Below, piece by piece: positions 1 to 64,000 of a DNA stretch of 64,000 nucleotides. This DNA comes from Heterodera schachtii (lineage: Eukaryota > Nematoda > Chromadorea > Rhabditida > Heteroderidae). Within the stretch, counting starts at the first letter, position 1; each line of letters begins with the position of its first letter. The stretch lies in assembly GCA_023374025.1 (NCBI GenBank), contig SIJG01000161.1:20091-84090 (forward strand), read 5' to 3'. The notes beneath the pieces were generated by a model. The model saw only the letters and a list, made by a program, of their open reading frames with translations. It made no database searches and was not told the DNA's origin. The position numbers were made by a program, and so were the translations under genes.

Positions 1-1910
1 AAAAGGCATCAAAAGGGCATTTTAAATTTTTTTATTAAGGATTTTTATGGAGAAAACACGTAAAACTTAACCAAAAACTTAATTTTGGTCATTTAAATGA
101 CTATTAAATATTTTTACAATGTTTTTCTTATAAGGAAAATTTTAAACCTAAATTTTTTATCAAGAAAAAAAAATGAAATTTTGGCGATCAATTTTTGAAA
201 AAAAATTTTCAATTCTTAGGGATGTATTTTCCCGATTTAATTGCGATTTTAATGGAGTTTTTTTTTGGAAAAAACGCAAAAAGGCACCAAAACGACAAAA
301 TGCCAAAAAAGGCATTAAAGGCACAAAAATCTCGAAAAAGGCAAAAAAAAAGGCATATAGATCGAAACTAGTGCGCAGAAAAAAAAGGCATATGCCTCAA
401 AATGCGAGCTCTATTAATTACCTATGCCTCTTTTATTTATTTAATAATTTTAATAAATATTTGTTAATTATTTGAAAATAGTTGCTATTTATTGTTTAAA
501 TTTTTATTATTTTTGGTATTCGCGATTAAAATCTTCATTTAATTAGCAAAAATGTAAAGAATTTGTTTGGATAGATCCTTATAAATAAATGATGAATTAA
601 ATTAACTTTTTTGTATAAAGATTTTATTATTAGTTTAATATGTTTTAATTTATTGTTTATTTTTTAATATTAGTTAATAATTTGTTGTATTTTTTAAAAT
701 TAATTATAAAAAGCTTTAAATATTTTTATTGTTTAAATAAGTGATTTTCATAAAAAAAATTTCGTGATGTTTGCGGACTTATCCGTGATTCTTCAAAAAT
801 ACATTTCCTTTGATATATACTATTTTAATTATTGAAATTTAATTTTTGTATATTTGGTTTTTTTTGAGTCTTGATGATGATTTAATATTTATAAGTTAGT
901 AAATATATTAAACTTGTGCTGACAATCAATTTTTTCTTACTTTCTTCTTCTTCCTGCTGATAATTGCTAAGTCATCCTTTTTTAGGCAAATGCCAAAATA
1001 ATTTTGTCTATTTCGGTGTTTTTGTGCATAAATGTTCCTATTTCAGAATTTTCAGTAAAAATTCAAAATTTTTTTTAAATCGAAAAAAAAAATTATTTTG
1101 CTTCATTTTGACGAAAAAATTTTTAAATTTAAACCAAAGGTGTGTAAAATAATTTTTCTGAATCAATTTCAAAAAATTATTTGACTCCATTATTTAAAAG
1201 TTTTAAGTTTATGTATATTAGTGTTTTAAATAAATTGCTTTTAAAACTTTTTTACATTCAAAATTTTTTAAACAGTTTTTTTATTAAAAATATTATACAA
1301 GATAACACCGCTTAAGAAATTATTAATCGCTCAAGAGTTCATCACTTTCTCGAATTCCCGGCGGGAGTGGCTCATTTTCATAGAGAATCGAAAATCATTT
1401 TCTAAATTTTTTATATATATTTTTTATATTTAAAGCATTAAATCACCATATTACTCTAAGAATGGATTTTAGGAACATTATTTATTTTACAATATTTATA
1501 ACTTACATTTTTTGTTATATGATTTATTTTCAATTTTACTAAATTTAATGTAAATATCTTTTATATTTAAAAATAATCTTTGTTTTGCATCTTTTTAATA
1601 TTTTATTATTATAATTGGTTTATTTGTTTAATTTTTAGTTTTATTATGTGATTAAAATTTTTTATGCGTATCTAATTCGATATACTTGACTTTACTTTTT
1701 TACTAGTGTGATAAAAATCGATTATATTTATTATTTTACTTTTTTTCATTTCACTATATTATTCAATTTCTTTTTAAATAAATATCATATATGAAATATT
1801 TTTTATGAATTAGTTTATTATTCGCATTTTTAATTTTAAATCACATTTAAACTTTTTTTATTTAGCGCCGTTATAATTGGCAAAAATTTTTATCGTGTCT
1901 ATTTTATGGA
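1..1910. other. AT-rich DNA, no gene recognised
   Basis: Long A and T runs with no domain-like reading frame. A frame at 173-475 (+) is lysine/asparagine-rich low-complexity translation of A-rich DNA and shows no motif. I see no repeat, RNA gene or regulatory element that I can support here. Confidence 0.6.
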
Positions 1911-1913
1911 ACT

Positions 1914-2766
1914 CCCACATTTGCGCCTCCCACATTTGCGCCCCAAGCACTTAAACTTTAATTTTTGCACTTTTTATTTTTTGGAAAAACCCGCAAAAAA
2001 ATCTACTTCGATTTTCATGCTTAAAATTTCACATAATGCTTATTTTTTTCTAACAATAAATTGAAAATAAATAAGACATTTGAACATTTTAAACGTCTTT
2101 ATAAAAAATGTAAAAATGAGGCTTTTTGCATACAAATATGCTTTTGAAAATTTCAATCTGGGAGCCCTGTTTATAACCATTTTCAACTTTGATGATAGGA
2201 ATTTTCATTCTGTATTTTCTTTTTGGAAAAACCTCGAAACATTTTGGTCGAAAGACAGATGAAATTTGCACTAAAAATGTTTATTTAAATAAAAATAAAA
2301 TTTATGATTTTTATAAACTTTTGTTGATGGCTTCTAGGAATGTAGAAAAGGATTATTTAATAGTCAATAGTTTTTTTGAAAAAAAAAATTTAAAAAAGTT
2401 GAATTTAGTTCAAAATGCATGCAAAAGTGGGTAAGTTCCCATTTGCGCCTCTAATTTTTTCGCCTCCATTTTTGCGCCTCCAATATTTGCGCCACCACAT
2501 TTGCGTCTCCATATTTGCGCCTCCACACTTGCGCCTGTACATTTACGCCCCCAACATTTGCGCCTCCATATTTGCGCCTCCACAGTGTTGTTTCGTCATT
2601 ACTATTTTAGATAATTTTCAAGTTTAGAAAAGTTAAGCTAAAAATGCTGGCTGCGCAAATGTGGGAGGCGCAAAAATGGAGGAGCAAACGTGACGGAGCA
2701 AAAATGGAGGCGCAAATGTTCCAGGCGTCAATGTTAGAGGCGCAAATTTGCGGGCGCAAATGTGGC
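1914..2766. repeat. TTTGCGCCTCC minisatellite with inverted half
   Basis: An 11-16 bp motif containing TTTGCGCCTCC occurs twice at 1914-1945 and about ten times at 2440-2585. It then appears in the opposite orientation (GGAGGCGCAAA) at 2660-2766. The two blocks flank an about 70 bp spacer, so this is a foldback minisatellite that could form a long imperfect hairpin. Between 1945 and 2435 there is only AT-rich DNA. The short frames across it are repeat translations, not genes. Confidence 0.75.
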
Positions 2767-2769
2767 AAT

Positions 2770-5540
2770 TCACAAAAGTGAAGATAACTATTAAAAATAA
2801 AAATGCAAATCTAAATTTATAAGATTCATTATTTAATACCCACAAAATGCGCAAATACAATAAATATCACAACATAAGAAAAATTTATTAAAAAAATTAA
2901 AATATCGTTAAGAATATAAATTATATATACTAGTTATTTAAAGTATTTAATTACAAAATAAGTATTCTGTTTATAAATTATTGAAATAAAAAATTTTATA
3001 CTTATTTAAAATAATAATGTTTTTACTAAATAAGCCCTTTCGTTATATAAGATTTCAAATATTATTATATAATTTTAAGAATTACAAATTATTCTAGAAA
3101 ATATTTTATAAAAAAATTTCTGAAACGTATATTAGAAAGTTTATTATTATTTTATTGTAGATAAATAAATAGCATTAAATACAAAATAAATTGTTTTTAA
3201 TTCATAAATTAATAGATTTTTTTAAATATAATTAATTAGGATCTACCTTGCTGATAAATGTATTATTAATTATAAAGTATTTCTATTTTCTATGCTGTCA
3301 GTCAAATTTACCGAATCATTCTTTCTAATTCTCGTATACTTGTCGACTTCGAATTAAATTGTTTCTCCAGCAATAAATCATTAATTTATTAGTCAAATGC
3401 TAATCCAAATATCATCGTTTATCTTTGTTTTTTTGTATTAATATTTATTTACGTCAAATTTTTCTGAATACATTTAATTTAATTTTGTTTGCATCAATTA
3501 TTCCTCCAGTATATAATTATTTAAGAAATTTTGCTTTGTTACTCTTTTTGAATATTTTTGAGCTGGGCCCGATAAAGTGGTAAAATGTAATTTTCAATTT
3601 TCCTATAAAATTCTTTAATATTTTCATTAAAAGGTGTGAATGTGCGATTTTTTGGATAAATATTTTGTCCTCTCTGCACAAATGATAAGATTTTTATTTT
3701 ATTTTTATCATTTTTATTTTATTTATTTATTGAATTATGATATAGAATTTTGTATAAATGATATATATTATTATACTTTCATTTGGTCCCATTTTTATTT
3801 TAAATAAATTAAATTTGTTTTTCTTTCTTTCTTTTTTATTATAACCAAATAACAAATTGCACTTATCCTGGCATAAACCAAAGCTTGAAATTCTCAAGAA
3901 CAAATAACATTGTTAAAATGATTCAATTAATCTCCTGGATTATTTTAATGGTATCACTGGAATAAGCAATTAACTTTTTGGTATATAAATAAATTATCAT
4001 TTTTTCTTTTTAAATATAATTTCCTTTTTTTCCATTATAATCATTTTTGTTATATTTTGTAATTTTATATTGGCAAATTTAAAATTCATTCTCCTCGTTT
4101 ACCCACTCTCGTTTCAATGCCGGAAGGGGTGAAATACTTAAAAAATATTTAATCACTTCACATAAATTTGTTTTTGTTATATTTTCAGTTTATATGAATT
4201 ATCACGAATTGTACAAAATTACTTCTTCCTCCTTGATCACTTTAACATTATTTTCTTCATCAATTTTTATTATATGTTTTTATGTCCTATTAATTTAATT
4301 TTTCATGTGACTAAATTTCACTCGCATTGCTTTGTTTATTGATCTTGTTGGACAATTCGTCAATTTCTTGAAAACGGTTTTCAATTAAATTGTTATTAGT
4401 AATATTTAAGTAATATTTGTATTAAACCGTTTTTTTAATAAAAACGTAATTATTTTTATAAATTGATGGTATTTAATATAATGTCGTTTTTAAAATTGTT
4501 TAATGATTTTAAACTTTAATTATTTTTTATCGTGGAATTTTTTACTTTTCTATGTATTTCCTTGGCATTTTCTTTATTCTTTTTAAGTGTTTTGAACATC
4601 TCTTTTTTCTAAAGTTGATTAAACTATTTAATTGAAAAAATTATTTAATCAAAATCTCTTTCTTATTATTTAAGAAATAGTGTATCATGGAGCCTGTCGC
4701 TGACAATTTCTTGAACTCCCGCTTTTTCAATTGAATATGTATTTATTTCTTTTTATGTTAATTCACTTTTAATTTATAAAATACAATAGTAATATTATCC
4801 TGTTGTTACGTTGCTTCTATGTTGACTTTTATTATGCATTTTCATTTTGTTTTCGTTGCCTTAAATGCCTTTTTGATACCAACTTTGTCATTTAATTTTG
4901 TTATATCTTATTTCCCGCGTTTTTTATTCCTCATTCTGTTATATGATTTCAATATGTATATAAAAATTTTTTGTAAAAATATTTCAAACTCAAATGGGAA
5001 TTGAGTGGAGGGCAAATTTGAGAGTTGAAGAAAATAGAGCAAAATTATCAATTAGTTAAAATGTATTCACATTTGTCTTTGAAATTTTCAATTTTATTAT
5101 ATATTTAATTAATACCATAATCTAAGTTGATTTTGGTTTAAACTAATTTATGTTTTTTATAAATATTGGCTTTTATTACACTTTTTTAAACTTTCATATT
5201 AGCTGTAAAATTATATTGTCTTTTATTTTGGAAAGTGTAGACCAAATAGTTTTGGAGTAAAAGCAAACAAAATAGCAATTTTAAAAATTATTAGGTTTAT
5301 TAAATTAAATCTCATTTTAATTGTTTGCCATATTATAACATTGAAATTGCCATTTTTTTTGTAATTATTTATTTTAATGAAAAAATCTTACATTGATTCA
5401 ATTGCAATTTTGTGCTTTTTTGAGTAGTTTTATTATTAATTTTTTTATTTTAAAATATATTTTTTTTAATGAAATCTTTTAAATTTTACTTTAATTTATA
5501 CAAAATATTATTTTGACACTTATTTTTATTTATTAAATTG
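2770..5540. other. AT-rich DNA, no gene recognised
   Basis: About 2.8 kb of low-GC sequence dominated by T runs. A 61-codon frame at 4819-5004 is hydrophobic only because the DNA is T-rich. No repeat unit, RNA gene or promoter stands out. Confidence 0.6.
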
Positions 5541-5572
5541 ATAAGGTCCCTTGATATTATCGGCTACCCGAC

Positions 5573-5848
5573 TTTTGGGGATTTGCAACTTGGGGACCCG
5601 ACATTTGGGGACCCGACTTTTGGGGATCCCGACATTTGGGGACCCGACTTTTGGGGACCCGTCACTTAGGGAACCCGACATTTGGGGATCCCGACATTTG
5701 GGGACCCGACTTTTGGGGACCCGACACTTAGGGATCCCGACATTTGGGGACCCGACATTTGGGGACCGAACGACATTTGAGCAAAAGGCACTTAAGGAAA
5801 CCACGGACATTTGGCAACCCGACATTTAGGGACCCGACATTTGGGGAT
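5573..5848 (+). repeat. GGGGACCCGAC minisatellite, left arm
   Basis: About 16 units of a 15-17 bp motif (GGGGACCCGACATTT and variants with TTTT, or GGGATCCCGAC) lie head to tail. The right arm at 6595-6867 has the same units inverted. The frames of about 90 codons seen on both strands are translations of the repeat. Confidence 0.8.
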
Positions 5849-6131
5849 TTTAGTAAAACAAAAAAATATATTAAAAATTTAATTTTAAACCACAAAATTA
5901 GACAAAATTACGTCTGCTTTAGCCAGAGCTAATTCCATTGCAAAAAAAAATTAATTAATATTTTAAAAATTAACTCTGTTTCCGGACTCACCGCGAGGAG
6001 GCGCAGAATTTTGAGCCCATACTAACCACAACACAATAGACAAATCACAATACATTTTATGTACAGTACACCCTTTTTCAAATTTTATTTAAAGTGCCTT
6101 TCCCAAGGGCCAACGGGATGTGAAAACAGAA

Positions 6132-6344
6132 TTAATAACCATTTGGGTCGTCCCAATTCTCAAAATCATTGCGCATAAGTCTGTATTGCAACGATCTGAG
6201 ATGAGCAAGAATCTCATCTTCGTTTGGGTTTTCAATGGCATCAAAACCTTCAACGAAATTTCTGATAGCCAAATCATTTTCAGTCGTCTGGAACTTTTTG
6301 AATGTCCTTGACGGATCACATCCCGTTGGCCCTTGGAAAGGCAC
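6132..6344 (-). pseudogene. possible captured coding fragment in the foldback spacer
   Basis: A 70-codon minus-strand frame fills the spacer of the foldback element. Unlike other short frames here its composition is protein-like: acidic and mixed, with segments such as ENDLAIRNFVEGFDAIEN and EDEILAHLRSLQYRL, and no homopolymer runs. I do not recognise the family. A foldback element with non-repeat coding-like sequence between its arms suggests captured exon sequence (Pack-type), or the remnant of the element's own gene. The N-terminal codons fall inside the right arm, so the start codon assignment is weak. Confidence 0.3.
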
Positions 6345-6594
6345 TTTAAATAAAATTGGAAAAAGGTCTACTGTAGTTAAAAAATGTATTGTGGTTTGTC
6401 TATTGTGTTGTGGTTAGTATGGGCTCAAAATTCTACGCCTCCTCGCGGTGAGTCCGGAAACAGAGTTAATTTATAAAATATTAATTAATTTTTTTTGCAA
6501 TGGAATTAACTCTGGCTAAAGCAGACGTAATTTGTCTAATTTTGTGGTTTAAAATTAAATTTTTAATATATTTTTTTGTTTTATTAAAATCCCC

Positions 6595-6867
6595 AAATGT
6601 CGGGTCCCTAAATGTCGGGTTGCCAAATGTCCGTGGTTTCCTTAAGTGCCTTTTGCTCAAATGTCGTTCGGTCCCCAAATGTCGGGTTCCCAAATGTCGG
6701 GATCCCTAAGTGTCGGGTCCCCAAAAGTCGGGTCCCCAAATGTCGGGATCCCCAAATGTCGGATTCCTTAAGTGTCGGGTCCCCAAAAGTCGGGTCCCCA
6801 AATGTCGGGATCCCCAAAAGTCGGGTCCCCAAATGTCGGGTCCCCAAGTTGCAAATCCCCAAAAGTC
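6595..6867 (-). repeat. GGGGACCCGAC minisatellite, right arm
   Basis: Reverse-complement partner of the minisatellite at 5573-5848, with the same order of unit variants. This shows that the whole array was duplicated in inverted orientation and did not expand independently. Confidence 0.8.
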
Positions 6868-6874
6868 GCACCAC

Positions 6875-7256
6875 GACTCATGCAATGAGTCGTTCAAGGA
6901 CTCCTTATTTGAGACCACGCCCACTTTTCATGTGAGAGACAGTTAGAGACACAAGAGTAAAGGGGAAATAGTACATCTTTCTCTGACTTCTCTAACTCAA
7001 TGTACACCCCATCATATTTTTCCTAGCCAAACATATTATTAGCCCCAAACTATCTACCAACCTATGTGATGAGTCGTCATACGACTCATGCAATGAGTCG
7101 TTCAAGCACTCCTTATTTGAGACCACGTCCATTTTTCTGTAGTGGCAGTATAAAAGGGTGACCAAACGGCCCACACTTCATTCCTTATTCACTTGGTATA
7201 CTTTTTCAAAGTCGACACATGCCTCGAGTGGTCCAACCCATGTGATGAGTCGTCAT
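6875..7256 (+). repeat. diverged copy of the 656 bp promoter-like repeat
   Basis: This stretch resembles the tandem unit at 9915-11735. It carries the block GAGACAGTTAGAGACACAAG, the block ACACCCCATCATATTTTTCC and paired inverted copies of ATGAGTCGT. A TATAAAAGGG box at about 7150 is preceded by a CCATTTTTCTGTAGTGGC block and followed by CACACTTCATTC, where the 656 bp units have an initiator-like TTCAGTC. Confidence 0.6.
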
Positions 7257-7257
7257 A

Positions 7258-7575
7258 CGACCCATGGGATGAGTCGTCTAACGACTAATCCCATGAGTCG
7301 TTCAACGGCTCACCCATTTGGATAAGAACTCGTTCCAGCACGACCCATGGGATGAGTCGTCTAACGACTAATCCCATGAGTCGTTCAACGGCTCACCCAT
7401 TTGGATAAGAACTCGTTCCAACACGACCCATGGGATGAGTCGTCTAACGACTAATCCCATGAGTCGTTCAACGGCTCATCCATTTGGATAAGAACTCGTT
7501 CCAACACGACCCATGGGATGAGTCGTCTAACGACTAATCCCATGAGTCGTTCAACGGCTCACCCATTACAGACCG
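7258..7575 (+). repeat. 83 bp tandem repeat, about four copies
   Basis: Copies begin CGACCCATGGGATGAGTCGT at 7258, 7341, 7424 and 7507, an exact 83 bp period. Each has inverted ATGAGTCGT/ACGACTAAT elements and ends in CATTTGGATAAGAACTCG. The last copy runs into a degenerate TATAAAGGG promoter-like block near 7620. Confidence 0.85.
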
Positions 7576-7715
7576 AAGGCGTACCATGTGAGAACACGCC
7601 CACTTTTCTGTAGTTAAACTATAAAGGGTAACCAAAGGGCCATACTTCAGTTTCCTTATAAATTATCCCATTTGTTATTTCCGAGCTCAAAACAATTAAT
7701 TCAAATGGCAGATCT

Positions 7716-8060
7716 AGGTAGCGAAGCTCCCAAAGCGCGAAGCGCTTTAAAAACGGGAGCGAAGCGCCCGTCATCGCTCAACAAGATAAAACGGGCGCGA
7801 GCGCCCGTATGAGGCCGCGAAGCTGCCGAAAAGGCTCAACAAAATTTGAAAAACGGGCGCGAAGCGCCCGTCATCGCTCAACAAGATAAAAACGGGCGCG
7901 AAGCGCCCGTATGAGGCCGCGAAGCACCCGTTAGAGGACAACAAAATTTTAAAAACGGGCGCGAAGTCCCGTTCGAGGCCGCGAAGCGGCCTAAAAATCC
8001 CTGAAAAAACCGTTGTTGTACCTCTCCCACCCGTGGTTGTACCTCTTCCCCCGTGAACAG
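7716..8060 (+). repeat. GCGAAGC mini-hairpin cluster
   Basis: Short perfect palindromes around a GAA triloop follow one another: AAGCGCGAAGCGCTT, ACGGGCGCGAAGCGCCCGT, GGCCGCGAAGCGGCC. A-rich links separate them. Two TTGTACCTC motifs at about 8015-8050 relate this cluster to the 21 bp array at 13.6 kb. No coding potential. Confidence 0.8.
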
Positions 8061-9597
8061 CCTAGGTAGCGAAGCTCCCAAAGCGCGAAGCGCTTTAAAG
8101 CAGCAGATCCGACGGTTCACGCACCCGCTAGTTATATATACGTTATATTGACAAGGAGTTTCATCCCTAAAACCAAAATCTCGGGAACGACTGGGCGGAC
8201 CGGGCTGAAATTTTGCACCAAGGGGTAACTCGAGACGGGGCATCCGGGAAAACTATAGGTTTTTTTCTCCGACGGCCAACTGAGTACCAGGGTCGGATTT
8301 CTTACTTTTTCGTGCGTTTGAGGGCCCGTAACTTTTTTTCTGAAACATAAGTCAAAAAGTTTCCGCTGGTAGGATTTTAAGTTGAAGTGTTGACTAAAAT
8401 TGAAAAAAAATTCCAGGCCTCTACCTATAACAGGAAAGCCTGTAGGGTTGGCTAAATTTTCAGTACCAACTTTGTCCAGTTCAGTACCAGGCGAATAACT
8501 CGTTAGCGTTTGAACTGAGCGGGGGGTGGCCAGCAAACTAATTGTAGAGCTCAATGAGCCGGATTTTTCCAAATTTTAAAATTTCAAAAATTTTCAAAAT
8601 TTCTCGAGCTAGGCCCCCTCGGAGGTTTTTTGGTTTTTGAATTTTATGATTTTTTACAGATTTTTCCGGAGAAAACGAAGACCACTTTCAAAACATCGTT
8701 TTTCGAGCTCTATCGATTGGTGGGATTTTCGAAAAAATTTCGGTTTTTTTCCGGAAATAGAAAAAATTTTTGGCCTCAGCGGGACATTTGAGTACCGGGC
8801 CCATAACTCGTCAGGGTTTGATTTTAGCAAAAAATTGCCTTAGAGCAAAAATGTAGAGCTTTTAAAATGCTATCTAATGGTGTGCTTTATGTCGGAAAAA
8901 TTTCAAAAATTTTCGAGCTAGGCCCCCTAGAAATTTTCAAAAATTTTTTTTCGGTTGAAGAATTGAGTGAAAAATATTTTTCTGGGGTAAAATAAGGTGC
9001 TGAGTACGAATATGATGTTTGCTTTTTGTTTCAGATTTTTTAGAATTTTTTAAAAAAATTTGAAAATTTTTCATTTTTTTGGTCCTTGGAAATTTAGGCT
9101 AATATTTGAAAAATCATAACTCAGTTCGGAGTAGGCTAATTTTTGTAATTTTAGTTTCATAAAATGGAGAAAAATAAGGAGAATTTTAGGCTTTTTATTT
9201 GGTCTTTCTATCATGAGTGTAAAAAAAGTTATTCAAGAATTTCTGAAAATTTTCGATTTTTCTGAAAAAAATTCACAGCTTGGTTCTGAAAAGGTTTTTT
9301 GCAAAAGAAAAATACTCAAAAAATCCGCAATTTTATGCTCTATAATATAAATTTTATTTTACATTTTTATCACTTTTTTATGAATTGTTATAAAAATAAA
9401 AGTGATTTTGGGATCCGGGACCAAAGGGGGGTGCACATGATTTTTGAGTTGGAAAATTTTTTCTCCAAAAATCTTTCAAAAACCTCTCCTTAGGGGTATT
9501 TTATGACGCTGATCACGAATCTGTAATCAGATTTTAATTTAGACAGCGTTAAGGCCTCTGAATCCCTGCGTGGATTGGGATTCTGAGGCATCAACGA
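8061..9597 (+). repeat. R repeat copy 1 (about 1.5 kb)
   Basis: Starts CCTAGGTAGCGAAGCTCCC, then an AAGCGCGAAGCGCTT hairpin and CGCTAGTTATATATACG. It ends with CGCTGATCACGAAT and an imperfect hairpin built on GAATCCC and GGGATTCTGAGGC. The body is a chain of diverged modules that start with ATAACTC or ATAACTTTTT and carry GAGCTAGGCC and GAGCTCTATCGA boxes. No reading frame shows a domain; frames at 7878-8572 (-) are accidental. Eleven other copies or partial copies lie in this window. I do not know the family; a non-autonomous transposon or a structured non-coding repeat are both possible. Confidence 0.75.
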
Positions 9598-9914
9598 CTC
9601 ATGCCATCAGTCGTCTTACCACATAAGACGTACAACCCTCATGAACGACTCATGGCATGAGTCGTCTAGCATATGAGTAGTCTGAATGCTCATGTCACCA
9701 ATGTTTGTCCACCCGTGCATATACCTCTTCAAACCATGCTTATCAAAAGAGATATGTTCTAAAATTTATAAAATGTCGACTCATGCCTAGAGCAGTCCAA
9801 CCCAAGTGATGAGTCGTCAACGACTCATGCAATGAGTCGTTCAAGGACTTCTTCGACTTATGCCTCGAGTAGTCCAACCCATGTGATGAGTCGTGATACG
9901 ACTCATGCAATGAG
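9598..9914. repeat. ATGAGTCGT palindromic repeat region
   Basis: Irregular direct and inverted copies of ATGAGTCGT, ACGACTCAT and GCATGAG lead into the 656 bp tandem array. Nothing else is recognised. Confidence 0.6.
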
Positions 9915-10217
9915 TCGTTCAAGGACTCCTTATTTGAGACCACGCCCACTTTTCATGTGAGAGACAGTTAGAGACACAAGAGTAAAGGGGAAATAGTACA
10001 CCTTTCTCTGACGTCTCTAACTCAATGTACACCCCATCATATTTTTCCGAGCCAAACATATTATTAGCCCCAAACTTTCTACCAACCTATGTGATGAGTC
10101 GGCATACGACTCATCCAATGAGTCGTTCAAGGACTCCTTCGACTTATGCCTCGAGTAGTCCAACCCATGTGATGAGTCGTGATATGACTCATGCAATGAG
10201 TCGTTCAAGGACTCCTT

Positions 10218-10300
10218 ATTTGAGACCACGCACACTTTTCTGTAGTGGCACTATAAAAGGGTCGCTAAATGTTCACACTTCAGTCTTCATTCATTTATTA
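10218..10300 (+). promoter_or_regulatory. TATA plus initiator-like module (first in unit)
   Basis: ACCACGCACACTTTTCTGTA, then GTGGCAC, then TATAAAAGGG at about 10251, then TTCAGTC with its A about 31 bp after the first T of the TATA box. That is the usual distance between a eukaryotic TATA box and the start site. The same module recurs 656 bp further on, at about 10907 and 11563. Function as a Pol II promoter is inference. Confidence 0.5.
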
Positions 10301-10424
10301 TTTTATATACAATGTTTCTTAGTCGCTTCATGCCTCTATTAGCTCCGACCCATGTGATGAGTCGTCTAACGACTCATGCAATGAGTCGTTCAATGACACG
10401 ACGTAACAGACCTAAAGCGTATCA

Positions 10425-10505
10425 TGTGAGATCACGCCCACTTTACTATAGTGGCACTATAAAAGGGTTACCAAATAGTTCACACTTCAGTCCTCACTTA
10501 CTTAT
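10425..10505 (+). promoter_or_regulatory. TATA plus initiator-like module (second in unit)
   Basis: CACGCCCACTTTACTATAGT, GGCAC, TATAAAAGGG at about 10469 and CACTTCAGTCC, with the A about 32 bp from the TATA start. A copy lies at about 11125. It shares the layout of the first module but differs in the sequence in between, so spacing and boxes are conserved better than the filler. Confidence 0.5.
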
Positions 10506-11735
10506 TATTTTAAGTTTAGCCTCGATTAGCTCCGACCCATGTGATGAGTCGTCTAACGACTCATACAATGAGTCGTTAACGACTCACGCCGTAAACCACG
10601 CCCACTTTTCATGTGAGAGACAGTTAGAGACGCAAGAGTAAAGGGGAAATAGTACACCTTTCTCTGACTTCTCTAACTCAATGTACACCCCATCATATTT
10701 TTCCGAGCCAAACATATTATTAGCCCCAAACTTTCTACCAACCTATGTGATGAGTCGGCATACGACTCATCCAATGAGTCGTTCAAGGACTCCTTCGACT
10801 TATGCCTCGAGTAGTCCAACCCATGTGATGAGTCGTGATATGACTCATGCAATGAGTCGTTCAAGGACTCCTTATTTGAGACCACGCACACTTTTCTGTA
10901 GTGGCACTATAAAAGGGTCGCTAAATGTTCACACTTCAGTCTTCATTCATTTATTATTTTATATACAATGTTTCTTAGTCGCTTCATGCCTCTATTAGCT
11001 CCGACCCATGTGATGAGTCGTCTAACGACTCATGCAATGAGTCGTTCAATGACACGACGTAACAGACCTAAAGCGTATCATGTGAGATCACGCCCACTTT
11101 ACTATAGTGGCACTATAAAAGGGTTACCAAATAGTTCACACTTCAGTCCTCACTTACTTATTATTTTAAGTTTAGCCTCGATTAGCTCCGACCCATGTGA
11201 TGAGTCGTCTAACGACTCATACAATGAGTCGTTAACGACTCACGCCGTAAACCACGCCCACTTTTCATGTGAGAGACAGTTAGAGACACAAGAGTAAAGG
11301 GGAAATAGTACACCTTTCTCTGACTTCTCTAACTCAATGTACACCCCATCATATTTTTCCGAGCCAAACATATTATTAGCCCCAAACTTTCTACCAACCT
11401 ATGTGATGAGTCGTCATACGACTCATCCAATGAGTCGTTCAAGGACTCCTTCGACTTATGCCTCGAGTAGTCCAACCCATGTGATGAGTCGTGATACGAC
11501 TCATGCAATGAGTCGTTCAAGGACTCCTTATTTGAGACCACGCACACTTTTCTGTAGTGGCACTATAAAAGGGTCGCTAAATGTTCACACTTCAGTCTTC
11601 ATTCATTTATTATTTTATATACAATGTTTCTTAGTCGATTCATGCCTCTATTAGCTCCGACCCATGTGATGAGTCGTCTAACGACTCATGCAATGAGTCG
11701 TTCAATGACACGTCGTAACAGACCTAAAGCGTATA

Positions 11736-11904
11736 AATAAAAATTTTTTAATTTGAAGTAAATAATTTTGGTAAATAAATGTATTAATTTAAAATTAATT
11801 ATTTTTTATTTTTAAATTAAAGAATTTATTTGTTTTTTTTAAATTAGAATTTGTCAAAAATTTATTTTCAATTCAATAATACTCAATCATTAAAAACGTA
11901 ATTT
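11736..11904. other. AT-rich spacer
   Basis: Simple A/T sequence between the 656 bp array and the next R copy. Nothing recognised. Confidence 0.6.
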
Positions 11905-13235
11905 TGCTTGCAGTTGAGGGCCCATAACTTTTTTTCGGAAACTCTAATCAAAAAGTTTCCGCTGGTAGGGACCTAAGTTGAAGTATTTTCTAAAAATCAA
12001 AAAAAATTCCAGGCTTTTATCTCTAATAGGGAAGGCTGTAGGTTCGTGAACTTTTTCAGTACCAACTTTGTCCAGTTCAGTCCCCGTCGAATAACTCATT
12101 AAGCTTTGATCTGAGCGGGGGGTGACCAGCAGACTTATTGTAGAGTTTTGAAAGCCCGATTTTTCCAGATTTTAAAATTTCGAAAATTTTCATAATTTTT
12201 CGAGTTAGGCCTAAAAGTCGGTTTTTGGGTTTTTGAATTTTAGGATTTTTTAACGATTTTTCTCGGGAAAACGGAGACGACTTCCAAAACATAGTTTTTC
12301 GAGCTCTATCGACTGGTATTTTTTTCGGAAAAATTTCGATTTTTTCCCGGAAATAGAAAAATTTTTTGGCCTAAGCGGGACATTTGAGTCCCGTGCCCAT
12401 AACTCGTCAGGGGTAGGTTTTAGCCAAAAAATGCCTAAGACCAAAATTGTAGAGCTTTTAAAGCTCTATCGAATGGTGTGCATATGTTGGAAAAATTTCA
12501 AAAATTTTTGAGCTAGGCCCCCTAGAAATTTTCGAAATTTTTTTTTGGGGCCAAAATGGGGGTGAAAAACATTTTTCTGGGGTTTTTTGAGATGCTGATT
12601 ACGAATATGACCTTTGTTTTTCGTTTCATAATTTTTAGAATTTTTTAAAAATTCGAAAATATTTTTCAATTTTTTTGGCCCTCAGGATTTTGGGTTAAAT
12701 TTTGAAAATTCATAACTCGGTGATGGTTTCATCGAATTAACTATAATAAAGCTTTAAAAATAGAGAAAAATAAGGAGAATTTTATGGGATCTATTTGGGA
12801 TTTCTATCTTCTAAAGAAAAAAAGTTATTCCAGAATTTCTGGAAATTTTCGATTTTTCAGAAAAAAATTTGTAACTGCCTTCTGAAAAGATATTTTGCAA
12901 AAGTAAAATACTACAAAAATCCGCAATTTTTTGCTCTATAAGATAAATTTTATTTCATATTTTTATCACTTTCTTACAAATTGCTATAAAAATAAAAGTG
13001 ATTTTGAGATTCGGGACCAAAGGGGGGTGACCAGGATTTTTGAGTGGAAAAATTTTTTTCACAAAAATCTTGCAAAATATGTCTTTAGGGGGATTTTAAG
13101 ACGCTGATCACGAATATGCAATCAGATTTTAATTTTGACATCGTTAAGGCCTCAGAATCCCTGTGTGATTGGGGATTCTGGGACATGTTCTGAGGGGGGG
13201 GGGGGGGCAGGTTCGAACCCGGACGGTGTACATTA
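11905..13235 (+). repeat. R repeat copy 2, 5' truncated
   Basis: Begins inside the element at TTGAGGGCCCATAACTTTTT, so the GCGAAGC head is missing. The tail is complete: CGCTGATCACGAAT, a GAATCCC/GGGATTC hairpin and a G run of 14. A tRNA T-arm-like GGTTCGAACCC lies at 13210-13220, followed by GGACGGTGTACATT. Frames on the minus strand at 12077-12669 are accidental. Confidence 0.75.
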
Positions 13236-13605
13236 ATTTTCTATGCATTTTTTGGGTTCTTTTTCAATGCTTTTAATTAATTTAATTATTTTTTATTTTA
13301 TTAATTAATAATTAATATTAAAAAATTTTTTAAATTTAATTTAATTTTTTGATTAATTATTTTTTAAATTAATTGATTTTTTTAATTAAAGAATTTATTT
13401 GTTTTTTTTATTATAATTTGTCAAAAATGAATTTCAATTTAAATAAAAATCAATCATTGTACATTGCAAAGTTACTTTTTAATTAATAAAAGAAGAAATT
13501 ATTTTATAATTTTTAAAAATTATTAACATATTCAATTTTAATTATATTTTTTTATAAAACCATTTCCTTATTTATTTAATTTTGAAATCATGATTTACCA
13601 TTTTA
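13236..13605. other. AT-rich spacer
   Basis: A/T-only simple sequence between R copy 2 and the 21 bp array. A similar AT stretch follows R copy 7 at 41936-42270, so it may be part of a longer composite unit. Confidence 0.5.
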
Positions 13606-14784
13606 ATCATTGTTGTACCATTCCAAAATTTGTGTACCTCCTAATAACTGTTGTACCTATTACCGTGGTTGTACCTCTTTTCCCGTGGTTGTACCTCGAC
13701 TAATCTCTGTGATACCTCTTCTAATCACAGTTGTACCTCTTACCGTGGTTGTACCTCTTCTAATCACCATTGTACCTCTTCTAATCACCATTGTACCTCT
13801 TCTAATCACAGTTGTACCTCTTCTAATCACAGTTGTACCTCTTCTAATCACAGTTGTACCTCTTCTAATCACAGTTGTACCTCTTCTAATCACAGTTGTA
13901 CCTCTTCTAATCACAGTTGTACCTCTTCTAATCACAGTTGTACCTCTTCTAATCACAGTTGTACCTCTTCTAATCACAGTTGTACCTCTTCTAATCACAG
14001 TTGTACCTTTTCTAACCATTGTTGTACCTCTTCTGATCACTTTTGTACCTCTTCTAATCACAGTTGCACCTCTTCTAATCACTGTTGTACCTCTTCTAAT
14101 CACTGTTGTACCTCTTCTGATCACTTTTGTACCTCTTCTAATCACAGTTGCACCTCTTCTAATCACTGTTGTACCTCTTCTAATCACTGTTGTACCTCTT
14201 CTGATCACTTTTGTACCTCTTCTAATCACAGTTGCACCTCTTCTAATCACAGTTGCACCTCTTCTAATCACTGTTGTACCTCTTCTAATCACAGTTGTAC
14301 CTCTTCTACTCACCATTGTACCTCTTCTAATCACAGTTGTACCTCTTCTAATCACAGTTGCACCTCTTCTAATCACTGTTGTACCTCTTCTAATCACAGT
14401 TGTACCTCTTCTACTCACCATTGTACCTCTTCTAATCACAGTTGTACTCTTCTAACCATTGTTGTACCTCTTCTGATCACAGTTGTACCTCTTCTAATCA
14501 CAGTTGTACCTCTTCTACTCACCATTGTACCTCTTCTAATCACAGTTGTACTCTTCTAACCATTGTTGTACCTCTTCTGATCACTTTTGTACCTCTTCTA
14601 ATCACAGTTGCACCTCTTCTAATCACTGTTGTACCTCTTCTAATCACAGTTGTACCTCTTCTACTCACCATTGTACCTCTTCTAATCACAGTTGTACTCT
14701 TCTAACCATTGTTGTACCTCTTCTGATCACTTTTGTACCTCTTCTAATCACAGTTGCACCTCTTCTAATCACTGTTGTACCTCC
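13606..14784 (+). repeat. 21 bp tandem array (TTGTACCTC...)
   Basis: About 55 units of TTGTACCTCTTCTAATCA followed by CAG, CTG or CCA. Because 21 is a multiple of three, open frames of 260-300 codons appear on both strands; on the plus strand they encode a VVPLLIT heptad. These are artefacts. Higher-order structure is visible: blocks of five or six variant units (with GATCACTTT and CATTGTTG) repeat within 14020-14780. The array runs directly into a hairpin cluster. Confidence 0.95.
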
Positions 14785-15056
14785 GCGAAGCGGCCGAAAA
14801 GCACAACAAAATTTAATAACGGGCGCGGAGCGCCCGTCTGATCTCAACAAAATTAAAAAACGGGCGCGAAGCGCCCGTTCAAGGCCGCGAAGCGGCCTAA
14901 AAATCACGAAATTTAAAAACGGCCGCGAAGCGGCCGAAAAGCACAACAGAAATTTGAAACGGGCGCAAAGCGCCCGTTCGAGGCCGCGAAGCGGCCTAAA
15001 AATCGCTGTTAATTTTTTTAAAATTCAAAATCTCTTCACTTAAATCGCTTTAAAGC
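14785..15056 (+). repeat. GCGAAGC mini-hairpin cluster
   Basis: About eight palindromes of the types GGCCGCGAAGCGGCC and ACGGGCGCGAAGCGCCCGT. One variant loop is GCGGAGC (about 14825) and one is GCAAAGC. They are separated by A-rich linkers of 15-25 bp. Confidence 0.85.
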
Positions 15057-16548
15057 CTAGGTAGCGAAGCTCAAGAAGCGCGAAGCGCTTTATCCCAGGC
15101 CCAGATCCGACGGTTCACACACCCGCTAGTTATATATACGTTATATTGACAAGGAGTTTCATCCCTAAAACCATTATCTCCCGGCCGAAGGCCGGGAGCG
15201 CCCTGAAATTGGTGGAAGGGTCTTACAACTTTTTGAGGAGTATCCGGGAAAACTATAGGAAAAAAATCAGCGAGGACGACTGAGTCCCGAGAAGCGATTT
15301 GTCACTTTTTCGCTCATTTTAGGGCCCATAACTTTTTTCCTAAAACCCGAATCAAAAAGTTTCCGCTGGTAGGGACCTAAGTTGAAGTGTTGACTAAAAT
15401 TCAAAAAAAATTCCAGGCCTCTACCTTTAATAGGGAAGGCTGTAGGTGCGTAGACTTTTTCAGTACCAACTTTGTCCAGTTCAGTCCCTGTTGAATAACT
15501 CATTAGGGTTTGAGCTGAGCCAGGGGGTGGCCAGCAGACTTATTATAGAGCTCAATTAGCTCGATTTTTCCAAATTTTAAAATTTTGAAAATTTTCAAAA
15601 TTTTTCGAGCTAGGCCTAAAAAACTGTTTTCGGGTTTTTGAATTTTAGGATTTTTTGCCGATTTTTGCCGGGGAAAACGGAGAGCACTTTGGGAAGCAGT
15701 TTTTCGAGCTCTATCGTACTGGTATTTTTTTCTGAAAAAATTTCGGTTTTTTTCAGGAAATAGAAAAATTTTTTGGCCTAAGCGGGACATTTGAGTCCCG
15801 GGCCCATAACTCGTCAGGGGTTGATTTTAGTGAAAAACGCCTTAGGACAAAATTGTAGAGCTTTCGAAGCTCTATCGAATGGTGCCCTATATGTTGGAAA
15901 ATTTTCAAAAATTTTTGAGCTAGGCCCCCTAGAAATTTTCGAAAATTTTTTTTAGGGCCAAAATGGGGGTGAAAAATTTTTTCTGGGGTATTTTGAAGTG
16001 CTGAGCACGAATATGACCTTTGTTTTTTGTTTCGAAAATTTTAGAATTTTTTAAAAATTCAAAAAAATTTTCAATTTTTTCACCCTTGGAAATTTTGGGT
16101 TAAAGTTTAAAAATTTATAACTCGGTGATGGTTTCATCAATTTAAGTAAATTAAAGCTTTTAAAAATAGAGAAAAATAAGGAGAATTTTATGGGATTTAT
16201 TTGGGATTTCTATCTTCTAAAGAAAAAAAGTTATTCCAGAATTTCTGGAAATTTTCGATTTTTCAGAAAAAAATTCAAAACTCGGTTCTGAAAAGTCATT
16301 CGTGAAAAGTAATATACTACAAAAATCTGCAATTTTTTGCTCTATAATATAAAATTTATTTTAGATTTTTATCACATTTTTAAAAATTGTTATAAAAATA
16401 AAAGTGATTTTGGGATTCGGGACTAAAGGGGGGTGACCAGGATTTTTGAGTTGGAAAATTTTTTCTCCAAAAATCTTTCAAAAACCTCTCCTTAGGGGTA
16501 TTTTATGACGCTGATCACGAATCTGTAATCAGATTTTAATTTAGACAG
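15057..16548 (+). repeat. R repeat copy 3
   Basis: Head CCTAGGTAGCGAAGCTCAAG with the AAGCGCGAAGCGCTT hairpin; tail up to TAATTTAGACAGCG. The final GAATCCC hairpin is absent, because copy 4 starts exactly where it should begin. The last 120 bp match copy 1 better than the rest does, so this looks like a recombinant. Confidence 0.75.
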
Positions 16549-18090
16549 CGGTAGCGAAGCTCCCAAAGCGCGAAGCGCTTTAAAGCAGCAGATCCGACGG
16601 TTCACGCACCCGCTATTATATATATGTTATATTGACAAGGCAACTCATCTCAAAAACTAATTTGAGCAGAACGGCTAAGCGCACCGGGCTGAAATTTTGC
16701 ACAGGGGGGTAACTCGAGACGGCGCATCTGGGAAAAATACGGATTTTCCGATCCGACGGCCAACTGAGTACCAGGGACGGATTTCTTACTTTTTCGTGCG
16801 TTTGAGGGCCCGTAACTTTTTTTCTAAAACTTGGATCAAAAAAGCTCTGCTGGGAGGGGGACAAGTTGAAGTGTTTTCTAAAATACATAAAAAATTCCAG
16901 GCCTCTATCTCTAATAGGGAAGGCTGTAGGTCCGTGGACTTTTTCAGTACCAACTTTGTCCAGTTCAGTACCAGGCGAATAACTCGCCAGGGGTTGACCT
17001 GAGCTGGGGGAGGCCAGCGAGCTTATTGTAGAGCTCAATGAGCTCGATTTTTCCAAATTTTAAAATTTCGAAAATTTTCAAAATTTCTCGAGCTAGGCCT
17101 AAAATTCGGTTTTTCAGTTTTTGAATTTTATGATTTTTTACAGATTTTTCCGGGGAAAACGGAGACCACTTCCAAAACATCGTTTTTCGAGCTCTATCGA
17201 TTGGTGATGTTTTTAGAAAATTTTCGATTTTTTCCCGGAAATAGAAAAATTTTTTGGCCTAAGCGGGACATTTGAGTCCCGGGCCCATAACTCGTCAGGG
17301 GTTAGTTTTAGCCAAAAATTGACTTAGACAAAAATTGTAGAGCTTTTAAAGCTCTATCGAATGGTCTACTACATGTTCGGAAATTTTCAAAAATTTTCGA
17401 GCTAGTCCCCCTAGAAATTTTCAAAAATTTTTTTTCGATTGAAGAATTGAGTGAAAAATATTTTTCTAGGGTAAAATAAGGTGCTGAGTACGAATATGAT
17501 GTTTGTTTTTTGTTTCGGATTTTTTAGAATTTTTTAAAAAAATCTGAAATTTTTTCATTTTTTTGGTCCTTGGAAAATTTAGGCTAATTTTTTACAATTC
17601 ATAACTCAGCTCAGGGAGGGTCAATTTTTGTAATTTTAGTTTCAAAAAATGGAGAAAAATAAGGAGAATTTTATGCATTTTATTTGGTCTTTCTATCATG
17701 AGTTTAAAAAAAGTTATTCAAGAATTTCTGCAAATTTTCGATTTTTCAGAAAAAAATTCACAGCTTAGTTCTAAAAAAGTTTTTTGGAAAACAAAAATAC
17801 TCAAAAAATCCGCAATTTTTTGCTCTATAAAATAAATTTTATTTTATGTTTTTATCATTTTTAAATGAATTGTTATAAAAATAAATATGATTTTGGGATC
17901 CGGGACCAAAGGGGGGTGCACATGGTTTTTAAGTTGAACAATTTTTTCTCCACAAATCTTTCAAAAACATGTCCTTAGGGGTATTTTATTACGCTGATCA
18001 CGAATCTGTAATCAGATTTTACTTTTGACAGCGTTAAAACCTTAGAATCCCTGCGTGGATGGGATTCTGCGGCATCAAGTTTCTGAAGAG
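16549..18090 (+). repeat. R repeat copy 4, joined head-to-tail to copy 3
   Basis: Begins GTAGCGAAGCTCCC with no spacer after copy 3. It ends with the GAATCCC/GGGATTC hairpin at about 18048-18070, then a tRNA-like segment. Minus-strand frames at 16616-17180 are accidental. Confidence 0.75.
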
Positions 18091-18175
18091 AAGGTGGCTC
18101 AGTGGTCCATGCGATAGGCTATATGGCCAGCTGTCTCGGGTTCGAATCCGGCAGTGACCGGATGTTTTTTTAAAG
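18088..18175 (+). other. tRNA-like Pol III box pair
   Basis: TGGCTCAGTGGT at 18095-18106 fits an A box, GGTTCGAATCC at 18139-18149 is a perfect B box, and a T run follows at 18165. A convincing acceptor stem is lacking, so I read it as a tRNA-derived sequence of SINE type or a decayed tRNA rather than a working gene. Confidence 0.5.
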
Positions 18176-18289
18176 CTTGCTTTGACATTCTATTGGTTTG
18201 GGAACACATATAAAATAAAAATATTATGTTTAAAATTTTAAGCCACATTTTGGCTTAGCGCGTATTTTTCAGAATTTTTCATTTTGCTG

Positions 18290-18512
18290 TTCACAAGTGA
18301 TTTGTTATGGGGTAGGTCGCTTGACGACCCACCCCGTGGGTCGCCAAGTAAAGAAGAAATAGTATTCACAAGTGATTTGTTGTGGGGTAGGTCGCTTGAC
18401 GACCCACCCCGTGGGTCGCCAAGTAAAGAAGAAATAGTATTCACAGTGATTTGTTGTGGGGTAGGTCGCTTGACGACCCACCCCGTGGGTCGCCAAGCAA
18501 AGAAGAAATAGT
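18290..18512 (+). repeat. 75 bp tandem repeat, three copies
   Basis: Copies start TTCACAAGTGATTTGT at 18290 and 18365; the third starts at 18440 with a 1 bp deletion. Each contains nested palindromes (GGTCGCTTGACGACC and CGACCCACCCCGTGGGTCG) and ends GAAGAAATAGTA. Confidence 0.9.
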
Positions 18513-18590
18513 ACAGTTTGCTCTGTATTTCTCTACCTCAGTTTACACCCCATCATACTTTCCAAGCCACATTTTGGCTTAGCGCGTGTG
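18512..18590 (+). repeat. link module shared with the 656 bp family
   Basis: The run from AAATAGTACA through TTCTCTACCTCA to ACACCCCATCATACTTTCC resembles the same-order blocks at 9990-10065. It is followed by AAGCCACATTTTGGCTTAGC, which also occurs at about 18240. It marks this locus as related to the promoter-like repeats at 7 and 10 kb. Confidence 0.55.
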
Positions 18591-19490
18591 GGTCGCCAAT
18601 AGAAGGAACTTTCTCCACATTTCCCACGGGGTGGGTCGCCAATAGAAGGAACTTTCTCCAACATTTCCCACGGGGTGGGTCGCCAATAGAAGGAACTTTC
18701 TCCAACGTGTCCCACGGGGTGGGTCGCCAATAGAAGGAACTTTCTCCAACGTGTCCCACGGGGTGGGTCGCCAATAGAAGGAACTTTCTCCAACATTTCC
18801 CACGGGGTGGGTCGCCAATAGAAGCAACTTTCTCCAACGTGTCCCACGGGGTGGGTCGCCAATAGAAGGAACTTTCTCCAACGTGTCCCACGGGGTGGGT
18901 CGCCAATAGAAGGAACTTTCTCCAACATTTCCCACGGGGTGGGTCGCCAATAGAAGCAACTTTCTCCAACTTGTCCCACGGGGTGGGTCGCCAACAGAAG
19001 GAACTTTCTCCAGCATCTCCCATGGGGTGGGTCACCAATCGAAGGAACTTTCTCCAACATGTCCCACGGGGTGGGTCGACAATAGAAGGAACTTTCTCCA
19101 ACATTTCCCACGGGGTGGGTCGCCAATAGAAGGAACTTTCTCCAACATTTCCCACGGGGTGGGTCGCCAATAGAAGGAACTTTCTCCAACATTTCCCACG
19201 GGGTGGGTCGCCAATAGAAGGAACTTTCTCCAACTTGTCTCACGGGGTGGGTCGCCAACAGAAGGAACTTTCTCCAACATTTCCCACGGGGTGGGTCGCC
19301 AACAGAAGGAACTTTCTCCAACATTTCCCACGGGGTGGGTCGCCAATAAAAGGAACTTTCTCCAACATTTCCCACGGGGTGGGTCGCGAATAGAAGGTAC
19401 TTTCTCCAACTTGTCCCACGGGGTGGGTCGCCAATAAAAGGAACTTTCTCCAACATGTCCCACGGGGTGGGTCGCCAATAGAAGGAATTT
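18591..19490 (+). repeat. 44 bp tandem array, about 20 copies
   Basis: The unit contains GGGGTGGGTCGCCAATAGAA, GGAACTTTCTCCAAC and ATTTCCCAC (or a TGTCCCAC variant) with a 44 bp period. Each unit can form a CCCAC-GGG-GTGGG hairpin. Minus-strand frames up to 307 codons are repeat translations. The variants ATTTCCC, GTGTCCC, CTTGTCC and CATGTCC alternate in blocks. Confidence 0.95.
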
Positions 19491-19600
19491 TCAGTTAAAT
19501 AATCAAAACATTTGCATTCAAATGCAGATCAAGTTAAACTCCAATAGCTTATAGTCATCAGATTATCCCTAAGATTTTTGATAAATTCTGAGCGCCTAAC

Positions 19601-21480
19601 AGCCTAGGTAGCGAAGCTCCCAAAGCGCGAAGCGCTTTAAAGCAGCAGAAACACGTATGCATACCCCGCTAGTTTCTATTATACTTATAATAAAAGGGGG
19701 TTTCGTCTTCAAAAACAAAATCTGCTTAACAAGCGCCGGGCGGGCTTCGCAATTTCGACCTTGCGGACAACTTTTTGAGGCGCATCCAGGAAAACTATAG
19801 GTTTTCCGGTCCGGTGGCCATTTCAGCGCCAGCGGCGCTGAAATGGCTCCCGTTTGCAGTTTCACTGTTACGAAATTTTTTTTAAAGGCCTAAATGGAAA
19901 ATCCACTCGAGAAAGGGCGTGAAGAATTTTATGGCCGACATTTTTGCCAGCGGACATTTTTTGATCAGAACAAAAGTGCGTTCTGAAAAAATCGCCAAAT
20001 TCAAGGAGGTCATTTCCGGTTTTTTCGGTTTTTCGTGAATAACTCGGCCGGATTTGCTCCGAGCCGGTTTCCATATAAAACGTAAAGGTGCAACTTTTTA
20101 TGCTGCATCCAACTGCATTTTCGGTTTTTTGAAATTTTCAGTCAAAAAAAATCCAGGCCCCCTCGGCGATTTTTTGGCATTTTGCCTATAACTTTTTTTA
20201 CATTTGTCTAAACGAAAAACGCATGACACTTTTGGGTTACAACTTTTTAAGAGCTTTCGAATGATATAAAAAAAATTTTGAAGGCACAAAAGTCGTTTTT
20301 CACTTAAGTGGGTGGCCGAGTGGTAGGTGCTGGGGGCTCCAGGGGAGGGGGGCGCGGGTTCGAATCCCATGGTATGTGGATGATTTTTTTTGACGTGTAA
20401 CGATGTTCTAAGGGGTTGGAAATATTTTTTAAAATTTTTCTATATTTTTTTCAATTTTTTAAATTTTTTATTTGACCGAAATTGGCTGAGTTTGAAATTT
20501 TCATTTTTTGTCCAAGGGAAATTTGGGGGAATTTTCAAAAATTCATAACTTTTTTTAAAATGGGTTAATTTGAATGATTGAATGATGAAAAAATGCAGAA
20601 AAATCGGGAGAATTTTATCATTTTTATTGCATTAAAATATGTTTAAAATAAAAAAGTTATTTCTGAAAAAGTTGAAAAATTCGATTTTTCACTAAAAAAT
20701 TTATAACTCATTCAAAAAAAGGCGCTAAGCTATACAAAAATATTGATAAAATCCGCAAATTTTTGCTCTATTATATAAATTTTATTTAGCATTTTTATCA
20801 TTTTTTTAAAAAAAGTTATAAAAATAAAAGTGATTTTGGAGCCAAAATCCAAAGGGATACCCCTTTGGAAATTTAATGGACACATTTTTTTGCTCTAAAA
20901 TTTTCAAAAACACATTTTCTTATGTAGTTTGGGTTGCTGATCACGAATATGAACTTTATTTTGAGTTTCAAGAAGTTTGGTATTTTTTTTTAAATTTTTT
21001 AATTTTTACATTTTTGGCCCTTGAAAATATAAGGTAAATTTTAAAAATTCATGACTTCCTTTAAAATGGGTCAATTTGAATCATTGAATGATGAAAAAAT
21101 GTAGAAAAATCGGAAGCATTTTATCATTTTTATTTGGTTATTCTATTATTAAATTAAAAAAAGTTATTTCATAAAAGTTGAAAAATTCGATTTTTCACTA
21201 AAAAATTAATAACTCATTCCAAAAAAGGCGGAAAGGTATAAAAAATATGATAAAATCCGCAATTTTTTGCTCTACAAGCCGGTATTTATTTCTTATTTTT
21301 ATCACTTTTTTGAAAAAAGTTATAAAATTAAAAGTGACTTTTGGATTTGGGACCAAAGGGGAATTGACCAGGATTCTTGAGTGGAAATTTTTTTCACCAA
21401 TTTTTTTTCTCTAAAATATAAATTTATCTTACCTTTTTAAAACATTTTTTTTTAAAAAAGAATCAGATTTTATTCGTCAA
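19601..21480 (+). repeat. R repeat copy 5, long subfamily with tRNA-like core
   Basis: Head CCTAGGTAGCGAAGC as in copy 1, but the body belongs to a second subfamily: CTTATAATAAAAGGGGGTTT, a GCGCCAGCGGCGC hairpin and GTGAATAACTCGGCCGG. It shares about 1.2 kb at very high identity with copy 10 (48480-49700), implying recent duplication or conversion. The last 500 bp repeat the ATAACTC module with AATCGGGAGAATTTT. Confidence 0.75.
20301..20392 (+). other. tRNA-like Pol III promoter in R copy 5
   Basis: TGGCCGAGTGGT at 20313-20324 is a perfect A box and GGTTCGAATCC at 20357-20367 a perfect B box, with a run of eight T at about 20384. The acceptor and T stems are incomplete, so this is tRNA-like, not a standard tRNA. 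The same module is preserved in copy 10 (49133-49187) and, more diverged, in copy 9 (46829-46883). Retention of both boxes supports Pol III transcription as a possibility. Confidence 0.55.
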
Positions 21481-21482
21481 GC

Positions 21483-21870
21483 GTGGGGCAGCGTAGAGGG
21501 GGGGGTGGGGGTGAGAGGAGTGGGGGGGAGGGGGATGGGGGGGGGGGAGGACGGGGGGGGGGGGGGAGGGGGAAAGGGGCCGAAGGCCCCCGTACGACCC
21601 GCGAAGCGGCGGGGGGAGAGGGGAAGGGTAGAGGGAGGCGGGAGGGGGGGGGGAGAGGAGGGGGAGAGGGGGGGGGGGGGGGCGAAGACCCCCCTACGAG
21701 GCCGCGAAGCGGCCGAGCGAGTACCTTAAGCAAGAAAATTAGGAATCGGGGGGAGAGAGGAAGGGTAGAGGGAGGCGGGAGGGGGGGGGGGAGAGGAGGG
21801 GGGGAGCGGGGGGGGGGGGAGGGGAGGAAGAGAGGGGGAGAGGGGATGGGAGGAGGAAGGGGGACCCACC
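21483..21870 (+). repeat. G-rich purine tract with embedded hairpins
   Basis: Nearly 400 bp of GGGGGAGG-type sequence, broken only by GCGAAGC hairpins around 21590-21615 and 21700-21715. A segment of about 60 bp (GGGAGAGAGGAAGGGTAGAG and on) is repeated. It can form G-quadruplexes and triplexes. Proline- or glycine-rich frames on either strand are artefacts. Confidence 0.85.
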
Positions 21871-21889
21871 TGGATCCTTAAAACATAAA

Positions 21890-22000
21890 AAGGACGCGAA
21901 GCGCCCTTTGAGGCCGCGAAGCGGCCGAATGCACCCGTTGATGCGCACCTACTAGCAACGAAGTCCTTTGCGCGAAGCGCTCAGGTCCACAAAAAATGGC
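21890..22000 (+). repeat. GCGAAGC hairpins at head of R copy 6
   Basis: GGACGCGAAGCGCCC, GGCCGCGAAGCGGCC and GCGCGAAGCGCTC, followed by ACCTACTAGCAACGAAGTCC, an alternative R head. The same order is found at 48300-48390. Confidence 0.7.
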
Positions 22001-22024
22001 CACCTATTACCAAGCCAACGCTTG

Positions 22025-22090
22025 CACGATTAGGTTATGGTTCCAGAGTATACTGCCTTAACGATTAGGTTATGGTTCCAGAGTATACAG
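22025..22090 (+). repeat. short direct repeat ACGATTAGGTTATGG
   Basis: Two copies of ACGATTAGGTTATGGTTCCA followed by GAGTATAC, about 38 bp apart. The pair recurs at 48398-48460, so it belongs to the alternative R head and is not a target duplication. Confidence 0.8.
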
Positions 22091-23590
22091 TCTACAACAT
22101 CCCTTACTGTGCCACACGCTAGTTTATATATAACTAAAGCAACATCGAGTTTCGTTCCAAAAACTAAATGTCGGGAACGGCTAATCGGGGGGAGCTGAAA
22201 TTTTGCAGGCAGGGGTAACTTTTGACGGCGCATCCGGGAAAAATAGGGGCATTCCGGTCCGGTGGCCAACTGAGCGCCAGCGGCGCTGAAATGGCTTTTT
22301 CGTTTTTTCAAGAGCCTGTGAAACGATGGGCTTTGGTCTGATCAAAAATGCTTGCTGGGAGGATTTTAAGTTGGAGTGTGCACAACAAGTTCGCCAGCAA
22401 ACATTTTTCTCTACGACCTACCGTATTCCCGGTACGCGTGACTAAAAATTGAAAACCAAAAACCGGATTTTCGATTTCCGGGAATAACTCGCTGGGGGTT
22501 GTGCTGAGCTGGTCGTCGCCAGCAAACTTTTGTACAGCTCGAAAAGCTCTATCTTGTCAATTTTTTAAATTTCTGAAATTTTCAGAAATTTTCGAGCTAG
22601 GCCCCCTCGTCACTTTTGAGGTTTTTGAATTTATTATTTTTTACAGATTTTTCTCGGAAAACGAAGGGTACTTCCAAACATCGTTTTTTGAGCTCTATCG
22701 ATTGGTGGCATTTTCAGAAAAATTTTTCAAAATTTTTTTGGAAATAGAAAATTTTCAGAAATTGGGGGCCAATTTCAGTTCTGGCGCCATAACTCGTCAG
22801 GAGTTGATTTTAACAAAAAATGTTTTGGTACCATTTTTGTAGAGAATTTTAAGCTCTATCTAATATGCTTTATCACATGTTTTTATCTTTAATATGAAAA
22901 AAGTTATAAAAATAAATTTAATTTTTAAATGAAAAATCATAGGGGTCCCCATGAATTACGGGGCTATAACTCGTCAGGAATTGTTTTTAGTGAAAAATCG
23001 ACCAAAACCTTTTTGTAGAGAATTTTGAGCTCTATCTAATGCGCTTTATCCCATGTTTTTATCTTTAATATGAAAAAAGATATAAAAATAAATACGAAAA
23101 ATTTAGAAAAATCATCAATTATTTGCCCCTTGAAAATTCATGGTAAATTTTGAAAATTTATAACTCGCCTCAAAATTGTCCAATATAGCTCATTTAAAGC
23201 ATTAAAAATCGAGAAAAATCGGGAGAATTTTAAGCTTTTTTTGATTTTCCATATTCTAAAAATTCACAAAGTTAGGCCTGGATTTCTCGAAAATTTTAAA
23301 TTTTCAGAAAATAATTAATAACTCATTTGAAAAAAGGCGCTAAGGAACACATTAATATTCATAAAATCCGCAATTTTTTTCTCTATTTAAAAAATTTTAT
23401 TTTACCTTTTTATCATTTTTTTGAAAAAAGTTATAAAAATAAAAGTGATTTTTGGCTTCGGGAGCAAAGGGGTGAGCCCATAATTTTTGAGTGAAAAATT
23501 TTTTTCACCAAAAATCTTCCAAAAACATGTTTCTAGGGGTTATTTAGGCTGCTGATTACGAATCTGTAAAAATTCTTAATTAAAAAATTT
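22090..23590 (+). repeat. R repeat copy 6
   Basis: The body carries ATAACTCGCTGGGGGTTG, GAGCTAGGCCCCCTCG and two successive ATAACTCGTCAGG modules. It ends GGCTGCTGATTACGAATCTG at about 23570. The GAATCCC hairpin is missing, so the 3' end is truncated or decayed. No gene. Confidence 0.7.
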
Positions 23591-26500
23591 CAAGAAAAAA
23601 AAATTTTGAAAAACTTTTCAGCGATTTTTTGTTTGTTGAAGAACCACTAAGTTTTACAGAAAAAAAATTCTTGAAATTTTCTTACTAAAAAATATCTTAA
23701 GGAATTTTTTGTAAATTTCCAAGAAAATTAATGGTGGGAAGACATATTTTTTAAAAAGATTTCCACCAGAAAATGGCAATTTTTAGGTTTTGGAAAATTT
23801 CAAGATTTTTTTTTTTGAAAATTTTGGTAAGGTAAGTATGGAGTGAGTAAATCCTTAAATTTCAAAAAAATAATGGCCAAAAATTTTTTAGTTTTGCTCT
23901 TATCCCTTGAAATTTAAATTTTCATTGCTTTTCAATTTTTAAATTAGACACCCATTTCGGAGTCCTCCCGTGGTTATAGGAGTGGGCCTGACTGTGCCAA
24001 GGCTCTATTCCTCAAGCCTTACCAAATGCATGTGGTGGCGTTCGTTAATTTTGCTGAAATCGGTGGCCGGCCGAACGGTGGAACCTTTTGCAAAAACATT
24101 GGGCAATCCCTGGGCGTGGGCGAGTCGGTTGAGTCTAAAAAATATGCCAATATAAAATTGGCATCATATGCCACCCATATATATAGAGAAAGCACTGAAA
24201 TTTTTCACTTTGGGAAGGAAACCAATTAAAAATTGGTCAAATATGCCAAGCCCGTAGCCAGGAAAAAATATTCGGAGGGAGAAACCGAAAAAAACCGGAA
24301 AAATAGATCAAAAAACGGTGCCAGATTTTAGTAAAAGTCTACAAAAATGCCAATCTTAGATTTTATAACTGGAAAATCGGGCACTCCTCCCTCTCCGCTC
24401 ACAAAACAGTGCTCTGTCGGCACAGAGTTGTCGCTGGCGGTGCCGTCCTTCTTCCTCTTCAGCTGTTGCAGATGCTGATTGTGCATCCAAATTGCTATTT
24501 GTGCACTTTTGTATTTGAAGAAAAAGTGAGAAATAATGTGATGAAATTAAATTGTTGTCCATAGTTATAAAGCAGAGGATAATGGTGAGAAACAAATATT
24601 GCGAAAAAAACCTTAACTATTTAAAAGATTTAAATTCCAATTTGAAAGCGGAAATAAAAAACAAATCAAACTGTGTTCTGGGGAAAAACCCATATTAATT
24701 GCCCAAAGCTCGTTCAATATTATATATTTTAGGCATAAAAGATAAAGCAACCATTTCCGGTAATAGTAAAGTTTGTCCCCCTCCCCTTTTTCGAAAAATT
24801 TGAATCTCCGACCTTTTGTTCGAGTTTGGGTCCGTAATTCCTAATTGGTTGAAATGGATGCCGGATTCGTGATCAGCGACCGTGAAAACCCTTGGATTCA
24901 TGACTTTTGAAAACAAATTTTTTTCAAAAAGGGGGGGGGGGCGGAGGACAAACTTTACTATTAACCCATTTCCTCCAAAATTTCCTCAAATGCATCGACG
25001 TTAAGTCAGTTAAAGTCTTCGCGCAAGATTAACTCGCATAAATACGAGTCCATCATTTTGCGATTATTTAAAGCGTTGCGCAAAAACAGTTTATTTTTCT
25101 AATTCATTTTTTTAAACATTAATAATGTTTTTGAAGAATTTAAAATTGTGGATTTGATCAGAATTTTAGGCATGTCTGAAGCGTTATTAAATAAAAACAA
25201 CTAAATTATTTTTTCGTTTGTCCGACAGACATTGTTCAAAAAATTTTGAGAAATTTTGCGCAAAAGATTTTTTTATTTCTTCACTTAAATTGAAAGTTGC
25301 CAAAAAAGAAAAGAAAAAGGCATTAAAAAGTTGTTAAGAACAAAGGTCATAAAACCAAAATTAATTTTTTTAATGCTTTCTATGGTTTGAATAAAATTCA
25401 ATTGTTTTTGTTTATTTCTAATAAATCAATTCACTAAAAGAATATGAAATTCAATTAATAAAGCAACAGCATTTTTAGATGATAAAAATACAAAAATATG
25501 TACTAAAATTGTGATAAAAATGGTAAAATAAGTGTTAAAATTTGCAAAAATCAATTGTCATTATTAACAATTTTATGGGTATATTTTCTAAAATTATTAG
25601 TATATATTCTTATTATTCTTTTCTCATCAAGTGTATCCCTAAAAATAAAAAAAGGATTTTGTTAACAAAAAGTTGAAACTTTAACTTTTTTTTAATATAA
25701 ATACATTTAAGCGTTGTGCTGCAGATATGCACAAATGCATGAAATTATAATCGAAAATTGACACTTTTTTGGAATTTATAAGTAAGACAATTTTCTTAAA
25801 AAAACGATTAGACAGCTTAAAATTGCATTGCAACAAAATATATTTTTATTATTTATTAATCAACTTATAATTTTGAGTTTTTTAAATGCAGCTTTTTAAA
25901 TAGAAAATCGACATTTCAACACATCCCTGAGCGCAAAACAATTTTCTTTTGGAATTAACAAATAAAAAATTTTCTATTAAAAATTTTAGAATTAAACATT
26001 ATGTACACAAATTCCAATGAACAAAAAATATGTGGATTTTTTAAAATCTCTTTATAAAATGCTTCATAAATAATCAATAGAATTTTGGTATTGACAAGAT
26101 GGAGGAAAAGGGAGTTTTATTTGATTTTGGTATTTATAAAGAAAGATATTTTATGAAAAATTCATGTGTTTATTGAGCAATTAATTAATTTATATTTTTT
26201 TTAAATTCGGTTAATTATATAATACAAAAAAAATTGTAGCAAAAAATTAACTTATGAATATTAAAAAAGCCTTTTGAAAATTTTAATTAATTATTAAGTT
26301 AAATGATCAAATTAAAATATTTTACTTGAATAGGTAAATGCTATGGAATTTTGCTAAATGTTCAACACAAAAAAATATCCGCTTTTGATCAAAAAAAAAA
26401 GAATTTTCAAAAAAATGGATTCTGAAACATTAGATAAATATAAAATAATTCATAAAAAACTGTATTTCGGACGATAACTAATTAAACATTTTGATAATAA

Positions 26501-28850
26501 AATTAAAAAAATTTAATATATTGCTAAAAAATCTTAGACACAAGAGTTTAGACACCAATGCACTGCGCGCCCAGCACCGACTATTAGCCGGTCACCGATC
26601 CTATTTGTTAAGTCGCAGTCGAAAAAACGTTTCTAATTATTTATTTATTTTTATAAATTGGATTAAAAAACTTTGACGAAAAATTCAGATAAATATCATT
26701 TTTGGTTTTCGATTTGGTGATCATGAATTAAACCTCCACTTAAGTTAACTACGAATATAAAAAAAGGATTATTTTATTTAATAATTTTTAAAAATAGGTT
26801 TTTTGGTGTTTTAAAATAGTACGATGCCGGGAGGCGCTTCCGTTTTTTTTATAAAGATTCATTAATAGAATTTTCACAAATAGACAATCGACAAAATTAA
26901 AAAAAAATAAGAATCAAAAAATGGGGAAAAGAAGGCAAATTTAAAAATCAACCAGATTATTAACTTAAATAAAAATATAATCAATAAATGTTTAATTGTT
27001 AAATTCAAATCACATTTACCTGATGGGAATTTAAGTAATTAAAATCATCAAAAAATCACGAGATTTTTAAAAAATAATCTCAAGGTTTTCGTGGTTAATG
27101 CTATGCTCACAATCACACTATTTTTATAAAGTTTTTAAATAATATTTTTTGGTAAAAAAAATCATATTAACTCATTATTAGAGATGGGAATTTAAGAAAT
27201 AAATATCTAAAAAAGTTACGCCATAAATAATACAAAAAAGTCATAAAAACGAAAAAAAAGTCAAAAACAACTGACAACTACATTCCGTTAGTTTCAATAT
27301 AATGTTAAAAGCGAAAAAAATGTATAAAATATTATAAAAATCATTTTAAGGACATTATCAAGCAGAAAAAACATAAGCCATTAAGGTCTCCATTGTTTAA
27401 TTGTTTTCAGTTATTTTAAGAAAATACAATTTTTGCTTAATAAATTTATGAAATTAAAATCGATAGATAATTTTCAACGCTAATATATTATAAAACAAAT
27501 TCCACAATAAAAATGTTTTATCATTTTTTCTATGTGTGGGACTTTTGGTTCCTTAGAAATTTAATTGTTTATTAAGTAATTCATTAATTAGTTTCTCCAT
27601 TTTAACTACATTTATGACTTAAAAGTGCAAAATTTTCTTAATAAAAATCATTTAAAATTCTATTTTTTCATCGGCAATATATCGGCATCGCTGGACACCA
27701 AAAAAACTCAAAAGTGCAAAAATTAAGTCATTTTTGGTGAAAAACTGTTCGCAAATTGACCTAAATTTTGAAAAAATTCCAGGAGTGTCTACCAGCGCAA
27801 GCCACTTTCCCAAAAATTTTTTTGAGGAAAATTCATTTGGATAAAATTTTCAAAAATGCTGAATTTTAACACCAAAGCAGAATCATAATTTTTTGTCATT
27901 TATCATTTAAAATATTTTATGCATTCAGAAATATTCATTTAACAATTTTTCAAAGAAATTTATGCTTAACAATCAGAGTCATTTTTTGGACATTTAACAA
28001 AATACAACTCTAATTTTCGTTCAAAAATCTAATTCGTTCCTTTTTGCACTTAAAATTCGTTTTTGATCAATTTTGAAACAATTTAATTCTAATATAAAAA
28101 ATCATTTTTTATCAGCTATAAAAATGAATTTTACTATCAAAAACGGTATTTTGATCAGCTAACTGAAACAACAAAACTCTTATTTTTTGAAATCGTATTT
28201 AAATATTAAAAAAATAAAAAATTACTTACTTTAAAATATTTTTATCACAAACAAAAAACCTTTACCTGATTATAAAACGGATTTTGAAACATTTAATAAA
28301 ACAAAGTTTAAATTCACTAAAACATAAACTTGGGACATTATCATAGAATCCCTGCGTATCTAAAGATTCTGAGTAATGAAATTTAACGTTTAATTGTGAT
28401 TTAAATTTTTAAATTAAAAAAATAGTAAGTATAAATTTAAAAAAATGAATGGATTTAATATTATTTTATTAAATCATTATTTTTTACCAAACATTGAAAA
28501 TTAAATATTAGGTTTTTGTTATGTTTAAAAACATGTTTTTAAATGTCATTATTTGTAAGATTTGTCGTTAAAATTTTCCTTAAAAAGTCAAAAAACATTA
28601 AAAGTGTAAAATTTATAAAAAATGATTATTAATAGATTATGTTATTTAAAACTGAAAAATTAATTATATATCAAAACAGATCTTTAAAAAGTTTTATTTA
28701 TTTAATAAACAATTTAAAATTACATTTATTAAAAATGCCTTTTAACTTAAAACGCATGTTTTTCATTTCCCAATAAAAACAAAATGGTTTAACATTTGAA
28801 AAAATGTTTTTTCAAACAAATATTCTCACATTATGACGTGAGTTTTAAAT
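23591..28850. other. AT-rich DNA, no gene recognised
   Basis: About 5.3 kb of A/T-rich sequence. Apart from the inverted repeat at 24763-24962, only a moderately GC-rich patch near 23965-24120 and another at 24365-24480 stand out. Their short frames have no motif. I see no RNA gene or tandem array. Confidence 0.6.
24763..24962. repeat. short inverted-repeat (MITE-like) segment
   Basis: ATAGTAAAGTTTGTCC (24763-24778) and its inverse GGACAAACTTTACTAT (24946-24961) flank about 170 bp. The left arm is followed by a C-rich run and the right arm preceded by a G run. The interior holds ATTCGTGATCAGCG, the inverse of the R tail motif CGCTGATCACGAAT. No target duplication seen. Confidence 0.5.
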
Positions 28851-30012
28851 TTGTTTGCCTATATAAAAAAATTGTTTAGCACCTTTCCATTCATTTGTTT
28901 CTTTGCAGAAACAAATGTTCCGTCATTTGTAAATGTTTTCCCTTCGTTTGCCAAAAAATGTTTAGCGTGTGCACTCATTGATTTTCAATTGAAGATGAAA
29001 AAACAAATGAAAAAACACAAATGCAAATGTTTATTCATTTGTTTCTGCAAAGGAACAATTGAAAAAACACAAGTACGTGTGTTTTTCAATTTTTTCTTTG
29101 TAAAAACATGCGCATTTGCGCTTTTTCATTTGTTTGTCTATATAAACAAATGGTTTAGCGCATATTCATTCATTCATTTCCTTACCAAAAGTTGCGCTAA
29201 ACCATTTGTTTCTTTGCTGCATCATTTGTAACTTCTCCAAAACATATATTTTTTCATGTTTACCCTTTCTTTTCTTGTGTTTTTTCATTTCATTCCAAAA
29301 CAACAAATGTTTCCCTCCCTTTCCTTTTGTTTTTTCCTTTCCCAACAACAAATCTTTCCCTTCCTTTTGTTGTGTTTTTTCATTTCCTTTCCCAACAACA
29401 AATGTTTCCCTCCCTTTCCTTTTGTTTTTTCCTTTCCCAACAACAAATGTTTCCCTTCCTTTTGTTGTGTTTTTTCATTTCCTTTCCCAACAACAAATGT
29501 TTCCCTCCCTTTCCTTTTGTTTTTTCCTTTCCCAACAACAAATGTTTCCCTTCCTTTTGTTGTGTTTTTTCATTTCTTTCCCAACAACAAATGTTTCCCT
29601 CCCTTTCCTTTTGTTTTTTCCTTTCCCAACAACAAATGTTTCCCTCCCTTTCGTTTGTTTTTTCCTTTCCCAACAAAAAATGTTTCCCTTCCTTTTGTTG
29701 TGTTTTTTCATTTCCTTTCCCAACAACAAATATTTTCCCTTCCTTTTGTTGTGTTTTTTCATTTCTTTCCCAACAACAAATGTTTCCCTCCCTTTCGTTT
29801 GTTTTTTCCTTTCCCAACAAAAAATGTTTCCCTTCCTTTTGTTGTGTTTTTTCATTTCCTTTCCCAACAACAAATATTTTCCCTTCCTTTTGTTGTGTTT
29901 TTTCAAAATAACAAATGTTTCCCTTCCTTTTGTTGTCTTTTTTCATTTCCTTTCCCAACAACAAATATTTTCCCTTCCTTTTCTTGTATTTTTTCATTTC
30001 CTTTCCAAACAA
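28850..30012 (+). repeat. AACAAATGTTTCCC pyrimidine-rich tandem array
   Basis: From about 29230 a 45-50 bp unit (CCCAACAACAAATGTTTCCC, then TTCC, TTTTGTTGTG and TTTTTTCATTTCC) repeats about 15 times with two alternating length variants. The part before 29230 is a degenerate version with ACAAATG and CATTTGTTT. The plus-strand frames of 190-290 codons (FF/NN/SLPF) and minus-strand frames are translations of the repeat. Confidence 0.9.
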
Positions 30013-30125
30013 CAAATATTTTTACTCCAAAAAATTATTTTTTCTTTTCGTTTTACTAAACAAATTTTTTAGCAATCAAAATTATGCTTTTTAATTTTTC
30101 AAAAACATTTTGACCATTAGGGAGC

Positions 30126-30742
30126 AACAATCCGGGGTGACGCCAAAGGCTGACTGGTGAGCTTAGCAACAAAAAAATAAAAATAAAATACGAGTGCCGT
30201 ACTGACGAGGCCCGCTCGTATTTTTCACTAAAATTCAAACCGTGTCTACGGCTTTGAAGGGCCGAAACATTTGCATATTTGGTTGACGCGGTAGTAAACC
30301 CCTATAGGATATTTGATACGCTTTTTCGAATATCCTGGGGGCCATCCATGAAAACCGTGGAGTCCTTCCTGGTACTGGGTTTTCTTCCCAGTTGGGTGGG
30401 CGCGGGCGTTCGCTTTCCACTGGTCCTTTTGCGTTGGTATCCAGGGCTGTGCGGCCTGGACGGTTGGAACCAAGTTCCTTCCTGAGCCCGCCGGGTGTCA
30501 CAGCGATCTGAAGGACCAGCCAGATAGTCGGTCTGGTGTGGACGGTGGCCCTTCATCCCTGCGCTTGGGGGTGAAGGTGAGCTTGTACCTAGCAGCGGGG
30601 GTGGCGGTTCCTAGCCGTAATGTGTCCTGCCTTCGGGCTGCATTCGTACAGCGAGAGAATAACCGGGACTGGCTGGCCCGGAGGACCGTGAGTCACTGAG
30701 CAGTGTCGAACGCGCAGCTGCTCAAACTTAACACCCCGGATT
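30126..30742. other. GC-rich block closed by 11 bp inverted repeat
   Basis: AATCCGGGGTG at 30128-30138 and CACCCCGGATT at 30731-30741 are perfect inverse copies around 0.6 kb that is much richer in GC than its surroundings. Inside are the hammerhead-like motif and further potential stems such as GAGCAG...CTGCTC (about 30697-30723). Overlapping short frames show no motif. The look resembles the structured 5' untranslated region of a non-LTR element, but I cannot identify one. Confidence 0.45.
30187..30272 (+). ncRNA. hammerhead-like ribozyme motif A, permuted
   Basis: CTGACGA at 30203-30209 is flanked by GCCGTA (30197-30202) and GGCCC (30210-30214). Downstream come GTGTC (30243-30247) followed by TACGGC (30248-30253), then GGGCC (30260-30264) and GAAACAT (30265-30271). 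GCCGTA pairs with TACGGC (stem I), GGCCC with GGGCC (stem II), and ACAT with GTGT (stem III, one G-U). All are in exact hammerhead register, with C17 of a GUC site at 30247. The strand order is core, cleavage strand, GAAA strand, which is not type I, II or III. An extra stem AAAATACGAG/CTCGTATTTT encloses the first strand. Confidence 0.5.
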
Positions 30743-31185
30743 AAAATCCGCGTAGACGGAACTCATATGTGCTGTGGGCGTTGGCAAAAGTGCCTTATGA
30801 AGGGAGTAATTACCTAACATAGGGAGGCCTACACCAAACCTTGCACTTTGGAATGGTAGCTCCACACACTTTGAGTTCCATGAGCGGTTCCATAATCGCT
30901 TGCTATGATGGCCACAGGTGGCGGGCATGCCCTCCCATCCGTTGGCCTTGGGTCGGCGGGTAGAAAATACGTAAAGGCGGCTGCCTAGCGTGTTTTTGGC
31001 CCTCCAAAAATGGCCCAAACCATCGGCTAGGAGAGGGGTCATGCCCGATTTTTTTTTGGTGCACATGGTTTTCGTCCATTTTCCACCACAAACCTCCTCG
31101 CGGTGTGTGCTGGGAATCCCGGTGCCATTGGCACGGATTGCGAACCCTTTTTTTAGAAAAAAAGGGATGTGGTTCGTAAAATAAA
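30743..31185. other. unassigned mixed-composition segment
   Basis: Moderately GC-rich sequence between the GC block and the 20 bp satellite. It includes a CCTTTTTTTAGAAAAAAAGG inverted repeat at about 31146-31165 and two TGCCATTGGC-like words near the satellite edge. Minus-strand frames extend into it from the satellite and have no recognisable domain. Nothing else supported. Confidence 0.5.
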
Positions 31186-33815
31186 TGGCATTTGAAGTGC
31201 CATTGACTGAAGTGAAGTGCCATTGAGTGAAGTGAAGTGCCATTGAGTGAAGTGAAGTGCCATTGAGTGAACTGAAGTGCCATTGAGTGAATTGAAGTGC
31301 CATTGAGTGAAGTGAAGTGCCATTGAGTGAATTGAAGTGCCATTGAGTGAATTGAAGTGCCATTGAGTGAAGTGAAGTGCCATTGAGTGAATTGAAGTGC
31401 CATTGAGTGAAGTTAAGTGCCATTGAGTGAAGTGAAGTGCCATTGAGTGAAGTGAAGTGCCATTGACTGAAGTGAAGTGCAATTGAGTGAATTGAAGTGC
31501 CATTGAGTGAAGTGACGTGCCGTTGAGTGAAATGAAGTGCCATTAGTGAAATGAAGTGCCATTGGGTGAGATGAAGTGCCATTGGGTGGAATGAAGTGCC
31601 ATTGAATGAAATTAAGTGCCATTGGGTTGAATGAAGTGCCATTGAGTGAATTGAAGTGCCATTGACTAAAGTGACGTGCCATTCGGTTAAATGAAATGCC
31701 ATTGAGTAAAATGAAGTGCCATTGGGTGAAATGAAATGCCATTGAGTAAAATGAAGTGCCATTGGGTGAAATGAAGTGGCATTGAGTGTAATGAAGTGCA
31801 ATTGGTGAAATGAAGTGCCATTGAGTGAATTGAAGTGCCATTGACTAAAGTGACGTGCCATTGGGTGAAATGAAATGCCATTGACTGATTTGAAGTTCCA
31901 TTGAGTGAAGTAAAGTGCCATTGACTAAAGTGACGTGCCATTGAGTTAAATGACGTGCCATTGGGTGAAAGGAAGTGCCATTGGGTGGAATGAAGTGCCA
32001 TGAGTGAAGTGAAGTGCCATTGACTAAAGTGACGTGCCATTGAGTTAAATGACGTGCCATTGGGTGAAAGGAAGTGCCATTGGGTGGAATGAAGTGCCAT
32101 GAGTGAAGTGAAGTGCCATTGACTAAAGTGACGTGCCATTGAGTTAAATGACGTGCCATTGGGTGAAAGGAAGTGCCATTGGGTGAAATGAAGTGCCATT
32201 GGGTGGAATGAAGTGCCATTGAGTGAAGTGAAGTGCCATTGACTGAAGTGAAGTTCCATTGAGTGAAGTGAAGCGCCATTGAGTGAAGTGAAGTGCCATT
32301 GACTGAAGTGAAGTGCCATTGAGTGAATTGAAGTGCCATTGACTAAAGTGACGTGCCATTGGGTGAAATGAAATGCCATTGAGTAAAATGAAGTGCCATT
32401 GGGTGAAATGAAGTGGCATTGAGTGAATTGAAGTGCCATTGAGTGAAGTGAAGTGCCATTGAGTGGAGTGAAGTGCCATTGACTAAAGTGACGTGCCATT
32501 GGGTGAAATGAAATGCCATTGAGTAAAATGAAGTGCCATGAGTGAAGTGAAGTGCCATTGACTAAAGTGACGTGCCATTGAGTTAAATGACGTGCCATTG
32601 GGTGAAAGGAAGTGCCATTGGGTGGAATGAAGTGCCATGAGTGAAGTGAAGTGCCATTGACTAAAGTGACGTGCCATTGAGTTAAATGACGTGCCATTGG
32701 GTGAAAGGAAGTGCCATTGGGTGGAATGAAGTGCCATTGACTGAAGTGAAGTTCCATTGAGTGAAGTGAAGTGCCATTGAGTGAAGTGAAGTGCCATTGA
32801 CTGAAGTGAAGTGCCATTGAGTGAATTGAAGTGCCATTGACTAAAGTGACGTGCCATTGGGTGAAATGAAATGCCATTGAGTAAAATGAAGTGCCATTGG
32901 GTGAAATGAAGTGGCATTGAGTGAATTGAAGTGCCATTGAGTGAAGTGAAGTGCCATTGAGTGAAGTGAAGTGCCATTGAGTGAAGTGAAGTGCCATTGA
33001 ATGAAGTGAAGTGCAATTGAGTGAATTGAAGTGCCATTGAGTGAAGTGACGTGCCGTTGAGTGAAATGAAGTGCCATTAGTGAAATGAAGTGCCATTGGG
33101 TGAGATGAAGTGCCATTGGGTGGAATGAAGTGCCATTGAGTGAAATGAAGTGCCATTGGGTGGAATGAAGTGCCATTGAGTGAATTGAAGTGCCATTGAC
33201 TAAAGTGACGTGCCATTGGGTGAAATGAAATGCCATTGAGTAAAATGAATTGCCATTGGGTGAAATGAAGTGGCATTGAGTGTAATGAAGTGCCATTGGG
33301 TGAAATGAAGTGCCATTGGGTGAATTGAAGTGCCATTGACTAAAGTGACGTGCCATTGGGTGAAATGAAATGCCATTGAGTAAAATGAAGTGCCATGAGT
33401 GAAGTGAAGTGCCATTGACTAAAGTTACGTGCCATTGAGTTAAATGACGTGCCATTGGGTGAAAGGAAGTGCCATTGGGTGGAATGAAGTGCCATGAGTG
33501 AAGTGAAGTGCCATTGACTAAAGTGACGTGCCATTGAGTTAAATGACGTGCCATTGGGTGAAAGGAAGTGCCATTGGGTGGAATGAAGTGCCATGAGTGA
33601 AGTGAAGTGCCATTGACTAAAGTGACCTGCCATTGAGTTAAATGACGTGCCGTTGAGTGAAGTGAAGTGCCATTGAGTGAAGTGAAGTGCGATCGAGTGA
33701 AGTGAAGTGCCATTGAGTGAAGTGAAGTGCCATTGACTGATTTGAAGTTCCATTGAGTGAAGTAAAGTGCCATTGAGTGAATTGAAGTGCCATTGACTGA
33801 AGTGAAATACCATTG
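31186..33815 (+). repeat. 20 bp satellite with higher-order repeats, about 130 units
   Basis: Unit GCCATTGAGTGAAGTGAAGT with variants (GACTAAAGTGAC, GGGTGAAAGGA, GAGTTAAATGAC). The order of variants repeats in blocks of about 100 bp at 31990-32160, 32530-32720 and 33395-33640, and longer blocks recur around 32340-32480 and 32840-33060. Minus-strand frames up to 549 codons (ALHFTQWHFTSLNGTS) are the three-unit, 60 bp translation of the repeat and are not genes. Confidence 0.95.
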
Positions 33816-33821
33816 CGTGAA

Positions 33822-33902
33822 AACATATGAGTGCTGTACTGACGAGGCCCGCTCAATATGTAAATATCAAACCGTGTCTACGGCTTGATGGGCCGAAACA
33901 CA
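33822..33902 (+). ncRNA. hammerhead-like ribozyme motif B, upstream of Helitron 1
   Basis: Second copy of motif A. GCTGTA (33833-33838), CTGACGA (33839-33845), GGCCC (33846-33850), GTGTC (33874-33878), TACGGC (33879-33884), GGGCC (33890-33894), GAAACAC (33895-33901). Stem I contains one U-G wobble; stem III is a full ACAC/GTGT. The enclosing stem is ACATATGAG/CTCAATATGT, different in sequence from copy A but still complementary. The predicted cut after 33878 would leave a 5' leader of about 171 nt before the Helitron 1 start codon at 34050. Activity is untested. Confidence 0.5.
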
Positions 33903-34023
33903 CCTTACAGGTTGTGAGTAAACGCTACGATGACTCAAGGAGTCCCAATTATTTATTACTGCGTGCCATCAACGCGCAATTTTTTCTAATACTATTATGA
34001 ACAAATTATTTATGTTCCCTTTC

Positions 34024-34030
34024 TTTTTAG
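34024..34030 (+). promoter_or_regulatory. possible splice acceptor before Helitron 1 start
   Basis: TTTTTAG after a pyrimidine stretch, 19 nt before the ATG. It fits an invertebrate 3' splice site, either for a 5' leader intron or for trans-splicing. Helitron 2 has a similar tract directly before its ATG. No donor site is assigned. Confidence 0.3.
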
Positions 34031-34049
34031 ATACTGTTCTACGATCATT

Positions 34050-35867
34050 ATGCCGTCAAAACAACAAAAGAAGCGAGATGCACAACGGGAAATTTATTTG
34101 TCAAACATTAATGCTGATGGAAACGCTGTTATTGAGGAAAGAGAAGAATTGCCTTCAACTTTATCACAATTTTCAACATTATCAATGTCAGAACAATCTA
34201 CTTGCTTAACAACTTCTTCGCCAATATCATATACTCAACAATCAGGAGGTCGCACTCGAAAAAGAAAAGTCTCGATTCATTGCAACGAAACACCAAAAAA
34301 GTCAAGAGGTAGGCCAAAAAAGAGGAAGGCCGGACCGGGCCGCGGTCATCGAAGTAGCTCATCTTCGCGCCAAAATACACCTGCAGCTCTTTCTGATCAG
34401 GCATTTTTGCCACAAAATGAACAAATGCTTCTCAATCTCTCAAATTCTGAACCGCTAATGGTCCAAGAAGGACCACTAATGCCAAGTGATGGACGTGTTG
34501 TGCAGCCTGAGCTATTTGCAAGCCGAAATGAGTTATTGAATTTGTGGAATAATCAAAACGAGATGTGCGATGACCGTGTCATTTACGCATACCTGCGTTA
34601 TCTGGCAAGCATAAATAATGACAAACGTGTTGCAGTTGTTGCGCCATTTTACACCGACCCAAATGTACACTACGGCCCTGGAGCAATCAATTTGGAACTT
34701 AATGATCACTGCTACAACCACACAGCAGACTATGATGTCCTGCTCATGCCTGTCGTTTTTCCTGGACATTTTACGCTGATGATATTTGACCGCTCCAATA
34801 GAGAACAATTACATTGTTGGTTCATTGATTCATTGCCACCTGCTCAAAATAGCACCGCTGATTTTAACAACCGTCTTAACGATAGCAGATTTCCAGGATT
34901 TAACCAAAACCGAATCAATCTCTTGACCCAAATTATCTGCCAATTGACTCAAGGTCTTGAACCAACTGCATTTGAAATCCAAATTCTTCCGCCAAATGAA
35001 TACACTTGCCAGTTGGATGGAATTAATTGTGGTTTTTTTACAATTTTGTACGCTGAATCTTATTTGATGAACAACCGCTGTCTTTTTTTGCCCAACCTTG
35101 ACATCAATACTGAGAGAAAAAGAATTCTTTCACAACTCGCCAAATTACTTCTATCAGACACAGTTGAATATCTTCCGAGGAATACAAATGGACAACAAAA
35201 TCTTGGACAAAGAAACAATTTTTTAGAAGGCGCACAAATACCACTTCAAAGATGTTCTACACCCATCATGGAATCTCATTTTAATAGCCGGGAGTCATCA
35301 ATCAGTGTATTATCAGCTTCTCGTCGTTCTTTACGCATTGCGAGTCGGGAATCAAGTCGCGCATCTTCAATTATTAATGAAACTTCGACCATTGCAAACA
35401 ACCCATTAACTCGTCGTTGTCATGTAAGACACCAAGGAATTCCGTGTGCCGATGTTCGAGCCAACCATTATCAACCATATTATGACTCTGGAAATATTGG
35501 TGATAAAAAATGCGATTTCTGCAAGGCGATGCTCTTCAACAGTGAAGCCACAGCAAAACATGGGAAGACTTCTTCAGCAATTTGCTGCAATTTTGGAAAA
35601 ATCTGCTTACCAAAACTCAACGATCCGCCCGCTGATTTATCTGCTCTTTCAACTGAAAACTCAGCAGAAGCAAAAGAATTTCGGAAGAATCAAAATGCTT
35701 ACAATTCATTGCTTGCATTTGCGTCTGTTTCTGTTGGATACAAAGAAAATTCGGTGGGAGGTGATGTGTGTTTCATGCTGAATGGGATGTTCGTCCGTCG
35801 GAATCAGTTCACTTTTTTCGGGACAAATGGCACCAAATTTTGCGCAATTGTTTGTGTTAGATCCTGA
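34050..35867 (+). pseudogene. Helitron 1 N-terminal part: AT-hook, Ulp1/C48-like protease, zinc finger
   Basis: ATG at 34050 (MPSKQQKKRD) matches the start of Helitron 2 (MPSKRVKEKK), which supports this start. An AT-hook-like RGRPKKR lies at about residues 86-92. The Ulp1-type catalytic set is visible: His in GHFTLMIF (codon at 34767), Asp in WFIDSL (34827), Cys in DGINCGFF (35028). Such domains cleave SUMO-like isopeptide bonds; here it may process the polyprotein or host conjugates, which is inference. A basic RRSLRI patch precedes a Cys/His cluster (CHVRHQGIPC...CDFCKAMLF...CC, about 35418-35600) typical of Helitron proteins. The last 15 codons are out of frame. Confidence 0.85.
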
Positions 35868-36195
35868 ACAAGCATTGGAACACCGAAAAATGAACACACG
35901 ATATGGTGGCGATCGTGTGAATCAAAACACTCTGAAAAAATTGGATACAATACTACGTCAACTACCATCCACTGGCTAACCAACTCATGAATTTTCACCA
36001 ACAATACCAAGCCAAACTTGCACAGGGTGGTCCGGATGCAGTACACAACTTTCGTCTCACACTTCTTGAGGCAAGAATGGCACCAACTGGAATACGCGAC
36101 CCAAATTTGCACCCACGACAGACCAATCTTCCGACTGAAGGCACTTTATTTGCTGTATGGACTGAATCTGACCGCCCACCAATGGAGAAAAGGTA
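35782..36195 (+). pseudogene. Helitron 1 linker between zinc finger and Rep, split over two frames
   Basis: The frame of 35782-35979 continues the homology (AQLFVLDPEQALEHRKMN, against GQLYILDPVEAMEQRRKN in Helitron 2) and ends at a TAA. The next frame, 35966-36190, continues it with FRLTLLEARMAPTGIRDPNL against FRMTLLNERSAPSGMKDPKL. This proves two separate indels in a once continuous frame. The longer fragments on either side use the third frame. Confidence 0.8.
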
Positions 36196-38027
36196 TTTGG
36201 ATCACAACGAGGCAAGGCGAGCTCCAGGAATTTCGACCTTATCATCCGTTAACCGATACTCTGTGTTATCCATTGGTTTTACCACATGGTGATGACGGAT
36301 ACCACCAGAATCTTTACAAGAAAACTTCTAACATTGATGGACGGCACAACGCACACACAAATTGCAGAGAAGGAGAAACTTTGTTGGATATTGATGTTGA
36401 CGCGGAGTCTGATTATGAATCAACAAACGACCCGGAAAGCCAGTCAGAACGGACCAGCATGTTATCTCATGAAACCGATGATGATGAAACTTCAAGTAAA
36501 AAAATGTCTCTCCGAGAATATGTGCGATATCGATTGGCAATCCGTGTTGACGAGAAGTACCATCACATTTGGATCGCAGCAGGTGGACTGAGTCAAAAAA
36601 TCGTGTTGGATTATGCGGCACGAATTGACGCAGATGTTGCAAATTATCTTCGTCGTCCAGAGTTTGACCTTCGAGGCACTATGCCAGAACATTTACTGCG
36701 ATGGTTTGTACGCAATGCTGGTCTTACTTCGCCGGAAGAAATTGGCTCAATCGTTCTATTTAGAAAAACCCAACCAGGAACACTTGCCTATTTCCAAAAC
36801 AAATACTACGACGCTACAACGATAATGGCACGAATCAGAAAACCTGATCGAGCTTGCTTCATGCTCACGTGGACTTGTAACCCACGCTGGCCTGAAATCA
36901 AGCGAAACTTCTTGCGTGACGATCAAAAAATGGTCGACCGCTTTGACATTCTTTGTCGGGTTTACGAGGACAAACTAAGGCATATACACTATCTTTTGGA
37001 GGTTAAAAAAATTCTTGGCACACAAATCGGATACGGCGAAGGGCGGGAATTTCAGAAACGAATTGGTGGACCACATTTACATCGACTTTTTCAATCGGAT
37101 ATTTTGGCCATCCCGGAATGCGTGGAAAATTTGATTTGGGCTCACATTCCTGCAGAACCTAATGCACAAGACCAATCTTCATGGGCAAATTTTATTCGAA
37201 AAGTGAGGACCCTTCTGCCAAAGTATCAATTCCATGATTGTGGAACTCATTGCCAAAACGCTCGTGGACGCTGCTCAAAAGGCTTTCCTAAACCTTTCAG
37301 CAAATTTACAATCCTTTTTGATGACAAACCCGCAGTTTATAAGCGACAACAACCAACGGACGGAGGCGAAACACTTACAGTAAAACGAGGACGGAGCGAA
37401 ATAACTTATGACAATTCACGGGTTATTCCTTACAACCCATTCATTTTGGTTCTATACGAAACACATCACAATTTGGAGTTCGCATATGGAAAATCGACAA
37501 ATATGAAATACCCACTCAAATATCCGCTCAAAGGACCATCCTATTCATACATTAGAAGCGAACAAACAAACAAAACGAACATTGATGAGCCAGCATCCTA
37601 CGCAAGAGTATTGTACAGATCGCCAGTTGAGGCTTTTTCAAGGATTATGTCGTACAGATATACATTCATGTCGCACACGGTGATGGCCCTTTCAATACAT
37701 CTTCCAGGACAGCAAAAAATGTATTTACGACCGGGACAAAACGCGCAGGAGCTCGCACAGCAAATTCTGGCCGGACAAATGGAGCTTCCGGTCACTCCCC
37801 TCTCCGCGTATTGGCAACAATGGCGCAATGACCCTGCTTTGAAGAACATTTTATTTGAAAACATGCCTGAAAAATATTTTTTTGACAAACAGAAAAAGGT
37901 TTGGAAGCCAAGAATACGAAATGCCAAGCGAAAGCAAATACTGGGACGGATTTATCCAATTCTGCCACGATCGCACGAGAAGTTCGCTTTATTCATTCTC
38001 ACCAAGCATTTTGCTGGTGACCCATGA
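36018..38027 (+). pseudogene. Helitron 1 Rep (HUH endonuclease) part
   Basis: Homology starts at about 36190 with KGIWITTRQGELQEF. An acidic linker follows (about 36380-36500), then the Helitron_like_N region (CFMLTWTCNPRWPEIKRNFL at about 36850). The HUH motif reads GGPHLHRL at about 37063-37086, with both histidines. The catalytic segment KYPLKYPLKG at about 37506-37535 holds two tyrosines four residues apart, as in Helitron Reps, for DNA nicking and joining. The fragment ends at a stop at 38025 next to an ACCC run, where Helitron 2 reads on without a break. Confidence 0.85.
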
Positions 38028-39897
38028 ACATTTGAAGTTGGTTAATGGACATCAATGCGAAAGCTTCCTGGAAGCAGCCCGACTTCGCGGCCTCATCAAG
38101 GATTCAAATGTATGGATAAGAACCCTTCAGGAAGGAGCCAATTATCTGAATCCAGCACAAATGCGCCAGTTGTTCGCCAGTATTCTCCTTTTTGGCAACA
38201 CTGAAGATTGTCTCATCGATGCATTGGCACTTTGGAACCAATTTTTGCCGCATATGTACGATATACGTTGCAGTGATGCAGAACGACCAATTCGAATTGA
38301 TCGGGCACTCGCCCTTCTTGAACGACTTTTGGTCAGACAGGGAAAGACATGTGAAGATTTTGGACTTCCAGCGCCTATGAACTCAATCGTCAACGACCCA
38401 ACACGCGGTGTGAACGACTTCTTTTTTCCAGGACATTTGGCAGATGATGATATTGACGAAACAGTTGATATACGACAGTTTGATTCGGCAAAAATGAATT
38501 GCGAGCAGGAACGCTTTTTCCAAATGATAAGAAATATCGCCTCAACTCGACCAACCGCTGCAGAAAACCGTTTATTCTTTTTGTCTGGTGATGGAGGCAC
38601 CGGAAAAACCTTCCTTCTCAATTATCTGTTATACCAATTGCGCAGAATTGGCAAAAAAGTGATTGCCACCGCCTCAACAGGCATGGCTTCCACACGCTTT
38701 TACGCAGGTGGCACAACAGTGCATTCAGCCTTTCGCCTTGGCATTCAGGTTGAGGCCGGAAAAATTCCATCAATACCAATGGAAAGCTATTTCGGACGCA
38801 GAATTATCGAATCTGAGGTCATTATTATTGATGAAATTACAATGTTGGAAAAAACTGTCTTGGAAAATGTAGATTTGTTGTGCAGGCGAATGGTTCCTCG
38901 CTTCGGCCAACTTCCTTTTGCTGGAAAAGTTGTTATACTTTCGGGTGATTGGAAACAGTCGTTGCCAGTTGTCACTGACGCATATGGCACTGAGCCTCAA
39001 GTTGCAGCATGTATTCAATCTTCACCGCTCTATCAGCTCTTCACAAAGATAAGGCTCGTACAGAACATGCGTGTCAATTCTGGAGACATTGAATTCATCG
39101 ATTGGCTGAAGAAGGTCGGTACAGGTGCATTCGGTGACACTGTGCCAATTCCAAAGGAGTGGGTGGTTCATTCACGAGACGAAGTCGTTTCTTCTGTATT
39201 TGACCAAGGCTTTGCACAGCCAGCAACTGAAATGCTGAAGCGATTAATGCTGGCAACAACCAACCGAATTGTGGACATGAATAATGATGCCATATTGAGA
39301 AATATTAATTGCGACTACACCGACTACTTCTCTGATGACAGACCAATTGACGTGAACCCAATGGCTCTTAATGCTGCTGATCAGGACGTTTCACAGCTTA
39401 ACCTGCTGAATCCATCTGGCATTCCGGCGCATCATCTTCGGCTGAAAGTTGGCTCGATAATTGTGTTGTTGATTAATTTAAACACGGCCAAATCACTGTG
39501 CAATGGTACTCGATTGATTGTCAAAAAACTGACCGATTATTTGATTCATGCCGAAGCAATAACTGGTGCAACAGCTCAAAGTGGAATTGAAGTTGCAATA
39601 CCAAAAGTTGCAACAACTTACAAAGACAAACAGCCAAACGGGGTTAATTTTGAAAGATTCCAGTTCCCCGTTAGGGTGGCTTTCACGATGACAGTGACAA
39701 AAGCCCAGGGACAAACGTGCCAAAGGCTCGGCATCGACTTCACCGAAGAAGCATTCGCCCACGGTCAAACTTACACAGCTTTTTCACGAGCTACAAGCTC
39801 TGATTCCATTCGGGTGTATGCCCCAAATAAGCCAGTTGACGCAGACGGAAATGTTTTGGTGCGTAACATTGTCGCCGACGGAATTCGATTTGACTGA
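37855..39897 (+). pseudogene. Helitron 1 PIF1-family helicase part
   Basis: True homology begins at about 38026 (EHLKLVNGHQ). Walker A GDGGTGKT lies at about 38590-38613 and Walker B IIIDEITML at about 38824-38850. SGDWKQSLPVV follows at about 38942, then a late HHLRLKVGSIIVL block. The C-terminal signature TVTKAQGQTCQRLGIDF with TAFSRA marks superfamily 1B PIF1/RecD2-type helicases that unwind DNA during rolling-circle transposition. All helicase motifs look intact, so the damage is limited to the upstream frame changes. The stop is at 39895-39897; AATAAA follows at 39914-39919. Confidence 0.9.
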
Positions 39898-40404
39898 AAT
39901 TAATGTATTGTATAATAAAAGACGAATGATTTTGAATTTTATGAATGAAGGATGCCAAACAATTTAGAGCGGATTTTTTGAATGATATTTTGGAATTATT
40001 TATTGTTTTGTCCCATATTTTTTTCTCGGCCAGCACGAAAAAGTTAATCATGATCTGAGCGCCTGTCGTTAGGTTTGTTTAATATTTCGTGTTGTGTCTT
40101 ATTGTAAAATATTCTTTTATTAAAGCATTTATTAAATTTAATTGTATCCTCTCTCTCTTTATTTTGTGATCTTAATCATTTAATCTGTCATCAAAATTGT
40201 AAACATTTTTTGCCATTTTAATGAATAAATAAAAAGGGGACCCAAGGTTTTTCGCTGTTTTTGCCTCCGTGCGGCTTCACGTGGCGGGTCCCTGTACGTC
40301 TTGTCGCTTGCAACAGCAGCAGATGCTGCTGCAAGATAAGATGTCGGAGATGCGGAACATAAAACAGCCATACCCAACAAATAAACGGCGGCGGTGAACC
40401 CTAG
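39898..40404. other. Helitron 1 downstream flank, no gene
   Basis: Contains the AATAAA at 39914, then AT-rich sequence with CTCGGCCAGCACG (about 40025) and a GCAGCAGATGCTGCTGC palindrome at about 40315-40331. The Helitron 3' end should lie here, but no hairpin followed by CTRR is convincing. Confidence 0.5.
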
Positions 40405-41935
40405 AGACGCGGCGCAGCCGCGTCCCTGAGCGCGAAGCGCTTTCCCCTCAGCACCAGAAGCCGACTGTCCACCCTAGTTATATATATGTTATATAGGTAA
40501 GGGGTTTCGTTGTCAAAAACAAAATCTCAAGAACGGGAATAGGTAGGTGACTGAAATTTTGCATACGTATGCACCCTGAGACGGGGCATCCGGGAAAAAT
40601 ACGGATTTTCCGGTCCGGTTGCCAACTGAGTACCAGGGGCTTATTTCACACTTTTGCTTGCGTTTGAAGGCCCATAACTTTTTTTGTAAAACGCAAATCA
40701 AAAAGTCTTTGCTGGTAGGAACCTAAGTTGAAGTGTTGTCTAAAAGTCAAAAAAAATTCCAGGCCTCTACCTATGATAGGAAAGGCTGCAGAAATTGGCA
40801 ATCTTTCAGTACCAGCTTTGTCCAGTTCAGTCCCTGTTGAATAACTCATTAAGGTTTGAACTGAGCCAGGGGGTGCCAGCAAACTTATTATAGAGCTCAA
40901 TGAGCTCGATTTTTCCAAATTTTAAATTTTCGAAAATTATTGAAATTTTTCGAGTTAGGCCTAAAAGTAGGTTTTGGGGTTTTTGAATTTTACGATTTTT
41001 TAACGATTTTTCCGGGGAAAACGGAGACCACTTCCAAAACATCATTTTTCGAGCTCTATCGACTGGTATTTTTTTTGAAAAAATTTCGTTTTTTCTGGAA
41101 ATAGAAAAAAATTTTGGCCTAAGCGGGACATTTGAGTCCCGGGCCCATAACTCCTCAGGGGTCGGTTTTAGCTAAAAAATGCCTTAGACCAAAATTGTAG
41201 AGATTTTTAAGCTCTATCGAACTGTGCGCTATATGTCGGAAAAATTTCAAAAAATTCCGAGCTAGGCCCCCTAGAAATTTTCAAAAAATTTTTTTTGGGC
41301 CAAAAGGGGGGTGAAAAATATTTTTCTGGGGTAAAATAAGGTGCTGAGCACGAATATGATGTTTATTTTAAGTTTCTTAATTATTGGAATTTTTTAAAAA
41401 TTCGAAAATATTTTCAATTTTTTTGACCTTGGAAATTTGGGCAAATATTTGAAAATCCATAACTAACCTAAGGGTAAGTCAATTTTCATGCAATAAAGCT
41501 TTTAAAATAGAGAAAAATAAGGAGAATTTTATAGGATTTATTAGGAATTTCTATCTCGAAAAAGAAAAAAGTTATTCCAGAAATTCTGGAAAAATTAAAA
41601 TACAGCAAAAAACCGCAATTTTTTGCTCTATTATATAAATTTTATTTTATATTTTTATCGCTTTCTTACGAATTGTTACAAAAATAAAAGTAATTTTGGG
41701 ATTTGGGACCATAGGGGGGTGACCAAGATTTTTGAGTAAAAAATTTTTTCACCCAAAATCTTCCAAAACATGTTTTTAGAGCTATTTTAGGGTTCTGATC
41801 ACAAATCTGAAATCAGATTTCAGTTATGACATCGTTAAGGCCTCAGAATCCCCGTGTGATTGGGGATTCTGGGACATGTTCTGAGGGGGGGGGGAGGTTC
41901 GGACCCGGACGGTGTACATTATTTTTATATTATTT
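40405..41935 (+). repeat. R repeat copy 7
   Basis: The head is unusual: GACGCGGCGCAGCCGCGTC, a perfect hairpin with a GCA triloop, then GAGCGCGAAGCGCTTT. The tail is complete with the GAATCCC/GGGGATTC hairpin, a G run of nine and the degenerate T-arm AGGTTCGGACCCGGACGG. Frames at 40513-41045 (-) are accidental. Confidence 0.75.
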
Positions 41936-42276
41936 TTGAGTTAATTTTCATTTCATTTAAAAATTTATAAATGTTTTAGTTTATTAATAATTAATAATTT
42001 GTAAATTTACTTTAATTATTTTTAGAGAATAATGATTTTCGTTTACATAATTAATTATTATTTTTTAATTAAAAAATTCAGATATTCTTTTAAAATTGAA
42101 TTTGTCAAAATTTTTTAATTTTAATTTAAATAAATATTCAATTATTATACATTTCATAATTTGTTTTTGATTAATAAAAAGTGTATTTTATTATAAAAAA
42201 CTGAAAAATATAATGCGTTCGATTTTTTTAATCTATTTTTAATAAAAATATTTCCTTATTTATTTAATTTTAAAAC
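41936..42276. other. AT-rich spacer
   Basis: A/T simple sequence like that after R copy 2. The order R tail, AT spacer, TTGTACCTC array, hairpin cluster, R head is the same here (41.9-42.7 kb) as at 13.2-15.1 kb. Confidence 0.5.
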
Positions 42277-42510
42277 ATGTTGTACCTCTTCCTCCCGTGG
42301 TTGTACCTTTTCTAACCACCTTTGTACCTCTCTAATCACTGTTGTACCTCTCTTAATCACTTGTACCTCTTCTAATCACCGTTGTACCTCTTTTAATCAC
42401 TGTTGTACCTCTTCTCATCACTTTTGTTTCTTTTCTAATCACAGTTTTACTTCTCTAATCACTATTGTACCTCTTCTAATTTCTGTTGTATCTCTCTAAT
42501 CACTATTCAC
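42277..42510 (+). repeat. degenerate 21 bp array (TTGTACCTC...)
   Basis: About ten decayed units of the 13.6 kb array, with indels and substitutions that destroy the open frame. It shows what the array looks like without recent homogenisation. Confidence 0.85.
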
Positions 42511-42680
42511 GCGCACGAAGCGCCCGTCTGAGGCCGCGAAGCGGCCTTAACAGCCCAACAAATTTAGAAACGGGCGCGAAGCGCCCGTCTGAGGCCGCGA
42601 AGCGGCCTAAAAATCACCAAATTTTAACAATATTCTTCCGTGGTTGTACCTAATCCACCCGTGGTAAACCGTTGGGACAA
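42510..42680 (+). repeat. GCGAAGC mini-hairpin cluster
   Basis: Four palindromes alternating ACGGGCGCGAAGCGCCCGT and GGCCGCGAAGCGGCC types, followed by a TGGTTGTACCTAATC remnant. Confidence 0.8.
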
Positions 42681-42706
42681 TCTTTCCCTATAATTTATGA
42701 TCAGAC

Positions 42707-44290
42707 CTAGGTAGCGAAGCTCAAGAAGCGCGAAGCGCTTTTTCCCAGACCCAGATCCGACGGTTCACGCACCCGCTAGTATATACGTTATATTGACAAG
42801 GAGTTTCGTCTTCAAAAACAAAATCTCGGGAACGGGAATAGGTAGGGGGCTGAAATTTTGCAGGTATAGGCAGCTCGGGAGGGGGCATCCGGGAAAACTA
42901 TAGGTTTTTTTCTCCGATGGCCAACTGAGTACCACGGACTCATTTTCCATTTTTGCTTGCGTTTGGAGGCCCATAACTTTTTTTCTAAAACTCGGATCAA
43001 AAAATGTCTGCTGGTAGGAACCCAAGTTGAAGTGTTGACTAAAAGTCAAAAAAAATTCCAGGCCTCTACCTATAATAGGAAAGCCTGTAGGCTTGGCTAG
43101 AAATTCAGTACCAACTTTGTCCACTTCAGTCCCGGTTGAATAACTCAGTAGGGTTTGACCTGGGCGGGGGGTGGCCAGCAGACTTATTGTAGAGTTCAAT
43201 AAGCCCGATTTTTCCAAATTTTAAAATTTCGAAAATTTTCAAAATTTTTCTAGCTAGGCCTAAAAAACTGTTTTCGGGTTTTTGAATTTTAGGATTTTTT
43301 GCCGATTTTTCCCGGGAAAACTGAGACCACTTCCAAAACATAGTTTTTCGAGCTCTATCGACTGGTATTTTTTTCGGAAAAATTTCGGTTTTTTCCCGGA
43401 AATAGAAAAATTTTTTGGCCTAAGCGGGACATTTGAGTCCCGGGCCCATAACTCGTCAGGGGTTGATTTTAGCCAAAAATTGCCTTAGAGCTAAATTGTA
43501 GAGCTTTTGAAACTCTATCGAATGGTATGTTTCATGTTCAGAAATTTTCAAAATTTTTCGAGCTAGGCCCCCTAGAAATTTTCAAAAAATTTTTTTGGGT
43601 TGAAAAATTTTGTGAAAAATATTTTTCTGATGTAAAATGAGGTGGTGAGCACGAATATGATGTTTGTTCTGCGTTTCAGATCTTTTGGAATTTTTTAAAA
43701 AAATTTGAAAATTCTTCAATTTTTTGGTTCTCGGGATTTTGGGCAAATTTTTGAAAATTCATAACTTATGGTTAAGTTGGTCAATTTTGGTAGAATAAAG
43801 TAATAAAAATAGAGAAAAATAAGGATAATTTTATGGTATTTATTTTATATTTATAACTTCAAAAAGAAAAAAGTTATTCCAGAATTTCTGGAAAAATTCA
43901 ATTTTTCAGAAAAAAATTCAGAACTCGGTTCTGAAAAGTCACTCGTGAAAAGTAAAATACTACAAAAATCCGTAATTTTTTTCTCTATTAGATAAATTTT
44001 ATTTCATCTTTTTATCACTTTTTTAAAACAAGATACAAAAATAAAAGTGATTTTGGGATTCGGGACCAAAGGGGGGTGACCAGGATTTTTGAGTGGAAAA
44101 TTTTTTTTCACAAAAATATTCCAAAAATATGTCTTTTGGGCCAATTTAGGACGCTGATCACGAATACGTGATCAGATTTTGCTTCTGACATATTTAAGAC
44201 CTCAGAATCCCTGTGTGATTGGGGATTCTGGGTCATCATTTTTTTGGGAGGAGGGAAAGTTCGAAGCCGGGCGATGTGTATTATTTTTCT
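42707..44290 (+). repeat. R repeat copy 8
   Basis: Head CCTAGGTAGCGAAGCTCAAG like copy 3. The tail has ACGCTGATCACGAATACGTG, the GAATCCC hairpin and a degenerate T-arm AAAGTTCGAAGCCGGGCG. Frames at 42765-43488 are accidental. Confidence 0.75.
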
Positions 44291-44429
44291 ATTTATTTTT
44301 TGCTTATTTTTACATGTTTTTAATTAATTTAAAAGAGTGTTTGTTTTTTTAAATTAATTTTTTATTTAAATTAAATTATTTTTTGTGAAAAATTTTTTGT
44401 TTAATCCAAGAATTTCATATACATTGTAA

Positions 44430-44540
44430 AGCTCTTCTAATCACTGTTGTACCTCTTCTAATCATCATTGTACCTCTTCAAATCACTTTTTTGTACCTCT
44501 TCAAATCACTTTTTTGTACCTCTTCAAATCACTGTTGTGA
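44430..44540 (+). repeat. short 21 bp array remnant
   Basis: About five TTGTACCTCTTCAAATCACT-like units between AT-rich sequence and the large hairpin array, in the same relative position as at 13.6 and 42.3 kb. Confidence 0.8.
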
Positions 44541-44544
44541 CTTT

Positions 44545-46000
44545 TAAAACGGGCGCGAAGCGCCCGTCAGAGCAAAAAAATTTTAAAAACGGGCGCGAAG
44601 CGCCCGTCTGAGGCCGCGAAGCGGCCGAAAAGGCCCAACAAAAATTAAAAACGGGCGCGAAGCGCCCGTCTGAGGCCGCGAAGCGGCCGAAAAGGCCCAA
44701 CAAAAATTAAAAACGGGCGCGAAGCGCCCGTCTGAGCAAAAAAATTTTAAAAACGGGCGCGAAGCGCCCGTCTGAGGCCGCGAAGCGGCCGAAAAGGCCC
44801 AACAAAAATTAAAAACGGGCGCGAAGCGCCCGTCTGAGCAAAAAAATTTTAAAAACGGGCGCGAAGCGCCCGTCTGAGGCCGCGAAGCGGCCGAAAAGGC
44901 CCAACAAAAATTAAAAACGGGCGCGAAGCGCCCGTCTGAGCAAAAAAATTTTAAAAACGGGCGCGAAGCGCCCGTCTGAAGCCGCGAAGCGGCCGAAAAG
45001 GTCCAACAAAAATTAAAAACGGGCGCAAAGCGCCCGTCTGAGCAAAAAAATTTTAAAAACGGGCGCGAAGCGCCCGTCTGAAGCCGCGAAGCGGCCGAAA
45101 AGGCCCAACAAAAATTAAAAACGGGCGCGAAGCGCCCGTCTGAGCAAAAAATTTTAAAAACGGGCGCGAAGCGCCCGTCTGAAGCCGCGAAGCGGCCGAA
45201 AAGTTCCAACAAAAATTAAAAACGGGCGCAAAGCGCCCGTCTGAGCAAAAAAATTTTAAAAACGGGCGCGAAGCGCCCGTCTGAGGCCGCGAAGCGGCCG
45301 AAAAGGCCCAACAAAAATTAAAAACGGGCGCGAAGCGCCCGTCTGAGGCCGCGAAGCGGCCGAAAAGGTCCAACAAAAATTAAAAACGGGCGCGAAGCGC
45401 CCGTCTGAGGCCGCGAAGCGGCCGAAAAGGCCCAACCAAAATTAAAAACGGGCGCGAAGCGCCCGTCTGAGGCCGCGAAGCGGCCGAAAAGGCCCAACAA
45501 AATTTAAAAACGGGCGCGAAGCGCCCGTTCGAGGCCGCGAAGCGGCCGAAAAGGTCAACACTATTTTAAAACGGGCGCGAAGCGCCCGTATAAAGCCGCG
45601 AAGCGGCCGAAAACGCCCAACAAAAATTAAAAACGGGCGCGAAGCGCCCGTCTGAAGCCGCGAAGCGGCCGAAAAGTTCCAACAAAAATTAAAAACGGGC
45701 GCAAAGCGCCCGTCTGAGCAAAAAAATTATAAAAACGGGCGCGAAGCGCCCGTCTGAGGCCGCGAAGCGGCCGAAAAGGCCCAACAAAAATTAAAAACGG
45801 GCGCGAAGCGCCCGTCTGAGCAAAAAAATTTTAAAAACGGGCGCGAAGCGGCCGAAAAGGTCCAACAAAAATTAAAAACGGGCGCGAAGCGCCCGTCTGA
45901 GGCCGCGAAGCGGCCGAAAAGGCCCAACTAAATTTAAAAACGGGCGCGAAGCGCCCGTTCGAGGCTGCGAAGCGGCCTAAAAATGCCTGAAAAAACCGTG
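44545..46000 (+). repeat. large GCGAAGC mini-hairpin array
   Basis: By eye about 26 ACGGGCGCGAAGCGCCCGT hairpins alternate with about 20 GGCCGCGAAGCGGCC hairpins. The repeat units are about 62 bp (both hairpins) and about 41 bp (first type plus AAAAAAATTTT). Loops vary in a few places (GCAAAGC at about 45025, 45229 and 45701). At about 45839 one hairpin has the 5' arm of the first type and the 3' arm of the second. Minus-strand frames (FAPVFNFCWAFSAASRPQTG) are repeat translations. Confidence 0.95.
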
Positions 46001-46117
46001 GTTGTACCTCTTCTATTCACAACCAATTCAATCAATTTGAGTCGCTTCACTGCGCAGCGGCCTAAAAATCGCTGATAATTTTTAAAAAATTTCAAATCTC
46101 CCCCCAACCAACAACAA

Positions 46118-48095
46118 TCTAGGTAGCGAAGCTCCCAAAGCGCGAAGCGCTTTAAATCAGCAGATCCGACGGTTCACGCACCCGCTAGTTTATACTATAT
46201 ATAGAATAATCTTGCAACTCATCTGTAAAACCAAAATCTCGGGAATGCGCGCTGGGGGCGGCTCAAAATCCCGATCTTACGACCAACTTTTGACGGCGCA
46301 TCCGGGAAAACTATGGGTTTTCCGGTCCGGTGGCCAGTTGAGCGCCAGCGGCGCTGAAATGGCCTCCGAAAACAGTCTCAGTTCTACAAATTTTTTGCTT
46401 TTGCTCCAATCGAAAAAAGTTTGCTGTATGGGCGCTGGAGCATGGAATTTCGAACATTTTGGTCTATCATACATGTCTGTACGACTAACCGTATTCCCGA
46501 TATGCTTGACACAAAATTGGTACCACAAAAACCGGATTTCGGTTTTTCGTGAATAACTCGGCCGGATTTGCTCCGAGCCGCTTTCCATATAAAACGTAAA
46601 GATGTAACTTTTTAAGCTGCATCCAACCATGTTTTTGGTTTTTTGAAATTTTCAGTCAAAAAAAATCCAGGCCCCCTCGACGATTTTTTGGCATTTTGCC
46701 TATAACTTTTTTTACATTTGTCTCATCAAAAAACGCAGGGCACTTTTGGGTTACAACTTTTTAAGAGCTTTCGAATGATATAAAAAAAATTTAAAAAAGC
46801 TAAAAAAGTTTTTCGCTTGAAAACCGGTTGGTCAAGTGGTAAGTGCTGTGGGCTCTGGGGGAGGGGGGCCCGGGTTCGAATCCCATGGTGTGTCGATGAT
46901 TTTTTTTGACGTGTAACGATGTTCTAAGGGGTTGGAAATATTTTTTAAAATTTTTCTATATTTTTTTCAATTTTTTAAATTTTTTATTTGACCAAAATTG
47001 GCTTGGTTTGAAATTTTCATTTTTTGTACAAGGGAAATTTGGGGAATTTTCAAAAAATCATAACTCAGCTTGAAATAGGTCAATTTGAATGATTAAATGA
47101 GGAAAAAATGCAGAAAAATCGGGAGAATTTTATCATTTTTATTTGGTTATTCTATATTTAAAGTGAAAAAAGTTATTCCTAAAAAAGTCGAAATTTCCGA
47201 TTTTTCACTAAAAAATTTATAACTCATTTCAAAAAAGGCGCTAAGGTATAAGAAAATATTGATAAAATGCACAATTTTTGCTCTATTTTATAAATTTTAT
47301 TTGGCATTTTCATCACTTTTTAAAAAAAGTTATAAAATTAAAACTGCTTTTGGAGCCAAAATCCAAAGGGATACCCCTTTGAAAATTTCATGGACACATT
47401 TTTTCGCTCTAAAATTTTCAAAAACACATTTTTTTATGTAGTTTGGGTCGCTGAACACGAATATTGTCTTTATTTTGAGTTTCAGTAAGTTTGGAATTTT
47501 TTAAAAATTTTTTAAATTTTTCAATTTTTTGGCTCTTGAAAATTCAAGCTAAATTTTGAAAATTTACAACTCACTTTAAAATGAGTCAATTGGAATGATT
47601 AAAAGATTAAAAAATGCAGAAAAATCGGGAGAATTTTATTTATTTTATTAGCGTTTTATGGCTTTAAAAATAAAAAAGTTATTCTTGAAAAAGTTGAAAA
47701 ATTCAATTTTTCACTAAAAAATTCAAAACTCCGTTAGGAAAAGATGTTTTCACAAACATAAATATAGAAAAAATCCGCAATTTTTTGCTCTATTTTATAA
47801 ATTTTATTTTATATTTTTATCACTTTTTTGAAACAATTTATAAAAATAAAAGTGATTTTTGGACTCGAGACCATAGGGGGATGACCAGAATTTTTGAGTT
47901 GAAAAATAATTTCATCAAAAATGTTTCAAAAACATGTCTTTAGGTGTTATTTAAGCCGCTGATCACGAATATGCAATCAGATTTTAATTATGACAACGTT
48001 AAGGCCTCAGAATCCCTGCGTAAACTGGGACTCTGAGGCATCATTTTTTGGGTGGGGGGGGGGAAGTTCGAATCCGGTCGGTGCAAATCATTTTT
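46118..48095 (+). repeat. R repeat copy 9, long subfamily
   Basis: Head CTAGGTAGCGAAGCTCCC; body with GCGCCAGCGGCGC and GTGAATAACTCGGCCGG as in copies 5 and 10. The tRNA-like A box (46829-46840) and B box (46873-46883) are kept. The tail has a GAATCCC hairpin, a G run and AAGTTCGAATCCGGTCGG. No gene; frames at 46212-46630 are accidental. Confidence 0.75.
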
Positions 48096-48117
48096 TGATT
48101 TATTTTCTGCTGAAATA

Positions 48118-48355
48118 TTAAAGGGCGCGAAGCGTCCTTTGAGGCCGCGAAGCGGCCGAATAAATTCCTGAAATACTAAAAGGGCGCGAAGCGCCCTTTG
48201 AGGCCGCGAAGCGGCCGAAAACCCCCTGAAATATAAAAAGGGCGCGCAGCGCCCTTTGAGGCCGCGAAGCGGCCGAATGAAACCCTTAAAATACAAAAAG
48301 GGCGCGGAGCGCACTTTGAGGCCGCGAAGCGGCCGAATGCACCCGTTGACGCGCA
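48118..48355 (+). repeat. AAGGGC-GCGAAGC-GCCCTT hairpin cluster
   Basis: Four units of about 58 bp pair an AAAGGGCGCGAAGCGCCCTT-type hairpin with GGCCGCGAAGCGGCC. Loop variants GCGCAGC (about 48246) and GCGGAGC (about 48306) still fit the GNA rule. The outer stem differs from the ACGGGC type, so stem sequence changed while pairing was kept. Confidence 0.85.
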
Positions 48356-50440
48356 CCTACTAGCAACGAAGTCTTTTTGCGCGAAGCGCTAATTAACGAT
48401 TAGGTTATGGTTCCAGAGTATACTGCCTTAACGATTAGGTTATGGTTCCAGAGTATATAGTCTACAACATCCCTCACTGTGCCACACGCTAGTTTCTATT
48501 ATACTTATAATAAAAGGGGGTTTCGTCTTCAAAAACAAAATCTGCTTAACAAGCGCCGGGCGGGCTTCGCAATTTCGACCTTGCGGACAACTTTTTGAGG
48601 CGCATCCAGGAAAACTATAGGTTTTCCGGTCCGGTGGCCATTTCAGCGCCAGCGGCGCTGAAATGGCCTCCGTTTGCAGTCTCACTGTTACGAAATTTTT
48701 TTTAAAGGCCTAAATAGAAAATCCACTCGAGAAAGGGCGTGAAGAATTTTATGGCCGACATTTTTGCCAGCGGACATTTTTTGATCAGAACAAAAGTGCG
48801 TTCTGAAAAAATCGCCAAATTCAAGGAGTTCATTTCCGCTTTTTCCGGTTTTTCGTGAATAACTCGGCCGGATTTGCTCCGAGCCGGTTTCCACATAAAA
48901 CGTAAAGGTGCAACTTTTTAAGCTGCATTTTATGGTGTTTTTGGTTTTTTGAAATTTTCAGTCAAAAAAAATCCAGGCCCCCTCGGCGATTTTTTGGCAT
49001 TTTGCCTATAATTTTTTTTACATTTGTCTAAACGAAAAACGCATGGCACTTTTGGGTTACAACTTTTTAAGAGCTTTCGAATGATATAAAAAAAATTTTG
49101 AAGGCACAAAAGTCGTTTTTCACTTAAGTGGGTGGCCGAGTGGTAGGTGCTTGGGGCTCCAGGGGAGGGGGGCGCGGGTTCGAATCCCATGGTATGTGGA
49201 TGATTTTTTTTGACGTGTAACGATGTTCTAAGGGGTTGGAAATATTTTTTAAAATTTTTCTATATTTTTTTCAATTTTTTAAATTTTTTATTTGACCGAA
49301 ATTGGCTGTGTTTGAATTTTTCATTTTTTGTCCAAGGGAAAATTGGGGGAATTTTCAAAAATTCATAACTTTTTTTAAAATGGGTTAATTTGAATGATTG
49401 AATGATGAAAAAATGCAGAAAAATCGGGAGAATTTTATCATTTTTATTTGGTTATTCTATTAATAAATTTAAAAAAGTTATTCCATAAAAAGTCGAAAAA
49501 TTCGATTTTTCACTAAAAAATTAATAACTCATTCGAAAAAAGGCGCTAAGGTATAAACAAATATTGATAAAATGCGCAATTTTTTGCTCTACAAGCAGGA
49601 ATTTATTTTATATTTTTATCACTTTTTTGAAAAAAGTTATAAAAATAAAAATGAGTTTGTAGCCAAAATCCAAAGGGATACCCCTTTGGAAATTTCAATG
49701 ACACAATTTTTTTCTCAAAATTTTGAAAAACACATTTTCTTGCGTAATTTGGGTTGCTGATCACAAATATGGACTTTATTTTGAGATTTAAGAAGTATGG
49801 AAATTTTTTTAATTTTTGAATTTTTACAATTTGGCCCTTTAAAGTTCAAGCTTAATTTTGAAAATTTATAACTCCTTTTAAAATGGATCTATTTGAATGA
49901 TTAAATGATTAAAAAATGAAGAAAAATCGGGAGAATTTTATTTATTTTATTAGAGTTTTATGGATTTAAAACAAAAAAGTTATTCTTGAAAAATACAATT
50001 TTTTGGCCCTTGAAAATATAAGGTAAATTTTAAAAATTCATGACACCCTTTAAAATGGGTCAATTTGAATGATTCAATGATGAAAAAATGCAGAGAAATC
50101 GGGAGCATTTTATCATTTTTATTTGGTTATTCAATTAATAAATTTAAAAAAGTTATTCCATAAAAAGTTGAAAAATTCTATTTTTCACTAAAAAATTAAT
50201 AACTCATTCGAAAAAAGGCGCTAAGGTATAAAAAAATATTGATAAAATCCGCAATTTTTTTCTCTATTATATAAATTTTATTTGGCATTTTTATCATTTT
50301 TTAAAAAAAGTTATAAAATTAAAACTGCTTTTGGAGCCAAAATCCAAAGGGATACCCCGTTGGAAATTTCAATGACACAATTTTTTTCTCTAAAATTTGA
50401 AAAACACATTTTCTTGCGTAAAATACTAAATTAAAAAAAA
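48356..50440 (+). repeat. R repeat copy 10, near-identical to copy 5
   Basis: Alternative head TAGCAACGAAGTC with the paired ACGATTAGGTTATGG repeats (48398-48460) as in copy 6, joined to a body matching copy 5. It is therefore a mosaic of two R lineages. Contains the tRNA-like box pair at 49133-49187. The second half repeats the module at 49560-49740 and 50240-50420. Confidence 0.75.
49121..49212 (+). other. tRNA-like Pol III promoter in R copy 10
   Basis: A box TGGCCGAGTGGT 49133-49144, B box GGTTCGAATCC 49177-49187, then a run of eight T. Only one or two differences from the copy at 20301-20392. Confidence 0.55.
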
Positions 50441-50520
50441 TTGGGGGGGGGGATGTTGGGCTGGGGGCGTGAAGGGGAGGAGGGGGGGTAGCGGAGTGGT
50501 GGGGGGCGGGGCGGGGGTTG

Positions 50521-50569
<49 letters not shown>

Positions 50570-50570
50570 C
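50440..50570 (+). repeat. G-rich tract with a 48-base G run
   Basis: Mixed GGGGA/GGGC sequence ending in an unbroken G run at 50522-50569. G-quadruplex forming; length may be unreliable in assembly. The proline-rich minus-strand frames are artefacts. Confidence 0.85.
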
Positions 50571-50689
50571 GGGTGCCACGCATGTTCCGGTACATGCATG
50601 CGTCCTCCCGAGCGTCAAAATCAATGATTAAATCAATGATCATACTTATCATTCCCCAAAAACTGCTTAAAGACGCCGCTCGTGCTCTA

Positions 50690-52330
50690 GCAACGAAGTC
50701 CTCTGCGCGAAGCGCTAATGTCAATACCATTTTGTATTCATGTTTACCGATTATATCCTCGTGTTCCAGAAGTATACTGTTTATAACATCCCTTACTGAG
50801 CACTAGTTATATATACGTTATATTGACAAGGGGTTTCGTCTTCAAAAACAAAATCTCGGGAATGGCTGAACGGATCGGGCTGAAACTTGGCATAGGTATG
50901 TAACTCGGGACGGCGCATCTGGGAAAAATACGGATTTTCCGGTCCGGTGGCCAACTGAGTCCCAGCGGCTCGAAAACTGACTTTGCCGACAGTCTCACTG
51001 TTACGAAATTTTTTGCTTTTGCTTTCAGAGCTTAGTGAACCCCAAAAGGCACACCCCCCAACTGTGCTCTACAACTTTGCCAGCAAAAGTTTTTTGTTCA
51101 GACCAAAGGCCTGGCCTGTAGGTTAGGCAACGTAAGAATCACTTTTTTTGGACACTTCAGTACCAGGCGAATAGCTCACCAGGGTTTGCTCGGAGCGAGG
51201 GGGCGCCAGCGGACTTTTTGTAGAGCTTTCGAAGCTCTATCTATCCATGTTTAAAAATTTCGAAAATTTTTAAAAATTTTCGAGCTAGGCCTAAAATTCG
51301 GTTTTTCAGTTTTTGAATTTTAGGATTTTTTAACGATTTTTCCGGGGAAAACGGAGACCACTTCCAAAACATCGTTTTTCGAGCTCTATCGATTGGTGAT
51401 GTTTTTAGAAAATTTTCGATTTTTTCCCGGAAATAGAAAAAATTTTTGGCCTAAGCGGGACATTTGAGTCCCGGGCCCATAACTCCTCAGGGGTTGGTTT
51501 TAGCCAAAAATTGCCTTAGACAAAAATTGTAGAGCTTTTAAAGCTCTATCGAATGGTGCGCTATATGGCTAAAAATTTTCAAAAATTTTCGAGCTAGGCC
51601 CCCTAGAAATTTTCAAAAATTTTTTTTGGGTTGAAAAGGAAGGTGAAAAATTTTTTTCTGGGGTATTTTGAGGTGCTGAGCACGAATATGACCTTTGTTT
51701 TTTGTTTCGGAAATTTTAAAATTTTTTAAAAATTCGAAAATATTTTTCAATTTTTTGGCCCTTGGAATTTTGGGTTAAAGTTTGAAAATTCATAACTCGG
51801 TGATGATTTCATCGATTTAACTATAATAAAGCTTTAAAAATAGAGAAAAATAAGGAGAATTTTATGGGATTTATTTGGGATTTCTATCTTTTAAAGAAAA
51901 AAAGTTATTCCAGAATTTCTGGAAATTTTCGATTTTTCAGAAAAAAATTCAAAACTCGGTTCTGAAAAGTCACTCGTGAAAAGTAAAATACTACAAAAAT
52001 CTGCAATTTTTTTCTCTATAAGATAAATTTTATTTCACATTTTTATCACTTTTTTAAAAAAAGATACAAAAATAAAAGTGATTTCGGAATTCGGGACCAA
52101 AGGGGGGTGACCAGGATTTTTGAGTTGAAAATTTTTTTCACCAAAAATCATCTAAAAACATGTCTTTAGGGCTATTTTAGGTCGCTGATCACGAATATGA
52201 AATCAGTTTTCAGTTTAGGCATCGTTAAGGCCTCAGAATCCCTGTGTGATTGGGGATTCTGAGGCATCATTTTTGGGGGGGGGCAAGTTCGAAGCCGGGC
52301 GGTGTCAATTATTTTTCTTTGCATTTTATC
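50690..52330 (+). repeat. R repeat copy 11
   Basis: Alternative head TAGCAACGAAGTCCTCTGCG, CACTAGTTATATATACG, then a body close to copies 4 and 12 (TTAGGCAACGTAAGAATCAC). Tail with GAATCCC/GGGGATTC and AAGTTCGAAGCCGGGCGG. It lies immediately before the 124 bp array. Confidence 0.75.
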
Positions 52331-52360
52331 ATTATTTTCTATGCTTTTAATTAATTTAAG

Positions 52361-55300
52361 TAGTTTCTCTACACTACTCCCACAGAAAAGTCTATAAAAG
52401 GGCAGCGAAACCGTCAGTCCGCTACCATTTTTTTCGAAAGCTAGCGTAGCAAATGCACTAGCGTAGAGAATCCAGTGTAGTTTCTCTACACTCTACACTA
52501 CTCCCACAGAAAAGTCTGTAAAAGGGCAGCGAAACCGTCAGTCCGCTACCATTTTTTTTCGAAAGCTAGCGTAGCAAATGCACTAGCGTAGAGAATCCAG
52601 TGTAGTTTCTCTACACTCTACACTATTCCCACAGAAAAGTCTATAAAAGGGCAGCGAAACCGTCAGTCCGCTACCATTTTTTTCGAAAGCTAGCGTAGCA
52701 AATGCACTAGCGTAGAGAATCCAGTGTAGTTTTTCTACACTCTACACTACTCCCACAGAAAAGTCTATAAAAGGGCAGCGAAACCGTCAGTCCGCTACCA
52801 TTTTTTTCGAAAGCTAGCGTAGCAAATGCACTAGCGTAGAGTATCCAGTGTAGTTTCTCTACACTCTACACTACTCCCACAGAAAAGTCTATAAAAGGGC
52901 AGCGAAACCGTCAGTCCGCTCCCACTTTTTTCGAAAGCTAGCGTAGCAACTGCACTAGCGTAGAGTATCCAGTGTAGTTTCTCTACACTCTACACTACTC
53001 CCACAGAAAAGTCTATAAAAGGGCAGCGAAACCGTCAGTCCGCTACCACTTTTTTCGAAAGCTAGCGTAGCAAATGCACTAGCGTAGAGTATCCAGTGTA
53101 GTTTCTCTACACTCTACACTACTCCCACAGAAAAGTCTATAAAAGGGCAGCGAAACCGTCAGTCCGCTCCCACTTTTTTCGAAAGCTAGCGTAGCAACTG
53201 CACTAGCGTAGAGTATCCAGTGTAGTTTCTCTACACTCTACACTACTCCCACAGAAAAGTCTATAAAAGGGCAGCGAAACCGTCAGTCCGCTCCCACTTT
53301 TTTCGAAAGCTAGCGTAGCAACTGCACTAGCGTAGAGTATCCAGTGTAGTTTCTCTACACTCTACACTACTCCCACAGAAAAGTCTATAAAAGGGCAGCG
53401 AAACCGTCAGTCCGCTCCCACTTTTTTTCGAAAGCTAGCGTAGCAACTGCACTAGCGTAGAGAATCCAGTGTAGTTTCTCTACACTCTACACTACTCCCA
53501 CAGAAAAGTCTATAAAAGGGCAGCGAAACCGTCAGTCCGCTCCCATTTTTTTCGAAAGCTAGCGTAGCAAATGCACTAGCGTAGAGTATCCAGTGTAGTT
53601 TCTCTACACTCTACACTACTCCCACAGAAAAGTCTATAAAAGGGCAGCGAAACCGTCAGTCCGCTCCCACTTTTTTCGAAAGCTAGCGTAGCAACTGCAC
53701 TAGCGTAGAGTATCCAGTGTAGTTTCTCTACACTCTACACTACTCCCACAGAAAAGTCTATAAAAGGGCAGCGAAACCGTCAGTCCGCTCCCACTTTTTT
53801 TCGAAAGCTAGCGTAGCAACTGCACTAGCGTAGAGTATCCAGTGTAGTTTCTCTACACTCTACACTACTCCCACAGAAAAGTCTATAAAAGGGCAGCGAA
53901 ACCGTCAGTCCGCTCCCACTTTTTTCGAAAGCTAGCGTAGCAACTGCACTAGCGTAGAGAATCCAGTGTAGTTTCTCTACACTCTACACTACTCCCACAG
54001 AAAAGTCTATAAAAGGGCAGCGAAACCGTCAGTCCGCTCCCATTTTTTTCGAAAGCTAGCGTAGCAACTGCACTAGCGTAGAGAATCCAGTGTAGTTTCT
54101 CTACACTCTACACTACTCCCACAGAAAAGTCTATAAAAGGGCAGCGAAACCGTCAGTCCGCTCCCACTTTTTTCGAAAGCTAGCGTAGCAACTGCACTAG
54201 CGTAGAGTATCCAGTGTAGTTTCTCTACACTCTACACTACTCCCACAGAAAAGTCTATAAAAGGGCAGCGAAACCGTCAGTCCGCTCCCACTTTTTTCGA
54301 AAGCTAGCGTAGCAACTGCACTAGCGTAGAGTATCCAGTGTAGTTTCTCTACACTCTACACTACTCCCACAGAAAAGTCTATAAAAGGGCAGCGAAACCG
54401 TCAGTCCGCTCCCACTTTTTTCGAAAGCTAGCGTAGCAAATGCACTAGCGTAGAGAATCCAGTGTAGTTTCTCTACACTCTACACTACTCCCACAGAAAA
54501 GTCTATAAAAGGGCAGCGAAACCGTCAGTCCGCTCCCACTTTTTTCGAAAGCTAGCGTAGCAACTGCACTAGCGTAGAGTATCCAGTGTAGTTTCTCTAC
54601 ACTCTACACTACTCCCACAGAAAAGTCTATAAAAGGGCAGCGAAACCGTCAGTCCGCTCCCACTTTTTTCGAAAGCTAGCGTAGCAACTGCACTAGCGTA
54701 GAGTATCCAGTGTAGTTTCTCTACACTCTACACTACTCCCACAGAAAAGTCTATAAAAGGGCAGCGAAACCGTCAGTCCGCTCCCACTTTTTTCGAAAGC
54801 TAGCGTAGCAACTGCACTAGCGTAGAGTATCCAGTGTAGTTTCTCTACACTCTACACTACTCCCACAGAAAAGTCTATAAAAGGGCAGCGAAACCGTCAG
54901 TCCGCTCCCACTTTTTTCGAAAGCTAGCGTAGCAACTGCACTAGCGTAGAGTATCCAGTGTAGTTTCTCTACACTCTACACTACTCCCACAGAAAAGTCT
55001 ATAAAAGGGCAGCGAAACCGTCAGTCCGCTCCCACTTTTTTCGAAAGCTAGCGTAGCAACTGCACTAGCGTAGAGTATCCAGTGTAGTTTCTCTACACTC
55101 TACACTACTCCCACAGAAAAGTCTATAAAAGGGCAGCGAAACCGTCAGTCCGCTCCCACTTTTTTTCGAAAGCTAGCGTAGCAACTGCACTAGCGTAGAG
55201 TATCCAGTGTAGTTTCTCTACACTCTACACTACTCCCACAGAAAAGTCTATAAAAGGGCAGCGAAACCGTCAGTCCGCTCCCACTTTTTTCGAAAGCTAG

Positions 55301-55460
55301 CGTAGCAACTGCACTAGCGTAGAGTATCCAGTGTAGTTTCTCTACACTCTACACTACTCCCACAGAAAAGTCTATAAAAGGGCAGCGAAACCGTCAGTCC
55401 GCTACCATTTTTTTCGAAAGCTAGCGTAGCAAATGCACTAGCGTAGAGTATCCAGTGTAG
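52361..55460 (+). repeat. 124 bp tandem array, 25 units, TATA box in each
   Basis: TATAAAAG occurs at 52393, 52642, 52766, 52890, 53014, 53138 and on to 55373 at 124-125 bp steps; the second unit has TGTAAAAG. Each unit contains CCCACAGAAAAGTC, TATAAAAGGG, CAGCGAAACCGTCAGTCCGC, a T run, GAAAGCTAGCGTAGCAACTG and a hairpin AGTGTAGTTTCTCTACACT. Sequence is almost invariant; the two main variants (CTACCA or CTCCCA after TCCG) mark subfamilies, with the CTACCA type mainly at the two ends. No reading frame is kept through it. Confidence 0.95.
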
Positions 55461-55661
55461 GATATCTACAAGACATTGTGTTGATGCTACATTTTTTATA
55501 TGTTTAGCAAAATATTTCCTTGACAGCGAAATCATATTTCTATTCCATCCGAGGGCAGCACAGTCAGATGGACAACAGCCACAACAACAACATGTCTTCT
55601 GAACAAATTCCATCCGAGGGCAACCAGCCAACCGGTGTCCATTTGTCTGTAGCCTCAACAA
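55461..55661. other. spacer between arrays with short duplication
   Basis: CCATCCGAGGGCA occurs twice (about 55545 and 55610) around a CAACAGCCACAACAACAACA stretch. A plus-strand frame with ATG at 55568 (MDNSHNNNMSSEQ) runs into the 32 bp array. It is probably spurious, although the first 35 residues look less repetitive than the rest. Confidence 0.4.
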
Positions 55662-56012
55662 CGACCTGCCCCTTATGGGATTGTGGTCAACAACGACCTG
55701 CCCCTTATGGGATTGTGGTCAACAACGACCTGCCCCTTATGGGATTGTGGTCAACAACGACCTGCCCCTTATGGGATTGTGGTCAACAACGACCTGCCCC
55801 TTATGGGATTGTGGTCAACAACGACCTGCCCCTTATGGGATTGTGGTCAACAACGACCTGCCCCTTATGGGATTGTGGTCAACAACGACCTGCCCCTTAT
55901 GGGATTGTGGTCAACAACGACCTGCCCCTTATGGGATTGTGGTCAACAAAGACCTGCCTCTTATGGGATTGTGGTCAACAACAACCTGCCCATTATGGGA
56001 TTGTGGTGAACA
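55662..56012 (+). repeat. 32 bp tandem array, about 11 units
   Basis: Unit CTGCCCCTTATGGGATTGTG followed by GTCAACAACGAC. Ten units are nearly identical and the last two are diverged. Since 32 is not a multiple of three, all three forward frames stay open (108-167 codons) and give the same 32-residue period; I do not treat them as genes. Confidence 0.95.
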
Positions 56013-56193
56013 ATATTGGATAGATGAGTGACCGGGCTGAATGATTTTGGCAGCGGCTTCACGTGTGACGTCATCGATGAACTGCATCAATAATTCACAA
56101 CTTTCTATATTTGAATAAATATTTTGTTTGTGTGGATTTATTGGTTAAATTTCCTCGATACTTTTGTCACACTTGAATTTTCACACTGACTTT

Positions 56194-56203
56194 GTTTTTG
56201 TAG
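56194..56203 (+). promoter_or_regulatory. possible splice acceptor at Helitron 2 start
   Basis: TTTTTGTAG ends at the base immediately before the ATG at 56204. This fits an invertebrate 3' splice site and parallels the TTTTTAG before Helitron 1. Confidence 0.35.
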
Positions 56204-59200
56204 ATGCCTTCAAAGCGAGTAAAGGAGAAGAAGAGAAAGAGAGAAGAGCACGGGCGGAGCAATCTGTCAGTCCAGGTCGCTCACCTATCCCAAATTGCCC
56301 TCCTCAGGGTAATTCAAACTGTCCTAATTTGGACAACCCATTGAGTGCAGATGGGAATGGGGCGGCATCGCCCCGGGGTTTAAGCACCCCAAAATTGAGT
56401 GCTTTGAAATTGAGCACGCCGGCTTCTTCAATTGGAAGTAAACGACGGGGCATACCTCATAAAGCCGCAGATGAGGCAATCACTGCTTCGCAAAACAGTG
56501 TGTCTTCAGTTGACACACAATTTACATCGGCCACTCAAAATATTGAGGTAACGCCGCGCAGCAAAAAAGAGAAGATCGACGATGTTGACCGACCCAGCTC
56601 TGTTATTGAAGCAATTGCTCCAACGCCAGTTTCAACGCAAAGAAACCGTGGCAGACCTGTCAAAAAAAGAGGCGGTCATGCTGGCTCAGGCAGGGCCAAA
56701 ACAAATGATTCGTTGAACGAAGGCTCATCGATGGATCAAAGCTCTGAAGCTGATATAAATGTTGCGATTTTGCCAAATGTGCCTGAAAAGATAAATTTCA
56801 GCACAGTGCAAATTAATTTCGCCACATGGCGAAATATGGCCTGCAAAATTCGGAGATTTGCCGATGTTGGCCTTTATGAGCGTGATGGCGAAACAGCACA
56901 AGGCCCACGCTCTGGCCCAAGATTCATTGAGACCTGTTGGAATGATCTGACACAGTTTCTAAATGATGCCTTTGTTGTCGAGTATTTGGCATACTTGGCA
57001 AGTATATCACAACGAAAAGTGCTCGTTGTTGATCCAGTTGTGTTGCAAACGGGCATAGGCCGGGTCATGCCTTACAAAAATATGACATTTGGGTATGACC
57101 CCAACGTTCCGGCAGAAGTCATACTTTTGCCAGTACATTTCCCTGGACATTGGACTCTCATTGTTCATGATGTTCAGTTCGGTACTCATTTTGCCGATTC
57201 TTTGCATACCCCTTATGGCAGGTTGGATTGGCAACTAACGGATAAAATTGGAAAGATCATATCTGACCTTTTGCCGTCAACAGTGTTGACCGGGATTGTC
57301 AATGTCGAAGATCTGACGGTCCAACACGATGGAAATAGCTGCGGGTACTTTGTGTGCCTGTATGCTGAATCCTGGCTTATGAACAATCGCACATTTGTTC
57401 TGCCAAACTTATCCATCAATTATGAGAAAAAGCGCATTTTATGGCACATCAATGAGCTTTACGGCTCTGATAATGTGCCATATCATCCGAGGGAAGGGGT
57501 AGCAACTCCTTACCCAATTGTCTATCGATATGCGGATGAACTGCAGTCGACATCCAAGGCCGCTGAGCCAATGGAAGTTGATGAGCATGATGACATAATG
57601 ATCATCGAACCACAGACAAGTGGACAGGCAGTTTATGCCATTCTCACGCAAGCCCAAGTGGCTGGTGAAAACCAAGCCGACACGCTTGGTTTGGTGTCGG
57701 AGTCTTGCATTCCGCAAGAGCCAATTGCGCAGGCTAACGATGCAATCTTTGTCAGGCCGAAGACGCCTCCAAGGCGATCATTGCGCATTGGTAGAAGGCA
57801 ATCAGCTTCTATTAGCCGTTCTCCTTCACCCGCACCGAGACGTCGGTCATCGGCAAATACTCTCAACCAAATTACACCTTTCACTAAACGGTGTCATTTT
57901 GTCCACAAGGGTTGGTGCTGTGCTGCCGCAGCAGCAAAGCATTATCCAGAATATTCAAATTCTGGTAAGCTTGGCGACAAGAAGTGCTCTCATTGTGGGG
58001 CACTACTTTTCCCGCATGAAGACAGCAGCGTTTGCTGTCGTCAGGGAAGGGTTGTTTTGCCAAAGCTTAACCCGCACCCAAAAGAGCTTAAAGAGCTCAT
58101 CGTGTGCGACAAACAATCCCGCGAAGGAAAGGAGTTTGTTCGGCATATGTCGCGTTACAACAATTTGCTCCAATTTGCGAGTGTTTCGGCTGGGAATAAG
58201 CCATGCCCTGCTGGCGGCCCGATGGCAGTAATTCTCAACGGGGAATTCCATCGCCGCATAAGCAGCATGCAGGCAGGCACAACACAGATTCCTGGCTTTG
58301 GTCAGTTGTATATTCTGGATCCAGTCGAAGCCATGGAGCAGCGACGAAAAAATCCCACATTTACTGGGGAAAAAATCACAAACGAGGAAGAGTTTGTGCA
58401 GGGTCATCAGCTTAATGATGAGACCCTTGAAATCTTGGAAAAAATGATCCAAGAAAACCACCCGGCTGCATCGGCCTACAAGCAGGCTCGTGAACAGCTC
58501 CAGGAGTTGTTAAGACAACAAAGGACTGAAGAACTTCGGTTCTTCAGAATGACTTTGTTGAATGAGCGCTCAGCTCCGAGTGGTATGAAAGACCCGAAGT
58601 TGCATCCCCACCAGATAATCACCCCCTCAACGGGTGAAGGGATGTTTGCAATTCATGCGGATCCCACTGGTGCCCCGGAAACTAAAGGGATTTGGGTTGA
58701 AAACAAGCAAGGGCAGCTTAACGAAATTGCTCCTCTCAGTCCATGGACTGATAGCTTGACATATCCACTTATCTTGCCTAAGGGCGACGATGGGTATAAA
58801 ATTGGCATGCCATATGCTAAACCCGCTTCAAGAAAGCGGAAAAGTGACCAATGTGTTGACCAAATGTTTGACACCGATGCAATGTCCGATGATGACATCT
58901 GCGAGACAGAGTCAATTGCATCGACAGATGCCGGATCAGAAGCATCGATGCAGTCAGTGACAACTCACTATGACAAATCGAAAAAGTTTGTCTCCCTGCG
59001 AGATTACTGCAAGTACCATCTCGCAATAAGGGATGAAAATGTTGAGTTGCAATACCACCACATTCTGTCATGTGGCGGTGGCCTTGGACAGCGCTGGGTC
59101 CTAGACCAAGCTTCCAAAATTGACTGGCAAATTGCCTCTTTTTTGCGCCGTCCAGACATGGACCTGCGCATAAGTACTCCAAAAAATTTGCTGCAGTATT

Positions 59201-61755
59201 TGGTGAACCATTACAATAAGCAGCAAGCTCGGCAAAACCCCAATGCACGACAAAAGACTGTCGATGACATTGGCAGTGTTGTTCGCCTTTCTGAAAGGAA
59301 TGTAAATTCTCTTCAGTATTGGAAAAAAATGTATGAAGACTGCAACACCATTTTTGCACGTTGCCACGACGCAAAAAAGGCGCGGCTCTTCATCACCTTT
59401 ACGAACAACCGTGAGTGGCCTGAGTTTAAGGAGAACATTTACAAAAATGGTCAAATGTTCACTGACCGTTTTGACATGTGGATGCGTGTATGGTGCAGCA
59501 AAATTGCTGTTTTCCACCACGAACTCTATGATAAGGGTTTTTTCGGAACAATCCTTGGCTCGGGAGAGTCCATGGAGTTCCAAGGGCGTGGTGGCCCACA
59601 CGCACACATCGTTGCCCAGACTGACCTGGACGCAGTTCCAGAAGTCATACAGGAATACATATGGGCTCATATTCCACCTTTGCCAGACAAAGATGATGAC
59701 TCGCCCATTGCGAAAATGCATCGCGAAGTACGCGATTTAATGCATATGCAACTGCACAGATGCAGTGATAGTTGGTGCGGTCCACGTGACCCCAACTTTG
59801 GGCGGTGCAAAAAGGGCTTTCCTGCCCCGTTTTCAAAATGTACGATTCTGCACCCGGATAGGCCCGCATTGTATTACCGGCCTAGCCCAACCGATGGTGG
59901 TGCCCAAATTGAGGTTAACGGCTTAATATACGACAACTCACAGGTCGTGCCGTATAACCCATACATTTTGCTGCGTTACCGAGTGCACCATAATGTGTTA
60001 TTCGCATACGGTAACAAAGCAAACATCAAATATGCACTAAAGTACCCTTTCAAAGGGCCTGGACATTGTTATGTCGAGTGCAAAGAGGAGTCCGGCAGCA
60101 AAATCGGTATCGATGAGCCGGCTCAATATGCCAAGATGAACTTCCGTGGAGCTACGGAAGCTTTTGCAGTTGTGCATTCAATGCCGTTTGCAAAGCTTTC
60201 ACACCACGTTGTTCATTTGTCAATTCATTTGCCAAACCAGCAGCCCGTTGTCTTTAGGACATTCCAACTGGTGAGCAAAGCTGAGGAAATTCAGCGAGGC
60301 GAACTCCCTGAGACGCCATGCTCTGCCTATTGGAAGCAATGGCAAAATGAATGGCAGCATGTTCCTTCGCTTAAGGACATGCTTTTTGAAAAAGTTCCAG
60401 AGCAATTTCTCTGGGATAAGGACAAATGGGTTCTTTACAAAAGGAAGCCTAGCAAAAGGCCCCCAATCGGTCGTGTTGTACCTGTCCCTCCAACGGACCG
60501 GGAAAGATTTGCGCTCTATGCGTTAATGCGTCACTTTCCCGGTGATCCGGACCACTTAAAACTGGTAAATGGGCAGCAGTACAACACCTTCACTGAAGCC
60601 GCTTTACAGCATGGGCTTCTTGAAGATGACCAAATTTGGCACAAAACGCTCGGCGAGGCAGCCTTGCATCGCTGGCCGGACCAGATGAGATGGCTCTTCG
60701 TGAGCATCCTCGTCTTTGGGCAGCCGAGCAATGCCCTAGAACTGTGGAACAAGTACAAAGACCAAATGTACAATCCACAGGGCATTACCAGTGCGGCTAT
60801 ACGTCACGCACGTGAGCAGGAAGCCTTAGCCGACATTGATTGGCGATTGCACTTCTTTAACTTAAGCTGCGTGCACTGTGGCCTCCCAGATCCACCAAAT
60901 TCAAAAGCAAAAAATACCAATTTGGCAGTTGAAGAATTTTTCTTTGGTGATGATGATCTGAATATGCCGCCTGGCCAGTCAAATCAAAGGCCACAACAAA
61001 ACACCCCTCCACTCAACAGCGACCAGCAAAAGGTCTTTGATGCTGTTGTGAGGGCAATACAGTCTGACCCAATGGATCAGACTGTGCATCGCCGATTCTT
61101 CATTTTCGGCGATGGAGGCACAGGAAAGACATTCCTGTTTGGCCAAATTATCAAGCGCTTGCGCAAGCCCCCATACACCTACAAAGTGCTTGCTACGGCA
61201 TCCACTGGGTGTGCGGCTATCTTGCTGCCATATGGGAAAACAGCCCATTCGACCTTCCGACTGGGCAGAGATGTCTCGCTGGACAAGCTTCCAAGCATTC
61301 CACTTGAGAGCTTCTTTGCCCGACGGATTCGTGAGGCACAACTCATCATCATTGATGAGATCACCATGCTTCACAACACGGTGATTGAGGTTATTAACCG
61401 CGTGTGCAAAGAGATGGCAATCTCACAGTACAAGAACCTCCCCTTCGGAGGAAAAACGGTTATTTTCAGCGGTGACTTCAAACAGTCACTGCCGGTCGTG
61501 CCTCACGAAGGCCTAACTGCACAAGTTACGGCCTGCTTCCAAACCTCACCGTTGTTTAGTGAATTCACTACAATGAAACTGACTATAAACCAGAGGTTGG
61601 GCCAAGGCCAGCAAGCGTACTTGCAAATGTGCCGCCAAATCGGCCTCGGAGATACCGGAGAACACTTCTGGATTCCTCCGCAGTTTCCTCGTAAAGAGCA
61701 GGGAAGAGTTGATAGACTTTGTCTATCCAAACTTCCAACAACTCCTTGGCAATGA
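56204..61755 (+). CDS. Helitron 2 protease-Rep-helicase polyprotein, main frame
   Basis: From the N-terminus: basic start, AT-hook-like RGRPVKKR (about 56647), then a Ulp1/C48-like domain with His in GHWTLIVH (codon 57148), Asp in HFADSL (57196) and Cys in GNSCGYF (57340). Next come the RRSLRI patch (about 57775) and a Cys cluster CSHCGALLF...CC (about 57987-58040). A Rep domain follows: FITFTNNREWPEFKENIY (about 59391), HUH motif HAH at 59599-59607, and tyrosines at 60031 and 60043 in KYALKYPFKG. The PIF1-type helicase has Walker A GDGGTGKT (61108-61131) and Walker B LIIIDE (61342-61359). The HUH Rep nicks and joins single-stranded DNA; the helicase unwinds it. The frame ends early at 61753 through a single indel. 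Confidence 0.88.
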
Positions 61756-62431
61756 CAAGGAACTGCTCAATCGTCTGATCCTCGCACCGCACATTGACAC
61801 GTGCGATGAGATCAACGAAATCATGATGGCAAATGTGCCTGGTCAAGTGCGCGAATATTTGTCCTCGGACAAACCGCTTGACGAGCGGCCACTGGACATC
61901 AATGAAATTGAGTCCGAAGTGGCAGCGTTGAACCGGCGCTCAGACTCTGGGATGCCTCCCCACCGTCTGCGACTCAAAGTCGGAAGCGTTGTTGTTCTCC
62001 TTATCAACAAAAGTGATAGGGAAGGACTTATCAACGGCACTCGTATCGTTCTTGAAGAACTTGGTGACGATCGCCTGGTCGGTCGCGTCATTAACAACAA
62101 CGCTGTTGGTGGCCAAGTTAAGTTTTTCATTGAAAGAACACGCAATGTGTACGAGGACAAAACGCCTGGCGGCATAAAATATGAGCGTTTGCAGTTTCCC
62201 ATAAAACCTGCATTCGCCATGACCATACTCAAAGGTCAAGGCCAAACAATCAGCACAATTGGGATTGACCTTGAAAGGGATGTGTTTTCCCATGGTCAAT
62301 TGTACACTGCCTTTTCAAGGGCAACGGACGGGAACAACGTCCGAGTGTACGCTCCAAGAAGGGAGACCGATGCCCAAGGACAAGCAAAGGTGCTGAATAT
62401 TGTGGCAACAAAAATGCTCAAATTGCAATAA
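61690..62431 (+). CDS. Helitron 2 helicase C-terminus, second frame
   Basis: After the indel the homology continues with EELIDFVYPNFQQLLGND, then PHRLRLKVGSVVVLL (about 61960), FAMTILKGQGQTISTIGIDL (about 62212) and LYTAFSRATDGNNVRVYAP (about 62302), the conserved late motifs of the PIF1-family helicase. They align with Helitron 1 without gaps, so the domain is complete. The stop TAA at 62429-62431 lies within an AATAAA at 62427-62432. Confidence 0.88.
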
Positions 62432-62670
62432 AGCAAACGAGTTATAGTCCAGCGTGTGTGACATTTTTTTATGTCGCCCCGTTCTCATCTGCACTTTAAA
62501 CGGATATACATACAAAAAGTGCTGCAACCTGGACTAAAGGGAGGGAGGAGGGATGACGTGCGAGTTAGGGCACTTCCGGTTTCCATTGCATTTCAAAGTG
62601 CAATGTGTCAGCTCATCCACATGAGTGAAACCAAGTGCATGTCGGCTGACGCAAAGACCCTAACACAAGC
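62432..62670. other. Helitron 2 downstream flank
   Basis: No gene. TAGTCCAG and CTGGACTA form an 8 bp inverted repeat about 80 bp apart, and TTGCATTTCAAAGTGCAA at about 62586 is another palindrome. The true Helitron terminus is probably between here and the R head at 62671 (CCTAGG). Confidence 0.45.
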
Positions 62671-64000
62671 CTAGGTAGCGAAGCTCCCAAAGCGCGAAGC
62701 GCTTTAAGCACCCCAGAAACACGTATGCACACCCCGCTAGTTATATATACGTTATATTGACAAGGCACTCATCCTCAAAACAAAATCTCGGGAACGGCTA
62801 AGCGCAGGGGGCTGAAATTTGCACAGGGGGTAGCTCGACACGGCGCATCCTGGGAAAACTATAGGTTTTTTTCGTCCGACGGCCAACTGAGTACCAGCGG
62901 AACGGAATTTCTTACTTTTCGTGCGTTGAGGGCCGTAACTTTTTCTAAACATGCAGCTCAAAAGGCTGCTGGTAGGACCCCAAAAGCGAAATGGCCCAAC
63001 AATGGCCTACAACTTTGCCAGCAAAAGTTTTTTGATCAGACCAAAGGCCTGACCTGTAGGTTAGGCAACTCGTAAGAATCACTTTTTTTGGACACTTCAG
63101 TACAGGCGAATAGCTCGTAAGGGTTGCTCGGAGCAGGGGGTCGCCAGCGGACTTTTTGTAGAGCTTTCGAAGCTCTATCAAACCATGTTAAAAATTTCGA
63201 AAATTTTCAAAATGTTCGAGCTAGGCCCTAAAATTCGGTTTTTCAGTTTTTGAATTTTAGGATTTTTTAACGATTTTTTCCGGGAAAACGGAGACCCACT
63301 TCCAAAACATCGTTTTTCGAGCTCTATCGATTGGTGGTATTTTTAGAAAAATTTCGATTTTTTCCCGGAAATAGAAAAATTTTTAGGCCTCAGCGGGACA
63401 TTTGAGTCCCGGGCCCATAACTCCGTCAGGGGTTGGTTTTAGCCAAAAAATTGCCTTAGACAAAAATTGTAGAGCTTTTAAAGCTCTATCGAATGGGTGG
63501 CTATATGGCTCGGAAATTTTCAAAAATTTTCGAGCTAGGCCCCCTAGAAATTTTCAGAAAATTTTTGCTTGAAAAAGGAGGTGAAAAATTTTTTCTGGGT
63601 ATTTTGAGGTGCTGAGCACGAATATGACCTTTGTTTTTGTTTCGGAATTTTAAAATTTTTAAAATTCGAAAATATTTTTGCAATTTTTTGGCCCTGGGAT
63701 TTTGGTTAAAGTTTGAAAATTCATAACTCTTTCATGTTTAGTACGATTTAACTGAAATAAAGCTTTAAAAATAGCAAAAATAAGGAGAATTTATGGGATT
63801 TATTGGTATTTCTATCTCTAAAAAGAAAAAGTTTATTCCAGAATTTCTGGAAAAATTCGATTTTTTCAGAAATTTTTTATAACTCAGTTCTGAAAAGTCA
63901 TTCTGGAAAATTAAATACTACAAAAATCCGCAATTTTTTGCTCTAGAAGATAAAATTTATTTTAAATTTTTATCACTTTTTTAAAAATTGTTATAAAAAT
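62671..64000 (+). repeat. R repeat copy 12, cut by window end
   Basis: Head CCTAGGTAGCGAAGCTCCC as in copy 1; body like copy 11 (TTAGGCAACTCGTAAGAATC). It has many single-base deletions in homopolymers compared with other copies, either decay or sequencing error. It runs off the right edge. Confidence 0.75.

Follow-up and report, generated by a model that had tools for sequence, protein, structure and literature searches.

Type CSG hammerhead ribozyme candidates in a Helitron family of Heterodera schachtii, with type SGC counterparts in other transposons of the same genome

The locus described here lies in a 64,000-nucleotide stretch of Heterodera schachtii DNA (the window; C161:20091–84090), part of a 178.5-Mb assembly made up of 356 contigs. 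The window contains a Helitron with three open frames (Table 1), the second of which holds a Helitron_like_N domain (PF14214, E 7.1e-25) and the third a PIF1 helicase (PF05970, E 3.9e-44). The protein beside copy B (see below) is 49–83% identical to Heterodera trifolii proteins and 61% identical to an H. schachtii protein. Upstream of the frames are two short segments, copy A (30185–30270) and copy B (33823–33901), which lie 3.6 kb apart in direct order. Each contains a complete hammerhead core, as checked by script.

Both copies have stems of 6, 5 and 4 bp together with an outer stem, P0, and in both the blocks run 5' to 3' as core strand (C), cleavage-site strand (S) and GAAA strand (G), an order that makes the fold pseudoknotted. 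The sequence-only reading of copy A had described a hammerhead core with all invariant positions present, three stems directly abutting it, links of 6 nt (30253–30258) and 28 nt (30214–30241), and an outer stem that would present the first strand as a loop. When the letters were re-read and checked by script, each of these elements was found as described, the outer stem being the 10-bp P0. The cut, which that reading had set after position 30247, was placed one base off; the predicted cut follows 30246. The same reading had called the strand order one not seen in types I–III. The order is indeed pseudoknotted and no rotation of those types, but it is not unprecedented, being that of type CSG, as described in the main text of PMC10085705.

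Table 1. Positions and pairing partners of the features discussed; positions are those of the window unless a contig or locus is named.
Feature	Position	Strand	Remarks
Copy A, outer stem P0	30185–30194 with 30215–30224	+	AAAATACGAG with CTCGTATTTT, 10 bp; block C is its loop
Copy A, P0 role	30185–30224	+	helix joining stems I and II
Copy A, block C	30196–30213	+	stem I 3' strand, core, stem II 5' strand
Copy A, block S	30242–30252	+	stem III GTGT, C17, stem I 5' strand TACGGC
Copy A, block G	30259–30270	+	stem II GGGCC, GAA, A15.1 and stem III ACAT
Copy A, stem I	30196–30201 with 30247–30252	+	GCCGTA with TACGGC, 6 bp
Copy A, core	30202–30208	+	CTGACGA
Copy A, stem II	30209–30213 with 30259–30263	+	GGCCC with GGGCC, 5 bp
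Copy A, GAA	30264–30266	+	
Copy A, A15.1	30267	+	
Copy A, stem III	30242–30245 with 30267–30270	+	GTGT with ACAT, 4 bp, outermost pair G-U
Copy A, C17	30246	+	predicted cut directly 3' of C17
Copy B, outer stem P0	33823–33831 with 33852–33861	+	type CSG; one bulged A
Copy B, stem I	33833–33838 with 33879–33884	+	
Copy B, core	33839–33845	+	
Copy B, stem II	33846–33850 with 33890–33894	+	
Copy B, stem III	33874–33877 with 33898–33901	+	
Copy B, C17	33878	+	
G+C-rich segment	30279–31056	+	between A and B; 7 further genomic places
Helitron open frame 1	33990–35867	+	downstream of copy B
Helitron open frame 2	35991–38027	+	downstream of copy B
Helitron open frame 3	37843–39897	+	downstream of copy B
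Target duplication	C136		CTTCTCAT
Target duplication	C213		GTTTCTTC
Target duplication	C5		GTAAATTA
Tandem-unit locus L105	C27:671000–676000		
Tandem-unit locus L074			
Tandem-unit locus L096			
Tandem-unit locus L148			

Both strands of the window were searched with a strict descriptor, which required at least 5 pairs in each of stems I and II, 4 or more in stem III, 12 Watson-Crick pairs and strands within 200 nt. Its only pseudoknotted matches were copies A and B, and it found no canonical hammerhead anywhere in the 64 kb. When the window was shuffled 60 times with its dinucleotides preserved, one pseudoknotted and one canonical match arose in total. Thus, the two copies are not chance matches. 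In the window, Rfam 15 gave no hammerhead family match at the gathering score, with Hammerhead_3 appearing only at E = 6, and eight ribozyme loci searched against Rfam matched no hammerhead family at E ≤ 1. Pseudoknot-free folds of A and B kept P0 and stem III, but competing inner hairpins were present. Stem III was absent from the minimum-energy pseudoknot-free fold of one copy of the second strand order described below (type SGC; L020), and pseudoknot-free folds were only 1.4–2.1 sd better than shuffles.

The interval between A and B holds further features. The G+C-rich segment has seven other copies in the genome, six of them 84–86% identical over 507–781 bases and one 85% identical over 88 bases. 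It matches no Rfam family, and in the ~140 bases before its copy on C38 there is no hammerhead. The segment ends close to a weak HDV-like ribozyme candidate at 31058–31147, where Rfam drz-agam-1 aligns over 31092–31139 and scores 23.3 bits where the cut-off is 37, with an E-value of 0.044 to 0.86 depending on search size. This candidate is identical across the three Helitron copies described below. Folded without pseudoknots, it does not outperform shuffled sequence, a result of little weight for a class that is itself pseudoknotted. A long minisatellite with a unit of ~20 bases (gtgccattgagtgaagtgaa) occupies 31196–33820 and is found in the related Helitron on C206 too. Elsewhere in the window, at 56149–62431, is a second Helitron with Helitron_like_N and PIF1, near which the window contains no hammerhead.

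Across the genome, the core-strand pattern ACTGAYGAGGCCC occurred at 128 places, versus 1 for the reversed control. The pattern S followed by G occurred at 85 places versus 0, and a looser pattern based on stem III at 79 versus 1. Among the outcomes that the sequence-only reading had listed as refuting it was a lack of further copies with compensatory changes; such copies exist elsewhere in the genome. Most of the genomic copies lie beyond the window seen by that reading, in other transposons, and are of type SGC: their order is S, G, C, which is a rotation of C, S, G and is pseudoknotted too. On contigs up to C137, the limit to which core-strand places were listed as well, 54 of 62 S-G places have a core strand on the same strand within 120 nt downstream, and 8 do not. 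Viral contigs (14 and 4 records matching two patterns) contained no pseudoknotted copy by the descriptor. One viral contig carries a canonical type III hammerhead of order S, C, G (L122:5739–5785), in which the stem I letters, TACGG/CCGTA, are identical to those of nematode copies.

The type SGC copies lie mostly in inverted pairs reading outward, in elements with terminal inverted repeats (TIRs). When the 85 S-G places were paired with neighbors within 6 kb, 28 pairs were divergent, 1 was convergent and 2 were direct; the two direct pairs are the Helitrons, and the divergent copies read outward from their element. By eye, target duplications of 8 bp lie outside the TIRs in all three elements inspected (Table 1). 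Mutator-like elements (MULEs) have TIRs and a target duplication of 8–11 bp. The C136 element holds a FLYWCH domain. We considered and rejected a reading of these elements as MULEs with their transposase, since no MULE domain lies inside the pairs: by eye, none of at least 95 MULE-domain places falls between ribozyme pairs. A protein search with a fragment of the C5 element also gave no match, and because of these two results the assignment of the TIR elements to a superfamily is tentative. In the C27 family, SGC copies sit on tandem units of 1058 bp, two of which are 98.7% identical. Five of its six sites have a U-U mismatch at the first pair of stem I, one of these five also has a core-base change, and C27:676792 is the sole intact site of the six.

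Pairing was counted over 55 instances (49 SGC and 6 CSG) comprising 36 distinct sequences; these are 59 high-scoring sites minus five C27 rows whose strands were mis-assigned, plus one C145 copy added by hand. Among the 36 distinct sequences, 517 of 540 pair cells in stems I–III were standard, and sliding the partner strand reduced this to 135–229 of 540. Position N7 was C in 24 of the 36 and U in 12; H17 was C in 32 and A in 4. This variation is what the hammerhead family allows, and the invariance of the core in these counts is partly built in, because the searches used the core.

To evaluate covariation in type SGC, we aligned 18 sequences chosen for diversity, one of which (L046) falls below score 9. 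Seven of 23 pairs change on both sides, a number reached by 2 of 500 shuffles, and the covariation score was above all 500; the number of further pair types was unremarkable, with 469 of 500 shuffles reaching the observed value. Covariation is clear in P0 (GGAAGGG/CCCTTCC, AGAGAC/GTCTCT and TGACAGGG/CCCTGTCA) and in stem I, where the change from TACGG/CCGTA to TACAG/CTGTA is essentially one event. Stem III has two pairs with two-sided change, in a single cell each. Stem II showed no covariation in the copies examined, being invariant in the six CSG copies and varying elsewhere only by broken pairs.

We scored 100 core-strand-like sites (one mismatch allowed; loci L001–L105; at least 60 bases from the locus end) against every partner within 170 nt. 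These sites cover 70 of 100 listed places, drawn from the 128 places matching the core-strand pattern, and 43 of those 70 listed places reach a score of 11 or more. At a score of at least 11, pseudoknotted partners were found at 59 of the 100 sites (54 S-G-C and 5 C-S-G; five of the 54 are C27 rows in which the scanner mis-assigned the cleavage strand), canonical partners at none, and flank-shuffled controls gave 0 of 500 in either class. At a score of at least 9, pseudoknotted partners were found at 62 of 100 sites versus 3 of 500 shuffles, and canonical partners at 8 of 100 versus 0 of 500; at seven of those eight sites the pseudoknotted score was the higher. A canonical reading was rejected, because no rotation of types I–III gives the strand order of A and B and because no canonical partner reached score 11 at any of the 100 sites.

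The remaining 41 of the 100 sites had no partner at score 11. A P0 of at least 6 bp is present at 18 of these 41, compared with 51 of the 59 partnered sites and 104 of 2000 shuffles. A few of the partnerless sites are chance pattern matches; the others suggest decay, use in trans, or a second role for the hairpin. Several such loci were noted individually. L025, L026, L071, L076, L084 and L087–L089 are core-strand hairpins with an 8-bp P0 whose cleavage and GAAA strands are missing nearby or damaged. Minus-strand copies on C3 and C125 have damaged cleavage and GAAA strands, with GGCCCTAAAC replacing GGGCCGAAAC. L098, L099 and L029 carry GACCC rather than GGCCC as the stem II strand, with no partner found nearby.

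The partnerless sites, and among them the 18 that retain a P0 of at least 6 bp, are what would be seen if the core-strand P0 hairpin and the second hairpin acted in DNA, as subterminal or replication hairpins for a transposase or a Rep/helicase, their hammerhead likeness being a relic. The C125 and C3 loci fit this explanation as well: one end has the core-strand hairpin alone, and the opposite end has a cleavage/GAAA hairpin that is damaged. However, a role in DNA does not account for a hammerhead core that is retained while N7 varies between C and U and H17 between C and A, nor for the joining of the two hairpins through stems I and II in each of the two block orders. We consider such a role improbable as the explanation of copies A and B.

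A second alternative is that the copies act on one another. If the core and GAAA strands came from A and the cleavage strand from B, the result would be a hammerhead of the ordinary kind, with no pseudoknot, and the direct order of A and B at a distance of 3.6 kb would permit it; sites with only a core strand exist, and weak canonical partners (score at least 9) occur at 8 of the 100 sites. Yet neighboring SGC copies are mostly inverted pairs, which cannot form this structure on one transcript, 59 of the 100 sites have a pseudoknotted partner close by, and P0 and the short links of 2–7 nt would have no role. Pairing across copies is therefore very unlikely to be what these sequences are for.

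The type CSG copies were traced through three related Helitrons (on C161, C206 and C145), each of which carries one A and one B in direct order. Relative to the protein on C161, the N-terminal Helitron protein is 77% identical on C206 and 38–89% identical, in pieces, on C145. All six CSG copies have the conserved core (CUGANGA, GAA, A15.1-U16.1 and H17), with H17 being C in five and A in one, copy B of C145, whose P0 is TCTATGAG/CTCATAGA. In stems I–III and P0, 133 of 135 cells are paired, compared with 30–50% in slid controls. In the alignment of these six related copies, 3 of 23 pairs change on both sides, all of them in P0 (3 of 8). This count was reached in 22 of 500 shuffles, and the number of further pair types in 267 of 500; in stems I and III one pair each varies, on one side only. 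Searching with the N-terminal 250 residues of the Helitron protein yielded 33 matches, and 18 of 24 loci fetched for the protein had no ribozyme in sequence that extends only 1.5 kb upstream. That A and B are the decayed remains of a once active ribozyme hitchhiking with the Helitron is consistent with the finding of carriers in three elements only and with those 18 loci, but is highly doubtful given that the core is kept in all six copies of elements that have diverged this far and that the changes in P0 are compensated.

Copies A and B are, in all likelihood, type CSG hammerhead ribozymes (non-circularly permuted and pseudoknotted) carried by a Helitron family of this nematode, probably a plant-parasitic cyst nematode. 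Their RNA would fold into two hairpins, one closed by P0 with the CUGANGA strand as its loop and one closed by stem III with the cleavage-site and GAAA strands in its loop. The two loops would then pair ("kiss") by way of stems I and II. Because the loops would pair through these stems, P0 would cap the far ends of both, replacing the usual contact between stems I and II. The RNA of copies A and B very probably cuts itself, and we infer cleavage after C30246 and C33878 because RNAs of the same type were cleaved in tests by others.

What these ribozymes most likely cut is transposon transcripts. In a read-through transcript, a cut at the predicted site of copy B, which is 171 nt upstream of the first in-frame ATG (34050), would set the 5' end at that distance from the start codon, and cutting at both A and B would release a piece of 3.6 kb. 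In the TIR elements, the SGC copies read outward at both ends and would therefore shorten, from the 3' side, transcripts initiated within the element.

The strand topology itself is already known (type CSG, 2023). Eckert et al. define the blocks C, S and G and name the orders SGC and CSG, and, according to the main text of their paper, two metagenomic CSG and five SGC RNAs were cleaved in vitro, four helices of one SGC RNA were tested by mutation, and hundreds of SGC sequences were predicted (PMC10085705). The same text reports no non-circular permutation from the genomes of named organisms save one doubtful GCS case, and its discussion terms the evidence for the biological relevance of CSG weaker. 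Nowhere does that main text contain the words nematode, transpos- or Heterodera (PMC10085705). Like the CSG of that description, the copies reported here have the order core, cleavage site, GAAA, a joining helix at the far ends of stems I and II, and all core nucleotides, a likeness judged from the description rather than from the sequences (PMC10085705). The CSG described there consisted of two similar sequences from metagenomes only, whereas the present set comprises six copies spread over three related Helitrons in a single eukaryotic genome, and the joining helix P0 carries compensatory changes (PMC10085705, main text). The SGC copies, for their part, resemble SGC/HRIMA-1 as described there in their order of cleavage site, GAAA and core, in a stem I of five conserved pairs and in a joining helix; the link between stems I and II is typically three nt in HRIMA-1 and 2–4 nt here (PMC10085705). 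HRIMA-1 came from metatranscriptomes, by way of hairpin-ribozyme contigs that the authors linked to circular RNA replicons (PMC10085705, main text). Unlike HRIMA-1, the SGC copies here are encoded in DNA, and the three inspected elements have TIRs and 8-bp target duplications.

Retrozymes and other hammerhead-bearing retroelements have the canonical strand order. The present copies share with retrozymes (PMC4918198) the presence of a hammerhead in a mobile element and of two copies per element; they differ from retrozymes and from those retroelements in their pseudoknotted order and in residing in DNA transposons. What is new is the setting, the transposons of one nematode genome in which both orders coexist. 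This genomic setting and the occurrence of both orders together were not found in the mainly open-access literature searched.

We see an even chance that a broader reading holds, namely that self-cleaving pseudoknotted hammerheads are working parts of two classes of eukaryotic DNA transposon (CSG in Helitrons and SGC in TIR elements), that within one genome a simple rotation turns either order into the other, and that the core-strand hairpin on its own may serve again in trans or to mark a transposon end. A single eukaryotic genome holds both orders in many copies, and the mobile elements that carry them have transcripts open to study. Such a setting makes the function of permuted hammerheads, and the origin of the permutations, directly testable.
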